A DNA stretch of 54,199 nucleotides from an uncultured Algibacter sp. (GTDB lineage Bacteria; Bacteroidota; Bacteroidia; Flavobacteriales; Flavobacteriaceae): NCBI RefSeq assembly GCF_905480415.1, contig NZ_CAJQQI010000146.1, positions 1-54,199 of the forward strand, written 5' to 3'. The translations under genes and the position numbers were made by a program. The notes under the pieces were generated by a model that saw nothing but the letters and a program-made list of their open reading frames with translations, was not told the DNA's origin and ran no database searches. Positions 1 through 54,199 of this stretch are shown here, in pieces; the stretch's first letter is position 1, and every line of letters starts with the position of its first letter.

Positions 1-2007
1 ATTTGATACATGGATTAATCCGCTTTCTTTAATACCAACATCTACAAAACATCCGAAGTTTGTAATGTTATTAACGATTCCTGGAAGTAATTGCCCATCG
101 CGTAAATCGTTAATGGTTTTTATATTTTGATTAAACGTAAATACTTTAGCCTGTTCCCTAATATCCAATCCAGGTTTTTCTAGTTCTTTAATGATATCTT
201 CAAGCGTTAATAGACCAACTGAATCTGTGCAATATTTTTTTAAATCTATTTTTTGAAGTAACGCTTTATTTCCAATTAAATCGTGAACTGATTTACCCAA
301 ATCTTTAGCCATTTTTGTTACTATCCCATAACTTTCAGGATGCACTGCAGAATCATCCAATGGATTTTGCGCCTCCTTAATTCTCAAAAACGCTGCGCCT
401 TGTTCGAAGGCTTTTCCTCCTAAACGTGGTACACTTTTAATTTCTTTTCTAGATGTGAAAACGCCATTTTCGTTTCTGTAATTAAAAATGTTTTCAGCTA
501 GTTTTGGACCAATACCTGAAACAGAACTTAGCAACGGTTTACTTGCCGTATTGATGTTTACACCAACAGCATTTACACAATTTTCTACCACAACATCCAA
601 TTGCTTTTGAAGTTTGGTTTGGTCTACATCATGCTGGTATTGACCAACGCCAATAGATTTTGCATCAATCTTTACCAATTCTGCTAGCGGGTCTTGTAAA
701 CGACGCCCAATAGAAACTGAACCACGAACCGTAACATCATAATTTGGGAATTCCTCTCGTGCTATTTTTGAAGCTGAATAAATACTTGCTCCCGCCTCAC
801 TCACCACAAATACTTTTACATCATTTTTAAAATGTACTTTTCTAATCAAAGCTTCGGTTTCTCTTGAAGCGGTACCGTTTCCAATAGCAATGGCTTCAAT
901 TTTATAAGCATCTACTAAAGATGCTATTTTCTTCATAGCTCCGATACTATCATTCTTCGGTGGATGTGGATAAATAGTTTCGTTATATTTTAATTGCCCT
1001 TGAGTATCTAAGCACACCACTTTACAACCTGTTCTAAATCCAGGGTCGATAGCCAAAACGTGTTTTTCTCCTAATGGAGATCCTAATAACAATTGTTTTA
1101 AGTTTTTTGCAAAAACATTAATTGCAGATTCATCTGCTTTTTCTTTTGCTATATGCAAAGCTTCATTACTTAACGATGGTAATAATAAGCGTTTGTATGC
1201 ATCTTTAATGGCTAGTTCTATTTGTTCGGCACAAGCGTTATTAGAACGCATCATTCTACTCTCAATTTTATCTAAAGCTTTGTCGTTATCTATCTCAATT
1301 TTAACACGAATAAAGCCCTCACTTTCGGCTCTTAAAATAGCTAACAAACGGTGCGATGGGATTCGGCTTAAGCTTTCTTCCCAATCAAAATAATCTCTAA
1401 ACTTTTGTGCTTTTTCGTCGGTCACTTTTGTTTTTATCACTTTCGTGGAAATCATTGCGAAACGCTGAAGCTGATGACGAATATTATTTCTAATATCAGT
1501 ACGTTCATTAACCCATTCGGCAATAATATGTCTGGCGCCCTCCAAAGCGTCTTTAACATAATATACATAGCCTTTTACGTATTTAAATGCTATAGATTCG
1601 ATATCATTAGCCTTCTGGCTCATTATAATTTTGGCAAGTGGTTCTAATCCGTTTTGGCGTGCTTTCTCTGCTTTAGTTTTTCGACTTTTTTTATAGGGTA
1701 AGTATAAGTCTTCAAGTGTCATTAAATCTTGAGTGTCTTTAATTTTATGTTTTAATTCTGAGGTTAAAACATCTTGCTCTTCTAAAGCTTTTAAAATGGC
1801 TTTTTTTCGTTTTTCTAGAGCTTCAAATTGTTCTTTATATTTTACGATATCACCAATTTGAACCTCATCTAAATTTCCGGTGCGTTCTTTTCTGTAACGC
1901 GAAATAAAAGGAATGGTACAATCTTCATTAAGTAATTCAATCGTATTTTTTACTGATTGCTCTGGTAATTGTAACTGAGAAAGTATGTATTTTAGTTGTG
2001 TCGACAT
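1..2007 (-). CDS. tex: Tex/YhgF-family RNA-binding transcription accessory protein, 3' end cut by the window
   Basis: The frame is open from the ATG at 2007 to base 1, so 669 codons are present and the stop lies outside the window, which is why it is missing from the ORF track. The N-terminus carries the Tex hallmark PFISRYRKE. The last visible residues (LLPGIVNNITNFGCFVDVGI) begin an S1 RNA-binding domain. Tex proteins have helical and YqgF-like domains, helix-hairpin-helix elements and a C-terminal S1 domain, and act in transcription and RNA metabolism. Family members are about 700 residues, so roughly the last 35-45 residues are missing. A small lipoprotein gene is divergent from it, with a 67-bp intergenic space. 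Identification is firm; the cellular role in this phylum is inferred. Confidence 0.93.
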   Translation of the reverse strand, partial: MSTQLKYILSQLQLPEQSVKNTIELLNEDCTIPFISRYRKERTGNLDEVQIGDIVKYKEQFEALEKRKKAILKALEEQDVLTSELKHKIKDTQDLMTLEDLYLPYKKSRKTKAEKARQNGLEPLAKIIMSQKANDIESIAFKYVKGYVYYVKDALEGARHIIAEWVNERTDIRNNIRHQLQRFAMISTKVIKTKVTDEKAQKFRDYFDWEESLSRIPSHRLLAILRAESEGFIRVKIEIDNDKALDKIESRMMRSNNACAEQIELAIKDAYKRLLLPSLSNEALHIAKEKADESAINVFAKNLKQLLLGSPLGEKHVLAIDPGFRTGCKVVCLDTQGQLKYNETIYPHPPKNDSIGAMKKIASLVDAYKIEAIAIGNGTASRETEALIRKVHFKNDVKVFVVSEAGASIYSASKIAREEFPNYDVTVRGSVSIGRRLQDPLAELVKIDAKSIGVGQYQHDVDQTKLQKQLDVVVENCVNAVGVNINTASKPLLSSVSGIGPKLAENIFNYRNENGVFTSRKEIKSVPRLGGKAFEQGAAFLRIKEAQNPLDDSAVHPESYGIVTKMAKDLGKSVHDLIGNKALLQKIDLKKYCTDSVGLLTLEDIIKELEKPGLDIREQAKVFTFNQNIKTINDLRDGQLLPGIVNNITNFGCFVDVGIKESGLIHVSN

Positions 2008-2051
2008 TCGCCTTAAAAATTATGATGCTAAAATAAGGTTTACGTATGACT

Positions 2052-2059
2052 TAAATTTG
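2052..2059 (+). promoter_or_regulatory. -7 promoter box TAnnTTTG
   Basis: TAAATTTG matches the Bacteroidota sigma-A -7 consensus and lies 15 bp before the ATG of the lipoprotein gene at 2075. I see no clear -33 TTTG. Confidence 0.55.
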
Positions 2060-2074
2060 TAAAATAATAACCGT

Positions 2075-2539
2075 ATGAAACACCTATTAAAAGTACTTTG
2101 TATTTTAATTCTAACAAGTTGTGAAAAACAAAAAGAAGTAACTACTAATAATGTTGAAGATTTTGTATCAGTAGAGCAAGTAGTTCAGCGCGTTTTCGAT
2201 GATATTTGGAGTTCTAACAAATCTGAATTGCTTTCAAAATATCATACCGATGATTTTATACTTTTAGAACATGGCGAAGTTTGGACAAACGACACCATTT
2301 TCAATTGGTGTGAACGTGCTAAAAAAAGAGATCAAGGTGCGAAACGCATCAATAGTTTTGATTTTTTTAAAGCTGAAAGAGAAGGCAATCGTATTTGGAT
2401 GGCATACCACAATTATGCAACATTTAAATCTGAAAATGGAGAAGGAAAAGCGCAATGGTTAGAAAGTATAATAGCAGTAAAAAAAGATACTGTTTGGAAG
2501 TTGGAATTAATGCATTCTACTCGAGTGAATAGAAAATAA
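2075..2539 (+). CDS. Small lipoprotein with NTF2/SnoaL-like fold
   Basis: The 154-residue product opens with a lipoprotein signal ending in the lipobox LTSC (Cys16), so it should be processed by signal peptidase II and anchored in the envelope. The body has the alpha-plus-beta pattern of DUF4440/SnoaL-like proteins: an early helix (VVQRVFDDIWSSN), a YHTDDFILLEHG strand region, and a late WLESIIAVKKDTVWKLELMH stretch like the last two strands of the NTF2 cone. No catalytic set can be assigned, so substrate and role are unknown. It has its own promoter box and stands alone between tex and ferritin. Confidence 0.8.
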   Translation: MKHLLKVLCILILTSCEKQKEVTTNNVEDFVSVEQVVQRVFDDIWSSNKSELLSKYHTDDFILLEHGEVWTNDTIFNWCERAKKRDQGAKRINSFDFFKAEREGNRIWMAYHNYATFKSENGEGKAQWLESIIAVKKDTVWKLELMHSTRVNRK

Positions 2540-2545
2540 GGGTTA

Positions 2546-2707
2546 TTAAGCAACTTTTTTAATCAAATCAAAACAAGGGCATTTTTTACAACGCCTATTT
2601 TTGTCTTCTTTAAATTTTTTGCAGCAACTATCTTTAGCTTTTTTATGCAGTTTTATGCCTAGTTTGCGTAATCTTTTAATTGCTTTCTTTTTCTTCTTTT
2701 TGCCCAA
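2546..2707 (-). CDS. Possible 53-residue Lys- and Cys-rich small protein downstream of ferritin
   Basis: This frame is too short for the ORF track. It reads from a TTG at 2707 (an ATT lies one codon upstream; no ATG in frame) to TAA at 2546-2548. The product starts with a run of lysines after LG, continues IKRLRKLGIKLHKKAKD, and ends with a Cys cluster: CC, ten residues, then CKKCPC followed by FDLIKKVA. The regular basic and Cys spacing looks selected and resembles a small metal- or nucleic-acid-binding protein. It lies 76 bp behind ferritin on the same strand. The missing ATG and lack of a ribosome binding site are the main doubts. A different ATG 8 bp upstream is out of frame and gives only 18 codons. 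Confidence 0.45.
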   Translation of the reverse strand: MGKKKKKKAIKRLRKLGIKLHKKAKDSCCKKFKEDKNRRCKKCPCFDLIKKVA

Positions 2708-2783
2708 AATAACATGCGATATTCAGATCGACACACAAAAATAAGTTATTTTTATTAAATCTAAATAAGCTAAAACTTTAAAG

Positions 2784-3302
2784 TTAAAGGGGCGTATTTG
2801 TAGCTGCTGTAGTTACTGTTAGATTTTCAATATCTCTATCAAATAGATACAAGCCACCTTTATCATCACCAATCATATTTATTTTATCCAGAATGGTGCG
2901 CGCTACGGCCTCTTCTTCAATTTGTTCTGCTACATACCACTGTAAAAAGTTATGAGTAGCATAGTCTTTTTCTTGTAGGCTTATGTGTACTAATTCATTA
3001 ATACTTTGAGATACATAAACTTCATGTTCAAACAATTTTTCGAACATTTCTTTAATTGATTTGAATGTGACATTTGGTGCTGCTAATTCGGAAATTTGTG
3101 CATGACCTCCGCGCTCATTTACAAACTTTACCAACTTCAACATATGTTCACGTTCTTCATCAGATTGTGCATACATAAAATTAGAAATCCCTTCTAAACC
3201 TTTAATCTCTGCCCAACATGCCATGGCTAAATAAATTTGAGAAGATTCTGCTTCTATTCGTATTTGACTATTTAATGCGGCTTCTATGATTTTTGATAAC
3301 AT
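2784..3302 (-). CDS. ftnA: Non-heme ferritin
   Basis: This 172-residue protein has the usual length for a bacterial ferritin subunit (24-mer iron store in the cytoplasm). Ferroxidase-centre features are visible: an early Glu in RIEAESSQIYLAM, the SDEEREHM helix-B motif, and the AEQIEEEAVARTI stretch in helix D. Tyr and Trp residues typical of FtnA are present (QIYLAMACWAE). It oxidises Fe(II) and stores it as a ferric mineral. It is transcribed away from metG on the same strand, with a TAACTTTA sequence upstream as a weak -7 candidate. A tiny Cys-rich ORF follows it. Confidence 0.96.
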   Translation of the reverse strand: MLSKIIEAALNSQIRIEAESSQIYLAMACWAEIKGLEGISNFMYAQSDEEREHMLKLVKFVNERGGHAQISELAAPNVTFKSIKEMFEKLFEHEVYVSQSINELVHISLQEKDYATHNFLQWYVAEQIEEEAVARTILDKINMIGDDKGGLYLFDRDIENLTVTTAATNTPL

Positions 3303-3343
3303 AATATTTTGTTTTATGTAAAGTTACTAAAAACGTTTATTTT

Positions 3344-5479
3344 TTAGCTAATCTGCAACCCATTTACAACACTAGTATCATCAGGATTTACGAACACCAA
3401 TTTGCCGTCAGCATTTTCAGTCATTAAAATCATACCTTGACTCTCAACACCTCTTAACGCCCTCGGTGCCAGATTTACTAACACTGTTACACGTTTCCCA
3501 ACCACTTCTTCCGCAGTAAAACTTTCAGCAATACCAGATACTATGGTTCTTGTATCAATTCCTGTATCAACTTTAAGTTTTAATAATTTTTTGGTTTTTG
3601 GCATTTTTTCTGCTTCTAAAATTGTGCCTACACGCATATCTAACTTTGTAAAATCCTCAAATGTGATAGTATCTTTTTGAGGTTCTACTGTTTTGTTTGC
3701 CGCTTCGTTTGCTTTTTTACTTGCTTCTAATTTATCAAGTTGTTTTTGGATGGTTTCGTCTTCTATTTTAGAGAATAACAATTCTGCTTTTCCTATTTTA
3801 TGTCCCTCTGGCAATAACGTTTCTTTTGTGCTTACTTCATTCCAGGATATCGCGTCATTGTGAGACTCATTTTTTTGAGTCGTGGCAATCTGTTCATTTG
3901 AAGAGATAACCACGTCGCTTCTCTCCTCATTATGACGTAATCCAAGAATATTTTTAAGTTTTTCAGAAGTAAACGGTAAAAATGGTTCACACAAAGTTGC
4001 TAATGCCGACGCTATTTGCAGCGACACGTACATAATAGTTTGTGTTCTGGCTTCATCAACTTTAATGACTTTCCACGGCTCTTCGTCTGCTAAATATTTA
4101 TTTCCTAAACGTGCTAAATTCATCAATTCTTGTCCCGCCTCTCTAAAACGGTAACGTTCTATTGAACTTGCAATGACATCTGGATACGCTTTAATTTTAG
4201 CTAAAGTTTCGGCATCAACTTGTGTAAAATCACCAGGAGTTGGTACAACACCATCATAATATTTGTTGGTAAGCACAACTACTCGGTTTATAAAGTTCCC
4301 GAAAATAGCTACTAACTCATTATTATTTCTAGCTTGGAAATCTTTCCAAGTAAAATCGGTATCCTTTGTTTCCGGCGCATTTGCATTTAATGAATAACGT
4401 AACACGTCCTGCTGACCAGGAAATTCCTCTAAATAATCCGGTAACCAAACTGCCCAGTTTTTGGAGGTTGATAACTTATTACCTTCTAAATTTAAAAACT
4501 CATTTGCTGGTACATTTTCTGGCAGAATATAACTGCCTTCTGCTTTTAACATAGCTGGAAAAATAATACAGTGAAATACAATATTATCTTTTCCTATAAA
4601 GTGAACTAGTTTTGTGTCTTTGTCTTTCCAATACGGTTCCCAGTCTTTTCCAACACGGTCTGCCCATTCTTTGGTTGAAGAAATGTAACCAATAGGCGCA
4701 TCAAACCAAACATACAACACTTTCCCTTCTCCGCCTTCTGCTGGTACAGGAATTCCCCAATCTAAATCTCTGGTTACCGCACGTGGCCGCAATCCATCAT
4801 CAATCCAAGATTTACATTGTCCGTATACATTAGGTTTCCAATCTTTTTTATGACCTTCTAAAATCCATTCTTTTAAAAACGCTTCATGTTTGTCTAAAGG
4901 TAAAAACCAGTGTTTCGTTTGTTTTAAAGTCGGTACATTTCCTGTAATTGCAGATTTTGGATTAATCAAATCTGTAGCATTATGGCTCGTTCCACAACTT
5001 TCACATTGATCGCCATAACTTTCTTCGTTCCCACATTTAGGGCAAGTACCAACAACAAAACGATCTGCTAAAAATTGATTTGCTTCAGCATCATACAACT
5101 GTTCTGTAGTTTCTTCTATGAATTCACCTTTTTTATCTAAAGTTTTAAAAAACTCTGAAGCCGTTTCATGATGAATAGGTGCCGATGTACGTGAATAATT
5201 ATCGAACGTTATTCCAAAATCTTCAAACGATTTCTTAATAATTGCATGATATTTATCAACGACATCTTGAGGCGATACACCTTCCTTCTTTGCCTTTATA
5301 GTAATTGGGACACCATGTTCGTCACTTCCACCAATAAATGCTACATCATTCCCTGTTAAACGTAAATAGCGCGCATAAATATCTGCTGGTACATAAACAC
5401 CTGCTAAATGCCCAATGTGAATTGGCCCGTTTGTATAAGGAAGTGCAGTAGTAATTGTATATCTTTTAGGCTTGTTCAT
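3344..5479 (-). CDS. metG: Methionyl-tRNA synthetase with C-terminal tRNA-binding domain
   Basis: MetG charges tRNA-Met with methionine. The class I signature PIHIGHLAG is near residue 20. A zinc knuckle follows at about residues 140-160 (CPKCGN...CESCG). The second signature is a KMSKS variant, NKLSTSKNW. The C-terminus (from about residue 600, [20 protein letters not shown]) is the Trbp111-type OB-fold that promotes dimerisation and tRNA binding. I start it at the ATG at 5479 (MNKPKRYT), where family homology begins. The track start at 5542 is a TTG inside a palindromic repeat. Residues about 515-543 (HNEERSDVV...ESHNDA) are encoded by another palindromic repeat inserted in frame between the anticodon-binding and OB domains. 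Confidence 0.97.
3853..3937. repeat. Palindromic repeat element inside the metG reading frame
   Basis: The 85-bp element has inverted ends: CGTCATTGTGAG at the left, and CTCATTATGACG at the right, whose complement is CGTCATAATGAG (10 of 12 bases match). Inner arms CGTGG and CCACG can also pair. It has the look of the intergenic CGTCATTGCGAG-type repeats common in Bacteroidota genomes, but here it is translated as part of MetG without breaking the frame. Confidence 0.8.
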
Positions 5480-5504
5480 TAATCTTAAAAAATTAAATTT
5501 CAAT

Positions 5505-5588
5505 GTCATTCCGAAGGCGATACGACTGTAATAATCTCTCAAACAGGAGTTCTAATTCAACAAATTGTTGCGCTTCGCTCGAAATGAC
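5505..5588. repeat. Palindromic intergenic repeat just upstream of metG
   Basis: The ends are GTCATTCCGAAGGCGA and TCGCTCGAAATGAC, an inverted pair of the same GTCATT...AATGAC class as the element inside metG. It spans the region directly upstream of the metG start and creates the false N-terminal extension seen in the ORF track. Confidence 0.65.
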
Positions 5589-5641
5589 GGTTCTTTTTGA
5601 AGCCGTAAAAGTACACAATTTGAGGGCTATTTAGAAAAAAA

Positions 5642-6673
5642 ATGTACATTTACATTATGTCGAAAACCCTACTAATTTTAATCTTGTTTTCTGTTATTTT
5701 TTTCTTTGGAATAAAAAAATCAACATCACAAAATATAGCTAATGAAAAACAACACAATACTTTGAAACAACCACCATACTTAAAAACGGGCGATACAGTT
5801 GCTATTGTCGCACCATCAGGGATTTTAAAAAATAGAACAGACGAAGTTCAACAAGCTCAAGCGCTTTTAAACAGTTGGGGGCTAAATTCTGTTCTTGGAA
5901 AACATGTGTTTAGTAAAGCAGATCATTTTGCAGGAACTGATGATGAGCGTTGTGAAGATTTGCAAGAGGCTTTAGACAACCCAAAAATTAGTGCCATTTG
6001 GTGTGCGCGTGGTGGTTACGGAACAGTTCGGATTTTAGATAAGCTAGACTATTCAATATTTAAACAAAATCCAAAATGGCTTATTGGGTATTCTGATATT
6101 ACAGCACTTCATAATCAAATACATAATGAAGGTGTAGAGAGTTTGCATGCCATTATGTGTGTTAGTTTACCAGAAGATGAATCTGAAATTCAAGCTAGTA
6201 TTTCAACCTTCAAAAATACACTTTTTGGCACCCCTTTAAGCTACATTTTAGAAGGTTCAAATTATAATAAAACTGGAACTACTTCAGGGCAATTGGTTGG
6301 TGGCAACCTCACTATGATACATACCTTGTTAGGATCTAAAACAAGCATTGATACATCAGGAAAAATCCTGTTTATTGAAGAGATTGGTGAATACAAATAT
6401 CATATTGATCGCATGCTACAAAGTCTAAAACGTGCAGGTTATTTTGATAATTGCAAAGGTCTTATTGTTGGCGATATGACTAAACTTAGAACAAATACGA
6501 CACTTTGGGGAACGTCAGTAGAGCAACTTATTTTAGATGCTTTGTCAGATTATGATTTTCCTATTGCCTTCAATATGCCTGCGGGACATGAAAAAGATAA
6601 TCAGGCTTTGATTTTAGGCAGAACAATTCAGTTAGTAGTTAGCAGTTCGCAATCTTCAATTCTGTTTAACTAA
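5642..6673 (+). CDS. LD-carboxypeptidase, peptidase family S66
   Basis: The 343-residue product matches the S66 muramoyltetrapeptide carboxypeptidase family, which removes the terminal D-alanine from murein tetrapeptides during peptidoglycan recycling. The Ser-Glu-His set can be placed: nucleophile Ser in GYSDIT, Glu in FIEEIGE, and His in PAGHEKDN. GDTVAIVAPSG near residue 50 is the family's N-terminal strand. About 25 hydrophobic residues at the start (LLILILFSVIFFFG) suggest a signal or anchor, so the enzyme may act outside the cytoplasm, unlike E. coli LdcA. The start is either 5642 or the in-frame ATG at 5657 (MSKTLL). Confidence 0.92.
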   Translation: MYIYIMSKTLLILILFSVIFFFGIKKSTSQNIANEKQHNTLKQPPYLKTGDTVAIVAPSGILKNRTDEVQQAQALLNSWGLNSVLGKHVFSKADHFAGTDDERCEDLQEALDNPKISAIWCARGGYGTVRILDKLDYSIFKQNPKWLIGYSDITALHNQIHNEGVESLHAIMCVSLPEDESEIQASISTFKNTLFGTPLSYILEGSNYNKTGTTSGQLVGGNLTMIHTLLGSKTSIDTSGKILFIEEIGEYKYHIDRMLQSLKRAGYFDNCKGLIVGDMTKLRTNTTLWGTSVEQLILDALSDYDFPIAFNMPAGHEKDNQALILGRTIQLVVSSSQSSILFN

Positions 6674-6820
6674 ATAAATTCAGATCAAACAAAGGCTTTA
6701 AAACACTTCAATTTGCATAAGGGTTTTTACCTTATAATAAGATTCTGTAGTCTAAATCGTTTGTTAAACGACTATAAGGGGTAATCAACTGATATTTTTA
6801 AAAATTATAAAAATATGACC

Positions 6821-6828
6821 TAATTTTG
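6821..6828 (+). promoter_or_regulatory. -7 promoter box that decides the start of the next gene
   Basis: TAATTTTG is a perfect TAnnTTTG. The ORF-track ATG at 6830 begins one base after the box, upstream of any possible transcript start, so translation must begin at the downstream ATG pair (6863/6866). Confidence 0.65.
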
Positions 6829-6862
6829 AATGCAAATTTTAATAATCCTTAACACCATAAAT

Positions 6863-7102
6863 ATGATGAAAAAATTACAATTACTATTCGTTGCAATGAT
6901 GCTTTTGTTTGCTATTGATGTAAAAGCTGACGATACAATAAATTCAAACTTGAATTTAAATAACCCAGACGTGCGTAAATGTCTAATGGAAGCTTCAAAA
7001 AGTGAAGGCTGGAAATTAGCAGCATTATATTATAACGCAGATGAGAAACTAGTTATGATTTTTGAAAAAGGCAATAACAATAAAACTTATATGAGTAAAT
7101 AA
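6863..7102 (+). CDS. Small secreted protein of unknown function
   Basis: I start this at ATG 6863 (MMKKLQLLF), because the track start falls on the promoter. The 79-residue product has a clear signal peptide, with cleavage probably after DVKA and before DDTINSN. The mature protein is about 57 residues, with a single Cys (RKCLMEASK) and a predicted mixed helix/strand pattern. I do not recognise a family. It forms a one-gene unit, with a -7 box upstream and a strong hairpin terminator behind it, and is convergent with the TerB-DnaJ gene. Confidence 0.7.
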   Translation: MMKKLQLLFVAMMLLFAIDVKADDTINSNLNLNNPDVRKCLMEASKSEGWKLAALYYNADEKLVMIFEKGNNNKTYMSK

Positions 7103-7126
7103 TTGTTATTTAATCAAGCCATTTTA

Positions 7127-7162
7127 AACCAGCTATTCAATTTTGTTTAGCTGGTTTTTTAT
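7127..7162 (+). terminator. Rho-independent terminator
   Basis: AACCAGCT pairs with AGCTGGTT around a 14-base loop, and a run of T follows. It lies between the small secreted protein gene and the convergent TerB-DnaJ gene. Confidence 0.85.
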
Positions 7163-7228
7163 TTAGATTCCCGTTTTGATGCAACAGGAAACTATTAATT
7201 ATATTGATGGAAATTATAAATCAACGCA

Positions 7229-8005
7229 TTAAAACCTGCGCTCTTTCTGAATCTGCTCATAAGCAGCTTGTACTTGTCTAAACTTTTCTTCAGCGCCTTC
7301 TTGGTGTTCTTTGCCTAAATGAATTACTTTATCTGGATGGTACTTTTTAGCCATTTTTCTGTAAGCCTTTTTAATCTCGCTCACCGTAGCACTTTTAGTT
7401 ATTTCTAAAACCTTATAAGCATTTTCGCTACTATTATAAAACATAGCTTTAATACTTTCATAATCTCTAGAACTAATTCCTAAATAACCTGATATGGTAT
7501 AGATTTGACGTTCTTCATCCTCAGTAACAGTTCCATCTGCCTTGGCGATACCAAATAAAAAATGCATGAGTTGTAAACGTGATGGATGATCCATCATTTG
7601 CCGTATTTGCAAACACACTGGCCTTACTGAAATATTTTGTTTACTTATATTTTTAAACAATTTAAAAGCGTGATTTGCACGCTCTTTACCATATATGTTT
7701 GAAAACTGCTGACGTACAAAATCTAACTCGCGTTGGTCTTGAACACCATCCGCTTTAATAACCACCGAAGCTAACACTAATAAACTCACTTCGAAATCAC
7801 CAGATTCTGTTTGCGGGCGTTGCCTAGGTTGTGTTCTGTAGGTAGACCCTCTTCCTCTGGTTGTTTGCCCTTGCCCTATAAATGGGTTCTCTTTTCCATC
7901 TGCCATAGCATCTATAACGCTTCCTAAGGCCAATCCAATTATTGCCCCAATTGGACCTCCAAACGACCAGCCTATAGAGGCTCCTATCCATTTTGAAAAA
8001 CTCAT
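7229..8005 (-). CDS. TerB-DnaJ co-chaperone-like protein (DjlA-like architecture)
   Basis: The product is 258 residues from the ATG at 8005 (MSFSKWIGA). Order of parts: a glycine-zipper segment ([21 protein letters not shown]) that could sit in a membrane; a low-complexity Arg/Gln linker; a TerB-like helical domain at about 75-175 ([33 protein letters not shown]); and a C-terminal J-domain with the HPD motif (KKYHPDKV) that stimulates DnaK-type Hsp70. The layout matches DjlA proteins. The track start at 8032 is a TTG lying inside the -7 box TATATTTG, so it can be dismissed. Client proteins are unknown. Confidence 0.9.
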
Positions 8006-8029
8006 GTAAGTATAAATTTTGTTTATCGT

Positions 8030-8037
8030 CAAATATA
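8030..8037 (-). promoter_or_regulatory. -7 promoter box for the TerB-DnaJ gene
   Basis: On the minus strand this reads TATATTTG, 24 bp before the ATG at 8005. It overlaps the TTG used as start in the ORF track, so that start cannot be on the transcript. Confidence 0.6.
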
Positions 8038-8080
8038 ATATTTGTTAGTTGATTGATTCACTATTTTGTTACACAATTGG

Positions 8081-8088
8081 TATCTTTG
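8081..8088 (+). promoter_or_regulatory. -7 promoter box for the bacilliredoxin gene
   Basis: TATCTTTG matches TAnnTTTG and lies 36 bp before the ATG at 8125. The track start at 8053 lies upstream of it and so is not used. Confidence 0.65.
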
Positions 8089-8124
8089 CAACTCGAAAAT
8101 GTTAATAATTTAAATTTAAAAAAT

Positions 8125-8535
8125 ATGTATCCACCAGAATTAGTAAAACCAATGCGTGAGGATTTAACCAAGGTTGGTTTTGAAGAATTGCACACTGCAG
8201 AGGCGGTTGATGCGGCTATAGCGAAAGAAGGTACAACACTTGTTGTAGTAAATTCGGTTTGTGGTTGTGCGGCAGCTAATGCTCGCCCAGGCGCTAGAAT
8301 GAGTTTGCAAAACACTAAAAAACCAGACCATATTGTAACGGTTTTTGCAGGTGTAGATAGAGAAGCTGTTGATGCAGCTCGTGGACATATGGTTCCGTTC
8401 CCTCCAAGTTCACCAAGTATGGCTTTATTTAAAGATGGCGAACTGGTTCATATGTTAGAGCGTCATCACATTGAAGGAAGACCTGCAGAATTAATTGCAG
8501 AAAACCTTGTTGATGCTTATAACGAGAATTGTTAG
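8125..8535 (+). CDS. BrxA/BrxB-family bacilliredoxin (YphP/YqiW family)
   Basis: The 136-residue protein starts at the ATG at 8125 (MYPPELVKPM), where family homology begins. The thioredoxin-like fold carries the CGC active site (VVNSVCGCAAANARPG). In Firmicutes these enzymes strip bacillithiol from oxidised protein thiols. Bacteroidota members are assumed to do a similar disulfide exchange in the cytoplasm. The upstream ORF part (first 24 codons in the track) is untranslated leader, as the promoter box lies in it. Confidence 0.93.
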   Translation: MYPPELVKPMREDLTKVGFEELHTAEAVDAAIAKEGTTLVVVNSVCGCAAANARPGARMSLQNTKKPDHIVTVFAGVDREAVDAARGHMVPFPPSSPSMALFKDGELVHMLERHHIEGRPAELIAENLVDAYNENC

Positions 8536-8575
8536 AAAACCTTCGTGATTCTTAGAAAAGCGGGAGAATCTGTTT

Positions 8576-8616
8576 CAAGTGAAAAGGTTTCAGCGTTATT
8601 TCTTCCTCGCAATGAC
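8576..8616. repeat. Remnant of a CTCGCAATGAC-type intergenic repeat
   Basis: TTCCTCGCAATGAC at the right end matches the end of the GTCATTGCGAG-type palindromic repeats. The left end cannot be defined, so this is probably a decayed or truncated copy. Confidence 0.4.
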
Positions 8617-8631
8617 AAAACAAATTATACT

Positions 8632-8660
8632 AAACCACGATTAATTCGTGGTTTTTTATT
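8632..8660 (+). terminator. Rho-independent terminator of the bacilliredoxin gene
   Basis: AAACCACGA and TTCGTGGTTT form a stem around a short TTAA loop and lead into a T run. Confidence 0.85.
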
Positions 8661-8712
8661 TTTATACGCAACCATTTTAGAATTATTTCACCTCATAAAT
8701 AAATTGTAAAAA

Positions 8713-9111
8713 ATGAAGAAATTAATATCCAAATTCATTTTAGTACTTCTTTTTTTATTGTTATTTTCTACACAATGTGAGGACGATATTCCGCCCTTCA
8801 CCCAAGAAACTGAACAACAGGAGTTAGCTGCTTTAAAAACTGAAATTGAAAATTTAGCTAACACTTCTTTTTGTGGTGATGCTTTTGAATGTAAATTTAT
8901 TGCTTTTGGCAGTAAGCCTTGTGGTGGCCATTGGGGTTATTTGGTTTATTCCACTTCTATTGATACCGAAGAACTTGAAAACAGGGTTGAGAGATATAAC
9001 CGAGAAGAAGCTATTTATAATACTGGATGGGGTATTACCTCTGATTGTGCGGTTAACAATCCACCTGTGAGCATGAATTGTGAAAATAACGCTTGTGTTG
9101 CTGTGTACTAA
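8713..9111 (+). CDS. Cys-rich secreted lipoprotein-like protein, unknown function
   Basis: The 132-residue product starts with Lys-rich and strongly hydrophobic residues, then a possible lipobox ending at Cys22 (LFSTQC), followed by acidic residues (EDD), a pattern typical of surface or outer-membrane lipoproteins in this phylum. The mature part has six further cysteines (CGDAFECKF, KPCGG, SDC, MNCENNAC), which could form disulfides outside the cytoplasm. A GGHWGYLVYS core seems a family signature. Function unknown. It precedes plsC by 25 bp, but plsC appears to have its own promoter. Confidence 0.8.
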   Translation: MKKLISKFILVLLFLLLFSTQCEDDIPPFTQETEQQELAALKTEIENLANTSFCGDAFECKFIAFGSKPCGGHWGYLVYSTSIDTEELENRVERYNREEAIYNTGWGITSDCAVNNPPVSMNCENNACVAVY

Positions 9112-9124
9112 AACATAGTTTATT

Positions 9125-9132
9125 TATTTTTG
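9125..9132 (+). promoter_or_regulatory. -7 box 4 bp from a start codon (leaderless candidate)
   Basis: TATTTTTG is followed by GGGC and then the ATG of the acyltransferase gene. Transcription would start at or next to the ATG. Confidence 0.5.
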
Positions 9133-9136
9133 GGGC

Positions 9137-9874
9137 ATGTTAAAACTCTTGTCCTATCCATTATCAGTTATTTATTATGTGTTTTTTGGGTTAGCACTGA
9201 TTTTGATTCATCCTATACAATGGCTATGTTTTAACTTTTTTGGTTATCAAGCTCATAAAAAAAGTGTAGATTTTTTACAACTTTGCTTAATGCGATGCGC
9301 TCATATTTTAGGCACGCGATTTTCATTCAATAATCCTTATATTATAGATACTAATCGCCCTTTAATTATTATTGCAAATCATCAAAGTTTACATGATATA
9401 TATCCACTTACCTGGTATATGCGAAAATACCATCCAAAATTTATTAGTAAAATTGAATTAGGCAAAGGCATACCTAGTGTGTCATATAATTTACGTCATG
9501 GAGGTGCCGCTTTAATTGATAGAAAAAACCCTAGACAATCCATACCCGCATTAATGAAATTTGGAGAGTATATTGAAAGCACAAAACGTGCGGCTGTTAT
9601 TTTTCCTGAAGGCACAAGAAGTAAAGATGGTACACCAAAGTCTTTTCAAACTAAAGGATTAGATATTCTATTTAAAAAAGTGCCTTCCGCATTAGTGGTT
9701 CCTATAACCATTAACAACTCATGGAAAATGTTACGCTATGGAAAATTTCCAATGGGCATAGGTAATCATCTTAAGTTTACCGTCCATAAGCCTTTAGAAT
9801 TAGCTACCTTTGTCGATAAGCAAGAGCTTATTAACCGTATTGAATCGACTATAAAAAATCATATTGAACATTAA
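9137..9874 (+). CDS. plsC: 1-acyl-sn-glycerol-3-phosphate acyltransferase (PlsC family)
   Basis: The 245-residue membrane-associated enzyme transfers an acyl chain to lysophosphatidate to make phosphatidate. It has the HX4D motif (NHQSLHD) at about residue 80 and the FPEGTRS glycerol-phosphate-binding motif at about residue 155. A hydrophobic N-terminal segment (VIYYVFFGLALILI) should anchor it in the inner membrane. The acyl-ACP desaturase gene starts 11 bp downstream, so the pair likely forms a lipid operon. Another PlsC-like gene lies at 45.1-45.8 kb, so one copy may serve a different lipid. Confidence 0.93.
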   Translation: MLKLLSYPLSVIYYVFFGLALILIHPIQWLCFNFFGYQAHKKSVDFLQLCLMRCAHILGTRFSFNNPYIIDTNRPLIIIANHQSLHDIYPLTWYMRKYHPKFISKIELGKGIPSVSYNLRHGGAALIDRKNPRQSIPALMKFGEYIESTKRAAVIFPEGTRSKDGTPKSFQTKGLDILFKKVPSALVVPITINNSWKMLRYGKFPMGIGNHLKFTVHKPLELATFVDKQELINRIESTIKNHIEH

Positions 9875-9885
9875 AAAAGTTATAA

Positions 9886-10884
9886 ATGTCTTTAAAAAAT
9901 AAGAGATTAGAAGTCATGCAGTTTTTGGAAAAAGACGTTGATGCATTAATGGAGAAATATTTAATCCCTGTAGACAGTATTTGGCAACCTACAGACTTTT
10001 TACCAAATTCTGAAACTACGGACGATGCCTTTTTTGAGGAAGTTAGAGAAATTAGAGAATTAGCTAAAGATTTACCTTATGATTTTTGGGTAGTTTTAGT
10101 TGGTGATATGATTACTGAAGAAGCATTACCAACTTACGAATCTTGGTTAATGGATGTTGAAGGTATAGACCAAGTAAATGGTGAAAATGGTTGGGGAAAA
10201 TGGGTGCGTCAATGGACTGCTGAAGAAAACAGACATGGCGATGTACTTAATAAATACCTATATCTTTCTGGTAGAGTAAACATGAAAGAAATTGAAAAAA
10301 CTACGCATCACCTAATTGCTGATGGTTTTGATATTGGAACGGACCGAGACCCTTACAAAAACTTTGTGTACACTAGTTTTCAAGAATTAGCTACGTATAT
10401 TTCGCATAACCGTGTAGCAAAACTTGCAAAAGACAAAGGCAATAAGCGTTTGTCAAAAATGTGTAAAATCATTTCTGGTGATGAAATGCGCCACCATCAT
10501 GCGTATTCTGAGTTTGTAGAGCGTATTTTTACAGTAGATCCTAGCCAAATGATGATGGCTTTTCATTATATGATGAAACAAAAAATTACTATGCCTGCTC
10601 ACTTTTTAAGAGAATCTGGTGGTAAAATAAGTTCCGCTTTCGAAGAGTTTTCAAATACAGCACAGCGCATAGGCGTTTATACCGCTACGGATTATGTAGA
10701 TATTCTTCAAAAGTTAATTGAACGTTGGGAAATTGATAAAATTACTAATCTTTCAGACGAAGCTGAAAAAGCTAGAGATTATTTAATGAAACTTCCAGCT
10801 AGAATGTATCGTATATCTGAGCGCATGAAGATTCCTGAAAATTCATTTCAATTTAAATGGGTTGAGCCGGCAATTATCAAGTAA
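9886..10884 (+). CDS. Acyl-ACP desaturase (ferritin-like di-iron, FA_desaturase_2 family)
   Basis: The 332-residue soluble protein has the two di-iron ligand motifs of plant-type stearoyl-ACP delta-9 desaturases: EENRHG at about residue 110 and DEMRHHHAY at about residue 200. It inserts a double bond into acyl chains bound to acyl carrier protein, using oxygen and reduced ferredoxin. The location directly behind plsC fits control of membrane fluidity. The length matches bacterial members. Position of desaturation cannot be told from the sequence. Confidence 0.93.
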   Translation: MSLKNKRLEVMQFLEKDVDALMEKYLIPVDSIWQPTDFLPNSETTDDAFFEEVREIRELAKDLPYDFWVVLVGDMITEEALPTYESWLMDVEGIDQVNGENGWGKWVRQWTAEENRHGDVLNKYLYLSGRVNMKEIEKTTHHLIADGFDIGTDRDPYKNFVYTSFQELATYISHNRVAKLAKDKGNKRLSKMCKIISGDEMRHHHAYSEFVERIFTVDPSQMMMAFHYMMKQKITMPAHFLRESGGKISSAFEEFSNTAQRIGVYTATDYVDILQKLIERWEIDKITNLSDEAEKARDYLMKLPARMYRISERMKIPENSFQFKWVEPAIIK

Positions 10885-10892
10885 ATCATACC

Positions 10893-11210
10893 TTGTTTAG
10901 ACCTATTTCATGTTCAGGAAATAGTAAACCATATTCTGATACTATTTTTGTTTATCAACAAAAAGGGGGTTTTTTAAAATCAACTTACTACGGTGGAAAT
11001 AGTATTGAAAGGCATTTAAGTGGTTTAGTTGCTGATGATGGTGCTATTAATATGAGCTACCATGAAATCAATAAAAACTGCGAATTAGTGACTGGAATTT
11101 TGCAGGTCTAAACCAGAAATTGATTCCAACGGAAAATAAAAATTTATGAAAGTTGGTAGTGGAGTTCTGGCGATAAATCAAAGTGCACTTATATTCTAAA
11201 AGAAATTTAA
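10893..11210 (+). pseudogene. Decayed gene of a small flavobacterial family often labelled 'n-acetylglutamate synthase'
   Basis: The track ORF (72 residues, LFRPISCSGNSK...YHEINKNCELVTGI) matches my memory of the N-terminal two-thirds of this family, but starts on TTG without the family's first residues. After VTGI the frame is lost by what looks like one extra T. The next frame continues CRSKPEIDSNGK, then one A appears to be missing. The third frame continues IKIYESW-stop-WSSGDKSKCTYILKEI, with TAG at 11157-11159 where family members have Gln, and ends in TAA at 11208-11210. Two frameshifts and a nonsense codon make a relic far more likely than a real short protein. Despite the common label, no acetyltransferase motif is visible. 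Confidence 0.75.
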
Positions 11211-11215
11211 AAGTC

Positions 11216-11869
11216 ATGATTTCAGAAGAAATAATCAATAAAACGATACGTTTTGTAAAAAAGACTTTAGCTGATGCTGAAGGTGGACACGATTGGTTTC
11301 ATATAAAACGTGTTTACAGAAACAGCCTTTTAATTAGTAAAACGGAACCTGTTGATGAGTTAGTTGTGTCTTTAGGGTCATTACTTCATGATATAGCAGA
11401 TAGCAAATTTCATAATGGCGATGAAACTATAGGTCCAAAAATAGCACGAGAATTTCTATTTGAACTGAATGTCGATTCAAAAACAATAGAACATGTCGTG
11501 AATATTATAGAAAACATATCTTTTAAAGGTGGTAATGAGGCTCAAAAATTCAAATCTCCTGAGTTAGATGTTGTTCAGGACGCTGATAGGCTCGATGCCG
11601 TTGGCGCTATTGGCATAGCCCGGTGCTTTAATTATGGAGGTTTTAAAAACAGAACGCTTTATGATCCTGATATTAAGCCCAATCTTGGCATGACTAAAGA
11701 ACAATACAAAACTTCGACCGCACCAACAATCAATCATTTTTACGAGAAACTTCTGCTTTTAAAAGATAGAATGAATACTAAAACAGGGAAACAAATCGCT
11801 AATAAGCGACATGCCTACATGTTGGGTTTCTTAGACCAGTTTGATAGTGAATGGAAGGGAGAAAAGTAA
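11216..11869 (+). CDS. HD-domain phosphohydrolase (YedJ-like)
   Basis: The 217-residue product starts at the ATG at 11216 (MISEEIINKTI). The track start overlaps the pseudogene tail. Metal-binding HD-superfamily motifs are in order: a His in GGHDWFHIKRV (about residue 28), the HD pair in LLHDIAD (about 60), and a late Asp in DADRLDAVGAIGIAR (about 125). Such proteins hydrolyse phosphomonoesters or nucleotides in the cytoplasm. The substrate is not known. It stands alone, convergent with the small gene at 11.9 kb. Confidence 0.9.
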   Translation: MISEEIINKTIRFVKKTLADAEGGHDWFHIKRVYRNSLLISKTEPVDELVVSLGSLLHDIADSKFHNGDETIGPKIAREFLFELNVDSKTIEHVVNIIENISFKGGNEAQKFKSPELDVVQDADRLDAVGAIGIARCFNYGGFKNRTLYDPDIKPNLGMTKEQYKTSTAPTINHFYEKLLLLKDRMNTKTGKQIANKRHAYMLGFLDQFDSEWKGEK

Positions 11870-11896
11870 TAGTCTTACTGCACAAGGCTCGTCGTA

Positions 11897-12070
11897 TTAA
11901 TTTTCTAGAGCAACTTGTAATGCTGTAATTTTATATTCCAAAATCGAAAGTTCTTCTGCATTTTCAATAATTTCTTCAACGGTTAAATCGTCTTTACCGT
12001 TAATAAAATTCATTATGCCGTTCTTCTTATAAGAATAATATTTTAAAGTTTCATTAATTTTATCAGTCAT
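11897..12070 (-). CDS. Small hypothetical protein behind an AraC regulator
   Basis: The 57-residue, mostly helical, acidic product (MTDKINETLKYYSY...) has no signal peptide or known motif. I start it at the ATG at 12070, preceded by GAAGG, which is an unusually good Shine-Dalgarno match for this phylum. The ATG lies 12 bp after the stop of the AraC gene, so the two are probably co-transcribed. The function is unknown. A partner or modulator of the regulator is possible but only inferred from position. Confidence 0.6.
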   Translation of the reverse strand: MTDKINETLKYYSYKKNGIMNFINGKDDLTVEEIIENAEELSILEYKITALQVALEN

Positions 12071-12082
12071 AACCTTCACTCT

Positions 12083-12958
12083 TTATTGAATAATTAACTT
12101 AATTTCTTTTCTGTAATTTGAAGCACTCTTACCTGTTATTTCATTAAAAACTTTATTAAAATGCGAGAAATTATTAAATCCACATTCAAAACAAACATCT
12201 GCAATACTCATTTTACTCTCTTCAGATAATAGTTTTGTTGCATGGACCACTCGGTATTCATTTACTACTTGAGTAAACGTTTTTCCTGTAGCTTTTTTAA
12301 AATATCTACAAAAAGCAGGTACCGTCATACTTACCTCATCGGCTATTTGATCTAATGTAATATGTTGTTGAAAATTTTTGTTCACATGTTTAAATATGGC
12401 TCCAATCTTAGCGCTGTCTTGAGCTTCCGCTTCAAATGCAAAACCATCAGCGTTCAAAAGTGAATAATCTTCTGTTTTTGATAAGTAATTGAGAATTTCC
12501 AAGAACTTTAGGGTACGATCTAATCCGACACTCTCTAAAAGTTTATCAATTTTAGGCCCTATATATGCTTTGGTTTCCACATGAAAGCGAATACCCTTCT
12601 TGGCTCTTTCAAATAAGGCCTTAATATCCGCCATTTCAGGAATTTTAATAAAATCATTTCCTAAAAAATTAGATTTAAACTGCACTGTGGTTTCAGATCC
12701 ATTGGCGGTAAGCCTATCTGCAAAACCATTATGTGGCAAGTTAGATCCTATTAATATAAGTTGACTGTTGTTAAAATAAGATAAGTGATTTCCAATATGT
12801 GTTTTACCCTGTCCTTTGTTTACATAAACAAGTTCAAGTTCTGGATGAAAATGCCAGTAAGCATAATACTTATCTGCCTTTTCTAAATGCTGCTTTACTA
12901 GCATAGAACTTCCAAAACTCGGGGAAAGTTTTTCTAAAGTAGGTTTCTTGTTAACCAT
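12083..12958 (-). CDS. AraC-family transcriptional regulator with N-terminal cupin sensor
   Basis: The 291-residue protein has a cupin-like N-terminal part with YWHFHPELELVYVNKGQG (about residues 33-51), which in this family binds a small ligand such as a sugar. The C-terminal AraC DNA-binding domain has two helix-turn-helix units (ITLDQIADEVSMTVPAFCRYFKKATGKTF and SIADVCFECGFNNFSHFNKVF). Carbohydrate genes are not nearby, so the target is unknown. The small gene at 11.9 kb follows it. A -7 box and a pair of GTTAAC palindromes lie upstream. Confidence 0.92.
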   Translation of the reverse strand: MVNKKPTLEKLSPSFGSSMLVKQHLEKADKYYAYWHFHPELELVYVNKGQGKTHIGNHLSYFNNSQLILIGSNLPHNGFADRLTANGSETTVQFKSNFLGNDFIKIPEMADIKALFERAKKGIRFHVETKAYIGPKIDKLLESVGLDRTLKFLEILNYLSKTEDYSLLNADGFAFEAEAQDSAKIGAIFKHVNKNFQQHITLDQIADEVSMTVPAFCRYFKKATGKTFTQVVNEYRVVHATKLLSEESKMSIADVCFECGFNNFSHFNKVFNEITGKSASNYRKEIKLIIQ

Positions 12959-12976
12959 GAAAGGATTTATTTACAA

Positions 12977-12984
12977 CAAATTTA
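12977..12984 (-). promoter_or_regulatory. -7 promoter box for the AraC-family gene
   Basis: On the minus strand this reads TAAATTTG, 18 bp before the ATG at 12958. Confidence 0.55.
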
Positions 12985-13048
12985 CTATTTATTATGCATA
13001 GATTGTATATTTAATTATCCTAAATATATGATATATTAACTTTAAATT

Positions 13049-13068
13049 AAGTTAACAATAAGTTAACA
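13049..13068. repeat. Two tandem AAGTTAACA units, 11 bp apart
   Basis: AAGTTAACAAT is followed directly by AAGTTAACAGA. Each holds the palindrome GTTAAC. One helical turn of spacing between the AraC gene and the next unit is what an operator would look like, but the region is AT-rich and chance is possible. Confidence 0.3.
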
Positions 13069-13090
13069 GATAATTTAGCACATAAATTAG

Positions 13091-13133
13091 TCAAAATCAG
13101 TGTTTTTATAGCTGATGTTTGTTCTTAATTTTG
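13091..13133 (+). promoter_or_regulatory. Promoter module A: shared upstream box plus -7 TAATTTTG
   Basis: TCAAAATCAGTGTTTT at 13091 lies exactly 35 bp before the -7 box TAATTTTG at 13126. The same box (TCAAAATCAATGTTTT) lies 35 bp before the -7 box of the next unit. The conserved box covers the position of the -33 element. Confidence 0.55.
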
Positions 13134-13162
13134 TTGTGTAATAATTTTTAAACTAATTTATT

Positions 13163-13393
13163 ATGTATTTAACTGAAAAAAGTAGTAAAACATATTTTAT
13201 ATACCATACCATTTTTACTAGTCTAGTATTAAAAGGTAGTAAGACACCGTATAAAACGAAAAGAATTAATTTTTCTGTATCAGGCTTTTTTAAAGCATAT
13301 TGGAAATACTATAATTTATATGACGTCTATATTACACACCCAAACCAAACTGTATACACTAATATGGGTAGGAGCGAAAAAACAAGATTCTAA
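13163..13393 (+). CDS. Uncertain 76-residue ORF in a complete transcription unit
   Basis: The ORF (MYLTEKSSKTYFIYH...) begins 29 bp after a good -7 box and is followed about 90 bp later by a strong terminator, so the segment is probably transcribed. The product is basic and rich in Tyr, Lys and Thr, without signal peptide, membrane segment or known domain. Its composition is not strongly protein-like. It could be a genuine small protein, the wreck of a paralogue of the secreted protein encoded next, or a noncoding RNA. I give it low confidence as a protein gene. Confidence 0.3.
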   Translation: MYLTEKSSKTYFIYHTIFTSLVLKGSKTPYKTKRINFSVSGFFKAYWKYYNLYDVYITHPNQTVYTNMGRSEKTRF

Positions 13394-13478
13394 AAAATTT
13401 AAAAAAAACAACTCTTAACACAGAGTAACAGTATTCATTAATTAGTTTAATGTCTTATTTAGTTTAGTTTAGTTTGTA

Positions 13479-13508
13479 AAAGTGGGCTGTGGTGGCTCAC
13501 TTTTTTTT
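13479..13508 (+). terminator. Rho-independent terminator
   Basis: AAGTGGGC and GCTCACTT form a stem (one G-T pair) followed by eight T. It closely resembles the terminator after the next gene at about 14342. Confidence 0.8.
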
Positions 13509-13633
13509 GGCTAATTTTTTCTTATAAAGATTTTATAGTTCAAAAAAATATACTCAATTAACAGGCAAATATTCTATTTTAATACAACATTAATTTGATG
13601 TAAATACAATAGATAAAATACCATATAAACCCA

Positions 13634-13676
13634 TCAAAATCAATGTTTTATAAGCCATAATACGACTATATATTTG
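13634..13676 (+). promoter_or_regulatory. Promoter module B: shared upstream box plus -7 TATATTTG
   Basis: TCAAAATCAATGTTTTATAAGC at 13634 is followed at a 35-bp offset by the -7 box TATATTTG at 13669, 28 bp before the ATG at 13705. The same arrangement occurs at 13091-13133. Confidence 0.6.
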
Positions 13677-13704
13677 CCGTGTTGAACGTTAAAAAAACCA
13701 AATC

Positions 13705-14307
13705 ATGAAAAACGCAATTAAGTACTCAAAAAAAGGAATTGTAATGGTAACATTGTTTACTACCTTATTAAGTTTCGCAAATGAAAATTCATTTTTTAAT
13801 ATTAAAAATGACGCAAAAAAGACAGCCCTTACTTTAAAAAGTGTTAAAGAAGGAAACCAATTATCTATAATAGATAATAACGGTATAATTTTATATAGAG
13901 AAATCATTGAAATAAATGGAAATTATAATAAAGAATTTAATTTAACATCACTTCCAGATGGTGCGTATATTTTTGAACTTGACAAGGATTTAGAAATAAA
14001 CACGATACCTTTTACTATAAAGTCTAATATTGTTCTTTTCGAAAAAGAAAAGGAAAAAACAATTTTTAAGCCTTTGATAAGAGTTAAAGACGATATGGTA
14101 TATGTTTCAAAACTTTCCTTTAATGAACAACCTTTAAAAATTGAAATTTACTTCACAGGATCGAACGGGTCTGAACTCATGTTTACTGAAACCATCGAAA
14201 ACACTAAAGTTATCGAAAGAATCTTTAAACTAGATGGCTTAAAATTTGGTTCTTATAAACTTGTATTCCATGGAGAAGGCAGGGAGTTTATCAAATACGT
14301 TAATTAA
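13705..14307 (+). CDS. Secreted beta-rich protein of unknown function
   Basis: The 200-residue product has a basic N-terminus (MKNAIKYSKKG), a hydrophobic core and a probable signal peptidase I site after LLSFA. The mature part has two similar halves of predicted beta-strands, each with a pattern like NKEFNLTSLPDGAYIFEL and IERIFKLDGLKFGSYKLVF, i.e. a strand, a Gly/Pro turn, then Y-x-(F/V) strand. This looks like two small Ig- or T9SS-carrier-like sandwich domains, but I cannot name a family. Own promoter and perfect terminator: a one-gene unit, possibly co-regulated with the preceding unit. Confidence 0.75.
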   Translation: MKNAIKYSKKGIVMVTLFTTLLSFANENSFFNIKNDAKKTALTLKSVKEGNQLSIIDNNGIILYREIIEINGNYNKEFNLTSLPDGAYIFELDKDLEINTIPFTIKSNIVLFEKEKEKTIFKPLIRVKDDMVYVSKLSFNEQPLKIEIYFTGSNGSELMFTETIENTKVIERIFKLDGLKFGSYKLVFHGEGREFIKYVN

Positions 14308-14341
14308 TTTCTTAATACCTAATTTAAATTTAGTTATTAAA

Positions 14342-14372
14342 AGTGAGCCGTCGAGGCTCACTTTTTTTTTAG
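14342..14372 (+). terminator. Rho-independent terminator
   Basis: AGTGAGCC and GGCTCACT form a perfect 8-bp stem with a GTCGA loop and a long T run, between the secreted protein gene and the convergent crotonase gene. Confidence 0.92.
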
Positions 14373-14495
14373 GACAATTTTAACTTAATATTTTTACCAA
14401 GTCTATGTAAATTATAATTAAGCTTAGGTATTTATTGATCCTTAAAACACCTTTTTCTAGCTAGTTTTATAGAATTATTTATTTGTTGTGCTATT

Positions 14496-15278
14496 TTACC
14501 TCCCTGGAAAATCAGCTTTACGTTTTGCTAAAAAAGCGGTAGTGCCTTCCTCAAAATCTTCAGTACCAAAACAGTTTCCAAATTCCTGTTTTTCAATATC
14601 AAACCCGTTTACACCATCTTTAAAATTGGCATTTATTGCGCTTATAGCTGCCCCAATAGCTACAGAAGAATTTCGAGAAATTTTAGTTGCTATTTTTTCG
14701 CAAAGTGGCAATAATTGGTCTTGAGTTGTTACATGATTAACTAATCCGTATGTTAATGCTTGATTTGCATCAATCATTCCAGCTGTCATTATCATTTCCA
14801 TAGCGCGTCCTTTACCAATTAATTGTGGTAATCGTTGTGTGCCACCGTATCCTGGGATAACACCTAAAGACACCTCTGGTAAGCCCATTTTCGCATTATC
14901 GCTAGCCACCCTAAAATGGCAAGACATGGCTAATTCTAATCCGCCACCAAGTGCAAAACCATTTACTGCCGCTATAACTGGTGTTGATAGATTTTCAACA
15001 AAATCAAATAACAATTCTTGTCCTTGGGCAGCCAATTTTTTACCTTCACTCACATCAAAATCTGCAAATTCACTAATATCTGCACCTGCTACAAAGGCTT
15101 TCTCTCCACTACCATTAACTATAATAACTTTGGTGTCTTCATCTTTATTAGCAGTATCAAATGCGTCGTGCAATTCTTCTATAGTCTCTCTATTTAAAGC
15201 GTTTAATTTTTTTGGACGGTTAATAGTTATGGTTGTTATGCCATTCTCTTCTTCTATACGTAAATTGTTGTATTTCAT
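14496..15278 (-). CDS. Enoyl-CoA hydratase/isomerase (crotonase family)
   Basis: The 260-residue protein is a full-length crotonase. Both oxyanion-hole segments are present (AFVAGADISEF, about residue 63, and NGFALGGGLELAMSC, about 105), as are the two catalytic glutamates of hydratases (ELAMSCHFR region and GLPEVSLGVIPGYGG). It probably hydrates 2-enoyl-CoA in fatty acid or amino acid degradation. The closest classical match by layout is a short-chain enoyl-CoA hydratase, but crotonase specificity is hard to call. It lies 45 bp behind the histidine kinase gene on the same strand, with a small inverted repeat between them. Confidence 0.92.
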   Translation of the reverse strand: MKYNNLRIEEENGITTITINRPKKLNALNRETIEELHDAFDTANKDEDTKVIIVNGSGEKAFVAGADISEFADFDVSEGKKLAAQGQELLFDFVENLSTPVIAAVNGFALGGGLELAMSCHFRVASDNAKMGLPEVSLGVIPGYGGTQRLPQLIGKGRAMEMIMTAGMIDANQALTYGLVNHVTTQDQLLPLCEKIATKISRNSSVAIGAAISAINANFKDGVNGFDIEKQEFGNCFGTEDFEEGTTAFLAKRKADFPGR

Positions 15279-15300
15279 AATTCTGGTGTCAATTAATAAG

Positions 15301-15320
15301 ATTCCTGCCTGCGAAGGAAT
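15301..15320. repeat. Short inverted repeat ATTCCT...AGGAAT
   Basis: ATTCCTGCCTGCGAAGGAAT is a 20-bp interrupted palindrome of the kind scattered between genes in this genome. Another copy lies at 49720-49739 and a degenerate one at about 45913-45935. Confidence 0.55.
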
Positions 15321-15323
15321 ATG

Positions 15324-16808
15324 TTATTCTTTTGGAAATGTTACTTTAAATATTGTGCCTTTATCTTTTTCTGAAACAAACGAAATGTTTCCTTTATAGG
15401 TTTCCACTATATTTTTAACCATAGCCAAACCAAGCCCCATACCACTGGTTTTTGTTGTAAATTTTGGTTCAAACACTTTATGCCTATTTTCTTCTGCTAC
15501 ACCTGAACCATTATCTGCAACTGAAATAATAACATCGTCATTACTTTGCCTAACATTAATTACAATTTTTGGTGTTTGGTCATCAGCGATTGCTTGAGTC
15601 GCATTTTTAACCAAATTGGTTACCACTCTAATAAGTTGCGTTCTATCAAATTTTGCTATGATTTCTTCTGAATCGGCAGTGAAAAAAATATAATCCTCAT
15701 TAAAAATATCTAAAGCTAGCTTTACAATTTTAACAACATTTAAGGTTTCATTTTGTTGCGCTGGCATTTTGGCGAAATTTGAAAATGCTGATGCAATGGA
15801 ACTCATCGTATCAATTTGCTGGATTAACGTTTTACTATATTCATCAACCTTAGAATGGATGTTTTCATCTTCAGGGTTAAACTTACGCTGAAAATTTTGG
15901 ACCGTTAAACGCATAGGTGTTAACGGATTTTTAATTTCGTGAGCTACCTGTTTTGCCATTTCTCTCCATGCCTGTTCACGCTCACTTCTTGCTAATTGGA
16001 CTGCACTTTCTTCAAGCTCATCAATCATGCTATTGTAAGAGTTTACTAAGGCGGAAATTTCCTCACTAGTATCATCAACATCGATTCTTTCGTTTCGCTT
16101 TTCAAGCCTTGTTGTATTGATTTTGTCGCTAATAGTTTTTAAAGATTTTGTAATATATTTTGATAGTAAGAAGGCTATAGCAATAGCCGTTAATAATACC
16201 AACATAAAGGCAAAACCAATACGCTGTAAGAACCCTTGTAACTCTTTAGTAAGAAAATCGTCTTTTTCCAAATATGGAATATTTAATATCGCTAAGGGCT
16301 TTGACTTATTATCAGTTATGTAAGTATAAGACGATTGAAAGGTTTCACCATTCTCTTTGTGAATATCTACATGCCTATGTTGTGCAATTTCTGAGGCATT
16401 ATTAAATTCTATATTATTGCTTAAAGCATTCATGATATCTGCATCAATGCATTTATCGGCATTATTCTCTTGCAGACCTGCTTTTGATGAAATTAAGAGC
16501 CCGCCTTCTAAATCGTATAAATTAATTTGAAGTTTATGAATGTCTGCGACATTATAAATTTCATCTTTAAAAATATAAGGGATGTTTTCTGTTTTAATTT
16601 CCCATGTGTTTTGCCTGCCATTTAAAACACGTTTTAGATGCGTTTGGATACTACCCTCTTTACGCTCTAATCGACCCTTATGATAATCTGAACTTTGCTC
16701 TTTATATTGATATATGGCTACCGCCGAAATAAGTGCAGATGCCAATAACACTAGCAATATCATAGCTAGAAATATACGGGTACGTAAAGCGAGTTTTTTT
16801 AATTTCAT
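15324..16808 (-). CDS. Sensor histidine kinase, NtrY-like, with HAMP domain
   Basis: The 494-residue membrane kinase has a first transmembrane helix at about residues 10-30, a periplasmic region of about 140 residues, a second helix at about 190-215 (FAFMLVLLTAIAIAFLL), a HAMP linker, and a HisKA domain with the H-box VAHEIKNPLTPM that is typical of the NtrY group. The ATPase domain has an N-box (LVKNATQAI) and G-boxes (DNGSGV, GMGLGLAMV). All motifs look intact. No response regulator gene is adjacent, so it is an orphan kinase here. The signal is unknown. Confidence 0.93.
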   Translation of the reverse strand: MKLKKLALRTRIFLAMILLVLLASALISAVAIYQYKEQSSDYHKGRLERKEGSIQTHLKRVLNGRQNTWEIKTENIPYIFKDEIYNVADIHKLQINLYDLEGGLLISSKAGLQENNADKCIDADIMNALSNNIEFNNASEIAQHRHVDIHKENGETFQSSYTYITDNKSKPLAILNIPYLEKDDFLTKELQGFLQRIGFAFMLVLLTAIAIAFLLSKYITKSLKTISDKINTTRLEKRNERIDVDDTSEEISALVNSYNSMIDELEESAVQLARSEREQAWREMAKQVAHEIKNPLTPMRLTVQNFQRKFNPEDENIHSKVDEYSKTLIQQIDTMSSIASAFSNFAKMPAQQNETLNVVKIVKLALDIFNEDYIFFTADSEEIIAKFDRTQLIRVVTNLVKNATQAIADDQTPKIVINVRQSNDDVIISVADNGSGVAEENRHKVFEPKFTTKTSGMGLGLAMVKNIVETYKGNISFVSEKDKGTIFKVTFPKE

Positions 16809-17147
16809 CTGTAAATTCTCATTACTTTCTATCTGTTAGACCTAACATCCTAAAATAAAAAATATCTTCTTGATTTAACTTTTAAATTAGATGTTTTGTC
16901 TGCAAATTATGATTCAATAAATATAGCAATAATCAAACCAAACAGCCTAAGCCTTATTTAAAAAACAAGAAGTTAGCGGATGTGCGCGTTAGGGATAGAA
17001 AAGGAAATTCTTTTTGTGCTTCACTATACGTTTGATTTGAAACCCATTTTAAAAATATAGAACACCCTTGATAAGATACCTAGACGAGCTCAGCACAAGA
17101 AAGATTATATTGGATAGCCCGACCCAAAAGGGTAACGCCCAAATAAT
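16809..17147. other. Intergenic stretch largely filled by a dispersed repeat
   Basis: The first part (16809-16985) is AT-rich with no coding frame or hairpin that I can support. The rest is the repeat copy described at 16986-17138. Confidence 0.6.
16986..17138. repeat. Dispersed GCGTTA...TAACGC intergenic repeat, copy 1
   Basis: It begins GCGTTAGGGATAGAA and ends GCCCGACCCAAAAGGGTAACGC, with GAGCTC inside. Both ends read GCGTTA inward. Similar copies lie at 23996, 41000 and 49673 (the first two and the truncated last copy in the opposite orientation to this one). Confidence 0.75.
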
Positions 17148-17696
17148 TTAAGCATCGGGGTTTTTGTTTCGAATATTCTTGTAAACTTTAAAGCCTAACA
17201 TGATGAGGACTCCCAGGGCGATAATACCGATGATTCCCCAAACCCAATTGATGGCGCTTTTTAAAATAACTAGAAAAACAACTGCGAACAGTATGAATGT
17301 TGCGCCCTCGTTCCAGATACGCATAAAACTTGATGTTTTTTTTACGAGATCGTTTTGCAATTGCTTGTAATATTGATGTGTTTTTAAGTGATAAATGAAC
17401 AGTAAAAGTACAAAAGCGAGTTTTACATGCATCCATGGTAGTTGTAGCCAATAAGGTTGTAAAATGAGTAACCAAACAGCGAAAAGGGTTGCCAGTACAG
17501 CTGATGGCCATGTGATAATGAACCATAACCGTTTTGCCATAAGTTTAAGTTGTTTACCAAGAATTTCTTTATCTGGTGATGGCTTATGAAACGCTTCTAT
17601 TTGATATACAAAAAGACGAGGTATATAAAATAAGCCCGCAAACCATGTGATTACAAAAATGAGATGAAAAGCTTTTATATAGTTGTAATATTCCAT
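17148..17696 (-). CDS. hemJ: Protoporphyrinogen IX oxidase HemJ (CopD/UPF0093 family)
   Basis: The 182-residue protein has four predicted membrane helices. It starts with the HemJ signature YIKAFHLIFVITWFAGLFYIPRLFVY, whose His and Arg residues belong to the heme- or substrate-binding core (conserved in HemJ). Known HemJ proteins oxidise protoporphyrinogen IX to protoporphyrin IX in place of HemG or HemY. The start codon follows the hemH stop by one base, so the two genes are coupled and their products act in successive steps. HemJ length and neighbourhood make this call safer than the generic CopD label. Confidence 0.92.
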   Translation of the reverse strand: MEYYNYIKAFHLIFVITWFAGLFYIPRLFVYQIEAFHKPSPDKEILGKQLKLMAKRLWFIITWPSAVLATLFAVWLLILQPYWLQLPWMHVKLAFVLLLFIYHLKTHQYYKQLQNDLVKKTSSFMRIWNEGATFILFAVVFLVILKSAINWVWGIIGIIALGVLIMLGFKVYKNIRNKNPDA

Positions 17697-17697
17697 T

Positions 17698-18732
17698 CTA
17701 ACTTACTAACTCTGGTGTTTGTACCCAATTATTAATCCACTTAGATAATAGGTCTACAAAATCTGCATCATCATTTAAACATGGTACTACTGAAAACGCT
17801 TTCCCGCCTACTTCATGAAATATTTCTTCACCTTCCATAGCTATTTCTTCTAGAGTTTCTAAACAATCACTAACAAATGCTGGGGTTACGATAGCCATAT
17901 TTTTAACGCCTTGTTTCCCTAAACGCTCTATAGTTCTATCTGTGTAAGGTTGTAACCATGGATCGAAACCTAAACGGGATTGAAAGGATGTTGAATAAGT
18001 ACCTTCTTTTAATTGAAGTTTTTCTGCAACTAATCGTGTGACTTCTTTACATTGATGTCTATAGCAAAATTCATGCGCTTTACTTGGTGTTTCACAACAG
18101 CTGCCATCTATTTTACAATGGGACTTTGTAACATCGCTTTTTCTGATATGGCGCTCTGGAACACCATGGTATGAAAATAATAAATGCTCGTAATCATTCT
18201 CTTTTAAATGATTTTTTATAGAGTTTGAAAGCACTTCTATATAATCTGGTTTATTATAAAAAGCTGATACAGATTCTATTTTTAAATTTGGGAAATGTTG
18301 CTCACGAAGTTCTTCAGCTAACACAGTAATAGTCTCGGTTGTAGCCATAGCAAACTGAGGATATAAAGGAAATAGCAATACCTCTTCAACTCCTTTATCA
18401 ACCAATTCTTGGAGTCCTTTTTTCATAGTCATACGCCCGTAACGCATAGCCAAAGCCACAGGTTCTTCTACTTGTTCTTGAATTTTGTTTTGAAGTCTTT
18501 CAGACAACACAATAAGAGGTGACCCTTCATCCCACCATATTTTCTTATAGGCTGCTGCAGATGCTTTAGGTCGTGTATTTAAAATAATGCCTTTTACCAA
18601 GAGATTTCTAGCCCAAAGTGGTACATCTATCACGCGTTCATCCATCAAAAATTCGCCTAAATACTTTTTTACATCTTTTGGTTCTGGGCTATCTGGAGAA
18701 CCAAGGTTTACTAATAAAATTCCTTTTTTCAT
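17698..18732 (-). CDS. hemH: Ferrochelatase
   Basis: The 344-residue enzyme inserts Fe(II) into protoporphyrin IX, the last step of protoheme synthesis. I start at the ATG at 18732 (MKKGILLVNLGSPDSP), the standard N-terminus; the nine track residues before it overlap a promoter box. The catalytic His sits in LFSYHGVPERHI. A Cys-rich insert (CKIDGSCCETPSKAHEFCYR) is common in Bacteroidota ferrochelatases. hemJ is coupled directly behind it. Confidence 0.96.
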   Translation of the reverse strand: MKKGILLVNLGSPDSPEPKDVKKYLGEFLMDERVIDVPLWARNLLVKGIILNTRPKASAAAYKKIWWDEGSPLIVLSERLQNKIQEQVEEPVALAMRYGRMTMKKGLQELVDKGVEEVLLFPLYPQFAMATTETITVLAEELREQHFPNLKIESVSAFYNKPDYIEVLSNSIKNHLKENDYEHLLFSYHGVPERHIRKSDVTKSHCKIDGSCCETPSKAHEFCYRHQCKEVTRLVAEKLQLKEGTYSTSFQSRLGFDPWLQPYTDRTIERLGKQGVKNMAIVTPAFVSDCLETLEEIAMEGEEIFHEVGGKAFSVVPCLNDDADFVDLLSKWINNWVQTPELVS

Positions 18733-18736
18733 ATTG

Positions 18737-18744
18737 CAAAAATA
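18737..18744 (-). promoter_or_regulatory. -7 box 4 bp from the hemH start (leaderless candidate)
   Basis: On the minus strand TATTTTTG is followed by CAAT and then the hemH ATG at 18732. The transcript would begin at or next to the start codon. Confidence 0.5.
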
Positions 18745-18795
18745 CAACACAAATTGCAATCATAATATTTAGCAACAAATAATTCCAACCGATTA

Positions 18796-18963
18796 TTACT
18801 TAGTAGATACTTTCTCTTCGAATTTTTGCTGATGATATAACTTAGGTCTTTCCTCATTATAATAACAATCTTGAAAAATACCACAAGACGTATTAGATCG
18901 GACCAAAGATTTTGCATTCATGTTTTTTGATAGAGCTGCTATTTCTGGGGTTAAATATTTCAT
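18796..18963 (-). CDS. 55-residue small protein between hemH and its AraC regulator (below the track cutoff)
   Basis: A clean frame runs from ATG 18963 to TAA 18796: MKYLTPEIAALSKNM, then SLVRSNTSCGIFQDCYYNEE, ending KFEEKVSTK. It lies 31 bp behind the AraC-family gene and in the same direction, so it is probably in the same transcript. The product is soluble, with a helix-like start, a CGIFQDC pair of cysteines and a charged tail. The amino acid composition looks like a real protein. I do not recognise the family. A role in heme or iron control would be a guess from position. Confidence 0.5.
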   Translation of the reverse strand: MKYLTPEIAALSKNMNAKSLVRSNTSCGIFQDCYYNEERPKLYHQQKFEEKVSTK

Positions 18964-18994
18964 GTTATTAAGTTTTATAGAAACATCTTCAAAT

Positions 18995-19894
18995 CTAATT
19001 CAAAGACATCACATATTTTTTAGGTGTTGTGCCGTATTTCTTTTTAAAAGCTGCTATAAAGTGACTAGATGTACTGTAACCTACTTTATGCCCTACTTCG
19101 TTTACATTATCGTTGCCAGCTTCTAATAATTTTCGTGCAACTTCCATTTTATAGTCAAACAAAAAGCTGAAAACCGAATCGCCATAAATTTGTTTAAAGC
19201 CTTCTTTTAATTTTTTAAGGCTCAATCCAATTTCATCAGCTAATTCTTGTAAGCTTGGTGGCTCGGCCATACGAGAAATCATGATATCTTTGGCATTTTT
19301 AATTTTAATGACGTTAGTTTCATCTACTAAAAACGGACATTGCTCAATATTAGCATCTTCACTTCTATTAAAATATAAACTCAACAACTCATAAGCCTTG
19401 CCTTTAAAATATAAAGACTTTATAGATTGATTAAGATTATAATTTATTAATTGATTCAGCACGATAGCCATAGAAGGTGATATAATGCCATCTTTATAAT
19501 ATTTTTTATCCCTATTATCTTCACTCAAAAAAGTAATATAATCTGCTTCTTGCGAAAATAAACCGTGAAAATTTTTAATAGATATAAGTACGGAAACCAT
19601 CCAAGAATGTGGATTTACTTCTAAATTTATTGGAAGATCGCGCTGCGGATTATAAAGTAATAGTGAGTTTTCCTCAAGAATATTTAATCGATATCTCCCT
19701 TCATTAAAAACAAATTGACTAGAGCCTTTAACACAAAAATGAAATTGAATGAAATTACTATCTATTTCTTTATCAAGAGATTGCATTTCGTTCGTTTCAT
19801 TTTTATAAGTCAATACTAAAACACCTTCATCAACTTTTGTTTCGTCAAAAGCACTTCTAGCGACACTTTTATTAGCTTTAAATTCTTGATTCAT
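18995..19894 (-). CDS. AraC-family regulator, PchR-like, in the heme locus
   Basis: The 299-residue protein has a beta-rich N-terminal sensor half with FIQFHFCVKGSSQFVFNEG (about residues 47-65), like PchR-type regulators that respond to iron-chelate ligands. The C-terminal DNA-binding domain has ITSRMAEPP-like lead-in followed by LQELADEIGLSLKKLKEGFKQIYG and VNEVGHKVGYSTSSHFIAAFKKKYGTTPKKY. It is divergent from hemA (187 bp between starts) and upstream of hemH-hemJ, so control of heme synthesis by heme or iron is a reasonable inference, not shown by the sequence. Confidence 0.9.
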   Translation of the reverse strand: MNQEFKANKSVARSAFDETKVDEGVLVLTYKNETNEMQSLDKEIDSNFIQFHFCVKGSSQFVFNEGRYRLNILEENSLLLYNPQRDLPINLEVNPHSWMVSVLISIKNFHGLFSQEADYITFLSEDNRDKKYYKDGIISPSMAIVLNQLINYNLNQSIKSLYFKGKAYELLSLYFNRSEDANIEQCPFLVDETNVIKIKNAKDIMISRMAEPPSLQELADEIGLSLKKLKEGFKQIYGDSVFSFLFDYKMEVARKLLEAGNDNVNEVGHKVGYSTSSHFIAAFKKKYGTTPKKYVMSLN

Positions 19895-20051
19895 GTTTTT
19901 TATTTAGATTGATTATAAATAAAACGCCTAAAAAAGGCCTAATTCAATGCCAAAATATGACATTTATCATAGAATAATAAAATATAACGTTAAAAAACCA
20001 CAAACGATACTTAAAGTTCTTTGAGCGTTACTTTTTTTTAAGCCATCCGTA

Positions 20052-20059
20052 TATTTTTG
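20052..20059 (+). promoter_or_regulatory. -7 promoter box for hemA
   Basis: TATTTTTG lies 22 bp before the hemA ATG at 20082. The 187-bp divergent region with the AraC-family gene would hold any operator for the regulator. Confidence 0.55.
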
Positions 20060-20081
20060 CCTCATATTATCAGGTATAGCA

Positions 20082-21344
20082 ATGCAAAAATACAATATTA
20101 GTAGAAGTAGTTCTTTTTATGCCATTGGTTTAAGTTACAAAAAAGCCGATGCAGATATAAGAGGTCTTTTTAGTTTGGATGAAGCTTCCAAACTCGCATT
20201 ACTTTGTCAAGCTAAAGAAAATGATATTGAAAGCTTGGTGGTTACCTCTACCTGCAACCGGACTGAAATTTACGGTTTTGCACAACATCCCTTTCAATTA
20301 ATACAACTTCTTTGTGATAATGCTCGCGGAACGGTTGAAGAATTCCAAGAAGTCGCCTACATCTACAAAAACAAAGAGGCTATTGCACATATGTTTCGTG
20401 TGGGTTCTGGTTTAGACAGTCAGATTCTTGGAGATTTTGAAATTATCAGCCAGTTAAAAATCAGTGCAAAATTATCTAGAAAACACGGATTATTAAACCA
20501 TTTTACTGAGCGTTTAGTAAATGCAGTTATTCAAGCTAGTAAACGTATTAAAACAGAAACTGATATTTCTTCAGGTGCAACTTCTGTTTCTTTTGCTTCC
20601 GTACAATATATATTCAAAAATATTGAAACCGTTTCCGATAAGAATATTTTATTATTCGGGACGGGAAAAATTGGCAGAAACACTTGTGAAAACCTCGTAA
20701 AACACACCCAAAATAAGCAAATAACCTTAATCAACAGAACAAAAACAAAAGCAGAACAAATTGCTGGAAAGTTTAATTTATTGGTTAGAGACTATGCCAA
20801 TTTACAAGAAGAGATTAGTGAATCCGATATTCTAATTGTAGCTACAGGTGCGCAGCGCCCTACTATTGATAAGCATATTATTCAATCAGAAAAACCTTTG
20901 TTGATTTTAGATTTATCAATTCCTAAAAATGTTAACGAAAATGTTCAAGAATTGGAAAATGTATCGCTTGTTCATCTAGACCATTTATCGCAAATTACAG
21001 ATGAAACTTTAGAAGCTCGTAAAGCTCATATTCCTTCAGCAGAAATTATTATAGAAGAAATAAAAGCAGAATTTAATAGTTGGTTAGAAACTAGAAAATT
21101 TGCACCAACCATTAAGGCTTTAAAACATAAATTATCTGATTTTGCTACTGCGGAATTAGATACTCAACGCAAAAAAAATGCTGACTTTAACGAAGCTCAA
21201 GCTGAATTAATTAGCAATAACATCATTCAAAAAATTACTAACCACTTTGCGCATCACTTAAAAGATGATGACGTATCTACTGATGATAGTTTGGAACTCA
21301 TTAAAAAAGTATTTCAGTTAGAACCTTCCACAAAAAATGTCTAA
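20082..21344 (+). CDS. hemA: Glutamyl-tRNA reductase
   Basis: The 420-residue enzyme reduces glutamyl-tRNA(Glu) to glutamate-1-semialdehyde, the first committed step of the C5 heme pathway. The catalytic Cys is in VTSTCNRTEIYG (about residue 58). GSGLDSQILGDFEI and the NADPH-binding site ILLFGTGKIGRNTCENL are intact. The C-terminal helical dimerisation domain is present, so it is full length. The last 8 bases overlap the start of hemCD, indicating coupled translation. Glutamate-1-semialdehyde aminomutase (hemL) is not in this window. Confidence 0.97.
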   Translation: MQKYNISRSSSFYAIGLSYKKADADIRGLFSLDEASKLALLCQAKENDIESLVVTSTCNRTEIYGFAQHPFQLIQLLCDNARGTVEEFQEVAYIYKNKEAIAHMFRVGSGLDSQILGDFEIISQLKISAKLSRKHGLLNHFTERLVNAVIQASKRIKTETDISSGATSVSFASVQYIFKNIETVSDKNILLFGTGKIGRNTCENLVKHTQNKQITLINRTKTKAEQIAGKFNLLVRDYANLQEEISESDILIVATGAQRPTIDKHIIQSEKPLLILDLSIPKNVNENVQELENVSLVHLDHLSQITDETLEARKAHIPSAEIIIEEIKAEFNSWLETRKFAPTIKALKHKLSDFATAELDTQRKKNADFNEAQAELISNNIIQKITNHFAHHLKDDDVSTDDSLELIKKVFQLEPSTKNV

Positions 21345-22911
21345 AACCATAAGAATTGGTACGCGAGATAGTGAATTAGCACTATGGCAAGCCAACATTG
21401 TAAAAAAATTACTCGAAGAAGCAGGTCATAAAACTGAACTCGTTCCCGTAAAATCTACGGGCGATCTAGTTTTAGATAAGCCGCTTTATGAATTAGGTAT
21501 TACAGGTATATTTACCCGAACTTTAGATATCGCCATGTTAAATCACGACATCGATATTGCTGTGCATTCTTTAAAAGATGTACCTACAGTTTTGCCAAAT
21601 GGGATTATGCAAGCGGCAGTTTTAAAACGAGGAAATGTAAATGATACGCTTGTTTTTAAAGACAATGAAGAATTCTTAGGCGCTAAAGAAGCTGTTATTG
21701 CAACGGGTAGTTTACGTAGAAGAGCGCAGTGGCTAAATCGCTTTCCAACACATACTATTACTGATTTACGTGGTAATGTAAATTCACGTTTACAAAAACT
21801 TGAAGACAATGATTGGAACGGTGCCATTTTCGCTGCAGCTGGAATTGGCAGAATAGGTGTTAGGCCAGAAGAAGCTATCAATTTAGATTGGATGATTCCT
21901 GCACCAGCTCAAGGTGCTATTATGATTACCGCTTTAGAAGAAGATGAATATGTAAAAGAAGCATGTGCTGAACTAAACCACGAAGAAACCGAAATTTGCA
22001 CGACTATTGAACGTGATTTTTTAAATAAATTAGAAGGTGGCTGTACAGCGCCTATTGGTGCTTTAGCCTATATTAAAGATGAGGAAATAAACTTTAAAGG
22101 TGTTTTATTAAGTGCTGATGGCACTAAAAGAATTGATGTTACACGAGTTAAAAAGCTAGGTGAACATAACGATATGGCGCAGTATTGTGCTGATTTTGTT
22201 ATTGAACGTGGTGGCAAACGTTTAATGGACAAGATTAAACATTCTGATAAAAAAACGAATGTGTTTTCTACAAAATCGTTTACCGAAGATCAACGCTTAT
22301 TATTTCATGAAAAGGTCGTTGCAGAAAGCTTAGATTTTATAAAAATAAGTTTGAATCGTATTCACCCTCGTTTCTTAAAAAATGAAATTCAAAATGTAGT
22401 GATTACTAGTAAAAATACTGTTGAATCACTGACTACAAACTATTCTGCAATAGAATTGCAGTTTAAAAATATTTATTGTGTTGGGCGCAGAACCAAACGT
22501 CTTGTAGAAAACAAAATAGGCAAAGTCAAGCACACTGAAAAAAATGCTCAAAAATTGGCTGAATATTTAGTGGATTTCATAGAAGGTACTGAAGTTACTT
22601 ATTTTTGTAGCGATATTAGGTTAGATGCTTTACCAACTATTTTAACTGAAAATAACATAACTGTAAATGAAGTTGAAGCCTACCAAACCAAAGATGATGG
22701 CCATGAAGTAGATGATTCTGTTGAAAGCGTCATGTTTTACAGTCCATCAACTGTAGAGAGTTTTGTACGCAGTAATAAAAAAGAAATAACTGCCTTTTGT
22801 ATTGGCGAAACAACTGCAAAAGAAGCTAGCAAGCATTTTAAAGATGTTAAAACCGCAAAAGTACCAACAGTAGAAAGTGTCATTGAATTAGTGAATGAAT
22901 ATTATATATAG
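21337..22911 (+). CDS. hemC: Bifunctional hydroxymethylbilane synthase / uroporphyrinogen-III synthase
   Basis: The 524-residue protein is a HemC-HemD fusion. Residues 1-305 are HemC: IRIGTRDSELALWQ at the start, HSLKDVPT, GSLRRRAQW, and EGGCTAPIG with the Cys that holds the dipyrromethane cofactor. Residues about 320-524 are HemD: a divergent domain recognised by VMFYSPSTVESF and AFCIGETTAKEA. One protein thus turns porphobilinogen into uroporphyrinogen III. The fusion is common in Flavobacteriaceae and often annotated only as HemC. It overlaps hemA by 8 bp and is followed by hemE after 48 bp. Confidence 0.93.
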   Translation: MSKTIRIGTRDSELALWQANIVKKLLEEAGHKTELVPVKSTGDLVLDKPLYELGITGIFTRTLDIAMLNHDIDIAVHSLKDVPTVLPNGIMQAAVLKRGNVNDTLVFKDNEEFLGAKEAVIATGSLRRRAQWLNRFPTHTITDLRGNVNSRLQKLEDNDWNGAIFAAAGIGRIGVRPEEAINLDWMIPAPAQGAIMITALEEDEYVKEACAELNHEETEICTTIERDFLNKLEGGCTAPIGALAYIKDEEINFKGVLLSADGTKRIDVTRVKKLGEHNDMAQYCADFVIERGGKRLMDKIKHSDKKTNVFSTKSFTEDQRLLFHEKVVAESLDFIKISLNRIHPRFLKNEIQNVVITSKNTVESLTTNYSAIELQFKNIYCVGRRTKRLVENKIGKVKHTEKNAQKLAEYLVDFIEGTEVTYFCSDIRLDALPTILTENNITVNEVEAYQTKDDGHEVDDSVESVMFYSPSTVESFVRSNKKEITAFCIGETTAKEASKHFKDVKTAKVPTVESVIELVNEYYI

Positions 22912-22959
22912 CTGATAACCCTGAATTAAAAGCTAAGGACTAACAGCCAACAAACAGAT

Positions 22960-23985
22960 ATGATTAAAAACGACTTATTTTTAAGAGCATTAAAAGGAGA
23001 AACTGTAAACCGCCCACCCGTTTGGATGATGCGTCAAGCAGGTCGATATTTGCCGGAATTTATGGCTATCAAAGAAAAGTATGATTTCTTTACACGTTGC
23101 CAAACACCAGAATTAGCCAGTGAAATTACAGTACAACCTATCCGAAGATACGGTATGGATGCTGCTATTTTATTCAGTGATATTTTGGTTATTCCTCAAG
23201 CCATGAATATTGAGGTACAAATGAAACCAAATTTTGGTCCGTATTTACCAAACCCTATTCGTTCTCAAAAAGACGTTGATAATGTAATTGTCCCAGACGT
23301 AAAAGAAGCTTTAAATTACGTTTACGAAGCAATAAAAGCAACTAAGGAAAAGCTAAATAATGAAATCCCGTTAATAGGTTTCGCAGGCTCCCCTTGGACT
23401 ATTTTATGTTACTGCGTACAAGGACAAGGCAGCAAAAATTTCGATAAAGCCAAAGAATTTTGTTTTACAAATCCTATTGCAGCACACCAACTATTACAAA
23501 AAATCACAGATACAACCATTGCCTATTTAAAGGAAAAGGTAAAGGCAGGATGTAACGCGGTTCAGGTATTTGATTCTTGGGGAGGCATGCTCTCACCAGT
23601 CGATTATCAAGAATTCTCGTGGCAATATATTCAACAAATTATAGACGCCTTAAAAGATGATGCACCAGTAATTGCGTTTGGTAAAGGCTGTTGGTTTGCA
23701 CTTGGCGACATGGCAAAATCTGGAGCTTCTGCTCTTGGTGTAGATTGGACATGCTCTGCTAGAAATGCGCGCTATTTGTCTGGTGGAAATATTACTCTAC
23801 AAGGTAATTTCGACCCAACTCGTCTGTTTTCTCCACCTGCAAAAATCAAGAAAATGGTACACCAAATGATAAACGAATTTGGAAAAGACAAATACATCGT
23901 AAACCTCGGCCATGGTATTTTACCAAACATACCACTAGACCATGCTAAAGCTTTTATAGATGCCGTTAAGGAATACGGAAATTAA
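22960..23985 (+). CDS. hemE: Uroporphyrinogen decarboxylase
   Basis: The 341-residue enzyme removes four carboxyl groups from uroporphyrinogen III to give coproporphyrinogen III. The N-terminal signature [17 protein letters not shown] is intact, with its two arginines, and the second signature region [13 protein letters not shown] is present, as is the substrate-site FSDIL segment. Length is standard. It follows hemCD; a repeat of about 136 bp separates it from the EI24-domain gene, so the operon may end or be attenuated there. Confidence 0.97.
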
Positions 23986-23995
23986 AATATTGCGA

Positions 23996-24131
23996 GCGTT
24001 ACCTACTTTTTTATGTAACCTTTGGTTTTAAAAACCTAATTATCGTTGTAAAAAAGCAGGTCGGGCTTTCGGCAGTCGCTTCCCGATAAAAAAATCAGGA
24101 GAGCTTCAACAAATGCCTCAATCCCTAACGC
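23996..24131. repeat. Dispersed GCGTTA...TAACGC intergenic repeat, copy 2
   Basis: It begins GCGTTACCTAC, has GTCGGGCTTTCGGCAGTCGC in the middle, and ends CAATCCCTAACGC. It sits between hemE and the EI24 gene inside the heme gene array, in the opposite orientation to copy 1. Confidence 0.75.
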
Positions 24132-24143
24132 AAAAGTAACGTC

Positions 24144-24902
24144 ATGATTAAAAACATCATTTCAGGAATTAAAGCATACTTCGGTGCTTTCAGTTTAATT
24201 TCAAAATTAAAACTCTGGAAGTATTTTGCTATACCCATGATAATTAGTTTGGTAACAGCAATTGCCGTATTTGGTTCAGCTTACGGATTATCAGATAACA
24301 TTGGTGCTTTCATTTCAAAAATCTGGATTTGGGATTGGGGACATGACACATTTACTTCCATTAGCAATTTTATTGGTGGATTAATAGTAGTAGTTATCGG
24401 GCTTATACTTTTCAAACATATCATAATGGCATTATCAGCTCCATTTATGAGTCCTGTTTCAGAAAAAATTGAAACTCATTTTACAGGTAATCCTTCGCAT
24501 TCACATAGAGATACCACCTTTATGCAACAACTTTTGCGAGGTATCCGTATTAATGGGAGAAACTTAATTATGGAATTGCTTATAACCATTCCTATTCTAC
24601 TACTTAAGTTTATTCCAATAGTCAATATTTTTTCAACTCTTTTGTTATTCATGGTACAGGCCTATTATGCAGGTTTTGGTAATATGGATTATACTTTAGA
24701 ACGCCATTTTCAATACAAAGACAGCTTGCAATTTGTTCGTAAACATCGTGGTTTAGCTATAGGTAACGGCATTGTTTTTATTCTCTTTTTATTAATTCCA
24801 ATAATTGGAGTAATTTTAGTGCTTCCGTTATCAGTTACTGCAGCTTCAACCAGAACGGTAGAAACACTTCAACTTAAAAACACACCAACAAATGCAGCTT
24901 AA
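24144..24902 (+). CDS. EI24-domain (CysZ-like) integral membrane protein
   Basis: The 252-residue protein has about four long hydrophobic segments and the CysZ/EI24 arrangement: a first helix pair (YFAIPMIISLVTAIAVFG), a loop with SAPFMSPVSEKIE, and a late helix pair (VFILFLLIPIIGVILVLPL). CysZ proteins in proteobacteria move sulfate. In Bacteroidota the substrate is unknown and there is no cysteine biosynthesis gene nearby. The last 11 bases overlap the GNAT gene, so the two are translationally coupled. Confidence 0.85.
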   Translation: MIKNIISGIKAYFGAFSLISKLKLWKYFAIPMIISLVTAIAVFGSAYGLSDNIGAFISKIWIWDWGHDTFTSISNFIGGLIVVVIGLILFKHIIMALSAPFMSPVSEKIETHFTGNPSHSHRDTTFMQQLLRGIRINGRNLIMELLITIPILLLKFIPIVNIFSTLLLFMVQAYYAGFGNMDYTLERHFQYKDSLQFVRKHRGLAIGNGIVFILFLLIPIIGVILVLPLSVTAASTRTVETLQLKNTPTNAA

Positions 24903-25437
24903 TTTTGGTTCATATCATATCATCCCTATACATGAAAATGATGGATGGACTATCTGTAACTTTGCGGTTGCTAATGAAGATCGGTTAAAACACTATTTTC
25001 CTGGAACCTTAAAACAGAATTTAACACCTGATTTATCACATATTTTTGTCGAAAAAAAGGTCAAACAATTTGAGACTAAAGAAGAGTTTTTATTCTCTTT
25101 AAGAGAAAACGAATCCAATAAATTGATAGGTTTAGTTTACATCAAAGCAGTCGATTGGAAAACAAAACAGGGCGAATTCGCATATTGTATAGATTATAGT
25201 GTTGAAGGCAAAGGTGTAATGACAGAAGCTGTAAAACAATTATCAGACTATGCTTTTGAAACATTGAGTTTAGAAACGCTGCAAATCATTTCACATAAAA
25301 GTAATATTGGCAGTATTAAAGTTGCTAAAAACAATAATTTCTTCTGGATTAAAACACTTAAAAACGAGTTTACACCCCTAGAAGGAAAGCCATCAAACAT
25401 GGAATTATACGAACTATATAAAAAAATAGAATCTTAA
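24892..25437 (+). CDS. GNAT-family N-acetyltransferase (RimJ/RimL-like)
   Basis: The 181-residue protein has the RimJ/RimL-type layout: a first strand IIPIHENDGWTICNF, a central GEFAYCIDYSVEGKGVMTEAVKQL segment in which V-x-G-K-G-x is the acetyl-CoA pyrophosphate loop (motif A), and ISHKSNIGSIKVAKNNNF (motif B, with the Asn-x-x-Ser pair). It should transfer an acetyl group to an N-terminus or a small amine. The start lies in the EI24 gene. Target unknown. Confidence 0.9.
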   Translation: MQLNFGSYHIIPIHENDGWTICNFAVANEDRLKHYFPGTLKQNLTPDLSHIFVEKKVKQFETKEEFLFSLRENESNKLIGLVYIKAVDWKTKQGEFAYCIDYSVEGKGVMTEAVKQLSDYAFETLSLETLQIISHKSNIGSIKVAKNNNFFWIKTLKNEFTPLEGKPSNMELYELYKKIES

Positions 25438-25440
25438 AAT

Positions 25441-25788
25441 ATGCCTCATTTTGTAATTGATTGTTCAGAAAATATTTTAACACTTCAGGAGCCTGAAAAA
25501 CTCATACATAATGTACATCGTTCTGCTTGTAATTCAGAATTATTTGATGAAACTGATATTAAAGTGCGCTTAAACCCTTTTAAAGACAACTATTTAGTAG
25601 GCGGCAGAAAACAGGATTTTATTCATGTTTTTGCCAATATAATGGAAGGTAGAACTACAGAACAAAAGGCTAATATTTCAAAACAAATTGTTAGACAATT
25701 AAAAACTTTGTTTCCAACTGTTTCTTTCATCGCTGTAAATATTAGAGATTTTGAGAAAGCTACATATTGTAATAAAACAATGGTATAA
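25441..25788 (+). CDS. 5-carboxymethyl-2-hydroxymuconate isomerase-like tautomerase
   Basis: The 115-residue product fits the CHMI (HpcD) branch of the tautomerase superfamily. Pro2 (MPHFVIDC) would be the catalytic N-terminal proline after removal of Met, and IMEGRT is a family signature. In other bacteria CHMI works in homoprotocatechuate breakdown, but no such genes are here. It begins 3 bp after the GNAT gene and ends 5 bp before hemF, so it is part of the heme operon by layout. Its true substrate is unknown. Confidence 0.85.
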   Translation: MPHFVIDCSENILTLQEPEKLIHNVHRSACNSELFDETDIKVRLNPFKDNYLVGGRKQDFIHVFANIMEGRTTEQKANISKQIVRQLKTLFPTVSFIAVNIRDFEKATYCNKTMV

Positions 25789-25793
25789 AAAAT

Positions 25794-26702
25794 ATGAAAA
25801 ACAAATTTTACCAATATATACAGGATTTACAAGACCGTATTACCTTAAAGCTCGAGGGCATTGACGGGAAAGTCAAATTTCAAGAAGATGTTTGGAAACG
25901 ACCTGAAGGCGGTGGCGGACGAACGCGTGTTATTGAAAATGGTAATGTTTTTGAAAAAGGAGGAGTAAATATCTCAGGCGTTCATGGTAAATTACCAAAA
26001 TCTATGCAAGCCTATTTTAAAGTAGGTGATGTTGATTTTTTTGCTTGTGGATTAAGTTTGGTATTACACCCTAAAAGCCCAATGATTCCAACAGTCCATG
26101 CCAATTGGCGCTATTTTGAAATGTACGATAAAGACGGAAGCATCATTGATAGTTGGTTTGGTGGCGGACAAGACTTAACGCCTTATTACCTATTTGAAGA
26201 AGATGCCCAACACTTTCATCAAACTTGCAAAATAGCCTGTGACGAACACAATCTTGAGTTTTATTCAACTTACAAAAAACGTTGTGATGAGTATTTTTAT
26301 AATGCACACAGAAACGAAGGTAGAGGCATTGGTGGTTTATTTTTCGATTATTGCAAAGCATCAGAAACCATGACTATGGAAAAATGGTATAACTTTGTAA
26401 CAGAAGTTGGAGATAGTTTCTTAGATGCTTATACCCCAATAGTTGAAAAGCGAAAAAATTTATTCTATACAGATGAACAACGTAATTGGCAGGAAATACG
26501 ACGTGGACGTTATGTAGAATTTAATTTAGTGCATGATAAAGGCACCCTATTTGGGCTTAAAACCAACGGACGGATAGAAAGTATTTTAATGAGTTTACCA
26601 CCGCATGTGCAATGGGTTTACGATCATCATCCTGAAGCCGGAAGTGATGAAGAAAAACTATTAGAAGTGTTAAAAAATCCAGTAGATTGGATAAGCAAAT
26701 AA
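25794..26702 (+). CDS. hemF: Oxygen-dependent coproporphyrinogen-III oxidase
   Basis: The 302-residue enzyme oxidatively decarboxylates coproporphyrinogen III to protoporphyrinogen IX using oxygen. Signatures are PTVHANWRYFE, SWFGGGQDLTPYY and GRGIGGLFFDY. Full length. The use of the aerobic enzyme, and of HemJ for the next step, suits an aerobic organism. hemB follows with about 26 bp between stop and chosen start. Confidence 0.97.
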   Translation: MKNKFYQYIQDLQDRITLKLEGIDGKVKFQEDVWKRPEGGGGRTRVIENGNVFEKGGVNISGVHGKLPKSMQAYFKVGDVDFFACGLSLVLHPKSPMIPTVHANWRYFEMYDKDGSIIDSWFGGGQDLTPYYLFEEDAQHFHQTCKIACDEHNLEFYSTYKKRCDEYFYNAHRNEGRGIGGLFFDYCKASETMTMEKWYNFVTEVGDSFLDAYTPIVEKRKNLFYTDEQRNWQEIRRGRYVEFNLVHDKGTLFGLKTNGRIESILMSLPPHVQWVYDHHPEAGSDEEKLLEVLKNPVDWISK

Positions 26703-26728
26703 ACGTATTAACAAATAACCATTTTACT

Positions 26729-27718
26729 ATGTTTCCATTACGAAGAAATAGAAGATTAAGAACCAACGAAGCCATTCGTTCTTTAGTTCGAGAAACCATA
26801 ATTACTCCAACCGACTTTTTAGTGCCACTTTTCGTAGTTGAGGGCAAAGGTATTAAAGATGAAATTCCGTCCATGCCAAACTATTTTCGTTACAGTTTAG
26901 ATTTGTTAGAAGGTGAAGTAAAAGAGCTTTGGCAACTGGGATTAAAATCGGTATTACTTTTTGTGAAAGTGCCAGATAACTTAAAAGACAATAAGGGTGC
27001 TGAAGCATTAAACCCGAACGGATTGATGCAACGTGCCATTAAAACAGTTAAAAATGTGTGTCCAGATATGTTGGTTATGACAGATGTTGCCCTTGATCCA
27101 TATTCGGCTTATGGACATGATGGCATTATTGAAAACGGACAAATCATAAATGATGAAACAGCCGATGTACTGGCAGAAATGAGTATTTCTCATGCTCAAG
27201 CTGGCGCTGATTTTGTAGCACCAAGTGATATGATGGATGGACGTATTTTAACCATTCGCGAAGCTTTAGAAGATGAAGGTTTTACAAATACTGGAATTAT
27301 GAGTTATTCGGCTAAATACGCTTCTGCGTTTTACGGGCCTTTTAGAGATGCTTTAGATTCTGCTCCTGTGAATTTAGTAGATATTCCAAAAGATAAAAAA
27401 TCTTATCAAATGGATTATGCTAACCGTTTTGAAGCCATTCGCGAAACCGAAATGGATATTGACGAAGGCGCAGATATAGTGATGGTAAAACCTGGTTTGT
27501 GCTATTTAGATATTGTTCGAGAAATTAAAAACGAAGTGGATGTGCCTTTGGCCGTTTATCAAGTGTCCGGAGAATACGCCATGTTAAAAGCTGCAGCCGA
27601 AAAAGGGTGGTTAGACCATGATGCTGTTATGATGGAACAGATTACCGCCATTAAACGTGCAGGTGCTGATATTATAGCTTCCTATTTCGCAAAGGATGTT
27701 GTTAAATTACTTTCGTAA
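26729..27718 (+). CDS. hemB: Delta-aminolevulinic acid dehydratase (porphobilinogen synthase), zinc-independent type
   Basis: The 329-residue enzyme joins two 5-aminolevulinate molecules into porphobilinogen. I start at ATG 26729 (MFPLRRNRRLR), the family N-terminus; the track start would overlap hemF. Both active-site lysines are present (MSYSAKYASAFYGPF and VMVKPGLCYLD). In place of the Cys-rich zinc site of animal-type enzymes the sequence reads DVALDPYSAYGHDG, the Asp/Ala pattern of Mg- or metal-independent enzymes. It is the last gene of the heme array. Confidence 0.96.
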   Translation: MFPLRRNRRLRTNEAIRSLVRETIITPTDFLVPLFVVEGKGIKDEIPSMPNYFRYSLDLLEGEVKELWQLGLKSVLLFVKVPDNLKDNKGAEALNPNGLMQRAIKTVKNVCPDMLVMTDVALDPYSAYGHDGIIENGQIINDETADVLAEMSISHAQAGADFVAPSDMMDGRILTIREALEDEGFTNTGIMSYSAKYASAFYGPFRDALDSAPVNLVDIPKDKKSYQMDYANRFEAIRETEMDIDEGADIVMVKPGLCYLDIVREIKNEVDVPLAVYQVSGEYAMLKAAAEKGWLDHDAVMMEQITAIKRAGADIIASYFAKDVVKLLS

Positions 27719-27738
27719 ATTAGCCTAAAACTTATTTA

Positions 27739-28824
27739 ATGAGTACATTAATTTTTTGGGCAACTATTTCAATTTTCTTTTCCTTTTTATGTTCTATTCT
27801 CGAAGCTGTATTATTGAGCATTACACCAACGTTTATAAACGTTAAAAAACAAGAAGGTAAAGACTATGCGTTAACTTTAGAAAGTCTAAAAAAAGATGTA
27901 GACAAGCCCCTCATAGCAATACTTACACTTAATACCATTGCCCATACTTTAGGCGCTATGATGGTAGGTATTGAAGCCGAGAAATTACCTTTTAAAATTG
28001 AACTTTGGGGTATAAATACGGTTGGTGTTGTTTCCGCTATTATGACTTTTTTAATTTTAGTAGCTTCAGAAATTATACCTAAAACTATTGGTGCGACATA
28101 CTGGAAAAAATTGGCTAATTTCACTTCAAAAGCATTAACTGTTTTAATATTTCCATTAAAATGGACAGGTATTTTATGGCTCCTTCAACTTACAACAAAA
28201 CTTATTGGTGGGAAAGGTCACGGTAGTATTTTAAGTCGTGAAGGGTTTTTAGTTATGGCAGATATGGCTCATGAAGAAGGTGTTTTTCAAGAAAACGAAA
28301 GTAAGATTATTAAAAACTTACTCACTTTTAAAGATGTTTTTGCTAAAGATGTAATGACACCACGAACGGTAATGCTAACGGAGGACCAAAACACTACGGT
28401 TAAAGATTTTTTTAAAAGAAATTTAAATCTACGGTTTTCAAGAATTCCGATTTATTCAGACAATTCAGACGACATAAAAGGGCTTGTTTTAAAGGATGAG
28501 ATTTTTAAAGAAATGGCTCTTGGTCATGGTGATAAAAAGTTATCTGAATTAAAACGAAACATCATTATAATAGATAGAAATTTACCTATTCCTAAATTAT
28601 TTGAAAAATTAATTGAAAGTAGAAATCATATGGCATTAGTCGTTGATGAGTATGGATCCGTTAGCGGTTTGGTAACTATGGAAGATGTTATAGAAACCCT
28701 ATTAGGGTTAGAAATTATGGACGAAAGTGACAACGTTTCAGATTTACAGCATTTAGCTAGAAAAAGCTGGAAAGAACGCGCTAAAAACCTAGGGATTTTT
28801 GATGATGACACCACTTCAGAATAA
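27739..28824 (+). CDS. HlyC/CorC-type CNNM-CBS membrane protein
   Basis: The 361-residue protein has an N-terminal DUF21/CNNM membrane domain with three or four helices (FSFLCSILEAVLLSITP; VGVVSAIMTFLILVASEIIPK) and a pair of CBS domains at about 195-325 (DVMTPRTVM; LVVDEYGSVSGLVTMEDVIE). The usual C-terminal CorC/HlyC transporter-associated domain is missing, so it is a short form. Homologues move or sense Mg2+ and related ions, regulated by nucleotide binding to the CBS pair. It starts 20 bp after hemB. Confidence 0.92.
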   Translation: MSTLIFWATISIFFSFLCSILEAVLLSITPTFINVKKQEGKDYALTLESLKKDVDKPLIAILTLNTIAHTLGAMMVGIEAEKLPFKIELWGINTVGVVSAIMTFLILVASEIIPKTIGATYWKKLANFTSKALTVLIFPLKWTGILWLLQLTTKLIGGKGHGSILSREGFLVMADMAHEEGVFQENESKIIKNLLTFKDVFAKDVMTPRTVMLTEDQNTTVKDFFKRNLNLRFSRIPIYSDNSDDIKGLVLKDEIFKEMALGHGDKKLSELKRNIIIIDRNLPIPKLFEKLIESRNHMALVVDEYGSVSGLVTMEDVIETLLGLEIMDESDNVSDLQHLARKSWKERAKNLGIFDDDTTSE

Positions 28825-28909
28825 TGAAATATTCTTGCTTAAAACATGATCCAAAAATTATATTTAAAATGAACCTTCCATCTGACAATTTTAAAATAAA
28901 AATAATCAG

Positions 28910-29383
28910 ATGAAAACTTGCATTATCAAATCACCTTTAGGTTTCACCAAAATACTAGGCAATGAAGATGGTATTACCTCTGTTACCGTCCTTAATTCTG
29001 AAGAAAAAGTTACAGATATTATCCCTATTGAATTAGAAGATTGTGTCATTCAACTCAATCAATATTTTGAAGGAACTCGTAAAGCATTCAACATAAAATT
29101 AAATCCAACTGGTACTGATTTTCAAAAAAGAGTTTGGAAGCAACTAGATCAAATTCCATTCGGAAAAACAATTTCATATTTAGAATTATCGAAAGAGTTG
29201 GGTGATGTAAAAGCTATTCGTGCAGTTGCTAATGCCAATGGTAAAAACCCACTTTGGATTATTATCCCTTGCCATCGTGTTATTGGAAGTGATGGGTCTC
29301 TTACTGGTTACGCTGGGGGTTTACACCGAAAACAATGGCTATTGGAACATGAAAGTCCATACAAACAACAATCTCTTTTTTAA
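28910..29383 (+). CDS. ogt: Methylated-DNA-[protein]-cysteine S-methyltransferase
   Basis: The 157-residue protein repairs O6-methylguanine by transferring the alkyl group to its own Cys. The acceptor motif IIPCHRVIGSDGSLTGYAGG is complete, with the helix-turn-helix arginine finger region AIRAVANANGKNP before it. It is an Ogt-type single-domain enzyme without the AdaA regulatory part. The gene has its own 85-bp upstream space and is followed closely by the DUF4442 gene. Confidence 0.96.
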   Translation: MKTCIIKSPLGFTKILGNEDGITSVTVLNSEEKVTDIIPIELEDCVIQLNQYFEGTRKAFNIKLNPTGTDFQKRVWKQLDQIPFGKTISYLELSKELGDVKAIRAVANANGKNPLWIIIPCHRVIGSDGSLTGYAGGLHRKQWLLEHESPYKQQSLF

Positions 29384-29385
29384 AA

Positions 29386-29904
29386 ATGTACAGAACACTT
29401 ACCAATATTGCAAATAAATTTTTTAGCGATGCTCAAATTTATAAATATGGGTTTAATTGGTCTCCTATGTATAGACGTTCTACGGGGGAAATAATTGAAG
29501 TTTCTGAAGATTTATTATATATAAAAATTAAAATCCCTCTAAATTGGAAAAACAGAAACTTTGTTGGTTCTATTTTTGGAGGTAGTATGTTATCTGCCAC
29601 AGATCCTATTTATATGATTCAACTTTTAAAAATTTTGGGTGATAACTATGTGGTTTGGGATAAATCAGCAACAATTAAATACAAAAGACCCGGAACAGAA
29701 ACTATATTCTGTGAATTTACGTTTACTCCTGAGGAGGTTTACGCTATCAAAAAAGATGTTGACAAAAACGGTGAGATTGACATTGTAAAAACACCTAATA
29801 TTATAAATAAAGATGGTATTGTTATTGCTGAACTTACTAAAACTATTTATGTTGCGGATAAGACTTTTTACAAAGAAAAGAGAAAACAAAAAACTTCCAG
29901 ATAA
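29386..29904 (+). CDS. DUF4442 hotdog-fold, thioesterase-like protein
   Basis: The 172-residue protein fits DUF4442, a hotdog-fold family related to acyl-CoA thioesterases. The signature is in WKNRNFVGSIFGGSMLSATDPIYMIQLL, where FGG-S-M is the start of the hotdog helix, and WDKSATIKYKRPGTETI, a strand of the sheet. The substrate is unknown. It begins 2 bp after the ogt stop. Confidence 0.88.
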   Translation: MYRTLTNIANKFFSDAQIYKYGFNWSPMYRRSTGEIIEVSEDLLYIKIKIPLNWKNRNFVGSIFGGSMLSATDPIYMIQLLKILGDNYVVWDKSATIKYKRPGTETIFCEFTFTPEEVYAIKKDVDKNGEIDIVKTPNIINKDGIVIAELTKTIYVADKTFYKEKRKQKTSR

Positions 29905-29976
29905 TAGGTTTTATCTACTTTGTTTTCATTAAAAAAGAATTTTATTATCTTTATTTTTTACACATAAACATATTTT

Positions 29977-31128
29977 ATGAAATTTTTAAAAAAACTTTTT
30001 AAATGGACTGCATATTTAATTGGGTCTATTATTATTTTACTATATATTTTTGATTATGATTATATACTAAGAGGAGTCAAAGTAGTTTATTTTACTGGAC
30101 ATAATACAGCCTTTATTGATGATCATCCCTATTTTGAAAATGATATTATCGAAAAAGGGAATACCCCTAGCCCTTGGCCTATTCATGAAGATTACAATGC
30201 AATAAATGAAACTAAAAAACTCACTTCCGTAAATAAAGATTGGGGAACAATAGCCTATGTAATTATCAAGAATGATAGTATCTGGTTTGAAAAATACTAT
30301 GATGGTTTTAATGAAAACTCAAAAACCAATTCATTTTCGATGGCAAAAAGCATTACAACTTCTCTCCTTGGAAAAGCTATTATGGATGGTTACATCGAAG
30401 ATTTAAATCAACCCGTTAGTGACTTTTATCCAGAATACGATTATGCAAAAACGACTGTCGGAGATTTAGCATCTATGGCTTCAGGATTAGATTGGATAGA
30501 ACTATATACAAACCCTTTTTGTATTACAGCACGAGCGAATTATGATAATGATTTAGCCGAAACTATTTTAAACCAAAAAGTAGTTAAAACTCCTGGAGTA
30601 GAATTTGAATATTTAAGTGGTAGTACAGCCTTACTAGGAATGGTAATTCAAAAAGCTACGGATAAACCTTTGGCAAAATACCTCTCTGAAAGTTTTTGGA
30701 AGCCCTTAGGTACTACAAATGATGCTTTGTGGCAATTAGACGATAAAGAACACAGGTTGGCTAAAGCTTTTACTTCTATTTCCAGTAATGCGAAAGATTT
30801 TGCGCGTTTTGGAAAACTTTATAAAGATCATGGAAAATGGGGTGGAAAACAGCTTTTAGACTCTGCTTTTGTAACAAAATCTATTACACCACGTTTTGCT
30901 GAAAGCCCTGAGTATGGTTACGGGTGGTGGTTAAAAGATATTGGGAACAAACATTTTTTCATGATGCGCGGGCATCTTGGGCAATATGTTTTTGTCGAAC
31001 CAAACGATAATATTATTATCGTTCGTTTGGGACATAGCAAATCGCCAGATGAGGCCGTAGGAGCTTTTACAAATGACATTACAGTTTATATTGAAGAAGC
31101 CTATAAAATGCTGGGTTATGATCTCTAA
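29977..31128 (+). CDS. Membrane-anchored serine hydrolase, class C beta-lactamase/PBP fold
   Basis: The 383-residue protein starts with an N-terminal membrane anchor (FKWTAYLIGSIIILLYIF), then a beta-lactamase-fold domain. The SxxK nucleophile is in FSMAKSITTSLLGKA (about residue 125), YxS in FEYLSGST (about 210), and the third motif is HLG (MRGHLGQY). It may be an esterase, a peptidase or an EstB-like enzyme rather than a true beta-lactamase. The exonuclease gene overlaps its last 11 bases. Confidence 0.9.
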   Translation: MKFLKKLFKWTAYLIGSIIILLYIFDYDYILRGVKVVYFTGHNTAFIDDHPYFENDIIEKGNTPSPWPIHEDYNAINETKKLTSVNKDWGTIAYVIIKNDSIWFEKYYDGFNENSKTNSFSMAKSITTSLLGKAIMDGYIEDLNQPVSDFYPEYDYAKTTVGDLASMASGLDWIELYTNPFCITARANYDNDLAETILNQKVVKTPGVEFEYLSGSTALLGMVIQKATDKPLAKYLSESFWKPLGTTNDALWQLDDKEHRLAKAFTSISSNAKDFARFGKLYKDHGKWGGKQLLDSAFVTKSITPRFAESPEYGYGWWLKDIGNKHFFMMRGHLGQYVFVEPNDNIIIVRLGHSKSPDEAVGAFTNDITVYIEEAYKMLGYDL

Positions 31129-31831
31129 ACTAAACCTTGAAAACATATTATTTTTAGATATTGAAACCGTTCCTGAAACGCAACACTTTTCTGATTTAGA
31201 CGAAACGAAACAAGCTCTTTGGGAACACAAATCTCAATACCAACGTAAAGAGGAATATACTGCTGAAGAATTTTACGACCGAGCAGGGATTTGGGCCGAG
31301 TTTGGTAAAATAGTTTGTATATCGGTGGGGTATTTTAATATTTTAAACGATTTACGAACGTTTAGAACCACGTCTTTTTATGGTGATGAAATTAAAATAT
31401 TGAAAGACTTTAAAAACTTGCTTATTTCGCATTATAGTGAAACTAAGCACTTACTTTGTGCACATAATGGTAAAGAATTTGACTTTCCTTATATAGCAAG
31501 ACGTATGATAATTAATGATATTGAGCTCCCCTACAAATTAAACTTGTTTGGCAAAAAACCTTGGGAAGTACCTCATCTAGACACACTAGAACTATGGAAA
31601 TTTGGCGACTATAAATCCTATACATCATTAAAACTATTGACTCATGTTTTGGGAATCCCTTCACCCAAAGATGATATCGATGGCAGCGAAGTATATCGTG
31701 TTTATTACGAAGAAAACGAAATTGATAGAATCGTTACCTATTGTGAAAAAGATACGATTGCGGTAGCACAAATATTTTTGAGATTGCGAGGTGATGCCAT
31801 TTTAACTGACGATGAAATTATTCATATATAA
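31118..31831 (+). CDS. Predicted 3'-5' exonuclease (PolB-related, RNase H fold)
   Basis: The 237-residue DEDD-type nuclease has motif I FLDIETVPE, motif II AHNGKEFDFPYIARRM and motif III YCEKDTIAVAQIF, giving a complete set of metal-binding acids. I begin at ATG 31118 (MISKLNLENILFLDIE), because the residues before it in the track are inside the hydrolase gene. It probably trims DNA ends, but the substrate has not been shown. The ABC ATPase gene begins directly at the next base after its stop. Confidence 0.88.
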   Translation: MISKLNLENILFLDIETVPETQHFSDLDETKQALWEHKSQYQRKEEYTAEEFYDRAGIWAEFGKIVCISVGYFNILNDLRTFRTTSFYGDEIKILKDFKNLLISHYSETKHLLCAHNGKEFDFPYIARRMIINDIELPYKLNLFGKKPWEVPHLDTLELWKFGDYKSYTSLKLLTHVLGIPSPKDDIDGSEVYRVYYEENEIDRIVTYCEKDTIAVAQIFLRLRGDAILTDDEIIHI

Positions 31832-33511
31832 ATGCAAAAAAATGCTATTTTAAGGCTCAAAGATATTTCCATATCATTTGGAGATAATCAAGTAATTCAT
31901 AATATTTCATATGGTCTAAATAAAAATGAAGTATTAGGTATTGTTGGTGAATCTGGATCAGGAAAATCTGTTTCTTCTTTAGCAATTTTAGGCTTATTAC
32001 CCAGAAGGATTTCTAAAATCACAAGTGGATCTATTATATATGAGGATGAGGACTTAACGCAACTATCTTCCAAAGCCTTCCAACGGATAAGAGGAAATAA
32101 AATCGCTATGATTTTTCAAGAACCTATGAGTTCTTTAAATCCATCTATGACTTGCGGAAAACAAGTTGAAGAAATATTATTACAGCATTCCAACCTATCA
32201 AAAAATGAAGTAAAGCAAGAAACCATTTCGCTTTTTGAAAAAGTAAAACTCCCAAATCCTGAGCGTATTTTAAAGTCCTATCCTCATGAAATTTCAGGCG
32301 GACAAAAACAACGTGTTATGATTGCCATGGCCATTGCCTGCAAACCAGATATTTTAATTGCTGATGAGCCAACAACTGCTTTGGATGTTACCGTACAGAA
32401 AGACATTATCAGCCTGTTAAAAGAGTTACAGATTGAAACCAAAATGAGTATTATTTTTATTACTCATGATTTGGCTTTGATTTCAGAAATTGCAGATCGC
32501 GTTATTGTAATGTACAAAGGTGATATTGTTGAACAAGGTGCAGTTAAAGATATTTTTAAAAACCCAAAACATAATTATACAAAAGCTTTAATAAATTCTC
32601 GGCCTTCGTTAGATACACGATTACAAACCTTGCCAACTATTCAAGATTTTTTAAATGACACCATTTCAAATGACATAGTTACCTCTGAAGCACGTGAAAA
32701 AAATCATAAAATACTGTACAGTAAACCACCTATTTTAGAGGTTATTAATATTGAAAAAGAATTTATCTCTAAATCAGGCTTGTTTACAAAATCACAGTCC
32801 TTTAAAGCGGTTAATAATGTAAGTTTCAAATTATACGAAGGCGAAACTTTAGGATTAGTTGGAGAATCTGGTTGTGGAAAATCAACTTTAGGGAATGCTA
32901 TTTTGCAGTTAGACAAAGCCACAGCTGGGGCTATTTTATATAATGGTATAGATATTACTAAACTTTCAACAACTAACACTAGAGCGCTTAGAAAAGATAT
33001 TCAAATTATATTTCAAGACCCTTATTCATCATTAAACCCTAGAATACCTGTTGGTGAAGCTATAATGGAACCAATGGAAGTGCATAATCTATATGCTTCT
33101 GATATCGAAAGAAAGGAAAAAGTTATCGATATTTTAAACCGAGTTGGACTATCTGAAGATTATTTTAATCGATATCCCCATGAGTTTTCTGGAGGACAAC
33201 GTCAGCGTATTGGAATCGCTAGAACCATTGCTTTACAGCCTAAATTAATTGTTTGTGATGAGTCGGTATCAGCTTTAGATATATCCGTTCAAGCACAAGT
33301 TTTAAACTTACTAAACGAACTTAAAACAGATTTTGGGTTTACCTATATATTTATATCGCACGACTTGGCTGTGGTTAAATATATGTCTGACCAACTATTG
33401 GTTATGAATCAAGGAAAAATTGAGGAATTGGATGATGCTGATGTTATTTATAATGCACCAAAAAAAGAATATACTAAGAAGCTAATTCATGCTATCCCAA
33501 AAGGATTATAA
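31832..33511 (+). CDS. Tandem ATP-binding protein of a dipeptide/oligopeptide-type ABC transporter
   Basis: The 559-residue protein carries two complete nucleotide-binding domains, like a DppD-DppF or YejF fusion. Walker A: GESGSGKS and GESGCGKST. Signatures: SGGQKQR and SGGQRQR. Walker [13 protein letters not shown] and [12 protein letters not shown]. The spacer carries the oligopeptide-ATPase C-terminal region after domain 1 ([10 protein letters not shown]). Permease and binding-protein genes are not in this window, so the partners must be elsewhere. Gene is flush with the exonuclease gene. Confidence 0.95.
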
Positions 33512-33634
33512 CATAAATATTTTTTTGGTTAAATAGCCTAAGCTTTTTAAAAATTGTAAATTCTCTTTTAAAGTTTCTTTGAATCTGCTTTTGTCATTTG
33601 TAGGTAGTTCAGGTAGATTTGAAGCAATACTCAT
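33506..33634 (-). CDS. Possible 42-residue ORF antisense to the gap after the ABC ATPase gene
   Basis: ATG 33634 to TAA 33506: MSIASNLPELPTNDKSRFKE..., ending TKKIFML. The composition is protein-like and helical, but there is no recognisable promoter or homologue in memory, and it overlaps the 3' end of the ABC gene by 6 bases. It is the only coding signal I see in this 300-bp gap. Confidence 0.3.
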   Translation of the reverse strand: MSIASNLPELPTNDKSRFKETLKENLQFLKSLGYLTKKIFML

Positions 33635-33652
33635 AGGTTTTAAAGTTTATGG

Positions 33653-33670
33653 TAGATTTGGGGAAATCTA
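33653..33670. repeat. Perfect 7-bp hairpin TAGATTT-GGGG-AAATCTA
   Basis: An 18-base palindrome lies about 20 bp upstream (minus strand) of the 42-residue ORF. It could be an operator or RNA hairpin. Function unknown. Confidence 0.35.
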
Positions 33671-33744
33671 TAATAATTTGGTTTCTTTGGGGACTGCTAA
33701 TATAGAATACATTTTTAATAAATCGGTTTAAAAACATAAAAAAT

Positions 33745-33784
33745 CGATGAAATACGTTTTAATTTAACATTTCGTCGTTTTTTC
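33745..33784. terminator. Terminator between convergent ABC and scoB genes
   Basis: CGATGAAAT and ATTTCGTCG pair (one G-T) around a 15-base loop, with T runs on both strands, so it can work in both directions. Confidence 0.7.
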
Positions 33785-33812
33785 TTTAAATAAGTTATAG
33801 ACTTTTATAAAT

Positions 33813-34466
33813 CTAAATATCCATTTCCGGAATATCTCCTTCAATAATTAATGTTCCTTCTGTCGCGTCTTTAATGTCATCTACAGATACACCAGGTGCG
33901 CGTTCTAGTAATTTAAAACCTTGTTTTGTAACTTCAACAACAGCCAAATTGGTTACTATCCTTTTTACACAACCAACACCTGTTAATGGTAAACTACATT
34001 GCTTTAATAATTTAGATTCTCCACGTTTGTTAGTATGCATCATGGCAACAATAATATTTTCAGCACTAGCAACTAAATCCATCGCACCACCCATACCTTT
34101 TACCATACGCCCTGGAATTTTCCAATTGGCTATATCTCCATTTTCAGCTACTTCCATAGCTCCTAAAATGGTTAAATCTACATGCTTTCCTCTAATCATA
34201 GAAAAACTCATAGCTGAATCAAAAAAACTTGCTCCAGGCAACGTTGTAATGGTCTGTTTTCCAGCATTAATCACGTCGGCATCTTCTTCACCTTCAAAAG
34301 GAAAAGGTCCCATACCTAAAACCCCGTTTTCACTTTGAAATTCAACCTCTATATCGTTTCTAACATAATTAGCCACAAGCGTAGGAATACCAATTCCTAA
34401 GTTAACATAAAACCCGTCTTGTACTTCTTTTGCAATACGTTTTGCTATTCCGTTTTTGTCTAACAT
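33813..34466 (-). CDS. scoB: 3-oxoacid CoA-transferase subunit B
   Basis: The 217-residue beta subunit of succinyl-CoA:3-ketoacid CoA transferase activates acetoacetate to acetoacetyl-CoA with succinyl-CoA as donor. The catalytic Glu sits in FQSENGVLGMGPFP. Length is standard. scoA ends 3 bp before it on the same strand, so the pair is an operon and the two subunits form one enzyme. Confidence 0.95.
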   Translation of the reverse strand: MLDKNGIAKRIAKEVQDGFYVNLGIGIPTLVANYVRNDIEVEFQSENGVLGMGPFPFEGEEDADVINAGKQTITTLPGASFFDSAMSFSMIRGKHVDLTILGAMEVAENGDIANWKIPGRMVKGMGGAMDLVASAENIIVAMMHTNKRGESKLLKQCSLPLTGVGCVKRIVTNLAVVEVTKQGFKLLERAPGVSVDDIKDATEGTLIIEGDIPEMDI

Positions 34467-34469
34467 AAT

Positions 34470-35171
34470 CTAATTTCGTTGTCTTACAGTTCGTTGTTCA
34501 ATTCGTTTTTCATAAACTTCACCTTGAAAAATGCGTTGCACAAATATCCCAGGAATATGGATTTGATTTGGATCTAACTCCCCTAAAGGAACCATTTCTT
34601 CAACCTCAGCCACCGTAATTTTTGCAGCCCCGCACATATTAGGATTAAAGTTTCTTGCAGTTCCTTTAAACATTAAATTACCCGCTTCATCCCCTTTCCA
34701 TGCTTTTACAAATGCAAAATCTGCTTTAAAAGCATGTTCTAAAACATACATTTTTCCATCAAACTCTCGAGTTTCTTTACCTATAGCAACTTCAGTACCA
34801 AATCCAGCGGGGGTGTAAATAGCAGGAAATCCTGCTTGTGCAGCTCTACAGCGTTCTGCTAAAGTACCTTGAGGAATCAATTCCACATCTAATTCACCAG
34901 AAAGCATTTGACGTTCAAACTCATCATTTTCGCCTACATAAGACGATACCATTTTCTTGATTTGTTTTTTTTGAAGTAGTAACCCCAATCCGAAATCATC
35001 AACACCTGCGTTGTTAGAAATACAGGTCAAACCACTTACTCCTAGTTTTACTAATTCTCCTATAGCATTCTCAGGAATACCGCTAAGTCCAAAACCACCA
35101 AGCATAAAAGTCATGTTACTAGAAACTCCTTTTAAAGCTTCTTGAACATCAGCTACTTTTTTATTAATCAT
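34470..35171 (-). CDS. scoA: 3-oxoacid CoA-transferase subunit A
   Basis: The 233-residue alpha subunit has the family glycine-rich start [16 protein letters not shown] and the CoA-binding segment around [13 protein letters not shown] and TPAGFGTEV. It partners with the scoB product, encoded directly behind. The enzyme serves ketone-body-type or branched-chain acid use. A TAAATTTA -7-like sequence precedes it. Confidence 0.95.
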
Positions 35172-35227
35172 TATTATTCAGTTTTTGCTTTATAAATTTA
35201 CGAATAATTGAATGATATGTCTAGATT

Positions 35228-35263
35228 TTAAAAAAAAATAACCGCTCCTTTCGGAACGGTTTA
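35228..35263 (-). terminator. Rho-independent terminator after the PBP1A gene
   Basis: On the minus strand ACCGTTCC and GGAGCGGT form the stem around GAAA, followed by TTATTTTTTTT. Confidence 0.85.
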
Positions 35264-35292
35264 TATTAAATTTATAAAATTACACTTTACTA

Positions 35293-37635
35293 TTATCCGA
35301 AGTCTAAATCTTCCGGTGTATCATCATCTGAATCCTCTTCTTCAATTGAAGTTGAAGTTTCACTAGAACAATCTACTTTTATAGACAAATTCTCTGGAGC
35401 TTCAAACTCCTCTTTTGAAATGTTTAATGCTTCATCAGCATAACAACTCTTCATATATAACCCCCAAATAGGCAATGCCATGGCTGCACCTTGGCCATAA
35501 GTTATGGAAGCAAAGTGAGCTGCTCTATCTTCAGCACCAACCCAAACTCCGGTAACTAAATTAGGTACCATTCCCATAAACCAACCATCACTTTGGTTCT
35601 GTGTAGTTCCTGTTTTTCCAGCAATAGGGTTCGAAAGTTCGTATGGATATCCAGTTATAACCTCTTTGTAATCAGGTCTATTTATAGCCCAACTATGTCT
35701 TAGTCTTGTACCCGATCCACCTTGAGTAACACCTTCCATGAGTTTAACTGCTACATAAGCCGTTTCTTTACTTAAAACATCGCGTGTTTCAGGTTTAAAC
35801 TGATACAAAATAGTTCCGTTTTTATCTTCTATACCTGTCACCATAACAGGTTTTGTATACACACCATGATTAGCGAATGATGAATACGCACCCACCATTT
35901 CATAAACACTTATATCTGGCGTACCCAATGCTATAGAAGGCACTGGAAGCATTTCAGATTCTACACCTAACTTTGTTGCTAAATCTACAACAGTTTGTGG
36001 ACCTACTTTATCAATTAATTGAGCCGTAACCGTATTTACGGAATTGGCTAATGCATTTTTTAAAGTTCTGGTTCCTCCATAATTATTTCCAGAATTTTTG
36101 GGACACCACTCTTCTGGATTTCCGTATTTATTAGCTTCAATACAGAATGGAACATCTGGAAATTCATCACAAGGAGAATAGTGTAATTGGTCTATAGCCG
36201 CTGCATAAACAAATGGTTTAAAGGTAGACCCTATTTGGCGTTTTCCTTGCTTTACCATATCGTATTGAAAATGTCTGTAATTGATTCCGCCTACCCAAGC
36301 TTTTACATGACCTGTTTGTGGGTTCATAGACATCATTCCTGTTCTTAAAAACGACTTATAATAACGTATAGAATCTATAGGTTTCATAATAGTATCCACC
36401 TCTGAAGCTTTACCGTCTATCCATTTAAAAACGGACATTTTTGTTGCTTTTTCAAAAGAAGCTTTTATCTCTTTATCTGATTTTTTTAAATCGTACTTCA
36501 AATGCCTCCAACGCTCTGATTGTCTCATCCCTCTTCTCATCAAGGCATCAATTTCATCTTTCTCTAATTCTAAAAATGGTGCTGTTGGATTTCTTCTAGG
36601 TGTATTCTGATTGAAAAATTCTGCCTGTAACCTTGGCATATGTTGCTGGACCGCATTTTCAGCATAGGTTTGCATTCGAGAATCTATGGTAGTATATATT
36701 TTTAATCCATCATTGTATAAATTCCATTTTGAACCATCTGGTTTTGGGTTTTTCTTTATCCAATTTTTCATAAACCCATCTAAATACCCTCTAAAATAAG
36801 TGGCTATACCTTCACGATGTGATTCTGGAGAAAAATCTAAATCTAATTCTGTTTTTTGAAGCGAATCTTTAATCACTTTATTTATATAACCATATTTCTC
36901 CATTTGGAATAATACTACATTACGCCTATTTTTTACGCCTACAGGATTTCTACTTGGTATTGGATTATAAAAAGAAGAATTTTTAAACATGCCAACTAAC
37001 ATGGCCGCTTCTTTCAAATCAAGATTTTTAGGTTCTTTATTAAAATATATTCTTGAAGCGCTTCTGATTCCATCTCCATTATTTCCAAAATCATAAATAT
37101 TAAAATATTGAGCTATGATTTCCTCTTTTGTATATTGACGCTCTAAACGTATGGAAATAATCCATTCTTTTATTTTCTGAGCTCCTGTTTCTAATATGTT
37201 TTTAGATCTGACACCGACAAATAATTGTCGTGCTAATTGTTGAGAAATCGTACTCGCTCCTCCTCTTTTACCTAAGAAAAAGAAAGCTCTTAAAGTACCG
37301 ATCCCGTCAATCCCAGAGTGTTCATGAAAACGAGCATCTTCGGTAGCAATTAATGCGTCTATCAAATATGGTGATAGTTCATCATAGCCAACTGGTGTTC
37401 TATTATCGTTCAAATAAAACTTACCTAAGGTTTCTCCGTCTGAAGAGATAATTTCAGTTGCTAAATGTGTTTTTGGATTTTCTAATTGCGTATGGTCTGG
37501 TAAATCTCCAAAAATAGCTGTCAATAAAAAAATTAAGAATATAGAAATAATACCTCCTAAAAAAACTATCCAAAACCAACGGATGTATTTTGAGAAATCT
37601 TGAACAGCTTTTGTTTTTTTCTTTGCTTTTGCCAT
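35293..37635 (-). CDS. Bifunctional class A penicillin-binding protein (PBP1A type)
   Basis: The 780-residue protein builds peptidoglycan. It has a membrane helix at about residues 20-42, a GT51 glycosyltransferase domain (EDARFHEHSGID; GGASTISQQLARQL) and a transpeptidase domain with Ser nucleophile in GSTFKPF, the SVN triad piece and KTGTTQ. The C-terminus is a short acidic tail (EEEDSDDDTPEDLDFG). It is downstream of gldH and ricT on the same strand, with 50 bp between gldH and this gene. Confidence 0.95.
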   Translation of the reverse strand: MAKAKKKTKAVQDFSKYIRWFWIVFLGGIISIFLIFLLTAIFGDLPDHTQLENPKTHLATEIISSDGETLGKFYLNDNRTPVGYDELSPYLIDALIATEDARFHEHSGIDGIGTLRAFFFLGKRGGASTISQQLARQLFVGVRSKNILETGAQKIKEWIISIRLERQYTKEEIIAQYFNIYDFGNNGDGIRSASRIYFNKEPKNLDLKEAAMLVGMFKNSSFYNPIPSRNPVGVKNRRNVVLFQMEKYGYINKVIKDSLQKTELDLDFSPESHREGIATYFRGYLDGFMKNWIKKNPKPDGSKWNLYNDGLKIYTTIDSRMQTYAENAVQQHMPRLQAEFFNQNTPRRNPTAPFLELEKDEIDALMRRGMRQSERWRHLKYDLKKSDKEIKASFEKATKMSVFKWIDGKASEVDTIMKPIDSIRYYKSFLRTGMMSMNPQTGHVKAWVGGINYRHFQYDMVKQGKRQIGSTFKPFVYAAAIDQLHYSPCDEFPDVPFCIEANKYGNPEEWCPKNSGNNYGGTRTLKNALANSVNTVTAQLIDKVGPQTVVDLATKLGVESEMLPVPSIALGTPDISVYEMVGAYSSFANHGVYTKPVMVTGIEDKNGTILYQFKPETRDVLSKETAYVAVKLMEGVTQGGSGTRLRHSWAINRPDYKEVITGYPYELSNPIAGKTGTTQNQSDGWFMGMVPNLVTGVWVGAEDRAAHFASITYGQGAAMALPIWGLYMKSCYADEALNISKEEFEAPENLSIKVDCSSETSTSIEEEDSDDDTPEDLDFG

Positions 37636-37685
37636 AGTTTAAGTGTCTTAAGCCTGAATTCTTAAGTATTTTAAAGTTATGTAGT

Positions 37686-38180
37686 TTATTCTTTAAGTAG
37701 GTTTTCAATTCTAAAACCTATATCAGTAATGCCTTCTAAGTCTATAACGCCATTTACCTTTCCGTTTTCTCTCATAGCATGCTGAATATTTATGGTATAT
37801 TCTCCTTTTTCTTTAAAAACAATGTCTTGTTTGTACCATAATTTATTCTCTTTAATATCCATATAACCCTCACCTAAAAGCTTCCCATTTGGTTCTGCCA
37901 TTTTATACTCTAAAGTATCTTTTATTGTTTTACCATGTGGAAAAACCATTTCGACAATTAAGAATAAATTATTGTATTTGTAGGTGGTTGTGTTTCTCAA
38001 ATTAACAAATAAGTTATATGCATTTGTAGAATCTGGTGGGGTTACTTTAAAACTAACTATAGAATCTTTATGCCATGAATTAGGAATAGATTTATAATTA
38101 TCATAAACACTATTAGAATCGCAAGAAACTATTAAAAGAGAAAACATTAAATAAAACAACAGGATTCTATTTTTCAGCAT
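37686..38180 (-). CDS. gldH: Gliding motility lipoprotein GldH
   Basis: The 164-residue lipoprotein starts at ATG 38180 (MLKNRILLF), with the lipobox LLIVSC; the 31 track residues before it lie inside ricT. GldH is one of the lipoproteins needed for gliding in Flavobacterium johnsoniae and works with the type IX secretion/gliding machinery. The body (ISFKVTPPDSTNAYNLFVNLRNTTTY-like segment) is beta-rich, as in the family. It overlaps the ricT end by 14 bp, an arrangement seen in many flavobacteria. Signal peptide and lipid anchor place it on the periplasmic side of a membrane. Confidence 0.93.
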   Translation of the reverse strand: MLKNRILLFYLMFSLLIVSCDSNSVYDNYKSIPNSWHKDSIVSFKVTPPDSTNAYNLFVNLRNTTTYKYNNLFLIVEMVFPHGKTIKDTLEYKMAEPNGKLLGEGYMDIKENKLWYKQDIVFKEKGEYTINIQHAMRENGKVNGVIDLEGITDIGFRIENLLKE

Positions 38181-39453
38181 TTTTACTATTTTGAGGTTTT
38201 CTCTTAGGATTATTTCTTCGGTTATTTTGGTTTGGTTTCTTCTTAGGTGTGGCATTTTTGTTTGATGCATCACTCTTATTGGCTGTATTTTTATTGGACG
38301 GCGTGCTTCTATTGCCTTGATTGCCTTTCCTTCTATTATTTTTACGTTTATTATTGCGTTTTGGACTATCGAAGCGTGTTAAACTATCTTGACCCACAAC
38401 GTTTTCAAACTCTGTTTTAGTATCTTCTTCTAAAACATCTAAAGCATATTCTTCAAGGCTAGCAATTTTTTTATTTTGCTTATTTAATTCAATAATTTCG
38501 CTGGCTTGTTCTGTAGTAATCTTGTGCCAATTCATCCACTCACCTTCATAAGCGTACCACATGTGTCCTTTAAAAATATCTGTTTTTTGGCAAACTGCAG
38601 TGCCCTTCTTAGTATAAAGTTTTGTATCGGTTTTTGGGAAACTTTTTAAAGCATCAAGATACGTGTCCAATTCATAGTTTAAACAGCATTTTAGTTTACC
38701 ACATTGACCTGCTAACTTTTGAGGATTTAACGATAATTGTTGGTAACGTGCTGCTGACGTACTTACCGAACGAAAATCTGTTAACCAAGTAGAACAACAT
38801 AATTCGCGCCCACAAGAACCAATACCACCAAGTCTTGCTGCTTCTTGACGAAATCCTACTTGTTTCATTTCAATACGCGTTCTGAATTCTCGAGCAAAGA
38901 CTTTAATAAGTTCACGGAAATCAACTCGTTCTTCAGCCGTATAATAAAATGTTGCTTTACTGGCATCGCCTTGAAATTCGATATCTGAAATTTTCATGTG
39001 AAGTTTCAAATCGATTGCAAATTGGCGTGCCCTAACCTTCATCGGCTCTTCTTTATCACGCGCAGTCGACCAAATATCTATATCTTTTTGACTAGCTTTT
39101 CGATAAATTTTTAAAGCTTCCTCTGTGTTTTCTCGGATGTTTTTGCGTTTCATTTGAACACGCACCAATTCCCCGGTAAGGGTAACCATGCCTATATCAT
39201 GACCTGATTTGGCTTGTGTAGCAACAATATCGCCAATACTTAATGTTAAGTTCTCTGTATTGTGGTAGTACTCTTTTCTTCCGTTTTTATAACGAACCTC
39301 CACCCAATTAAAGGGCTTTTCTCCATTTGGAAGTGACATGTTTGCTAACCAATCAAAAACGGTTAACTTATTACAACTATCTGTACCACAAGTACCATTA
39401 TTTTTGCAACCCTTTGGAGAGCCGTCTTTAGTTGAGCAACTTGCGCAAGCCAT
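38167..39453 (-). CDS. ricT: PSP1-domain regulatory iron-sulfur complex subunit RicT (YaaT)
   Basis: The 428-residue cytoplasmic protein has a Cys-rich N-terminus (ACASCSTKDGSPKGC, CGTDSC), the PSP1 domain at about residues 45-330 (WVEVRYKNGRKEYYHN; SCGRELCCSTWL; CGKLKCCLNYEL), and a Lys/Asn-rich tail from about 365. In Bacillus RicT joins RicA and RicF to bind Fe-S clusters and influence RNA processing. The Cys motifs are all present here, but the flavobacterial role is not known. The basic tail may bind nucleic acid. gldH overlaps it. Confidence 0.92.
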   Translation of the reverse strand: MACASCSTKDGSPKGCKNNGTCGTDSCNKLTVFDWLANMSLPNGEKPFNWVEVRYKNGRKEYYHNTENLTLSIGDIVATQAKSGHDIGMVTLTGELVRVQMKRKNIRENTEEALKIYRKASQKDIDIWSTARDKEEPMKVRARQFAIDLKLHMKISDIEFQGDASKATFYYTAEERVDFRELIKVFAREFRTRIEMKQVGFRQEAARLGGIGSCGRELCCSTWLTDFRSVSTSAARYQQLSLNPQKLAGQCGKLKCCLNYELDTYLDALKSFPKTDTKLYTKKGTAVCQKTDIFKGHMWYAYEGEWMNWHKITTEQASEIIELNKQNKKIASLEEYALDVLEEDTKTEFENVVGQDSLTRFDSPKRNNKRKNNRRKGNQGNRSTPSNKNTANKSDASNKNATPKKKPNQNNRRNNPKRKPQNSKNAEK

Positions 39454-39853
39454 ATGTTATATATATTGATTCCGATTAGAACAAAGAGTCTATCAGAAGA
39501 TGGTTCGTAACTATTTTTGAATCTCGTCTTTACAGAAACAGAATCTGTAAATACTTGATAATGAAATTTCAAGAAGCTTTTCTGAAAGCGTTTTTTTTAA
39601 AAAACTAGCTTCTGGATGTAAATATAAGATTATTCTAAGGATTAAAAAGAAAGATTTTTAATTATACTCAAATTCGTAATTAAGCTTATTGGATGCTGTT
39701 CTGAGTTGTTTTTTAAATTTCAAAATGTTTAAAAAAGTATCCAAATTCACAGCGAAAACTCTCTGTTCTTCTTACGCAAAAGACAAAGACTTAGGGATTG
39801 TATCTTGTAGATTTCTATCTTTTTGTTAAACTATATAAGTTTGTCAATATTCA
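39454..39853. other. 400-bp intergenic stretch without a supportable gene
   Basis: The region is AT-rich. On the plus strand GCTTT-TCTG-AAAGC followed by a T run (about 39574-39599) could be a weak terminator. TATATTTA on the minus strand (about 39619) is a weak -7 match for ricT. I see no coding frame longer than about 30 codons that looks real. Confidence 0.5.
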
Positions 39854-40924
39854 TTAATCCCTTTTTTCGAAGTTATCAAATATATTCCTCAAATCCTTTT
39901 TATAGGGTAAATGCTTGGCGCGCCCTTTTTTGAAAATATCGTTACTATTACCTTGTCCTTTTCGAAGCTGTTTTTGTTCTTCAAAAGGTAAAGCATGTAT
40001 ATCTTTACATGTTGTAGAACAACAGTTGTCCATTTCCTGCTTACACTTTTCACATTGAATAAATAATAAGTGGCAGGCATCATTGGCACAATTGGTATGA
40101 ACATCAAAAGATTCTCCGCATTGATGACATTGCGCAATTACATCATCACTAATGCGTTCTGCCCTTCTATCATCAAACACAAAATTTTGACCCATAAACT
40201 TATTATCTAAATCTTGGTCTTTTACTTGTCTTGTATATTCAATTATACCGCCTTCTAATTGATATATATTTTTAAATCCTTTATGCTTAAAATAAGCACT
40301 AGCTTTTTCACAACGGATGCCTCCTGTGCAGTACATAACCAAGTTTTTATCTTCTTTGTGGTCTTTTAAATCGTTTTCAATAATATCTAAAGATTCTCTA
40401 AACGTATCCACATCTGGTGTTACGGCATTTTTAAAATGTCCTATTTCACTTTCGTAATGGTTACGCATATCAACCAAAACGGTTTTTTTATCTTCAATAA
40501 GTTCATTGAATTTTTCTGCACCAACGTGAACCCCTTTATTGGTCACATCAAATGTATTATCATTTAATCCGTCAGCAACAATTTTATTTCTAACTTTTAC
40601 TTTCAATTTTAAAAAAGACATATTATCCTGCTCTACAGCAATGTTTAAACGGATGTCTTTAAGAAAATCAATGGTGTCTAAATGCGTTTTAAATTCATTA
40701 AAACGATCTGCTGGTAATGAGAGTTGACCATTAATACCTTCGGTAGCAACATAGATACGTCCTAAAACATCTAATTTGTCCCAAACGATAAATAACTGGT
40801 CTCTAAATTCTTGAGGATTTTTAATTTTTGCGTACTGATAAAAAGAAAGTGTTAATCGATCTTTTCCTGCTTTCTCGATTAACTCAGCTCTTTCTTTTGC
40901 GCTTAAGGTATTGTACAGTTGCAT
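39854..40924 (-). CDS. trhO: tRNA uridine(34) hydroxylase, rhodanese-like (TrhO)
   Basis: The 356-residue protein has an N-terminal acylphosphatase-like domain (residues about 1-115), a rhodanese domain with active-site Cys in VMYCTGGIRCEKAS (about residue 190), and a C-terminal Cys-rich metal-binding part (CHQCGESFDVHTNC; CEKCKQEMDNCC). TrhO adds oxygen to U34 of tRNAs on the way to 5-methoxyuridine. The domain order and length match YceA. The gene has its own -7 box upstream. Confidence 0.93.
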   Translation of the reverse strand: MQLYNTLSAKERAELIEKAGKDRLTLSFYQYAKIKNPQEFRDQLFIVWDKLDVLGRIYVATEGINGQLSLPADRFNEFKTHLDTIDFLKDIRLNIAVEQDNMSFLKLKVKVRNKIVADGLNDNTFDVTNKGVHVGAEKFNELIEDKKTVLVDMRNHYESEIGHFKNAVTPDVDTFRESLDIIENDLKDHKEDKNLVMYCTGGIRCEKASAYFKHKGFKNIYQLEGGIIEYTRQVKDQDLDNKFMGQNFVFDDRRAERISDDVIAQCHQCGESFDVHTNCANDACHLLFIQCEKCKQEMDNCCSTTCKDIHALPFEEQKQLRKGQGNSNDIFKKGRAKHLPYKKDLRNIFDNFEKRD

Positions 40925-40963
40925 GCTATACTAATTTTTAAGGTTAAAGAATAATTTGAAATG

Positions 40964-40971
40964 CAAATGTA
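40964..40971 (-). promoter_or_regulatory. -7 promoter box for trhO
   Basis: On the minus strand TACATTTG lies 39 bp before the ATG at 40924. Confidence 0.6.
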
Positions 40972-40999
40972 CAATTTCTAAATAATTAAAAAAACTTCA

Positions 41000-41079
41000 G
41001 CGCTACCCAAGGGTCGGGCTTTCACTGCTCGCTTCCTCCTTCGTCGGCGAGCTCAAACAAACCGTTCAATCCCTAGCGC
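41000..41079. repeat. Dispersed GCGTTA...TAACGC-type intergenic repeat, copy 3 (short)
   Basis: It starts GCGCTACCCAAGGGTCGGGC, contains GCTCGCTTCC and GAGCTC, and ends ATCCCTAGCGC. The ends differ by one base (GCGCTA/TAGCGC) from the other copies but still mirror each other. Confidence 0.75.
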
Positions 41080-41124
41080 ACCTAATCGCCACGACCATAT
41101 CAAAAAACTAACTTTAGTTTAGCC

Positions 41125-41162
41125 CATAAAAAAAGCACCTAAATAAAAATTTAGATGCTTTA
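41125..41162 (-). terminator. Orphan minus-strand terminator-like hairpin
   Basis: AAAGCA-TCTAAAT and ATTTAG-GTGCTTT pair around TTTTA on the minus strand and lead to a TTTTTTTATGGG tail. No minus-strand gene ends here, since recA (plus) is to the right. Confidence 0.5.
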
Positions 41163-41332
41163 GTTGAGTTTAGAGTTAGTCTTAGTTCAAAAACTCATTT
41201 TTGTAAATTTGATAGAATATTTTTACTCTTTATTAACTAGATGCAAATTGTGTAAAAAGGTTGCGTCATAAAATTGTATTGTGAAAAAAGATATGGTATT
41301 TTAGCATACAATTTTTAGAAAAAAACAAAGAA

Positions 41333-42340
41333 ATGAGCAGCGAAAAAGAAAAAGAAGCAAAATTAAAAGCACTAAAACTGACATTAGACAAACTAGATAA
41401 AGCCTACGGAAAAGGTACCGTGATGAAAATGAGTGATGCTGCTATAGTAGATGTAGAGGCTATCCCATCGGGTTCATTAGGTCTAGATATTGCTTTAGGG
41501 GTTGGTGGTTACCCAAGAGGTCGTGTGGTTGAAATTTATGGTCCAGAGTCTTCTGGTAAAACAACATTAACCTTACATGCTATTGCTGAAGCTCAAAAAG
41601 CTGGTGGTATTGCTGCGTTTATTGACGCAGAACATGCTTTTGATCGTTTTTATGCTGAAAACTTAGGTATTGATATTGATAATTTAATTATTTCTCAACC
41701 AGATAATGGGGAACAAGCTCTAGAAATTGCTGATAATTTAATCAGGTCTGGCGCTATTGATATCGTCGTTATAGATTCTGTTGCTGCATTAACTCCTAAA
41801 AGTGAAATTGAAGGTGAAATGGGAGACTCTAAAATGGGACTTCATGCACGTTTAATGTCTCAAGCTTTGAGAAAATTAACGGCATCCATTAGCAAAACCA
41901 ACTGTACCGTGATTTTTATTAATCAATTACGTGAAAAAATTGGTGTTATGTTTGGTAATCCAGAAACTACAACCGGTGGTAACGCCTTAAAATTCTATGC
42001 TTCTGTAAGATTAGATATTAGACGTTCTACACAAATTAAAGATACAGACGGAGCAGTTCAAGGTAATAAAACAAGAGTTAAAGTTGTAAAAAACAAAGTG
42101 GCTCCGCCATTTAGACTTGCAGAGTTTGATATTATGTATGGCGAAGGTGTTTCTAAAGTTGGAGAAATTTTAGATTTGGCCGTAGAACATGAAATTGTAA
42201 AGAAAAGTGGCTCGTGGTTTAGTTACGACGAGACCAAGCTAGGTCAAGGGCGAGATGCTGTTAAAGCACTAATAAAAGACAATCCAGAACTGATGGACGA
42301 ACTTGAAGCCAAGGTCAGAAAAGCTGTAGCAGAAAAATAA
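41333..42340 (+). CDS. recA: Recombinase RecA
   Basis: The 335-residue protein catalyses strand exchange and promotes the SOS response. Walker A is [12 protein letters not shown], loop and core motifs ([49 protein letters not shown]) are all present. It has a short C-terminal tail, as usual for Bacteroidota. A strong terminator follows. I see no LexA box that I could support. Confidence 0.98.
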
Positions 42341-42342
42341 TT

Positions 42343-42370
42343 AAAAAATCCCGTTAACTCGGGATTTTTT
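42343..42370 (+). terminator. Rho-independent terminator of recA
   Basis: AAAAAATCCCG and CGGGATTTTTT surround TTAACT. Confidence 0.92.
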
Positions 42371-42451
42371 AATTTAAAACAAATTATTCGGTTTTCTACG
42401 CAACCTTTTTGTGCCTTTAGCATCTACATAGTGCAAACATGCATATAACAC

Positions 42452-42459
42452 TAAATTTG
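42452..42459 (+). promoter_or_regulatory. -7 box 7 bp from a start codon (leaderless candidate)
   Basis: TAAATTTG is followed by TTTTGCT and the ATG of the lipoprotein gene at 42467. Confidence 0.5.
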
Positions 42460-42466
42460 TTTTGCT

Positions 42467-42877
42467 ATGAAAAGGTTAGTAGTTTTTTGTTTAACACTTA
42501 TGCTTTTTGCATCTTGTAGTGTTGATGACGATAGCACAAGTTTTAGCTTTGAAGTTTTACCTGTTGAAAGTGTAGACATCCCTGATGAATTTGAGTTAGG
42601 GGAAACCTATCCTATCACAGTATCTTATTTAAGGCCTTCAACATGTCATGGTTTTAAAGAGTTTTATTATTTAAAAGAAAATAATGAACGAACAGTTGCT
42701 CCAATAACATATGTTTTTGATAACAACGACTGTGAAACTCTTGAAGACAACTTGGTTGAAGCAACTTTTAACTTTATAGTTACCAGCAATGGTTCGTATA
42801 TTTTTAAGTTTTGGCAAGGCGAAGGTACTGACGGAGAAACTCAATACTTAATTATTGAAGTTCCTGTTATCGCGTAA
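42467..42877 (+). CDS. Lipoprotein of unknown function upstream of an ECF sigma gene
   Basis: The 136-residue product has a lipobox at LFASC (Cys17) followed by SVDDD, a typical surface/outer-membrane lipoprotein start. The mature region is a beta-rich domain with one pair of cysteines (STCHGF and NNDCET) and a late segment YIFKFWQGEGTDG. It resembles small Ig-like secreted domains; I do not know the family. It is 28 bp upstream of the ECF sigma gene and in the same direction, so it could be part of the same regulatory unit, for example as sensor or target. Confidence 0.75.
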   Translation: MKRLVVFCLTLMLFASCSVDDDSTSFSFEVLPVESVDIPDEFELGETYPITVSYLRPSTCHGFKEFYYLKENNERTVAPITYVFDNNDCETLEDNLVEATFNFIVTSNGSYIFKFWQGEGTDGETQYLIIEVPVIA

Positions 42878-42904
42878 TAAGTATTAATTATATACCTGTT
42901 TAAA

Positions 42905-43447
42905 TTGAGTTTAAAACAACTCATAGAAAATTGTAAAATTAATAATACTAAAGCACAAGGTGAATTATACAAACTCTTTTCGGGTAAGTTGTTCGCAATT
43001 TGCTTAAAGTATTCGCGAAACTATGCCGAAGCTGAAGATAATTTGCAAGACGCATTTTTAACAATTTTTAATAAAATTGAACAATATAAAGATAAAGGTT
43101 CCTTTGAAGGTTGGATAAAACGTATTACCGTAAACACGGCATTGCAACGTTACCGAACCGAAAAAGTTTTTGATATAATAAATGAAAATACTATTGAAGA
43201 CGTTGAATTGGAAGTTGATGAAGACACGGTCTCCATTGATTATCTTTTAAAAATTATTCAAGAATTGCCCGATAGATACAGATTGGTTTTTAACTTATAT
43301 GTACTAGATGGTTATTCGCATAAAGACATAGCAGACATGCTGAAAATTAACATAGGGACTTCAAAATCTAATTTATCACGAGCTAGACTAATTTTGAAAC
43401 AAACTATTGAAGATCATAAATCAATGCAACGTTCGCAAACATTATAA
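42905..43447 (+). CDS. ECF-type RNA polymerase sigma factor
   Basis: The 180-residue protein has sigma region 2 (YSRNYAEAEDNLQDAFLTIFNKIEQYK) and region 4 (LPDRYRLVFNLYVLDGYSHKDIADMLKINIGTSKSNLSRARLILK), and no region 3, as in ECF factors. The start is a TTG at 42905 (LSLKQLIENCK); the only alternatives before the upstream stop are ATT, ATA and CTG. The stop is adjacent to the ATG of the next gene, so expression is coupled to the putative regulator. Confidence 0.92.
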   Translation: MSLKQLIENCKINNTKAQGELYKLFSGKLFAICLKYSRNYAEAEDNLQDAFLTIFNKIEQYKDKGSFEGWIKRITVNTALQRYRTEKVFDIINENTIEDVELEVDEDTVSIDYLLKIIQELPDRYRLVFNLYVLDGYSHKDIADMLKINIGTSKSNLSRARLILKQTIEDHKSMQRSQTL

Positions 43448-44998
43448 ATGAGTGACAAGAAACATATAGACAGACTATTCCAAGAAGCCTTTAAAGATTT
43501 TGAAGCGGTTCCCAGTGATGCTGTTTGGAAAAATATAAAAACTAAACTAAACGAAAAAAATAAAAAACGTCGTGTAATTCCAATATGGTGGCGTTATGCT
43601 GGTGTTGCGGCGTTATTACTTCTACTTTTAACTGTTGGCGGTATCTATTTTAATAATACAGGTGAAGGTAAAATCGATCAAGTTGCTGATACTGAAAATA
43701 CAAATTCAGAGAACGCTGATATTAAAAATAACGATGCTACTAAAACTAATCTAGTGGTCTCAGATAACAACATTCAAGACGATTTAAGCGAGGCTTCAAA
43801 CCAACAATCTGAAATAATAAAAGATAAAGCAAGTCCATCGAAAGAAGCTTCAATTGCTGAAACTTCTGCTTCAAAAAACCAAAACGAAAGTAAAACGAAG
43901 TTGACTTCATCTCATAAATTAAATATCAACAAAAGACTAGTTAATCTTAGTAATAATAACGCTATGCTTAATTCCTCTGAAGAAAAAAATAGTGGTATAA
44001 CTCTTCAAAATGAACTAGTAAAAAAGACTAGTGTTACTAACCCTTCCGAAAACAATAAAGATAATATTGACTCTGAAAATGACGTGCAATTAGTAAATAA
44101 AGAAAAAGCTAAAACACTTATTACTGAAGCTTCAAAAGATAATACTGCCATGGCCACTGTTAATACAGAAACTATTGAAGACGATAAATCCGATGAAAAC
44201 TCAGAAGAAAACAAGCTTTCTATAGAGGATGCTTTAAATATTACTAATGATGTTATTGAAGAAGAGAGCAACAAACTAAATAATAAGTGGAGTATCGCTA
44301 CAAATGCTGCTCCAGTTTATTTTAATACTTTGGGAGGACAAGGCTCATCAATAGACCCACAATTCAACAATAATTCTAAATCTGGTGAAGTTAATATGAG
44401 TTATGGTATTTCTGCAAGTTATGCTGTAAATAAAAAATTAAGTATTCGTTCTGGTATTAACAGAGTTAATTTAGGCTATAACACCAACGACATTGTGGTT
44501 TTTCAATCTGTTGGTTTAAGTTCTAGTAGTAGCGCTCTGCAAAATGTTAATTCAAGCTCTAATAGTGCTGATGCTATTTCTCTTATTAGTTCTGAAACTT
44601 TAGATACTTCAGCTTCTGAATCTATAGTAGCTTCTAATGCTTCAATTAATCAAGCTTTAGGTTATATTGAAATTCCTTTAGAAATTCAATACATGCTTTC
44701 TGACAAAAAATTTGGAGTAAATCTTATTGGTGGCTTTAGTTCTTTCTTTTTAAATAATAACGAAATATTCTCAGAAGAGGAAAATGGCGCCAAAACTTTT
44801 CTTGGTGAGGCCAGTAACATAAATAAAATGAGTTATAGTGCTAATTTCGGATTGGGTTTAAACTATAAAGTCTCTAAACGATTCGATTTAAATTTAGAAC
44901 CTATCTTTAAATATCAATTTAATACATTTAATAATACTTCTGGGAATTTTACACCATTTTTTATAGGTGTTTATACCGGATTCGCTATAAAGTTCTAG
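43448..44998 (+). CDS. Fused membrane regulator: cytoplasmic anti-sigma-like head, one TM helix, linker, outer-membrane-type beta-barrel
   Basis: The 516-residue protein begins with a soluble head of about 50 residues (HIDRLFQEAFKDFEAVPSDAVW), common next to ECF sigma genes in this phylum. A helix at about 52-70 (YAGVAALLLLLLTVGGIYF) follows, preceded by basic residues, so the head should be in the cytoplasm. Residues about 75-285 are low complexity, rich in Ser, Asn, Glu, Lys and Thr. From about 290 there are repeated amphipathic strands (SIATNAAPVYF; MSYGISASYAVNKKLSIRSGI), ending YTGFAIKF with a terminal Phe like a beta-barrel assembly signal. The layout suggests a protein that joins both membranes. 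Function as an anti-sigma factor is inferred from coupling to the sigma gene. Confidence 0.75.
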   Translation: MSDKKHIDRLFQEAFKDFEAVPSDAVWKNIKTKLNEKNKKRRVIPIWWRYAGVAALLLLLLTVGGIYFNNTGEGKIDQVADTENTNSENADIKNNDATKTNLVVSDNNIQDDLSEASNQQSEIIKDKASPSKEASIAETSASKNQNESKTKLTSSHKLNINKRLVNLSNNNAMLNSSEEKNSGITLQNELVKKTSVTNPSENNKDNIDSENDVQLVNKEKAKTLITEASKDNTAMATVNTETIEDDKSDENSEENKLSIEDALNITNDVIEEESNKLNNKWSIATNAAPVYFNTLGGQGSSIDPQFNNNSKSGEVNMSYGISASYAVNKKLSIRSGINRVNLGYNTNDIVVFQSVGLSSSSSALQNVNSSSNSADAISLISSETLDTSASESIVASNASINQALGYIEIPLEIQYMLSDKKFGVNLIGGFSSFFLNNNEIFSEEENGAKTFLGEASNINKMSYSANFGLGLNYKVSKRFDLNLEPIFKYQFNTFNNTSGNFTPFFIGVYTGFAIKF

Positions 44999-45061
44999 GT
45001 TTTTGGTTAGATCTGGATATGGATTTTCATTTAAGCTCGAAAGCTCATATCGAAGAAGAAG

Positions 45062-45092
45062 CTGCTCGTTCCCTCGAGCAGTTTTTTTTATT
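45062..45092. terminator. Terminator between the fused regulator and the convergent acyltransferase gene
   Basis: CTGCTCG and CGAGCAG form a 7-bp stem around TTCCCT, followed by eight T on the plus strand. Confidence 0.88.
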
Positions 45093-45825
45093 TATTAAAT
45101 TGCTGAAGTTGTTTTAATATTATTGTTTTAGCATTATCATTTAACGGTCGTGTATCGGCAATAGCTAATCCTTCAGTAGATAAAAACTTATGGATTTTTA
45201 CACGCATTCTTCCCGGGCCTCCACTAAAAAAAGTATAAGAAAAACGTTTTTTGTTATCTGCAAAAGTTAGTGGTACAATTGGAATTTGATGATTTATAGC
45301 TAATCTGAATGCACCGTCTTTAAACTCATCTAACACAATATGTTCTTCAGGTACGCCACCTTCAGGGAAAATACAAATACTCACTCCAGACTTTAGCCTA
45401 CGTTGGGCTCTTAAAAAAACGGCTTGCCTACTTTTAGGAGAACTTCTATCTACCAAAATACATGTTCGCTTATAAAAGAAACCAAAAAGAGGGATTTTAG
45501 CTAATTCAGCTTTACCCACAAAAACAAAAGGGTTTTTTATAGAAACTAGCATCAGCATGATATCCGCCATAGAAGTATGGTTAGCAACAAACATATAGCT
45601 TTTATCTTTTTCTGGCGTTTGTTCTCGTTCTATTTTATAGACAAAACCCATCCCTATTAAAATACATTTAGCCCAGATACGTGCTATTTTAAAAAATAAT
45701 GGATACCAAGATTCCTTAGAAATAGAAATTAAAAGCAAAGGAAAAAATATAAGTATGGGCAGCGTTACAAGTATATAAAACCAAATACGATACAATACCC
45801 AGAAAATGTATTTAAAAACTATCAT
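45088..45825 (-). CDS. 1-acyl-glycerol-3-phosphate acyltransferase-like protein (PlsC family), second copy
   Basis: The 245-residue enzyme starts at ATG 45825 (MIVFKYIFWVLYRIW); the 52 track residues before it are in the promoter and intergenic region. HX4D motif: NHTSMAD (about residue 78). The second motif is FPEGGVPE, close to the FPEG of the family but without the usual Thr-Arg-Ser. The N-terminal hydrophobic helix pair places it in the inner membrane. It could serve a different acceptor than the plsC at 9.1 kb, such as ornithine lipid or lysophospholipid. This is a guess. Confidence 0.9.
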   Translation of the reverse strand: MIVFKYIFWVLYRIWFYILVTLPILIFFPLLLISISKESWYPLFFKIARIWAKCILIGMGFVYKIEREQTPEKDKSYMFVANHTSMADIMLMLVSIKNPFVFVGKAELAKIPLFGFFYKRTCILVDRSSPKSRQAVFLRAQRRLKSGVSICIFPEGGVPEEHIVLDEFKDGAFRLAINHQIPIVPLTFADNKKRFSYTFFSGGPGRMRVKIHKFLSTEGLAIADTRPLNDNAKTIILKQLQQFNK

Positions 45826-45831
45826 GAAGTT

Positions 45832-45839
45832 CAAAAATA
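45832..45839 (-). promoter_or_regulatory. -7 box 6 bp from the second plsC start (leaderless candidate)
   Basis: On the minus strand TATTTTTG is followed by AACTTC and the ATG at 45825. Confidence 0.5.
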
Positions 45840-45849
45840 CATAATTGTA

Positions 45850-45880
45850 TTGAGCTATTTTATTAAAACGTTTACCTTTG
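45850..45880 (+). promoter_or_regulatory. trpS promoter: -33 TTG and -7 TACCTTTG
   Basis: TTG at 45850-45852 and TACCTTTG at 45873-45880 are separated by 20 bp, within the range described for Bacteroidota promoters. The trpS ATG is at 45942, so the leader is about 55 nt. Confidence 0.65.
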
Positions 45881-45941
45881 CTCGAATAAGAAAAATTGAG
45901 TTTAATTTTAATGGGATTTTCGTCTTCGCGGGAATAATAAT

Positions 45942-46910
45942 ATGGCAAGAATACTAACAGGCATACAAAGTACAGGAACACCTCATTTAGGAAACATTTT
46001 AGGAGCTATTATTCCAGCAATAAAAATGGCTGAAAATCCTAAAAACGATTCGTATTTATTTATAGCAAATCTGCATACTTTAACTCAAATAAAAGATGCG
46101 AAAACGTTGCGTGAAAACACGTATTCTACAGCCGCCACTTGGTTAGCTTTTGGTTTAAATATTGAAAAAACGGTGTTTTATAGACAAAGTGATATACCAC
46201 AAGTAACCGAACTATCTTGGTATTTAAGCTGTTTTTTTCCTTATCAACGCTTAACATTAGCGCATAGTTTTAAGGACAAAGCGGATAGACTAGAAGATGT
46301 AAACTCTGGATTATTTACTTACCCAATGCTAATGGCAGCGGATATTTTATTATACGATGCAGAAATAATCCCTGTTGGAAAAGACCAAGAACAGCATATT
46401 GAAATGACTCGTGATGTCGCTTCTCGTTTTCATGCTAAAGTCGGTGAAACTTTTGTTTTACCTAAGGCTGAGGTTCAAAAAGACACCAAACTTATTCCTG
46501 GAACAGATGGTCAAAAAATGAGCAAGAGTAGAAATAATATCATCAACATATTTTTAGATGATAAAAAATTACGTAAGCAAATTATGGGCATTCAAACCGA
46601 TAGCACACCACTTGAAGAACCCAAAGACTGGAGTACTTGTAATTGTTTTGCTATTTATAGTTTGTTAGCATCCGAAAAACAAATAGCAACCATGAAAGCC
46701 AACTACGAAAATGGTAATTATGGTTACGGACATGCAAAACAAGCCTTATATGAGTTAATTCTAGAGAAATTTACAGAACCTAGAGCACGTTACAACTACT
46801 ATATGAATAACCTTAGCGAAATTGATAAAGCGCTTGCCATTGGAGCAGAAAAGGCAAAATTAGTTGCTAATAATGTTTTAAAAAGGGTTAGAGAGAAGGT
46901 CGGGTATTAA
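45942..46910 (+). CDS. trpS: Tryptophanyl-tRNA synthetase
   Basis: The 322-residue enzyme charges tRNA-Trp. The class I motifs are GTPHLGN (HIGH variant) and QKMSKSRNNI. Length is standard. A class Ic layout without extra domains. It is convergent with dprA, with an inverted GAGAAGG/CCTTCTC pair across its 3' end that may help termination. Confidence 0.97.
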   Translation: MARILTGIQSTGTPHLGNILGAIIPAIKMAENPKNDSYLFIANLHTLTQIKDAKTLRENTYSTAATWLAFGLNIEKTVFYRQSDIPQVTELSWYLSCFFPYQRLTLAHSFKDKADRLEDVNSGLFTYPMLMAADILLYDAEIIPVGKDQEQHIEMTRDVASRFHAKVGETFVLPKAEVQKDTKLIPGTDGQKMSKSRNNIINIFLDDKKLRKQIMGIQTDSTPLEEPKDWSTCNCFAIYSLLASEKQIATMKANYENGNYGYGHAKQALYELILEKFTEPRARYNYYMNNLSEIDKALAIGAEKAKLVANNVLKRVREKVGY

Positions 46911-46937
46911 TAAATTTCCTTCTCTAAAATTAGAATT

Positions 46938-48041
46938 TTAAATCACTTCAAACAATTTCCCAGGAAGCGGTCTAACAATACCTTTTAATTCCATGTTTAG
47001 TAGCGTGCCTGACACTTTAAAAATAGGCAAATTACAGTTTAAAGCTATAATATCGAGCTGCTGTTTTTCATTGTCTTTTAAATAGTTATAAATAACCTTT
47101 TCCGTAGCCTCCAAATCAACAAATAACTGTTTCTGTACAGCTGGCTTTTTGTTTTCTTCTAATTGCCAATTTAATATATATGGCACATCCAAAGGTGTTG
47201 AAAGCATATGTGCTCTTTGATGCTTTATTAAATTATTGCATCCAATACTTTGGCTATCGGTTGTTCTTCCGGGAACGGCAAACACATCTCGGTTATATGA
47301 TCCAGCAATATCAGCTGTCACTAAACTTCCTCCTTTTTCAGCAGATTCTATAACAATAGTCGCTTCACTTATACCCGCAATAATTCTATTTCGTTTTAAA
47401 AAATTTTGTTTATCAAATTTATCAGTACTCCAAAAATCGGATAAAAATCCACCGTTTTTCTCCATATCCACCATATATTTTTTATGCACTTTAGGATAAA
47501 TTTGATTTAATCCATGTGCTAAACACGCAATGGTTTGCAAATTATGCTTCATGGCTGCTTTATGGGCTGTAATATCCGTTCCGTATGCAAACCCCGAAAC
47601 AATTATGGGATTATATGGTGCCAATTGTTCAACTAAATCTTCGCAAAATTTAATGCCGCTTGTCGTAATTTTTCTTGCCCCTACAATACTGATGATATGT
47701 GACTTCTTTAAATCTATTTGTCCTGTTTGGAATAATAAAATGGGACCATCAATACAATGTTTTAGCCTTTCAGGGTAATCACTATCTTGAAAATAAGAAA
47801 CTTTGATATCATTTTCATTTATAAAGATAATTTCTTTTTCAGCTTCTTTTATATGATGTGTTTTAAACAAATCGCTCACGGTTACACTTCCTATGCCATC
47901 AATTTTTAATAGATTTTGCTTCTTCTCTTTTAATACGGCTTCCGCAGAACCACAATTTGAAATGAGTCGTTTAGCAGTAATATCGCCAATATTCAATACA
48001 TGCTGAAGCGCTAAAGTGTAAAGCAAATCGTTTTCTGTCAT
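46938..48041 (-). CDS. dprA: DNA-processing protein DprA
   Basis: The 367-residue protein binds incoming single-stranded DNA and loads RecA during transformation. It has an N-terminal helix-hairpin-helix region (KIDGIGSVTVSDLF), the Rossmann-like core with SIVGARKITTSG and VSGFAYGTDITAHKAAM, GSLVTADIA, and a C-terminal winged-helix domain (LNMELKGIVRPLPGKLFEVI). Full length. The presence of recA in this window gives the partner, though natural competence cannot be inferred from dprA alone. Confidence 0.95.
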   Translation of the reverse strand: MTENDLLYTLALQHVLNIGDITAKRLISNCGSAEAVLKEKKQNLLKIDGIGSVTVSDLFKTHHIKEAEKEIIFINENDIKVSYFQDSDYPERLKHCIDGPILLFQTGQIDLKKSHIISIVGARKITTSGIKFCEDLVEQLAPYNPIIVSGFAYGTDITAHKAAMKHNLQTIACLAHGLNQIYPKVHKKYMVDMEKNGGFLSDFWSTDKFDKQNFLKRNRIIAGISEATIVIESAEKGGSLVTADIAGSYNRDVFAVPGRTTDSQSIGCNNLIKHQRAHMLSTPLDVPYILNWQLEENKKPAVQKQLFVDLEATEKVIYNYLKDNEKQQLDIIALNCNLPIFKVSGTLLNMELKGIVRPLPGKLFEVI

Positions 48042-48132
48042 TCTAAGTGTCTAATAATTAAACTGCAATAAAAGAATTTTTATATTGTTAATAAATAGTT
48101 AGGCCTAAATTTTATTAGAAAGTACATTTTTT

Positions 48133-48140
48133 TAACTTTG
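48133..48140 (+). promoter_or_regulatory. -7 box 5 bp from a well-fixed start codon (leaderless candidate)
   Basis: TAACTTTG is followed by TTTTC and the ATG of the HU-CCDC81/SPOR gene at 48146, whose N-terminus is conserved. Confidence 0.6.
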
Positions 48141-48145
48141 TTTTC

Positions 48146-49081
48146 ATGCAGTTAGAAACTTTTATAAGCGATTTACTTTATAGATATGAGTGTGTTACCA
48201 TTCCTGAATTTGGTGCATTTTTAACACAACGCGTATCAGCAACCATTGATGATGCTTCAAATACGTTTCATGCACCAAAAAAAGTAGTTTCATTTAATGA
48301 GCAAATTCAGCAGAATGATGGTTTGCTTGCTCATTATATTGCCGATGTAGAAAAAATACCTTTTGAGGTTGCCAATAAAAAAATTGCTAAACGAGTTAAG
48401 CTTCTAAAATCTTACCTAACACAAGGTGAAACACTTACTTTTAAAAATATTGGTGAAATTGTATTTAATAATGAAGGCAAAATTTTGTTTGAGCCTGCAT
48501 ATAATCTAAATTATTTAACCGATTCTTTTGGCTTATCACAATTTGAAGCACCAACAGTTACTCGTGAAGTTTACAAAGAAGAAGCTGAAGCTATTGAAAA
48601 AGTCGTTCCTATTGCTGTAACTCCAGAAAAACGTCAATCTAAGCCCTATTTAAAATATGCTGCTATAGCTTTAATCGCTTTAACATTAGGTGGTTTTGGT
48701 GCTTCTAAATTTTATGTAAATCAAATTGAAACGCATAATCAACTAGCCCAAGAACAAGCAACACAAGAGTTAGACACTAAAATTCAACAAGCTACTTTTA
48801 ATTTGAATCCGTTTCCGGCAATCACTTTAAATATAATAAAGCAAACAGGTAATTATCATATTGTTGCAGGGGCTTTTAGAATTGAAGAAAACTGTGAGAA
48901 AAAAGTAAAGCAACTAAAATCTGATGGGTTTAGTGCTCGAAAAATTGGTGCTAATAAATATGGTTTGCACCAAGTCGTTTATGCGAGTTACGAAGGTAGG
49001 CTTGACGCCTTAAAAGCGTTAAGAACTATTAAAAAAACTCATAATAAGGATGCTTGGTTATTAGTCCAAAAACTAGACTAG
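48146..49081 (+). CDS. HU-CCDC81/SPOR-domain protein
   Basis: The 311-residue protein has two N-terminal HU-like (CCDC81-type) domains at about residues 1-55 (FISDLLYRYECVTIPEFGAFL) and 60-135 (ADVEKIPFEVANKKIAKRVKLL), a transmembrane helix at about 170-190 (YLKYAAIALIALTLGGFGA), and a C-terminal SPOR domain (YHIVAGAFRIEENCEKKVKQLK) that binds denuded peptidoglycan at division sites. Such proteins are widespread in Bacteroidota and likely link a cytoplasmic partner to septal peptidoglycan. The start codon is 5 bp after the -7 box. Confidence 0.9.
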   Translation: MQLETFISDLLYRYECVTIPEFGAFLTQRVSATIDDASNTFHAPKKVVSFNEQIQQNDGLLAHYIADVEKIPFEVANKKIAKRVKLLKSYLTQGETLTFKNIGEIVFNNEGKILFEPAYNLNYLTDSFGLSQFEAPTVTREVYKEEAEAIEKVVPIAVTPEKRQSKPYLKYAAIALIALTLGGFGASKFYVNQIETHNQLAQEQATQELDTKIQQATFNLNPFPAITLNIIKQTGNYHIVAGAFRIEENCEKKVKQLKSDGFSARKIGANKYGLHQVVYASYEGRLDALKALRTIKKTHNKDAWLLVQKLD

Positions 49082-49121
49082 TTTAACAAAAAATTACATC
49101 TTACTTTACTGCTTTAATATG

Positions 49122-49129
49122 TAACTTTG
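49122..49129 (+). promoter_or_regulatory. -7 promoter box for the thioesterase gene
   Basis: TAACTTTG lies 20 bp before the ATG at 49150. Confidence 0.6.
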
Positions 49130-49149
49130 CCATATCATAAAAATCCGCG

Positions 49150-49659
49150 ATGAAGGCAAAAACACCCGAACAATCAAAAACTACAATGACAGATATGGTT
49201 TTACCTAGTGAAACCAATCCTTTAAATAACTTATTTGGTGGCGAATTATTAGCCCGTATGGATCGTGCTGCAAGTATTGCTGCAAGACGTCATTCCAGAC
49301 GTATTGTAGTAACCGCTTCTGTAAATCACGTGGCTTTTAATAGAGCTGTCCCTTTAGGAAGTGTTGTAACTGTTGAAGCAAAGGTGTCTCGCGCATTTAA
49401 CACCTCTATGGAGATTTATATTGATGTCTGGATGGAAGACAGAGAATCAGGAGCTAGAACTAAAGCTAATGAGGCCATTTACACGTTTGTAGCTGTAGAT
49501 GAAACTGGGCGCCCTGTAAAAGTTCCTGAAGTATCACCAGAAACCAATCTTGAAATAGCCCGATTTGATGCGGCTTTACGCAGAAAACAATTGAGTCTTT
49601 TACTCGCCGGAAAAATTAAACCAAGTGAAGCTACAGAGTTAAAGGCTTTATTTGATTAA
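49150..49659 (+). CDS. Acyl-CoA thioesterase, hotdog fold (YciA-like)
   Basis: The 169-residue protein hydrolyses acyl-CoA. The hotdog helix and its signature are in NPLNNLFGGELLARMDRAASIAA, with RIVVTASVNHVAFNRAVPLGSVV as the following strands. The product has a conserved Asp (ARMDRAA) in the active-site helix. Chain-length preference cannot be predicted. The region between it and the convergent envC gene contains repeats. Confidence 0.93.
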   Translation: MKAKTPEQSKTTMTDMVLPSETNPLNNLFGGELLARMDRAASIAARRHSRRIVVTASVNHVAFNRAVPLGSVVTVEAKVSRAFNTSMEIYIDVWMEDRESGARTKANEAIYTFVAVDETGRPVKVPEVSPETNLEIARFDAALRRKQLSLLLAGKIKPSEATELKALFD

Positions 49660-49672
49660 AAGAATTATTTGT

Positions 49673-49700
49673 GCGTTACCCAATGGTCGAGCTTTCCACT
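49673..49700. repeat. Dispersed GCGTTA repeat, copy 4 (truncated)
   Basis: GCGTTACCCAATGGTCGAGC matches the left end of copies 2 and 3; the right half is missing. Confidence 0.6.
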
Positions 49701-49719
49701 ATATCTTTTACTTTTTGTC

Positions 49720-49739
49720 ATTCCTGTATTCGCAGGAAT
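49720..49739. repeat. Short inverted repeat ATTCCTG...CAGGAAT
   Basis: ATTCCTGTATTCGCAGGAAT sits just beyond the envC stop and may also serve as a terminator stem. Similar to the one at 15301-15320. Confidence 0.55.
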
Positions 49740-49740
49740 T

Positions 49741-50970
49741 TTACATCTTATAAATCCAACTGGCAGGGTTTTCAGTAGCAGTTCCTTTAGACAATGTAAA
49801 GCTTAAAATAGTTTCTCCGTTGGAAGGGTTTGTAAAAACTTCTCCTATAACCTGTTTCGTTTTTACTTTATCACCTTTTTTCACATAAACTTGAGATAGA
49901 TTTCTGTAAAGTGTTAAGTAATTTCCGTGCCTAATCATCACAATAGGGTTTACGTTTTTCATTTTAAGAATCTCACTCACTTCACCATCAAAAACAGCTC
50001 TAGCTTTTGCGCCTTTTTCAGTAGCAATGCGTACACCGTTACTTTTTATAATTAATGATCTGTCAATAGGATGTGGTTGAGATCCATAACCTAAACGCAC
50101 AAAACCTTTCTCAACTGGCCAAGGTAACTTTCCTTTGTTTGAAATAAAATTAGAGGCTAATACTTTTTCTTCCGAAGTTAAAGCAAACGTTTTGGAGCTT
50201 GCGGTTTTACCAGCTTTTTTATTTGATTTTGCAATAGCAGCTTTAATAATTCTGTCAATTTCCCTATCAATTCTATTGGCCTCACGTTGCTTTTTCTTTA
50301 TTTGAGATGCATATCTAGACAAATTCTTTTTAATAGATACCATAACCGTTTGGTGCTGCTTACGCTCCTTCTCTAGCGTATTTTGAACCCCTCTGTTTTC
50401 AGCAATTAATTTCTTTTTGTCTTCTTGCTGTTTTAACAAACTAGCATTGGTGTCCTGAAGTTCTACAGTTTTAATTTTTATAATCTCACCTTGTTTCTTC
50501 TGATAGTCTGAATATTGTTTAATATACTGTAAGCGCTTATAAGCCTGCTTAAAATCGTTTGAAGACAGCAAAAACATAATTCTACTTTGCTGATTTTTAC
50601 TTTTATAAGACTTCACTATCATGGCAGCATAATCTTCCTTTAACTGCTTTAATTCGTCTCTTAAACTTGAAATTTTATTTTGATTAGAGCTAATTTCTCT
50701 TGTTAGTAAATTAGCTTGCTGATTAGTAACTTTTATTAAATTAGATAATACACTAATCTTATAATTAAAATCTTCAATTAAAGATAATTCAGATTTTGCT
50801 TTGGACTTGTTTTCTGATCGTAGTTCGTTAATTTTTTGAATTTCCCTACGCAGTTCTTGTCGGCGTGATTCCAGTTGTTTTTGTTTATCACTTTGAGAAA
50901 AACCTAAGGCTGTAGATAGTAAAAACCCTAGAATAAAAACAATCTTATATGTAAGCTTAGTAATATTCAT
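49741..50970 (-). CDS. envC: EnvC-like murein hydrolase activator with degenerate LytM (M23) domain
   Basis: The 409-residue secreted protein has a signal peptide (FILGFLLSTALGFSQ), a long coiled coil at about residues 25-265, and a C-terminal M23/LytM domain. The zinc ligands are lost: where active enzymes have H-x3-D the sequence reads KSNGVRIA, and the later HxH site is LSFTLSK with YRNLSQ in place of YAHLS. So it should not cut peptidoglycan itself, but activate an amidase, as EnvC does in E. coli. It is the last gene of the minus-strand envelope operon. Confidence 0.9.
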   Translation of the reverse strand: MNITKLTYKIVFILGFLLSTALGFSQSDKQKQLESRRQELRREIQKINELRSENKSKAKSELSLIEDFNYKISVLSNLIKVTNQQANLLTREISSNQNKISSLRDELKQLKEDYAAMIVKSYKSKNQQSRIMFLLSSNDFKQAYKRLQYIKQYSDYQKKQGEIIKIKTVELQDTNASLLKQQEDKKKLIAENRGVQNTLEKERKQHQTVMVSIKKNLSRYASQIKKKQREANRIDREIDRIIKAAIAKSNKKAGKTASSKTFALTSEEKVLASNFISNKGKLPWPVEKGFVRLGYGSQPHPIDRSLIIKSNGVRIATEKGAKARAVFDGEVSEILKMKNVNPIVMIRHGNYLTLYRNLSQVYVKKGDKVKTKQVIGEVFTNPSNGETILSFTLSKGTATENPASWIYKM

Positions 50971-51741
50971 TTAAAGCTCGATTTCTTTAAACCCTGATGG
51001 TATTTTAAATGGGAAACGTAAGTCTTGGTTTAAAGACACATTCTTCATCTCTAATTCTACAGTCATTTCTTCGCTCGCTTCCACAGCTATTACTTTAATA
51101 CGTTTTGGTATAATTTGTTTTCCAACATCTTGATACGCTAAATAATCAATTTGTAGATGTCTAAACTCTTTTGGCTGTGAAATTTGTTGCGATTTTACTT
51201 TAAAACTCGAAGGATTTAATAAAAAGAATATTTCGAATAAATCACGCTGTTGTTTGGGCTGTACGACATAAGCATCATGATCTGCAGAAGCCTTGTAAGT
51301 CCCTTCTTTTAAATTAAATAAGGTCTCACCAAACAATAGGTTTTGAACCTTTTCAAAATCTAATTCAGTACCTAACAAATCACTCAAATATTTATAATCC
51401 CCATCAAAATAGGTGTTATCTAGTTTATTATAAAAACTCACTTTTTCTGGTGTAACCATTGCTCTGATTACCGAAAATGTGGCGTTTATCCATAGTGCTT
51501 CATCCTTTTTAGCTCTAAAGTTAAGTGTATGCGTTTGCGATTTACCTTTTTGAGTGTACGTGATTTTAAGTCTTGCTTGTAAAGTTTTAAAATCGGCAGC
51601 CTGTTTTGCATTTTCTTTTACTAATTGTCTAGTAGACAAGTTGTAATTTGCTTCACCATCATTAATTGTTTTTGCAGATTTGCAATTAAACCATATGATA
51701 ACAAATAAGACTAAGATAATTTTTGAGGATTTATGCATCAA
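50971..51741 (-). CDS. DUF4292 lipoprotein (LolA-like fold)
   Basis: The 256-residue product begins with a lipoprotein signal ending at WFNC (Cys20). The body has the DUF4292 pattern (KTLQARLKITYTQKGKSQTHTLNFRAKKDEALWINATFSV), which is thought to fold like LolA/LolB. It overlaps the TPR gene by 4 bp (ATGA) and ends at the EnvC start, so the three are coupled. Function unknown. Position suggests an envelope role. Confidence 0.9.
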   Translation of the reverse strand: MMHKSSKIILVLFVIIWFNCKSAKTINDGEANYNLSTRQLVKENAKQAADFKTLQARLKITYTQKGKSQTHTLNFRAKKDEALWINATFSVIRAMVTPEKVSFYNKLDNTYFDGDYKYLSDLLGTELDFEKVQNLLFGETLFNLKEGTYKASADHDAYVVQPKQQRDLFEIFFLLNPSSFKVKSQQISQPKEFRHLQIDYLAYQDVGKQIIPKRIKVIAVEASEEMTVELEMKNVSLNQDLRFPFKIPSGFKEIEL

Positions 51742-53102
51742 TTTGGGGATTGTAATTGTTTTGCCTTATCACTAAACGCTTTTGCCTTGGTAGTATTGTT
51801 TAATAAGGTGTGCGCTTTACTTAACTGGTTATAAAAATCAGCTTCCATTTTGGTGTCTTCAATAATATAATCTAACCCAGTTTCTAGAGATTCTAGAGCT
51901 TCCTTAGGTTTATTCATTTCATTTAAAGCCACGCCATTTATTAAGTAAAGTAATGGTTGAGAAGGATATATTTCAAGAGCATAACCACTCTTTTCTTTCG
52001 CCAAATCAAACTTTTTTAAATCAATATATAGAAGGATTATATTTCGTAGGACCTCAAAATTATTAGGTTCTAACTTCAATGCTGCTTCAAAGTTTTCTAA
52101 AGCTTTTTCCTTATCCTTTTTAGCCAAATAATAGTGTCCTAGCTCAATAACTGTTTTGCTGTTATTGGTATCACTTACCAAAGTAGTAGCTTCAATCAAA
52201 TCAGTTTCATACTCAGGGTTTTCTTTAACAAACTTTACAAAATCTGTTAGTACTTTTAGTTTCGCTTCAGGCTTTATTTGGGTGCTCTTAATCACTATTT
52301 TCATAGATTCAATAGCCTTTTCAGCTTCGTTATCATCTAAATAAAACTTATATAAAGCCAAATGCACGAGTTGCGAATTCGGATTAATCTTTAGAAGTTC
52401 TTTTGCTGTCTCAAAAGCCTTTTCTTTTTCATTGTTTTCACTATAACGGAAAATAAGCGCCAAATAATTCGATTCTTTTTCTGGGTTGTTTTCAACTCGA
52501 CTTTCTAAATTCTTTATTTGATCTTTCTTACGACCTGAAGCTTCATAAATTCGATTCCGCATGATATCTCTATTTACTGAAATTCCGAACTCAGCATCTA
52601 AGGCATCTAAAATCTCTAAAGCGGCATCATATTTTTTGATACTAACATAAAGAGATGCCAAATCTTCTTTATAATCTGGATGGAATCTAACAAGTTGCTT
52701 AACCGTTTTTATAGCTTTATCATGCTCATTTTGCGAAACATAAAACCCATAAAGTTCATCTAAAAACCATTCGTTATCGGGGTCTTTATTAACGGCTTTT
52801 TTAAAGGCATCTTCTGCGGCTCCGAAGTTTTTGAGTTTATTATAGCTTTTACCCAATTCAAAATATAAAACTGGTACAGAGTTATCTATTTCTATACATT
52901 TTTGAAATGCCTCAGCTGCTCTATCATAATTTTCTATCCCTTTTTGCTTTAAAGCCTCATAAAATAGCTCTTGGAACTTATCTTCATTATCTCCTAAATC
53001 GTCATCAGGTGTTTTATTAAAATCTACTTGAGCATAGTTTATCTGCGGAATCAGAAGCATTCCGAACAGAAAAACAAGTATGTGAAATCCTTTTTTAATC
53101 AT
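51738..53102 (-). CDS. Tetratricopeptide-repeat protein, secreted
   Basis: The 454-residue product starts at ATG 53102 (MIKKGFHILVFLFG), with a signal peptide cleaved near INYAQ. About ten TPR helices follow: AAEAFQKCIEIDNSVPVLYFELGKSY, AAEDAFKKAVNKDPDNEWF, ALENFEAALKLEPNNFEVL and others. It should be a periplasmic scaffold for protein-protein contacts. It overlaps the ABM gene by 8 bp and the DUF4292 gene by 4 bp. Confidence 0.92.
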   Translation of the reverse strand: MIKKGFHILVFLFGMLLIPQINYAQVDFNKTPDDDLGDNEDKFQELFYEALKQKGIENYDRAAEAFQKCIEIDNSVPVLYFELGKSYNKLKNFGAAEDAFKKAVNKDPDNEWFLDELYGFYVSQNEHDKAIKTVKQLVRFHPDYKEDLASLYVSIKKYDAALEILDALDAEFGISVNRDIMRNRIYEASGRKKDQIKNLESRVENNPEKESNYLALIFRYSENNEKEKAFETAKELLKINPNSQLVHLALYKFYLDDNEAEKAIESMKIVIKSTQIKPEAKLKVLTDFVKFVKENPEYETDLIEATTLVSDTNNSKTVIELGHYYLAKKDKEKALENFEAALKLEPNNFEVLRNIILLYIDLKKFDLAKEKSGYALEIYPSQPLLYLINGVALNEMNKPKEALESLETGLDYIIEDTKMEADFYNQLSKAHTLLNNTTKAKAFSDKAKQLQSPN

Positions 53103-53409
53103 ATAATTTATCAGCAAGTAAATCTTTTACAACTTCAGCTTTACTTATGACTTCTATTTCCTCACAAGACACCCTCATTAAATCCCTGTATTCATTTGCT
53201 TTTTCGGGTAGATTCTCTCCAGAACTCTCAAATTTATTTTTACTTGGCCATTGTGCATAGGCCATATACTCAAAAGGTCCTTTTTTATGTAAACGCGATC
53301 CTAAACTTCCTTCATACTGGTAAATTAAATCGGTTAGACCCTGCCAGCCTTTGATAAAATTTTTTACTTGCTTAGGTTTTACCTTAAATGAATAAAAAAC
53401 GGCGTACAT
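53095..53409 (-). CDS. Antibiotic biosynthesis monooxygenase (ABM) domain protein
   Basis: The 104-residue single-domain protein has a dimeric ferredoxin-like pattern: MYAVFYSFKVKPKQVKNFIKGWQGL as strand and helix, then a central YEGSLGSRLHKKGPFEYMAYAQWPS. Such domains work as small monooxygenases or heme-binding enzymes, or have no known function. It lies 15 bp behind the nucleotidyltransferase gene and overlaps the TPR gene. Confidence 0.85.
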   Translation of the reverse strand: MYAVFYSFKVKPKQVKNFIKGWQGLTDLIYQYEGSLGSRLHKKGPFEYMAYAQWPSKNKFESSGENLPEKANEYRDLMRVSCEEIEVISKAEVVKDLLADKLYD

Positions 53410-53424
53410 AACTCAGAAAAATTT

Positions 53425-54199
53425 TTATTCCAAAATAGAATAGTCCCCAATACTAATACTGGTGAATTCACCATTAAATTTAACGTTATTACCAATCATA
53501 GCATTGTTTAATTTGGCATTCGTGATTTCAGAATTAGTTTGAATTAAACTATTCTCAATAATTGAGTTTTCAATAACTGTGCCATTTCCAACAGAAACAA
53601 AAGGACCAATAGTTGTGTTTTTAAGCACTACGTTTTCGCCAATAAAGCAAGGTTCTATAATTTTTGAATTCTCTAATTTTGCTGAAGCAGCTACTAGCTG
53701 TTCAACGCCATCAGCTTTTAAAAACCCAAGCATACGTTGGTTCGTTTCAATAGTAATGGCTTTATTTCCGCAATCCATCCACTCATCAACAGTTCCTGTT
53801 TTGAAAATTTTGCCTTCTGACATCATACGCTTAATACCGTCGTTAATTTGGTATTCGCCACCATTCATAATATTTTCATCCAATATTTCTTGTAGCTTTC
53901 CTTTTAAAACTGCTACATCTTTAAAATAGTAAATTCCAATTACAGCCTGGTCAGAAACAAAGGTTTCTGGCTTTTCAACTAACTCTATAATCTCTTGTTT
54001 TTCATTAAGCTTTACAACACCATAAGCTTCAGGATTATCAACTTGTTTAGTCCAAATAACGCTATCTGCTGTTGGATCTAAATCAAATTCTGCCCTTATC
54101 AAAGTATCGGCATAAGCAATTACAGCTGGGCCAGATAAAGATGGTTTTGCACACATAATAGCATGACCAGTACCAAGAGGTTGATCTTGACGATAGATA
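53425..54199 (-). CDS. Sugar phosphate nucleotidyltransferase with left-handed beta-helix domain, 5' end cut by the window
   Basis: The frame stays open to the window edge. The first visible residues, before the track's ATG at 54156, read YRQDQPLGTGHAIMCAKPSL, part of the nucleotide-sugar pyrophosphorylase domain. The C-terminal part is a hexapeptide-repeat beta-helix (SKIIEPCFIGENVVLKNTTI; VSVGNGTVIENSII). The enzyme would join a sugar-1-phosphate with an NTP for cell-envelope polymers, such as dTDP-glucose or UDP-glucose type. Without the N-terminus the substrate is open. Missing: about the first 80 residues. Confidence 0.88.
   Translation of the reverse strand, partial: IYRQDQPLGTGHAIMCAKPSLSGPAVIAYADTLIRAEFDLDPTADSVIWTKQVDNPEAYGVVKLNEKQEIIELVEKPETFVSDQAVIGIYYFKDVAVLKGKLQEILDENIMNGGEYQINDGIKRMMSEGKIFKTGTVDEWMDCGNKAITIETNQRMLGFLKADGVEQLVAASAKLENSKIIEPCFIGENVVLKNTTIGPFVSVGNGTVIENSIIENSLIQTNSEITNAKLNNAMIGNNVKFNGEFTSISIGDYSILE

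Follow-up and report, generated by a model that had tools for sequence, protein, structure and literature searches.

Can a single polypeptide connect an ECF sigma factor with the outer membrane? This question is raised by a locus in the window, by which we mean the whole stretch of 54,199 nucleotides analysed here (contig NZ_CAJQQI010000146.1 of an uncultured Algibacter sp.), where an earlier note had proposed that an anti-sigma-like head and an outer-membrane barrel are joined in one chain directly after an ECF sigma gene.

A sigma factor and a predicted barrel-bearing anti-sigma protein

The genes and protein segments concerned are given below in the positions of the window.

42467..42877, + strand: lipoprotein gene, 136 aa, leading the operon; lipobox LFASC, then SVDDD
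42905..43447, + strand: ECF sigma factor gene, 180 aa, TTG start (Pfam Sigma70_r2 2e-14, Sigma70_r4_2 7e-16)
43448..44998, + strand: gene of the predicted envelope-spanning anti-sigma factor, 516 aa
43448..43582, + strand: head, residues 1-45, presumed sigma-binding and cytoplasmic (AlphaFold2, 72% mean identity)
43583..43651, + strand: transmembrane helix, residues 46-68 (AlphaFold2 helix 46-68; 78% hydrophobic)
43652..44281, + strand: predicted disordered periplasmic tether, residues 69-278 (pLDDT mostly <50, 24% identity)
44282..44998, + strand: predicted C-terminal beta-barrel of the outer membrane, residues 279-516, ending in Phe (Foldseek; Pfam in relatives)
45054..45089, + strand: intrinsic terminator closing the operon (terminator scan)

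As the note had it, the ORF follows the sigma gene directly, starting at 43448 where the other ends at 43447, with no gap between them. The sigma factor, which carries both sigma Pfam domains, is 54-91% identical over 25 relatives, and among the 25 NCBIfam matches listed for it the general sigma70-ECF superfamily alone exceeds its cut-off. The head of the neighbouring protein is rich in charged residues (42%) and has two short helices (5-14 and 24-36) in an AlphaFold2 model built from a 40-sequence alignment, where confidence over the head and the transmembrane helix is moderate (block means 57-70) and the overall pTM is 0.45. With eight K/R in the 20 residues on the N-terminal side of the helix and one after it, the positive-inside rule would place the head on the cytoplasmic side. 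N, S, T and Q account for 41% of the 210-residue linker, which has no aromatic residue at all and whose pLDDT stays <50 across 69-216 and 231-256; while in the C-terminal 238 residues aromatics make up 13%, and strands are predicted over 281-515 with block means mostly of 75-91, dropping to 50-60 in the final 25 residues. A long segment of low confidence between the barrel strands (about 354-394) is consistent with an outer loop.

For the C-terminal domain, Foldseek against the PDB matched OmpA, OmpW, NspA, OmpX and Ail, each a small 8-strand outer-membrane barrel. OmpA was the best of these, with E 7.5e-6 and a target-normalised TM-score of 0.64. In the 40 relatives, Pfam finds OMP_b-brl in 26 and OMP_b-brl_2 in 21 (E <= 0.01, best 2.7e-8), and in the protein of the window it finds no barrel family above cut-off; the terminal Phe is present on all 40 aligned barrel domains. 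The structure prediction that the earlier note had suggested as a check therefore gives an outer-membrane-type barrel and no soluble periplasmic fold, and the head, the single hydrophobic helix, the low-complexity stretch of about 210 residues and the barrel-like end that it had described are all recovered. An even number of strands would place both barrel ends on the periplasmic side, as the tether requires. A Pfam match to DUF4179 (4e-4, below cut-off) was set aside as uninformative, for it spans the transmembrane region only, and the family profile, run against PDB sequences, returned just integrin transmembrane helices and one designed protein (E >= 0.09).

No FecR domain is matched by Pfam in the anti-sigma protein or its relatives, and no TonB-dependent receptor gene lies among the neighbouring ORFs, in line with the note's idea of a connection that needs no separate receptor. 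The locus is thus not that of a FecR-type anti-sigma factor with a TonB-dependent transducer.

The lipoprotein gene, which had been put forward as a possible third member, proves to be a conserved neighbour: it precedes the sigma gene in nearly all of the relatives' loci, and lipoprotein, sigma factor and anti-sigma protein form a conserved three-gene operon. In the alignment of the lipoproteins the lipobox Cys is invariant and acidic residues come after it, and the AlphaFold2 model is a beta-sandwich with pLDDT 92. This fold has no significant match in the PDB (none at E <0.02), and searches of Pfam and NCBIfam gave no family. NigD, the effector in Bt, was considered as its identity and dropped, as no NigD-type family matched. 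One Algibacter lineage (L017, L028 and L039) is missing the lipoprotein while retaining the sigma factor, the anti-sigma protein and the promoter, which indicates that the lipoprotein is not essential to the circuit.

The anti-sigma protein is present, mostly at full length, in 244 of the 301 sampled Flavobacteriaceae genomes, and among 40 aligned relatives the mean identity is 72% for the head and 63% for the barrel but 24% for the linker. Since head and barrel are conserved so widely and the linker is not, the architecture is not a matter of chance. The linker varies in length from 147 to 265 residues. Taking about 0.36 nm for each residue, we estimate a contour length of >50 nm for the shortest one already, exceeding a periplasm. 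Moreover, wherever a relative's contig extends far enough, an ECF sigma gene stands directly upstream, fragments excepted. In a phylum-wide search of 297 genomes with head and barrel profiles, 20 candidate loci were retrieved, most of them outside Flavobacteriaceae, and 18 have an ECF sigma gene immediately upstream; other families in the class also contain homologues of this layout.

Two side observations were made in these searches. Many ORFs of 240-260 aa in the class match the head and transmembrane region only (for example G406:C8:446136 and G377:C1:1044795), and are apparently barrel-less relatives of the anti-sigma protein. The flavobacterial operon also occurs on a contig titled Rhizobium sp. 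(L043, CALQAH020000002.1); the metagenome bin has probably been mislabelled or is contaminated.

Predicted promoter and regulon

A promoter-like motif precedes the operon and recurs beside recA.

42398..42426, + strand: predicted ECF promoter, ACGCAACCTTT-N12-GCATCTA (spacer and per-position counts)
42400-42405 and 42421-42425, + strand: promoter elements GCAACC and CATCT
41239..41264, - strand: second promoter copy, directed away from recA (motif search; most relatives share the site)
41132..41232, - strand: candidate sigma-dependent small RNA (fold z-score -3.7; predicted transcript)
41161-41132, - strand: intrinsic terminator of the candidate small RNA (terminator scan)

Upstream of the sigma gene, GCAACC followed by an exact 15-nt spacer and [N]ATC[TC] is found in 79 of the 80 loci that have a sigma gene. 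Over 50 promoter sites GCAACC and ATC are invariant by per-position counts, partly by selection because the sites were gathered with that very pattern; the conservation of the flanking AC and TTT does not come from this selection. Among distant relatives at the class level the operon promoter is mostly not recognisable. The motif is not among SM1-SM6, the promoter motifs of F. psychrophilum mapped by TSS sequencing, as described in the text of that study, where the ECF-type SM6 has a CGT -10 box (PMC9723704).

In 10 genomes of the genus a degenerate form of the motif gives 56 sites against 2 for the reversed pattern, and in 151 genomes of the family 470 against 32; lengthening the spacer by one base, in a slightly stricter pattern, leaves 2 matches in the genus search. 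The number of sites per genome is 3.65 with the anti-sigma protein and 0.25 without it, although genomes without it are mostly small, so that part of this contrast could be genome size, and in one of those counted as lacking it (G128) a profile search finds a distant relative. The distance from the -10 element to the start of the ORF is usually 17-42 nt. Outside the operon, 25 of the 31 motif-led ORFs are predicted lipoproteins, compared with 19 of 136 background ORFs (p ~1e-12), the counts being not fully independent as several of these ORFs are orthologous between sister species. At least two acidic residues follow the Cys in 27/31 regulon lipoproteins versus 15/41 in the background, with means of 2.8 and 1.4 respectively, and such residues are a criterion for surface export in PMC12578637. 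The motif precedes mostly small predicted lipoproteins with acidic N-termini of the surface-export type, for which a surface location is probable. Members include a lipoprotein with a weak lipocalin-like match, one with LVIVD repeats, and DUF6174.

Besides the lipoproteins, the motif is followed by an ORF for a hydrophobic peptide of 28 aa, MNxILIIS...FSVNKKT[DE]P (L111, 1501 onward, G000:C14:16241, and relatives), which is conserved in 11 sequences with changes biased to third positions. In the genome of the window, the well-supported sites are those of the operon, the recA flank, the 28-aa peptide on C14 and a locus of two lipoproteins on C55. The copy beside recA leads into a short stretch that resembles a transcript, contains a conserved GACTAACTC and ends in the terminator, in whose stem 5 of 11 pairs are changed on both sides across relatives, as in covariation; Rfam gave nothing above threshold there. 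We regard it as a candidate for a sigma-dependent small RNA. In some relatives the recA-side promoter leads a 30-aa peptide, MKFFKQTILIN...NCKADGG, instead.

Relation to known systems

An envelope-spanning layout of this kind is already an established class, a point that the earlier note missed: the Dma1/Dma2 anti-sigma factors of Bacteroides thetaiotaomicron with their sigma factors Das1/Das2 (PMC13088901). The class has the layout described here and acts genetically as an inhibitor of its sigma factor (PMC13088901, PMC9308784). The likeness to Dma1/2 is one of layout, namely an N-terminal anti-sigma domain, one transmembrane helix, a long disordered tether and a C-terminal beta-barrel, with an ECF sigma gene alongside and a place in Bacteroidota; the flavobacterial operon differs in starting with a lipoprotein gene, and in having a promoter and regulon defined by comparison. 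A study of 2022 (PMC9308784) reports that the pair M0N98_03760-61 of Phocaeicola vulgatus responds to an antibacterial toxin, and cites a similar pair from B. fragilis, EcfO with its anti-sigma factor. These too have a sigma gene followed by an anti-sigma gene, whose product by prediction crosses the periplasm and carries an outer-membrane barrel, and a response of the envelope-stress type. However, these pairs belong to another bacterial order, and the output known there is a longer O-antigen together with protection against the toxin, whereas the predicted output of the flavobacterial system is surface lipoproteins.

FecI/FecR/FecA resembles the present system in that an outer-membrane event controls an ECF sigma factor through an inner-membrane anti-sigma factor; here, however, one chain would replace FecR and the TonB-dependent receptor, and the operon has neither receptor gene nor FecR domain. 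In E. coli, sigmaE and RseA form an envelope-stress system with an autoregulated operon and sigmaE-dependent sRNAs. The flavobacterial system would share the envelope-stress sigma factor, the autoregulation and probably a sigma-dependent sRNA, but RseA has no barrel and a different anti-sigma head, and the predicted flavobacterial targets are lipoproteins. Beyond the known class, what is added is the conserved three-gene operon, the promoter and the lipoprotein regulon.

A variant occurs in a different family of the order: there the ECF sigma gene precedes one ORF of 748-771 aa that has the same anti-sigma head and transmembrane helix, but continues, in place of the barrel, with a TonB plug of the SusC type, a VWA domain and a C-terminal sorting domain of the T9SS.

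L155 (G554:C37), 166-2940, - strand: fused anti-sigma ORF
L156 (G500:C1), 1360-4203, + strand: fused anti-sigma ORF

Full-length relatives of this type are seen in G599 and G626, and a CAACC-N-GCATCT promoter lies just upstream of the locus. If read correctly, this would be an anti-sigma factor anchored in the inner membrane, with its C-terminus exported by the type IX system.

Possible working of the sensor

Taken together, the locus is most likely a flavobacterial sigma/anti-sigma pair of the Dma type, an envelope sensor whose sigma factor would drive its own operon and a surface-lipoprotein regulon. Its architecture, linkage, promoter and regulon composition are read from the sequence, and from these we infer the topology, the sigma binding, the signal and the release step. 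The head of the 516-aa protein would bind the adjacent sigma factor in the cytoplasm, one helix would pass the inner membrane, and the tether of about 200 residues would reach through the periplasm to an OmpA-like barrel of eight strands in the outer membrane, likely partnered by the operon lipoprotein, which is probably surface-exposed. The trigger may be a disturbance of the outer membrane, of barrel assembly or of the surface lipoprotein layer, which the tether would signal inward, most likely through proteolysis of the chain, to free the sigma factor. The free sigma factor would then act at ACGCAACCTTT-N12-GCATCT promoters, transcribing a small regulon along with its own operon and yielding mainly surface lipoproteins, plus the 28-aa membrane peptide and the small RNA. 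The genome encodes two M50 proteases of the site-2 type, which leave room for regulated proteolysis without being specific evidence for it.

As to what is sensed, it is conceivable, though less likely than not, that surface lipoprotein, barrel, tether and head act as one sensor of the outer surface, through which the sigma factor resupplies surface lipoproteins and makes the small RNA. It is somewhat doubtful that the barrel instead reports on its own state and thereby probes the assembly of outer-membrane proteins, the lipoprotein being a target gene only and not a partner; in that case the free C-terminal Phe motif of an uninserted barrel, or a slack chain, would trigger proteolysis, much as DegS of E. 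coli is triggered by unfolded porins. The invariant Phe, the two M50 proteases and the loss of the lipoprotein with the rest retained speak for such a probe, yet the lipoprotein stays the first gene in most relatives, and the regulon consists of lipoproteins rather than chaperones or proteases.

Sensing of a surface ligand, where the barrel loops or the lipoprotein would bind an external molecule (glycan, toxin or metal) and pull the tether, would resemble TonB-dependent cell-surface signalling condensed into one chain. The putative outer loop is consistent with it, as are the toxin response of a Bacteroides pair of like type (PMC9308784) and the proposal of Dma2 as a glycan sensor (PMC13088901); we think it unlikely, however, for a general envelope signal fits better with a system near-universal in very different Flavobacteriaceae genera and with a lipoprotein regulon without transport genes. 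Finally, the chain might be cleaved constitutively into a conventional inner-membrane anti-sigma factor and an outer-membrane protein, with no envelope-spanning signal. A linker so unconstrained in sequence could well be cut, but its length is always sufficient to span the periplasm, the fusion is retained in nearly all relatives among the matches listed, and distant relatives share the same domain order, all of which make this quite improbable.

The Dma papers considered here concern gut Bacteroides, where the signal and the direct targets are unclear. In the flavobacterial branch, which is near-universal and has a clean promoter and a predicted regulon of compact size, the questions of signal and targets become directly testable, and a reporter of the 26-bp promoter would read out the sensor. 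The system is also a candidate for a general envelope-stress response in a large group of environmental bacteria; and if surface lipoprotein, barrel, tether and head do act as one sensor of the outer surface, a circuit of surface-lipoprotein homeostasis would be the general envelope-stress system of Flavobacteriaceae, in the role that sigmaE has in E. coli.
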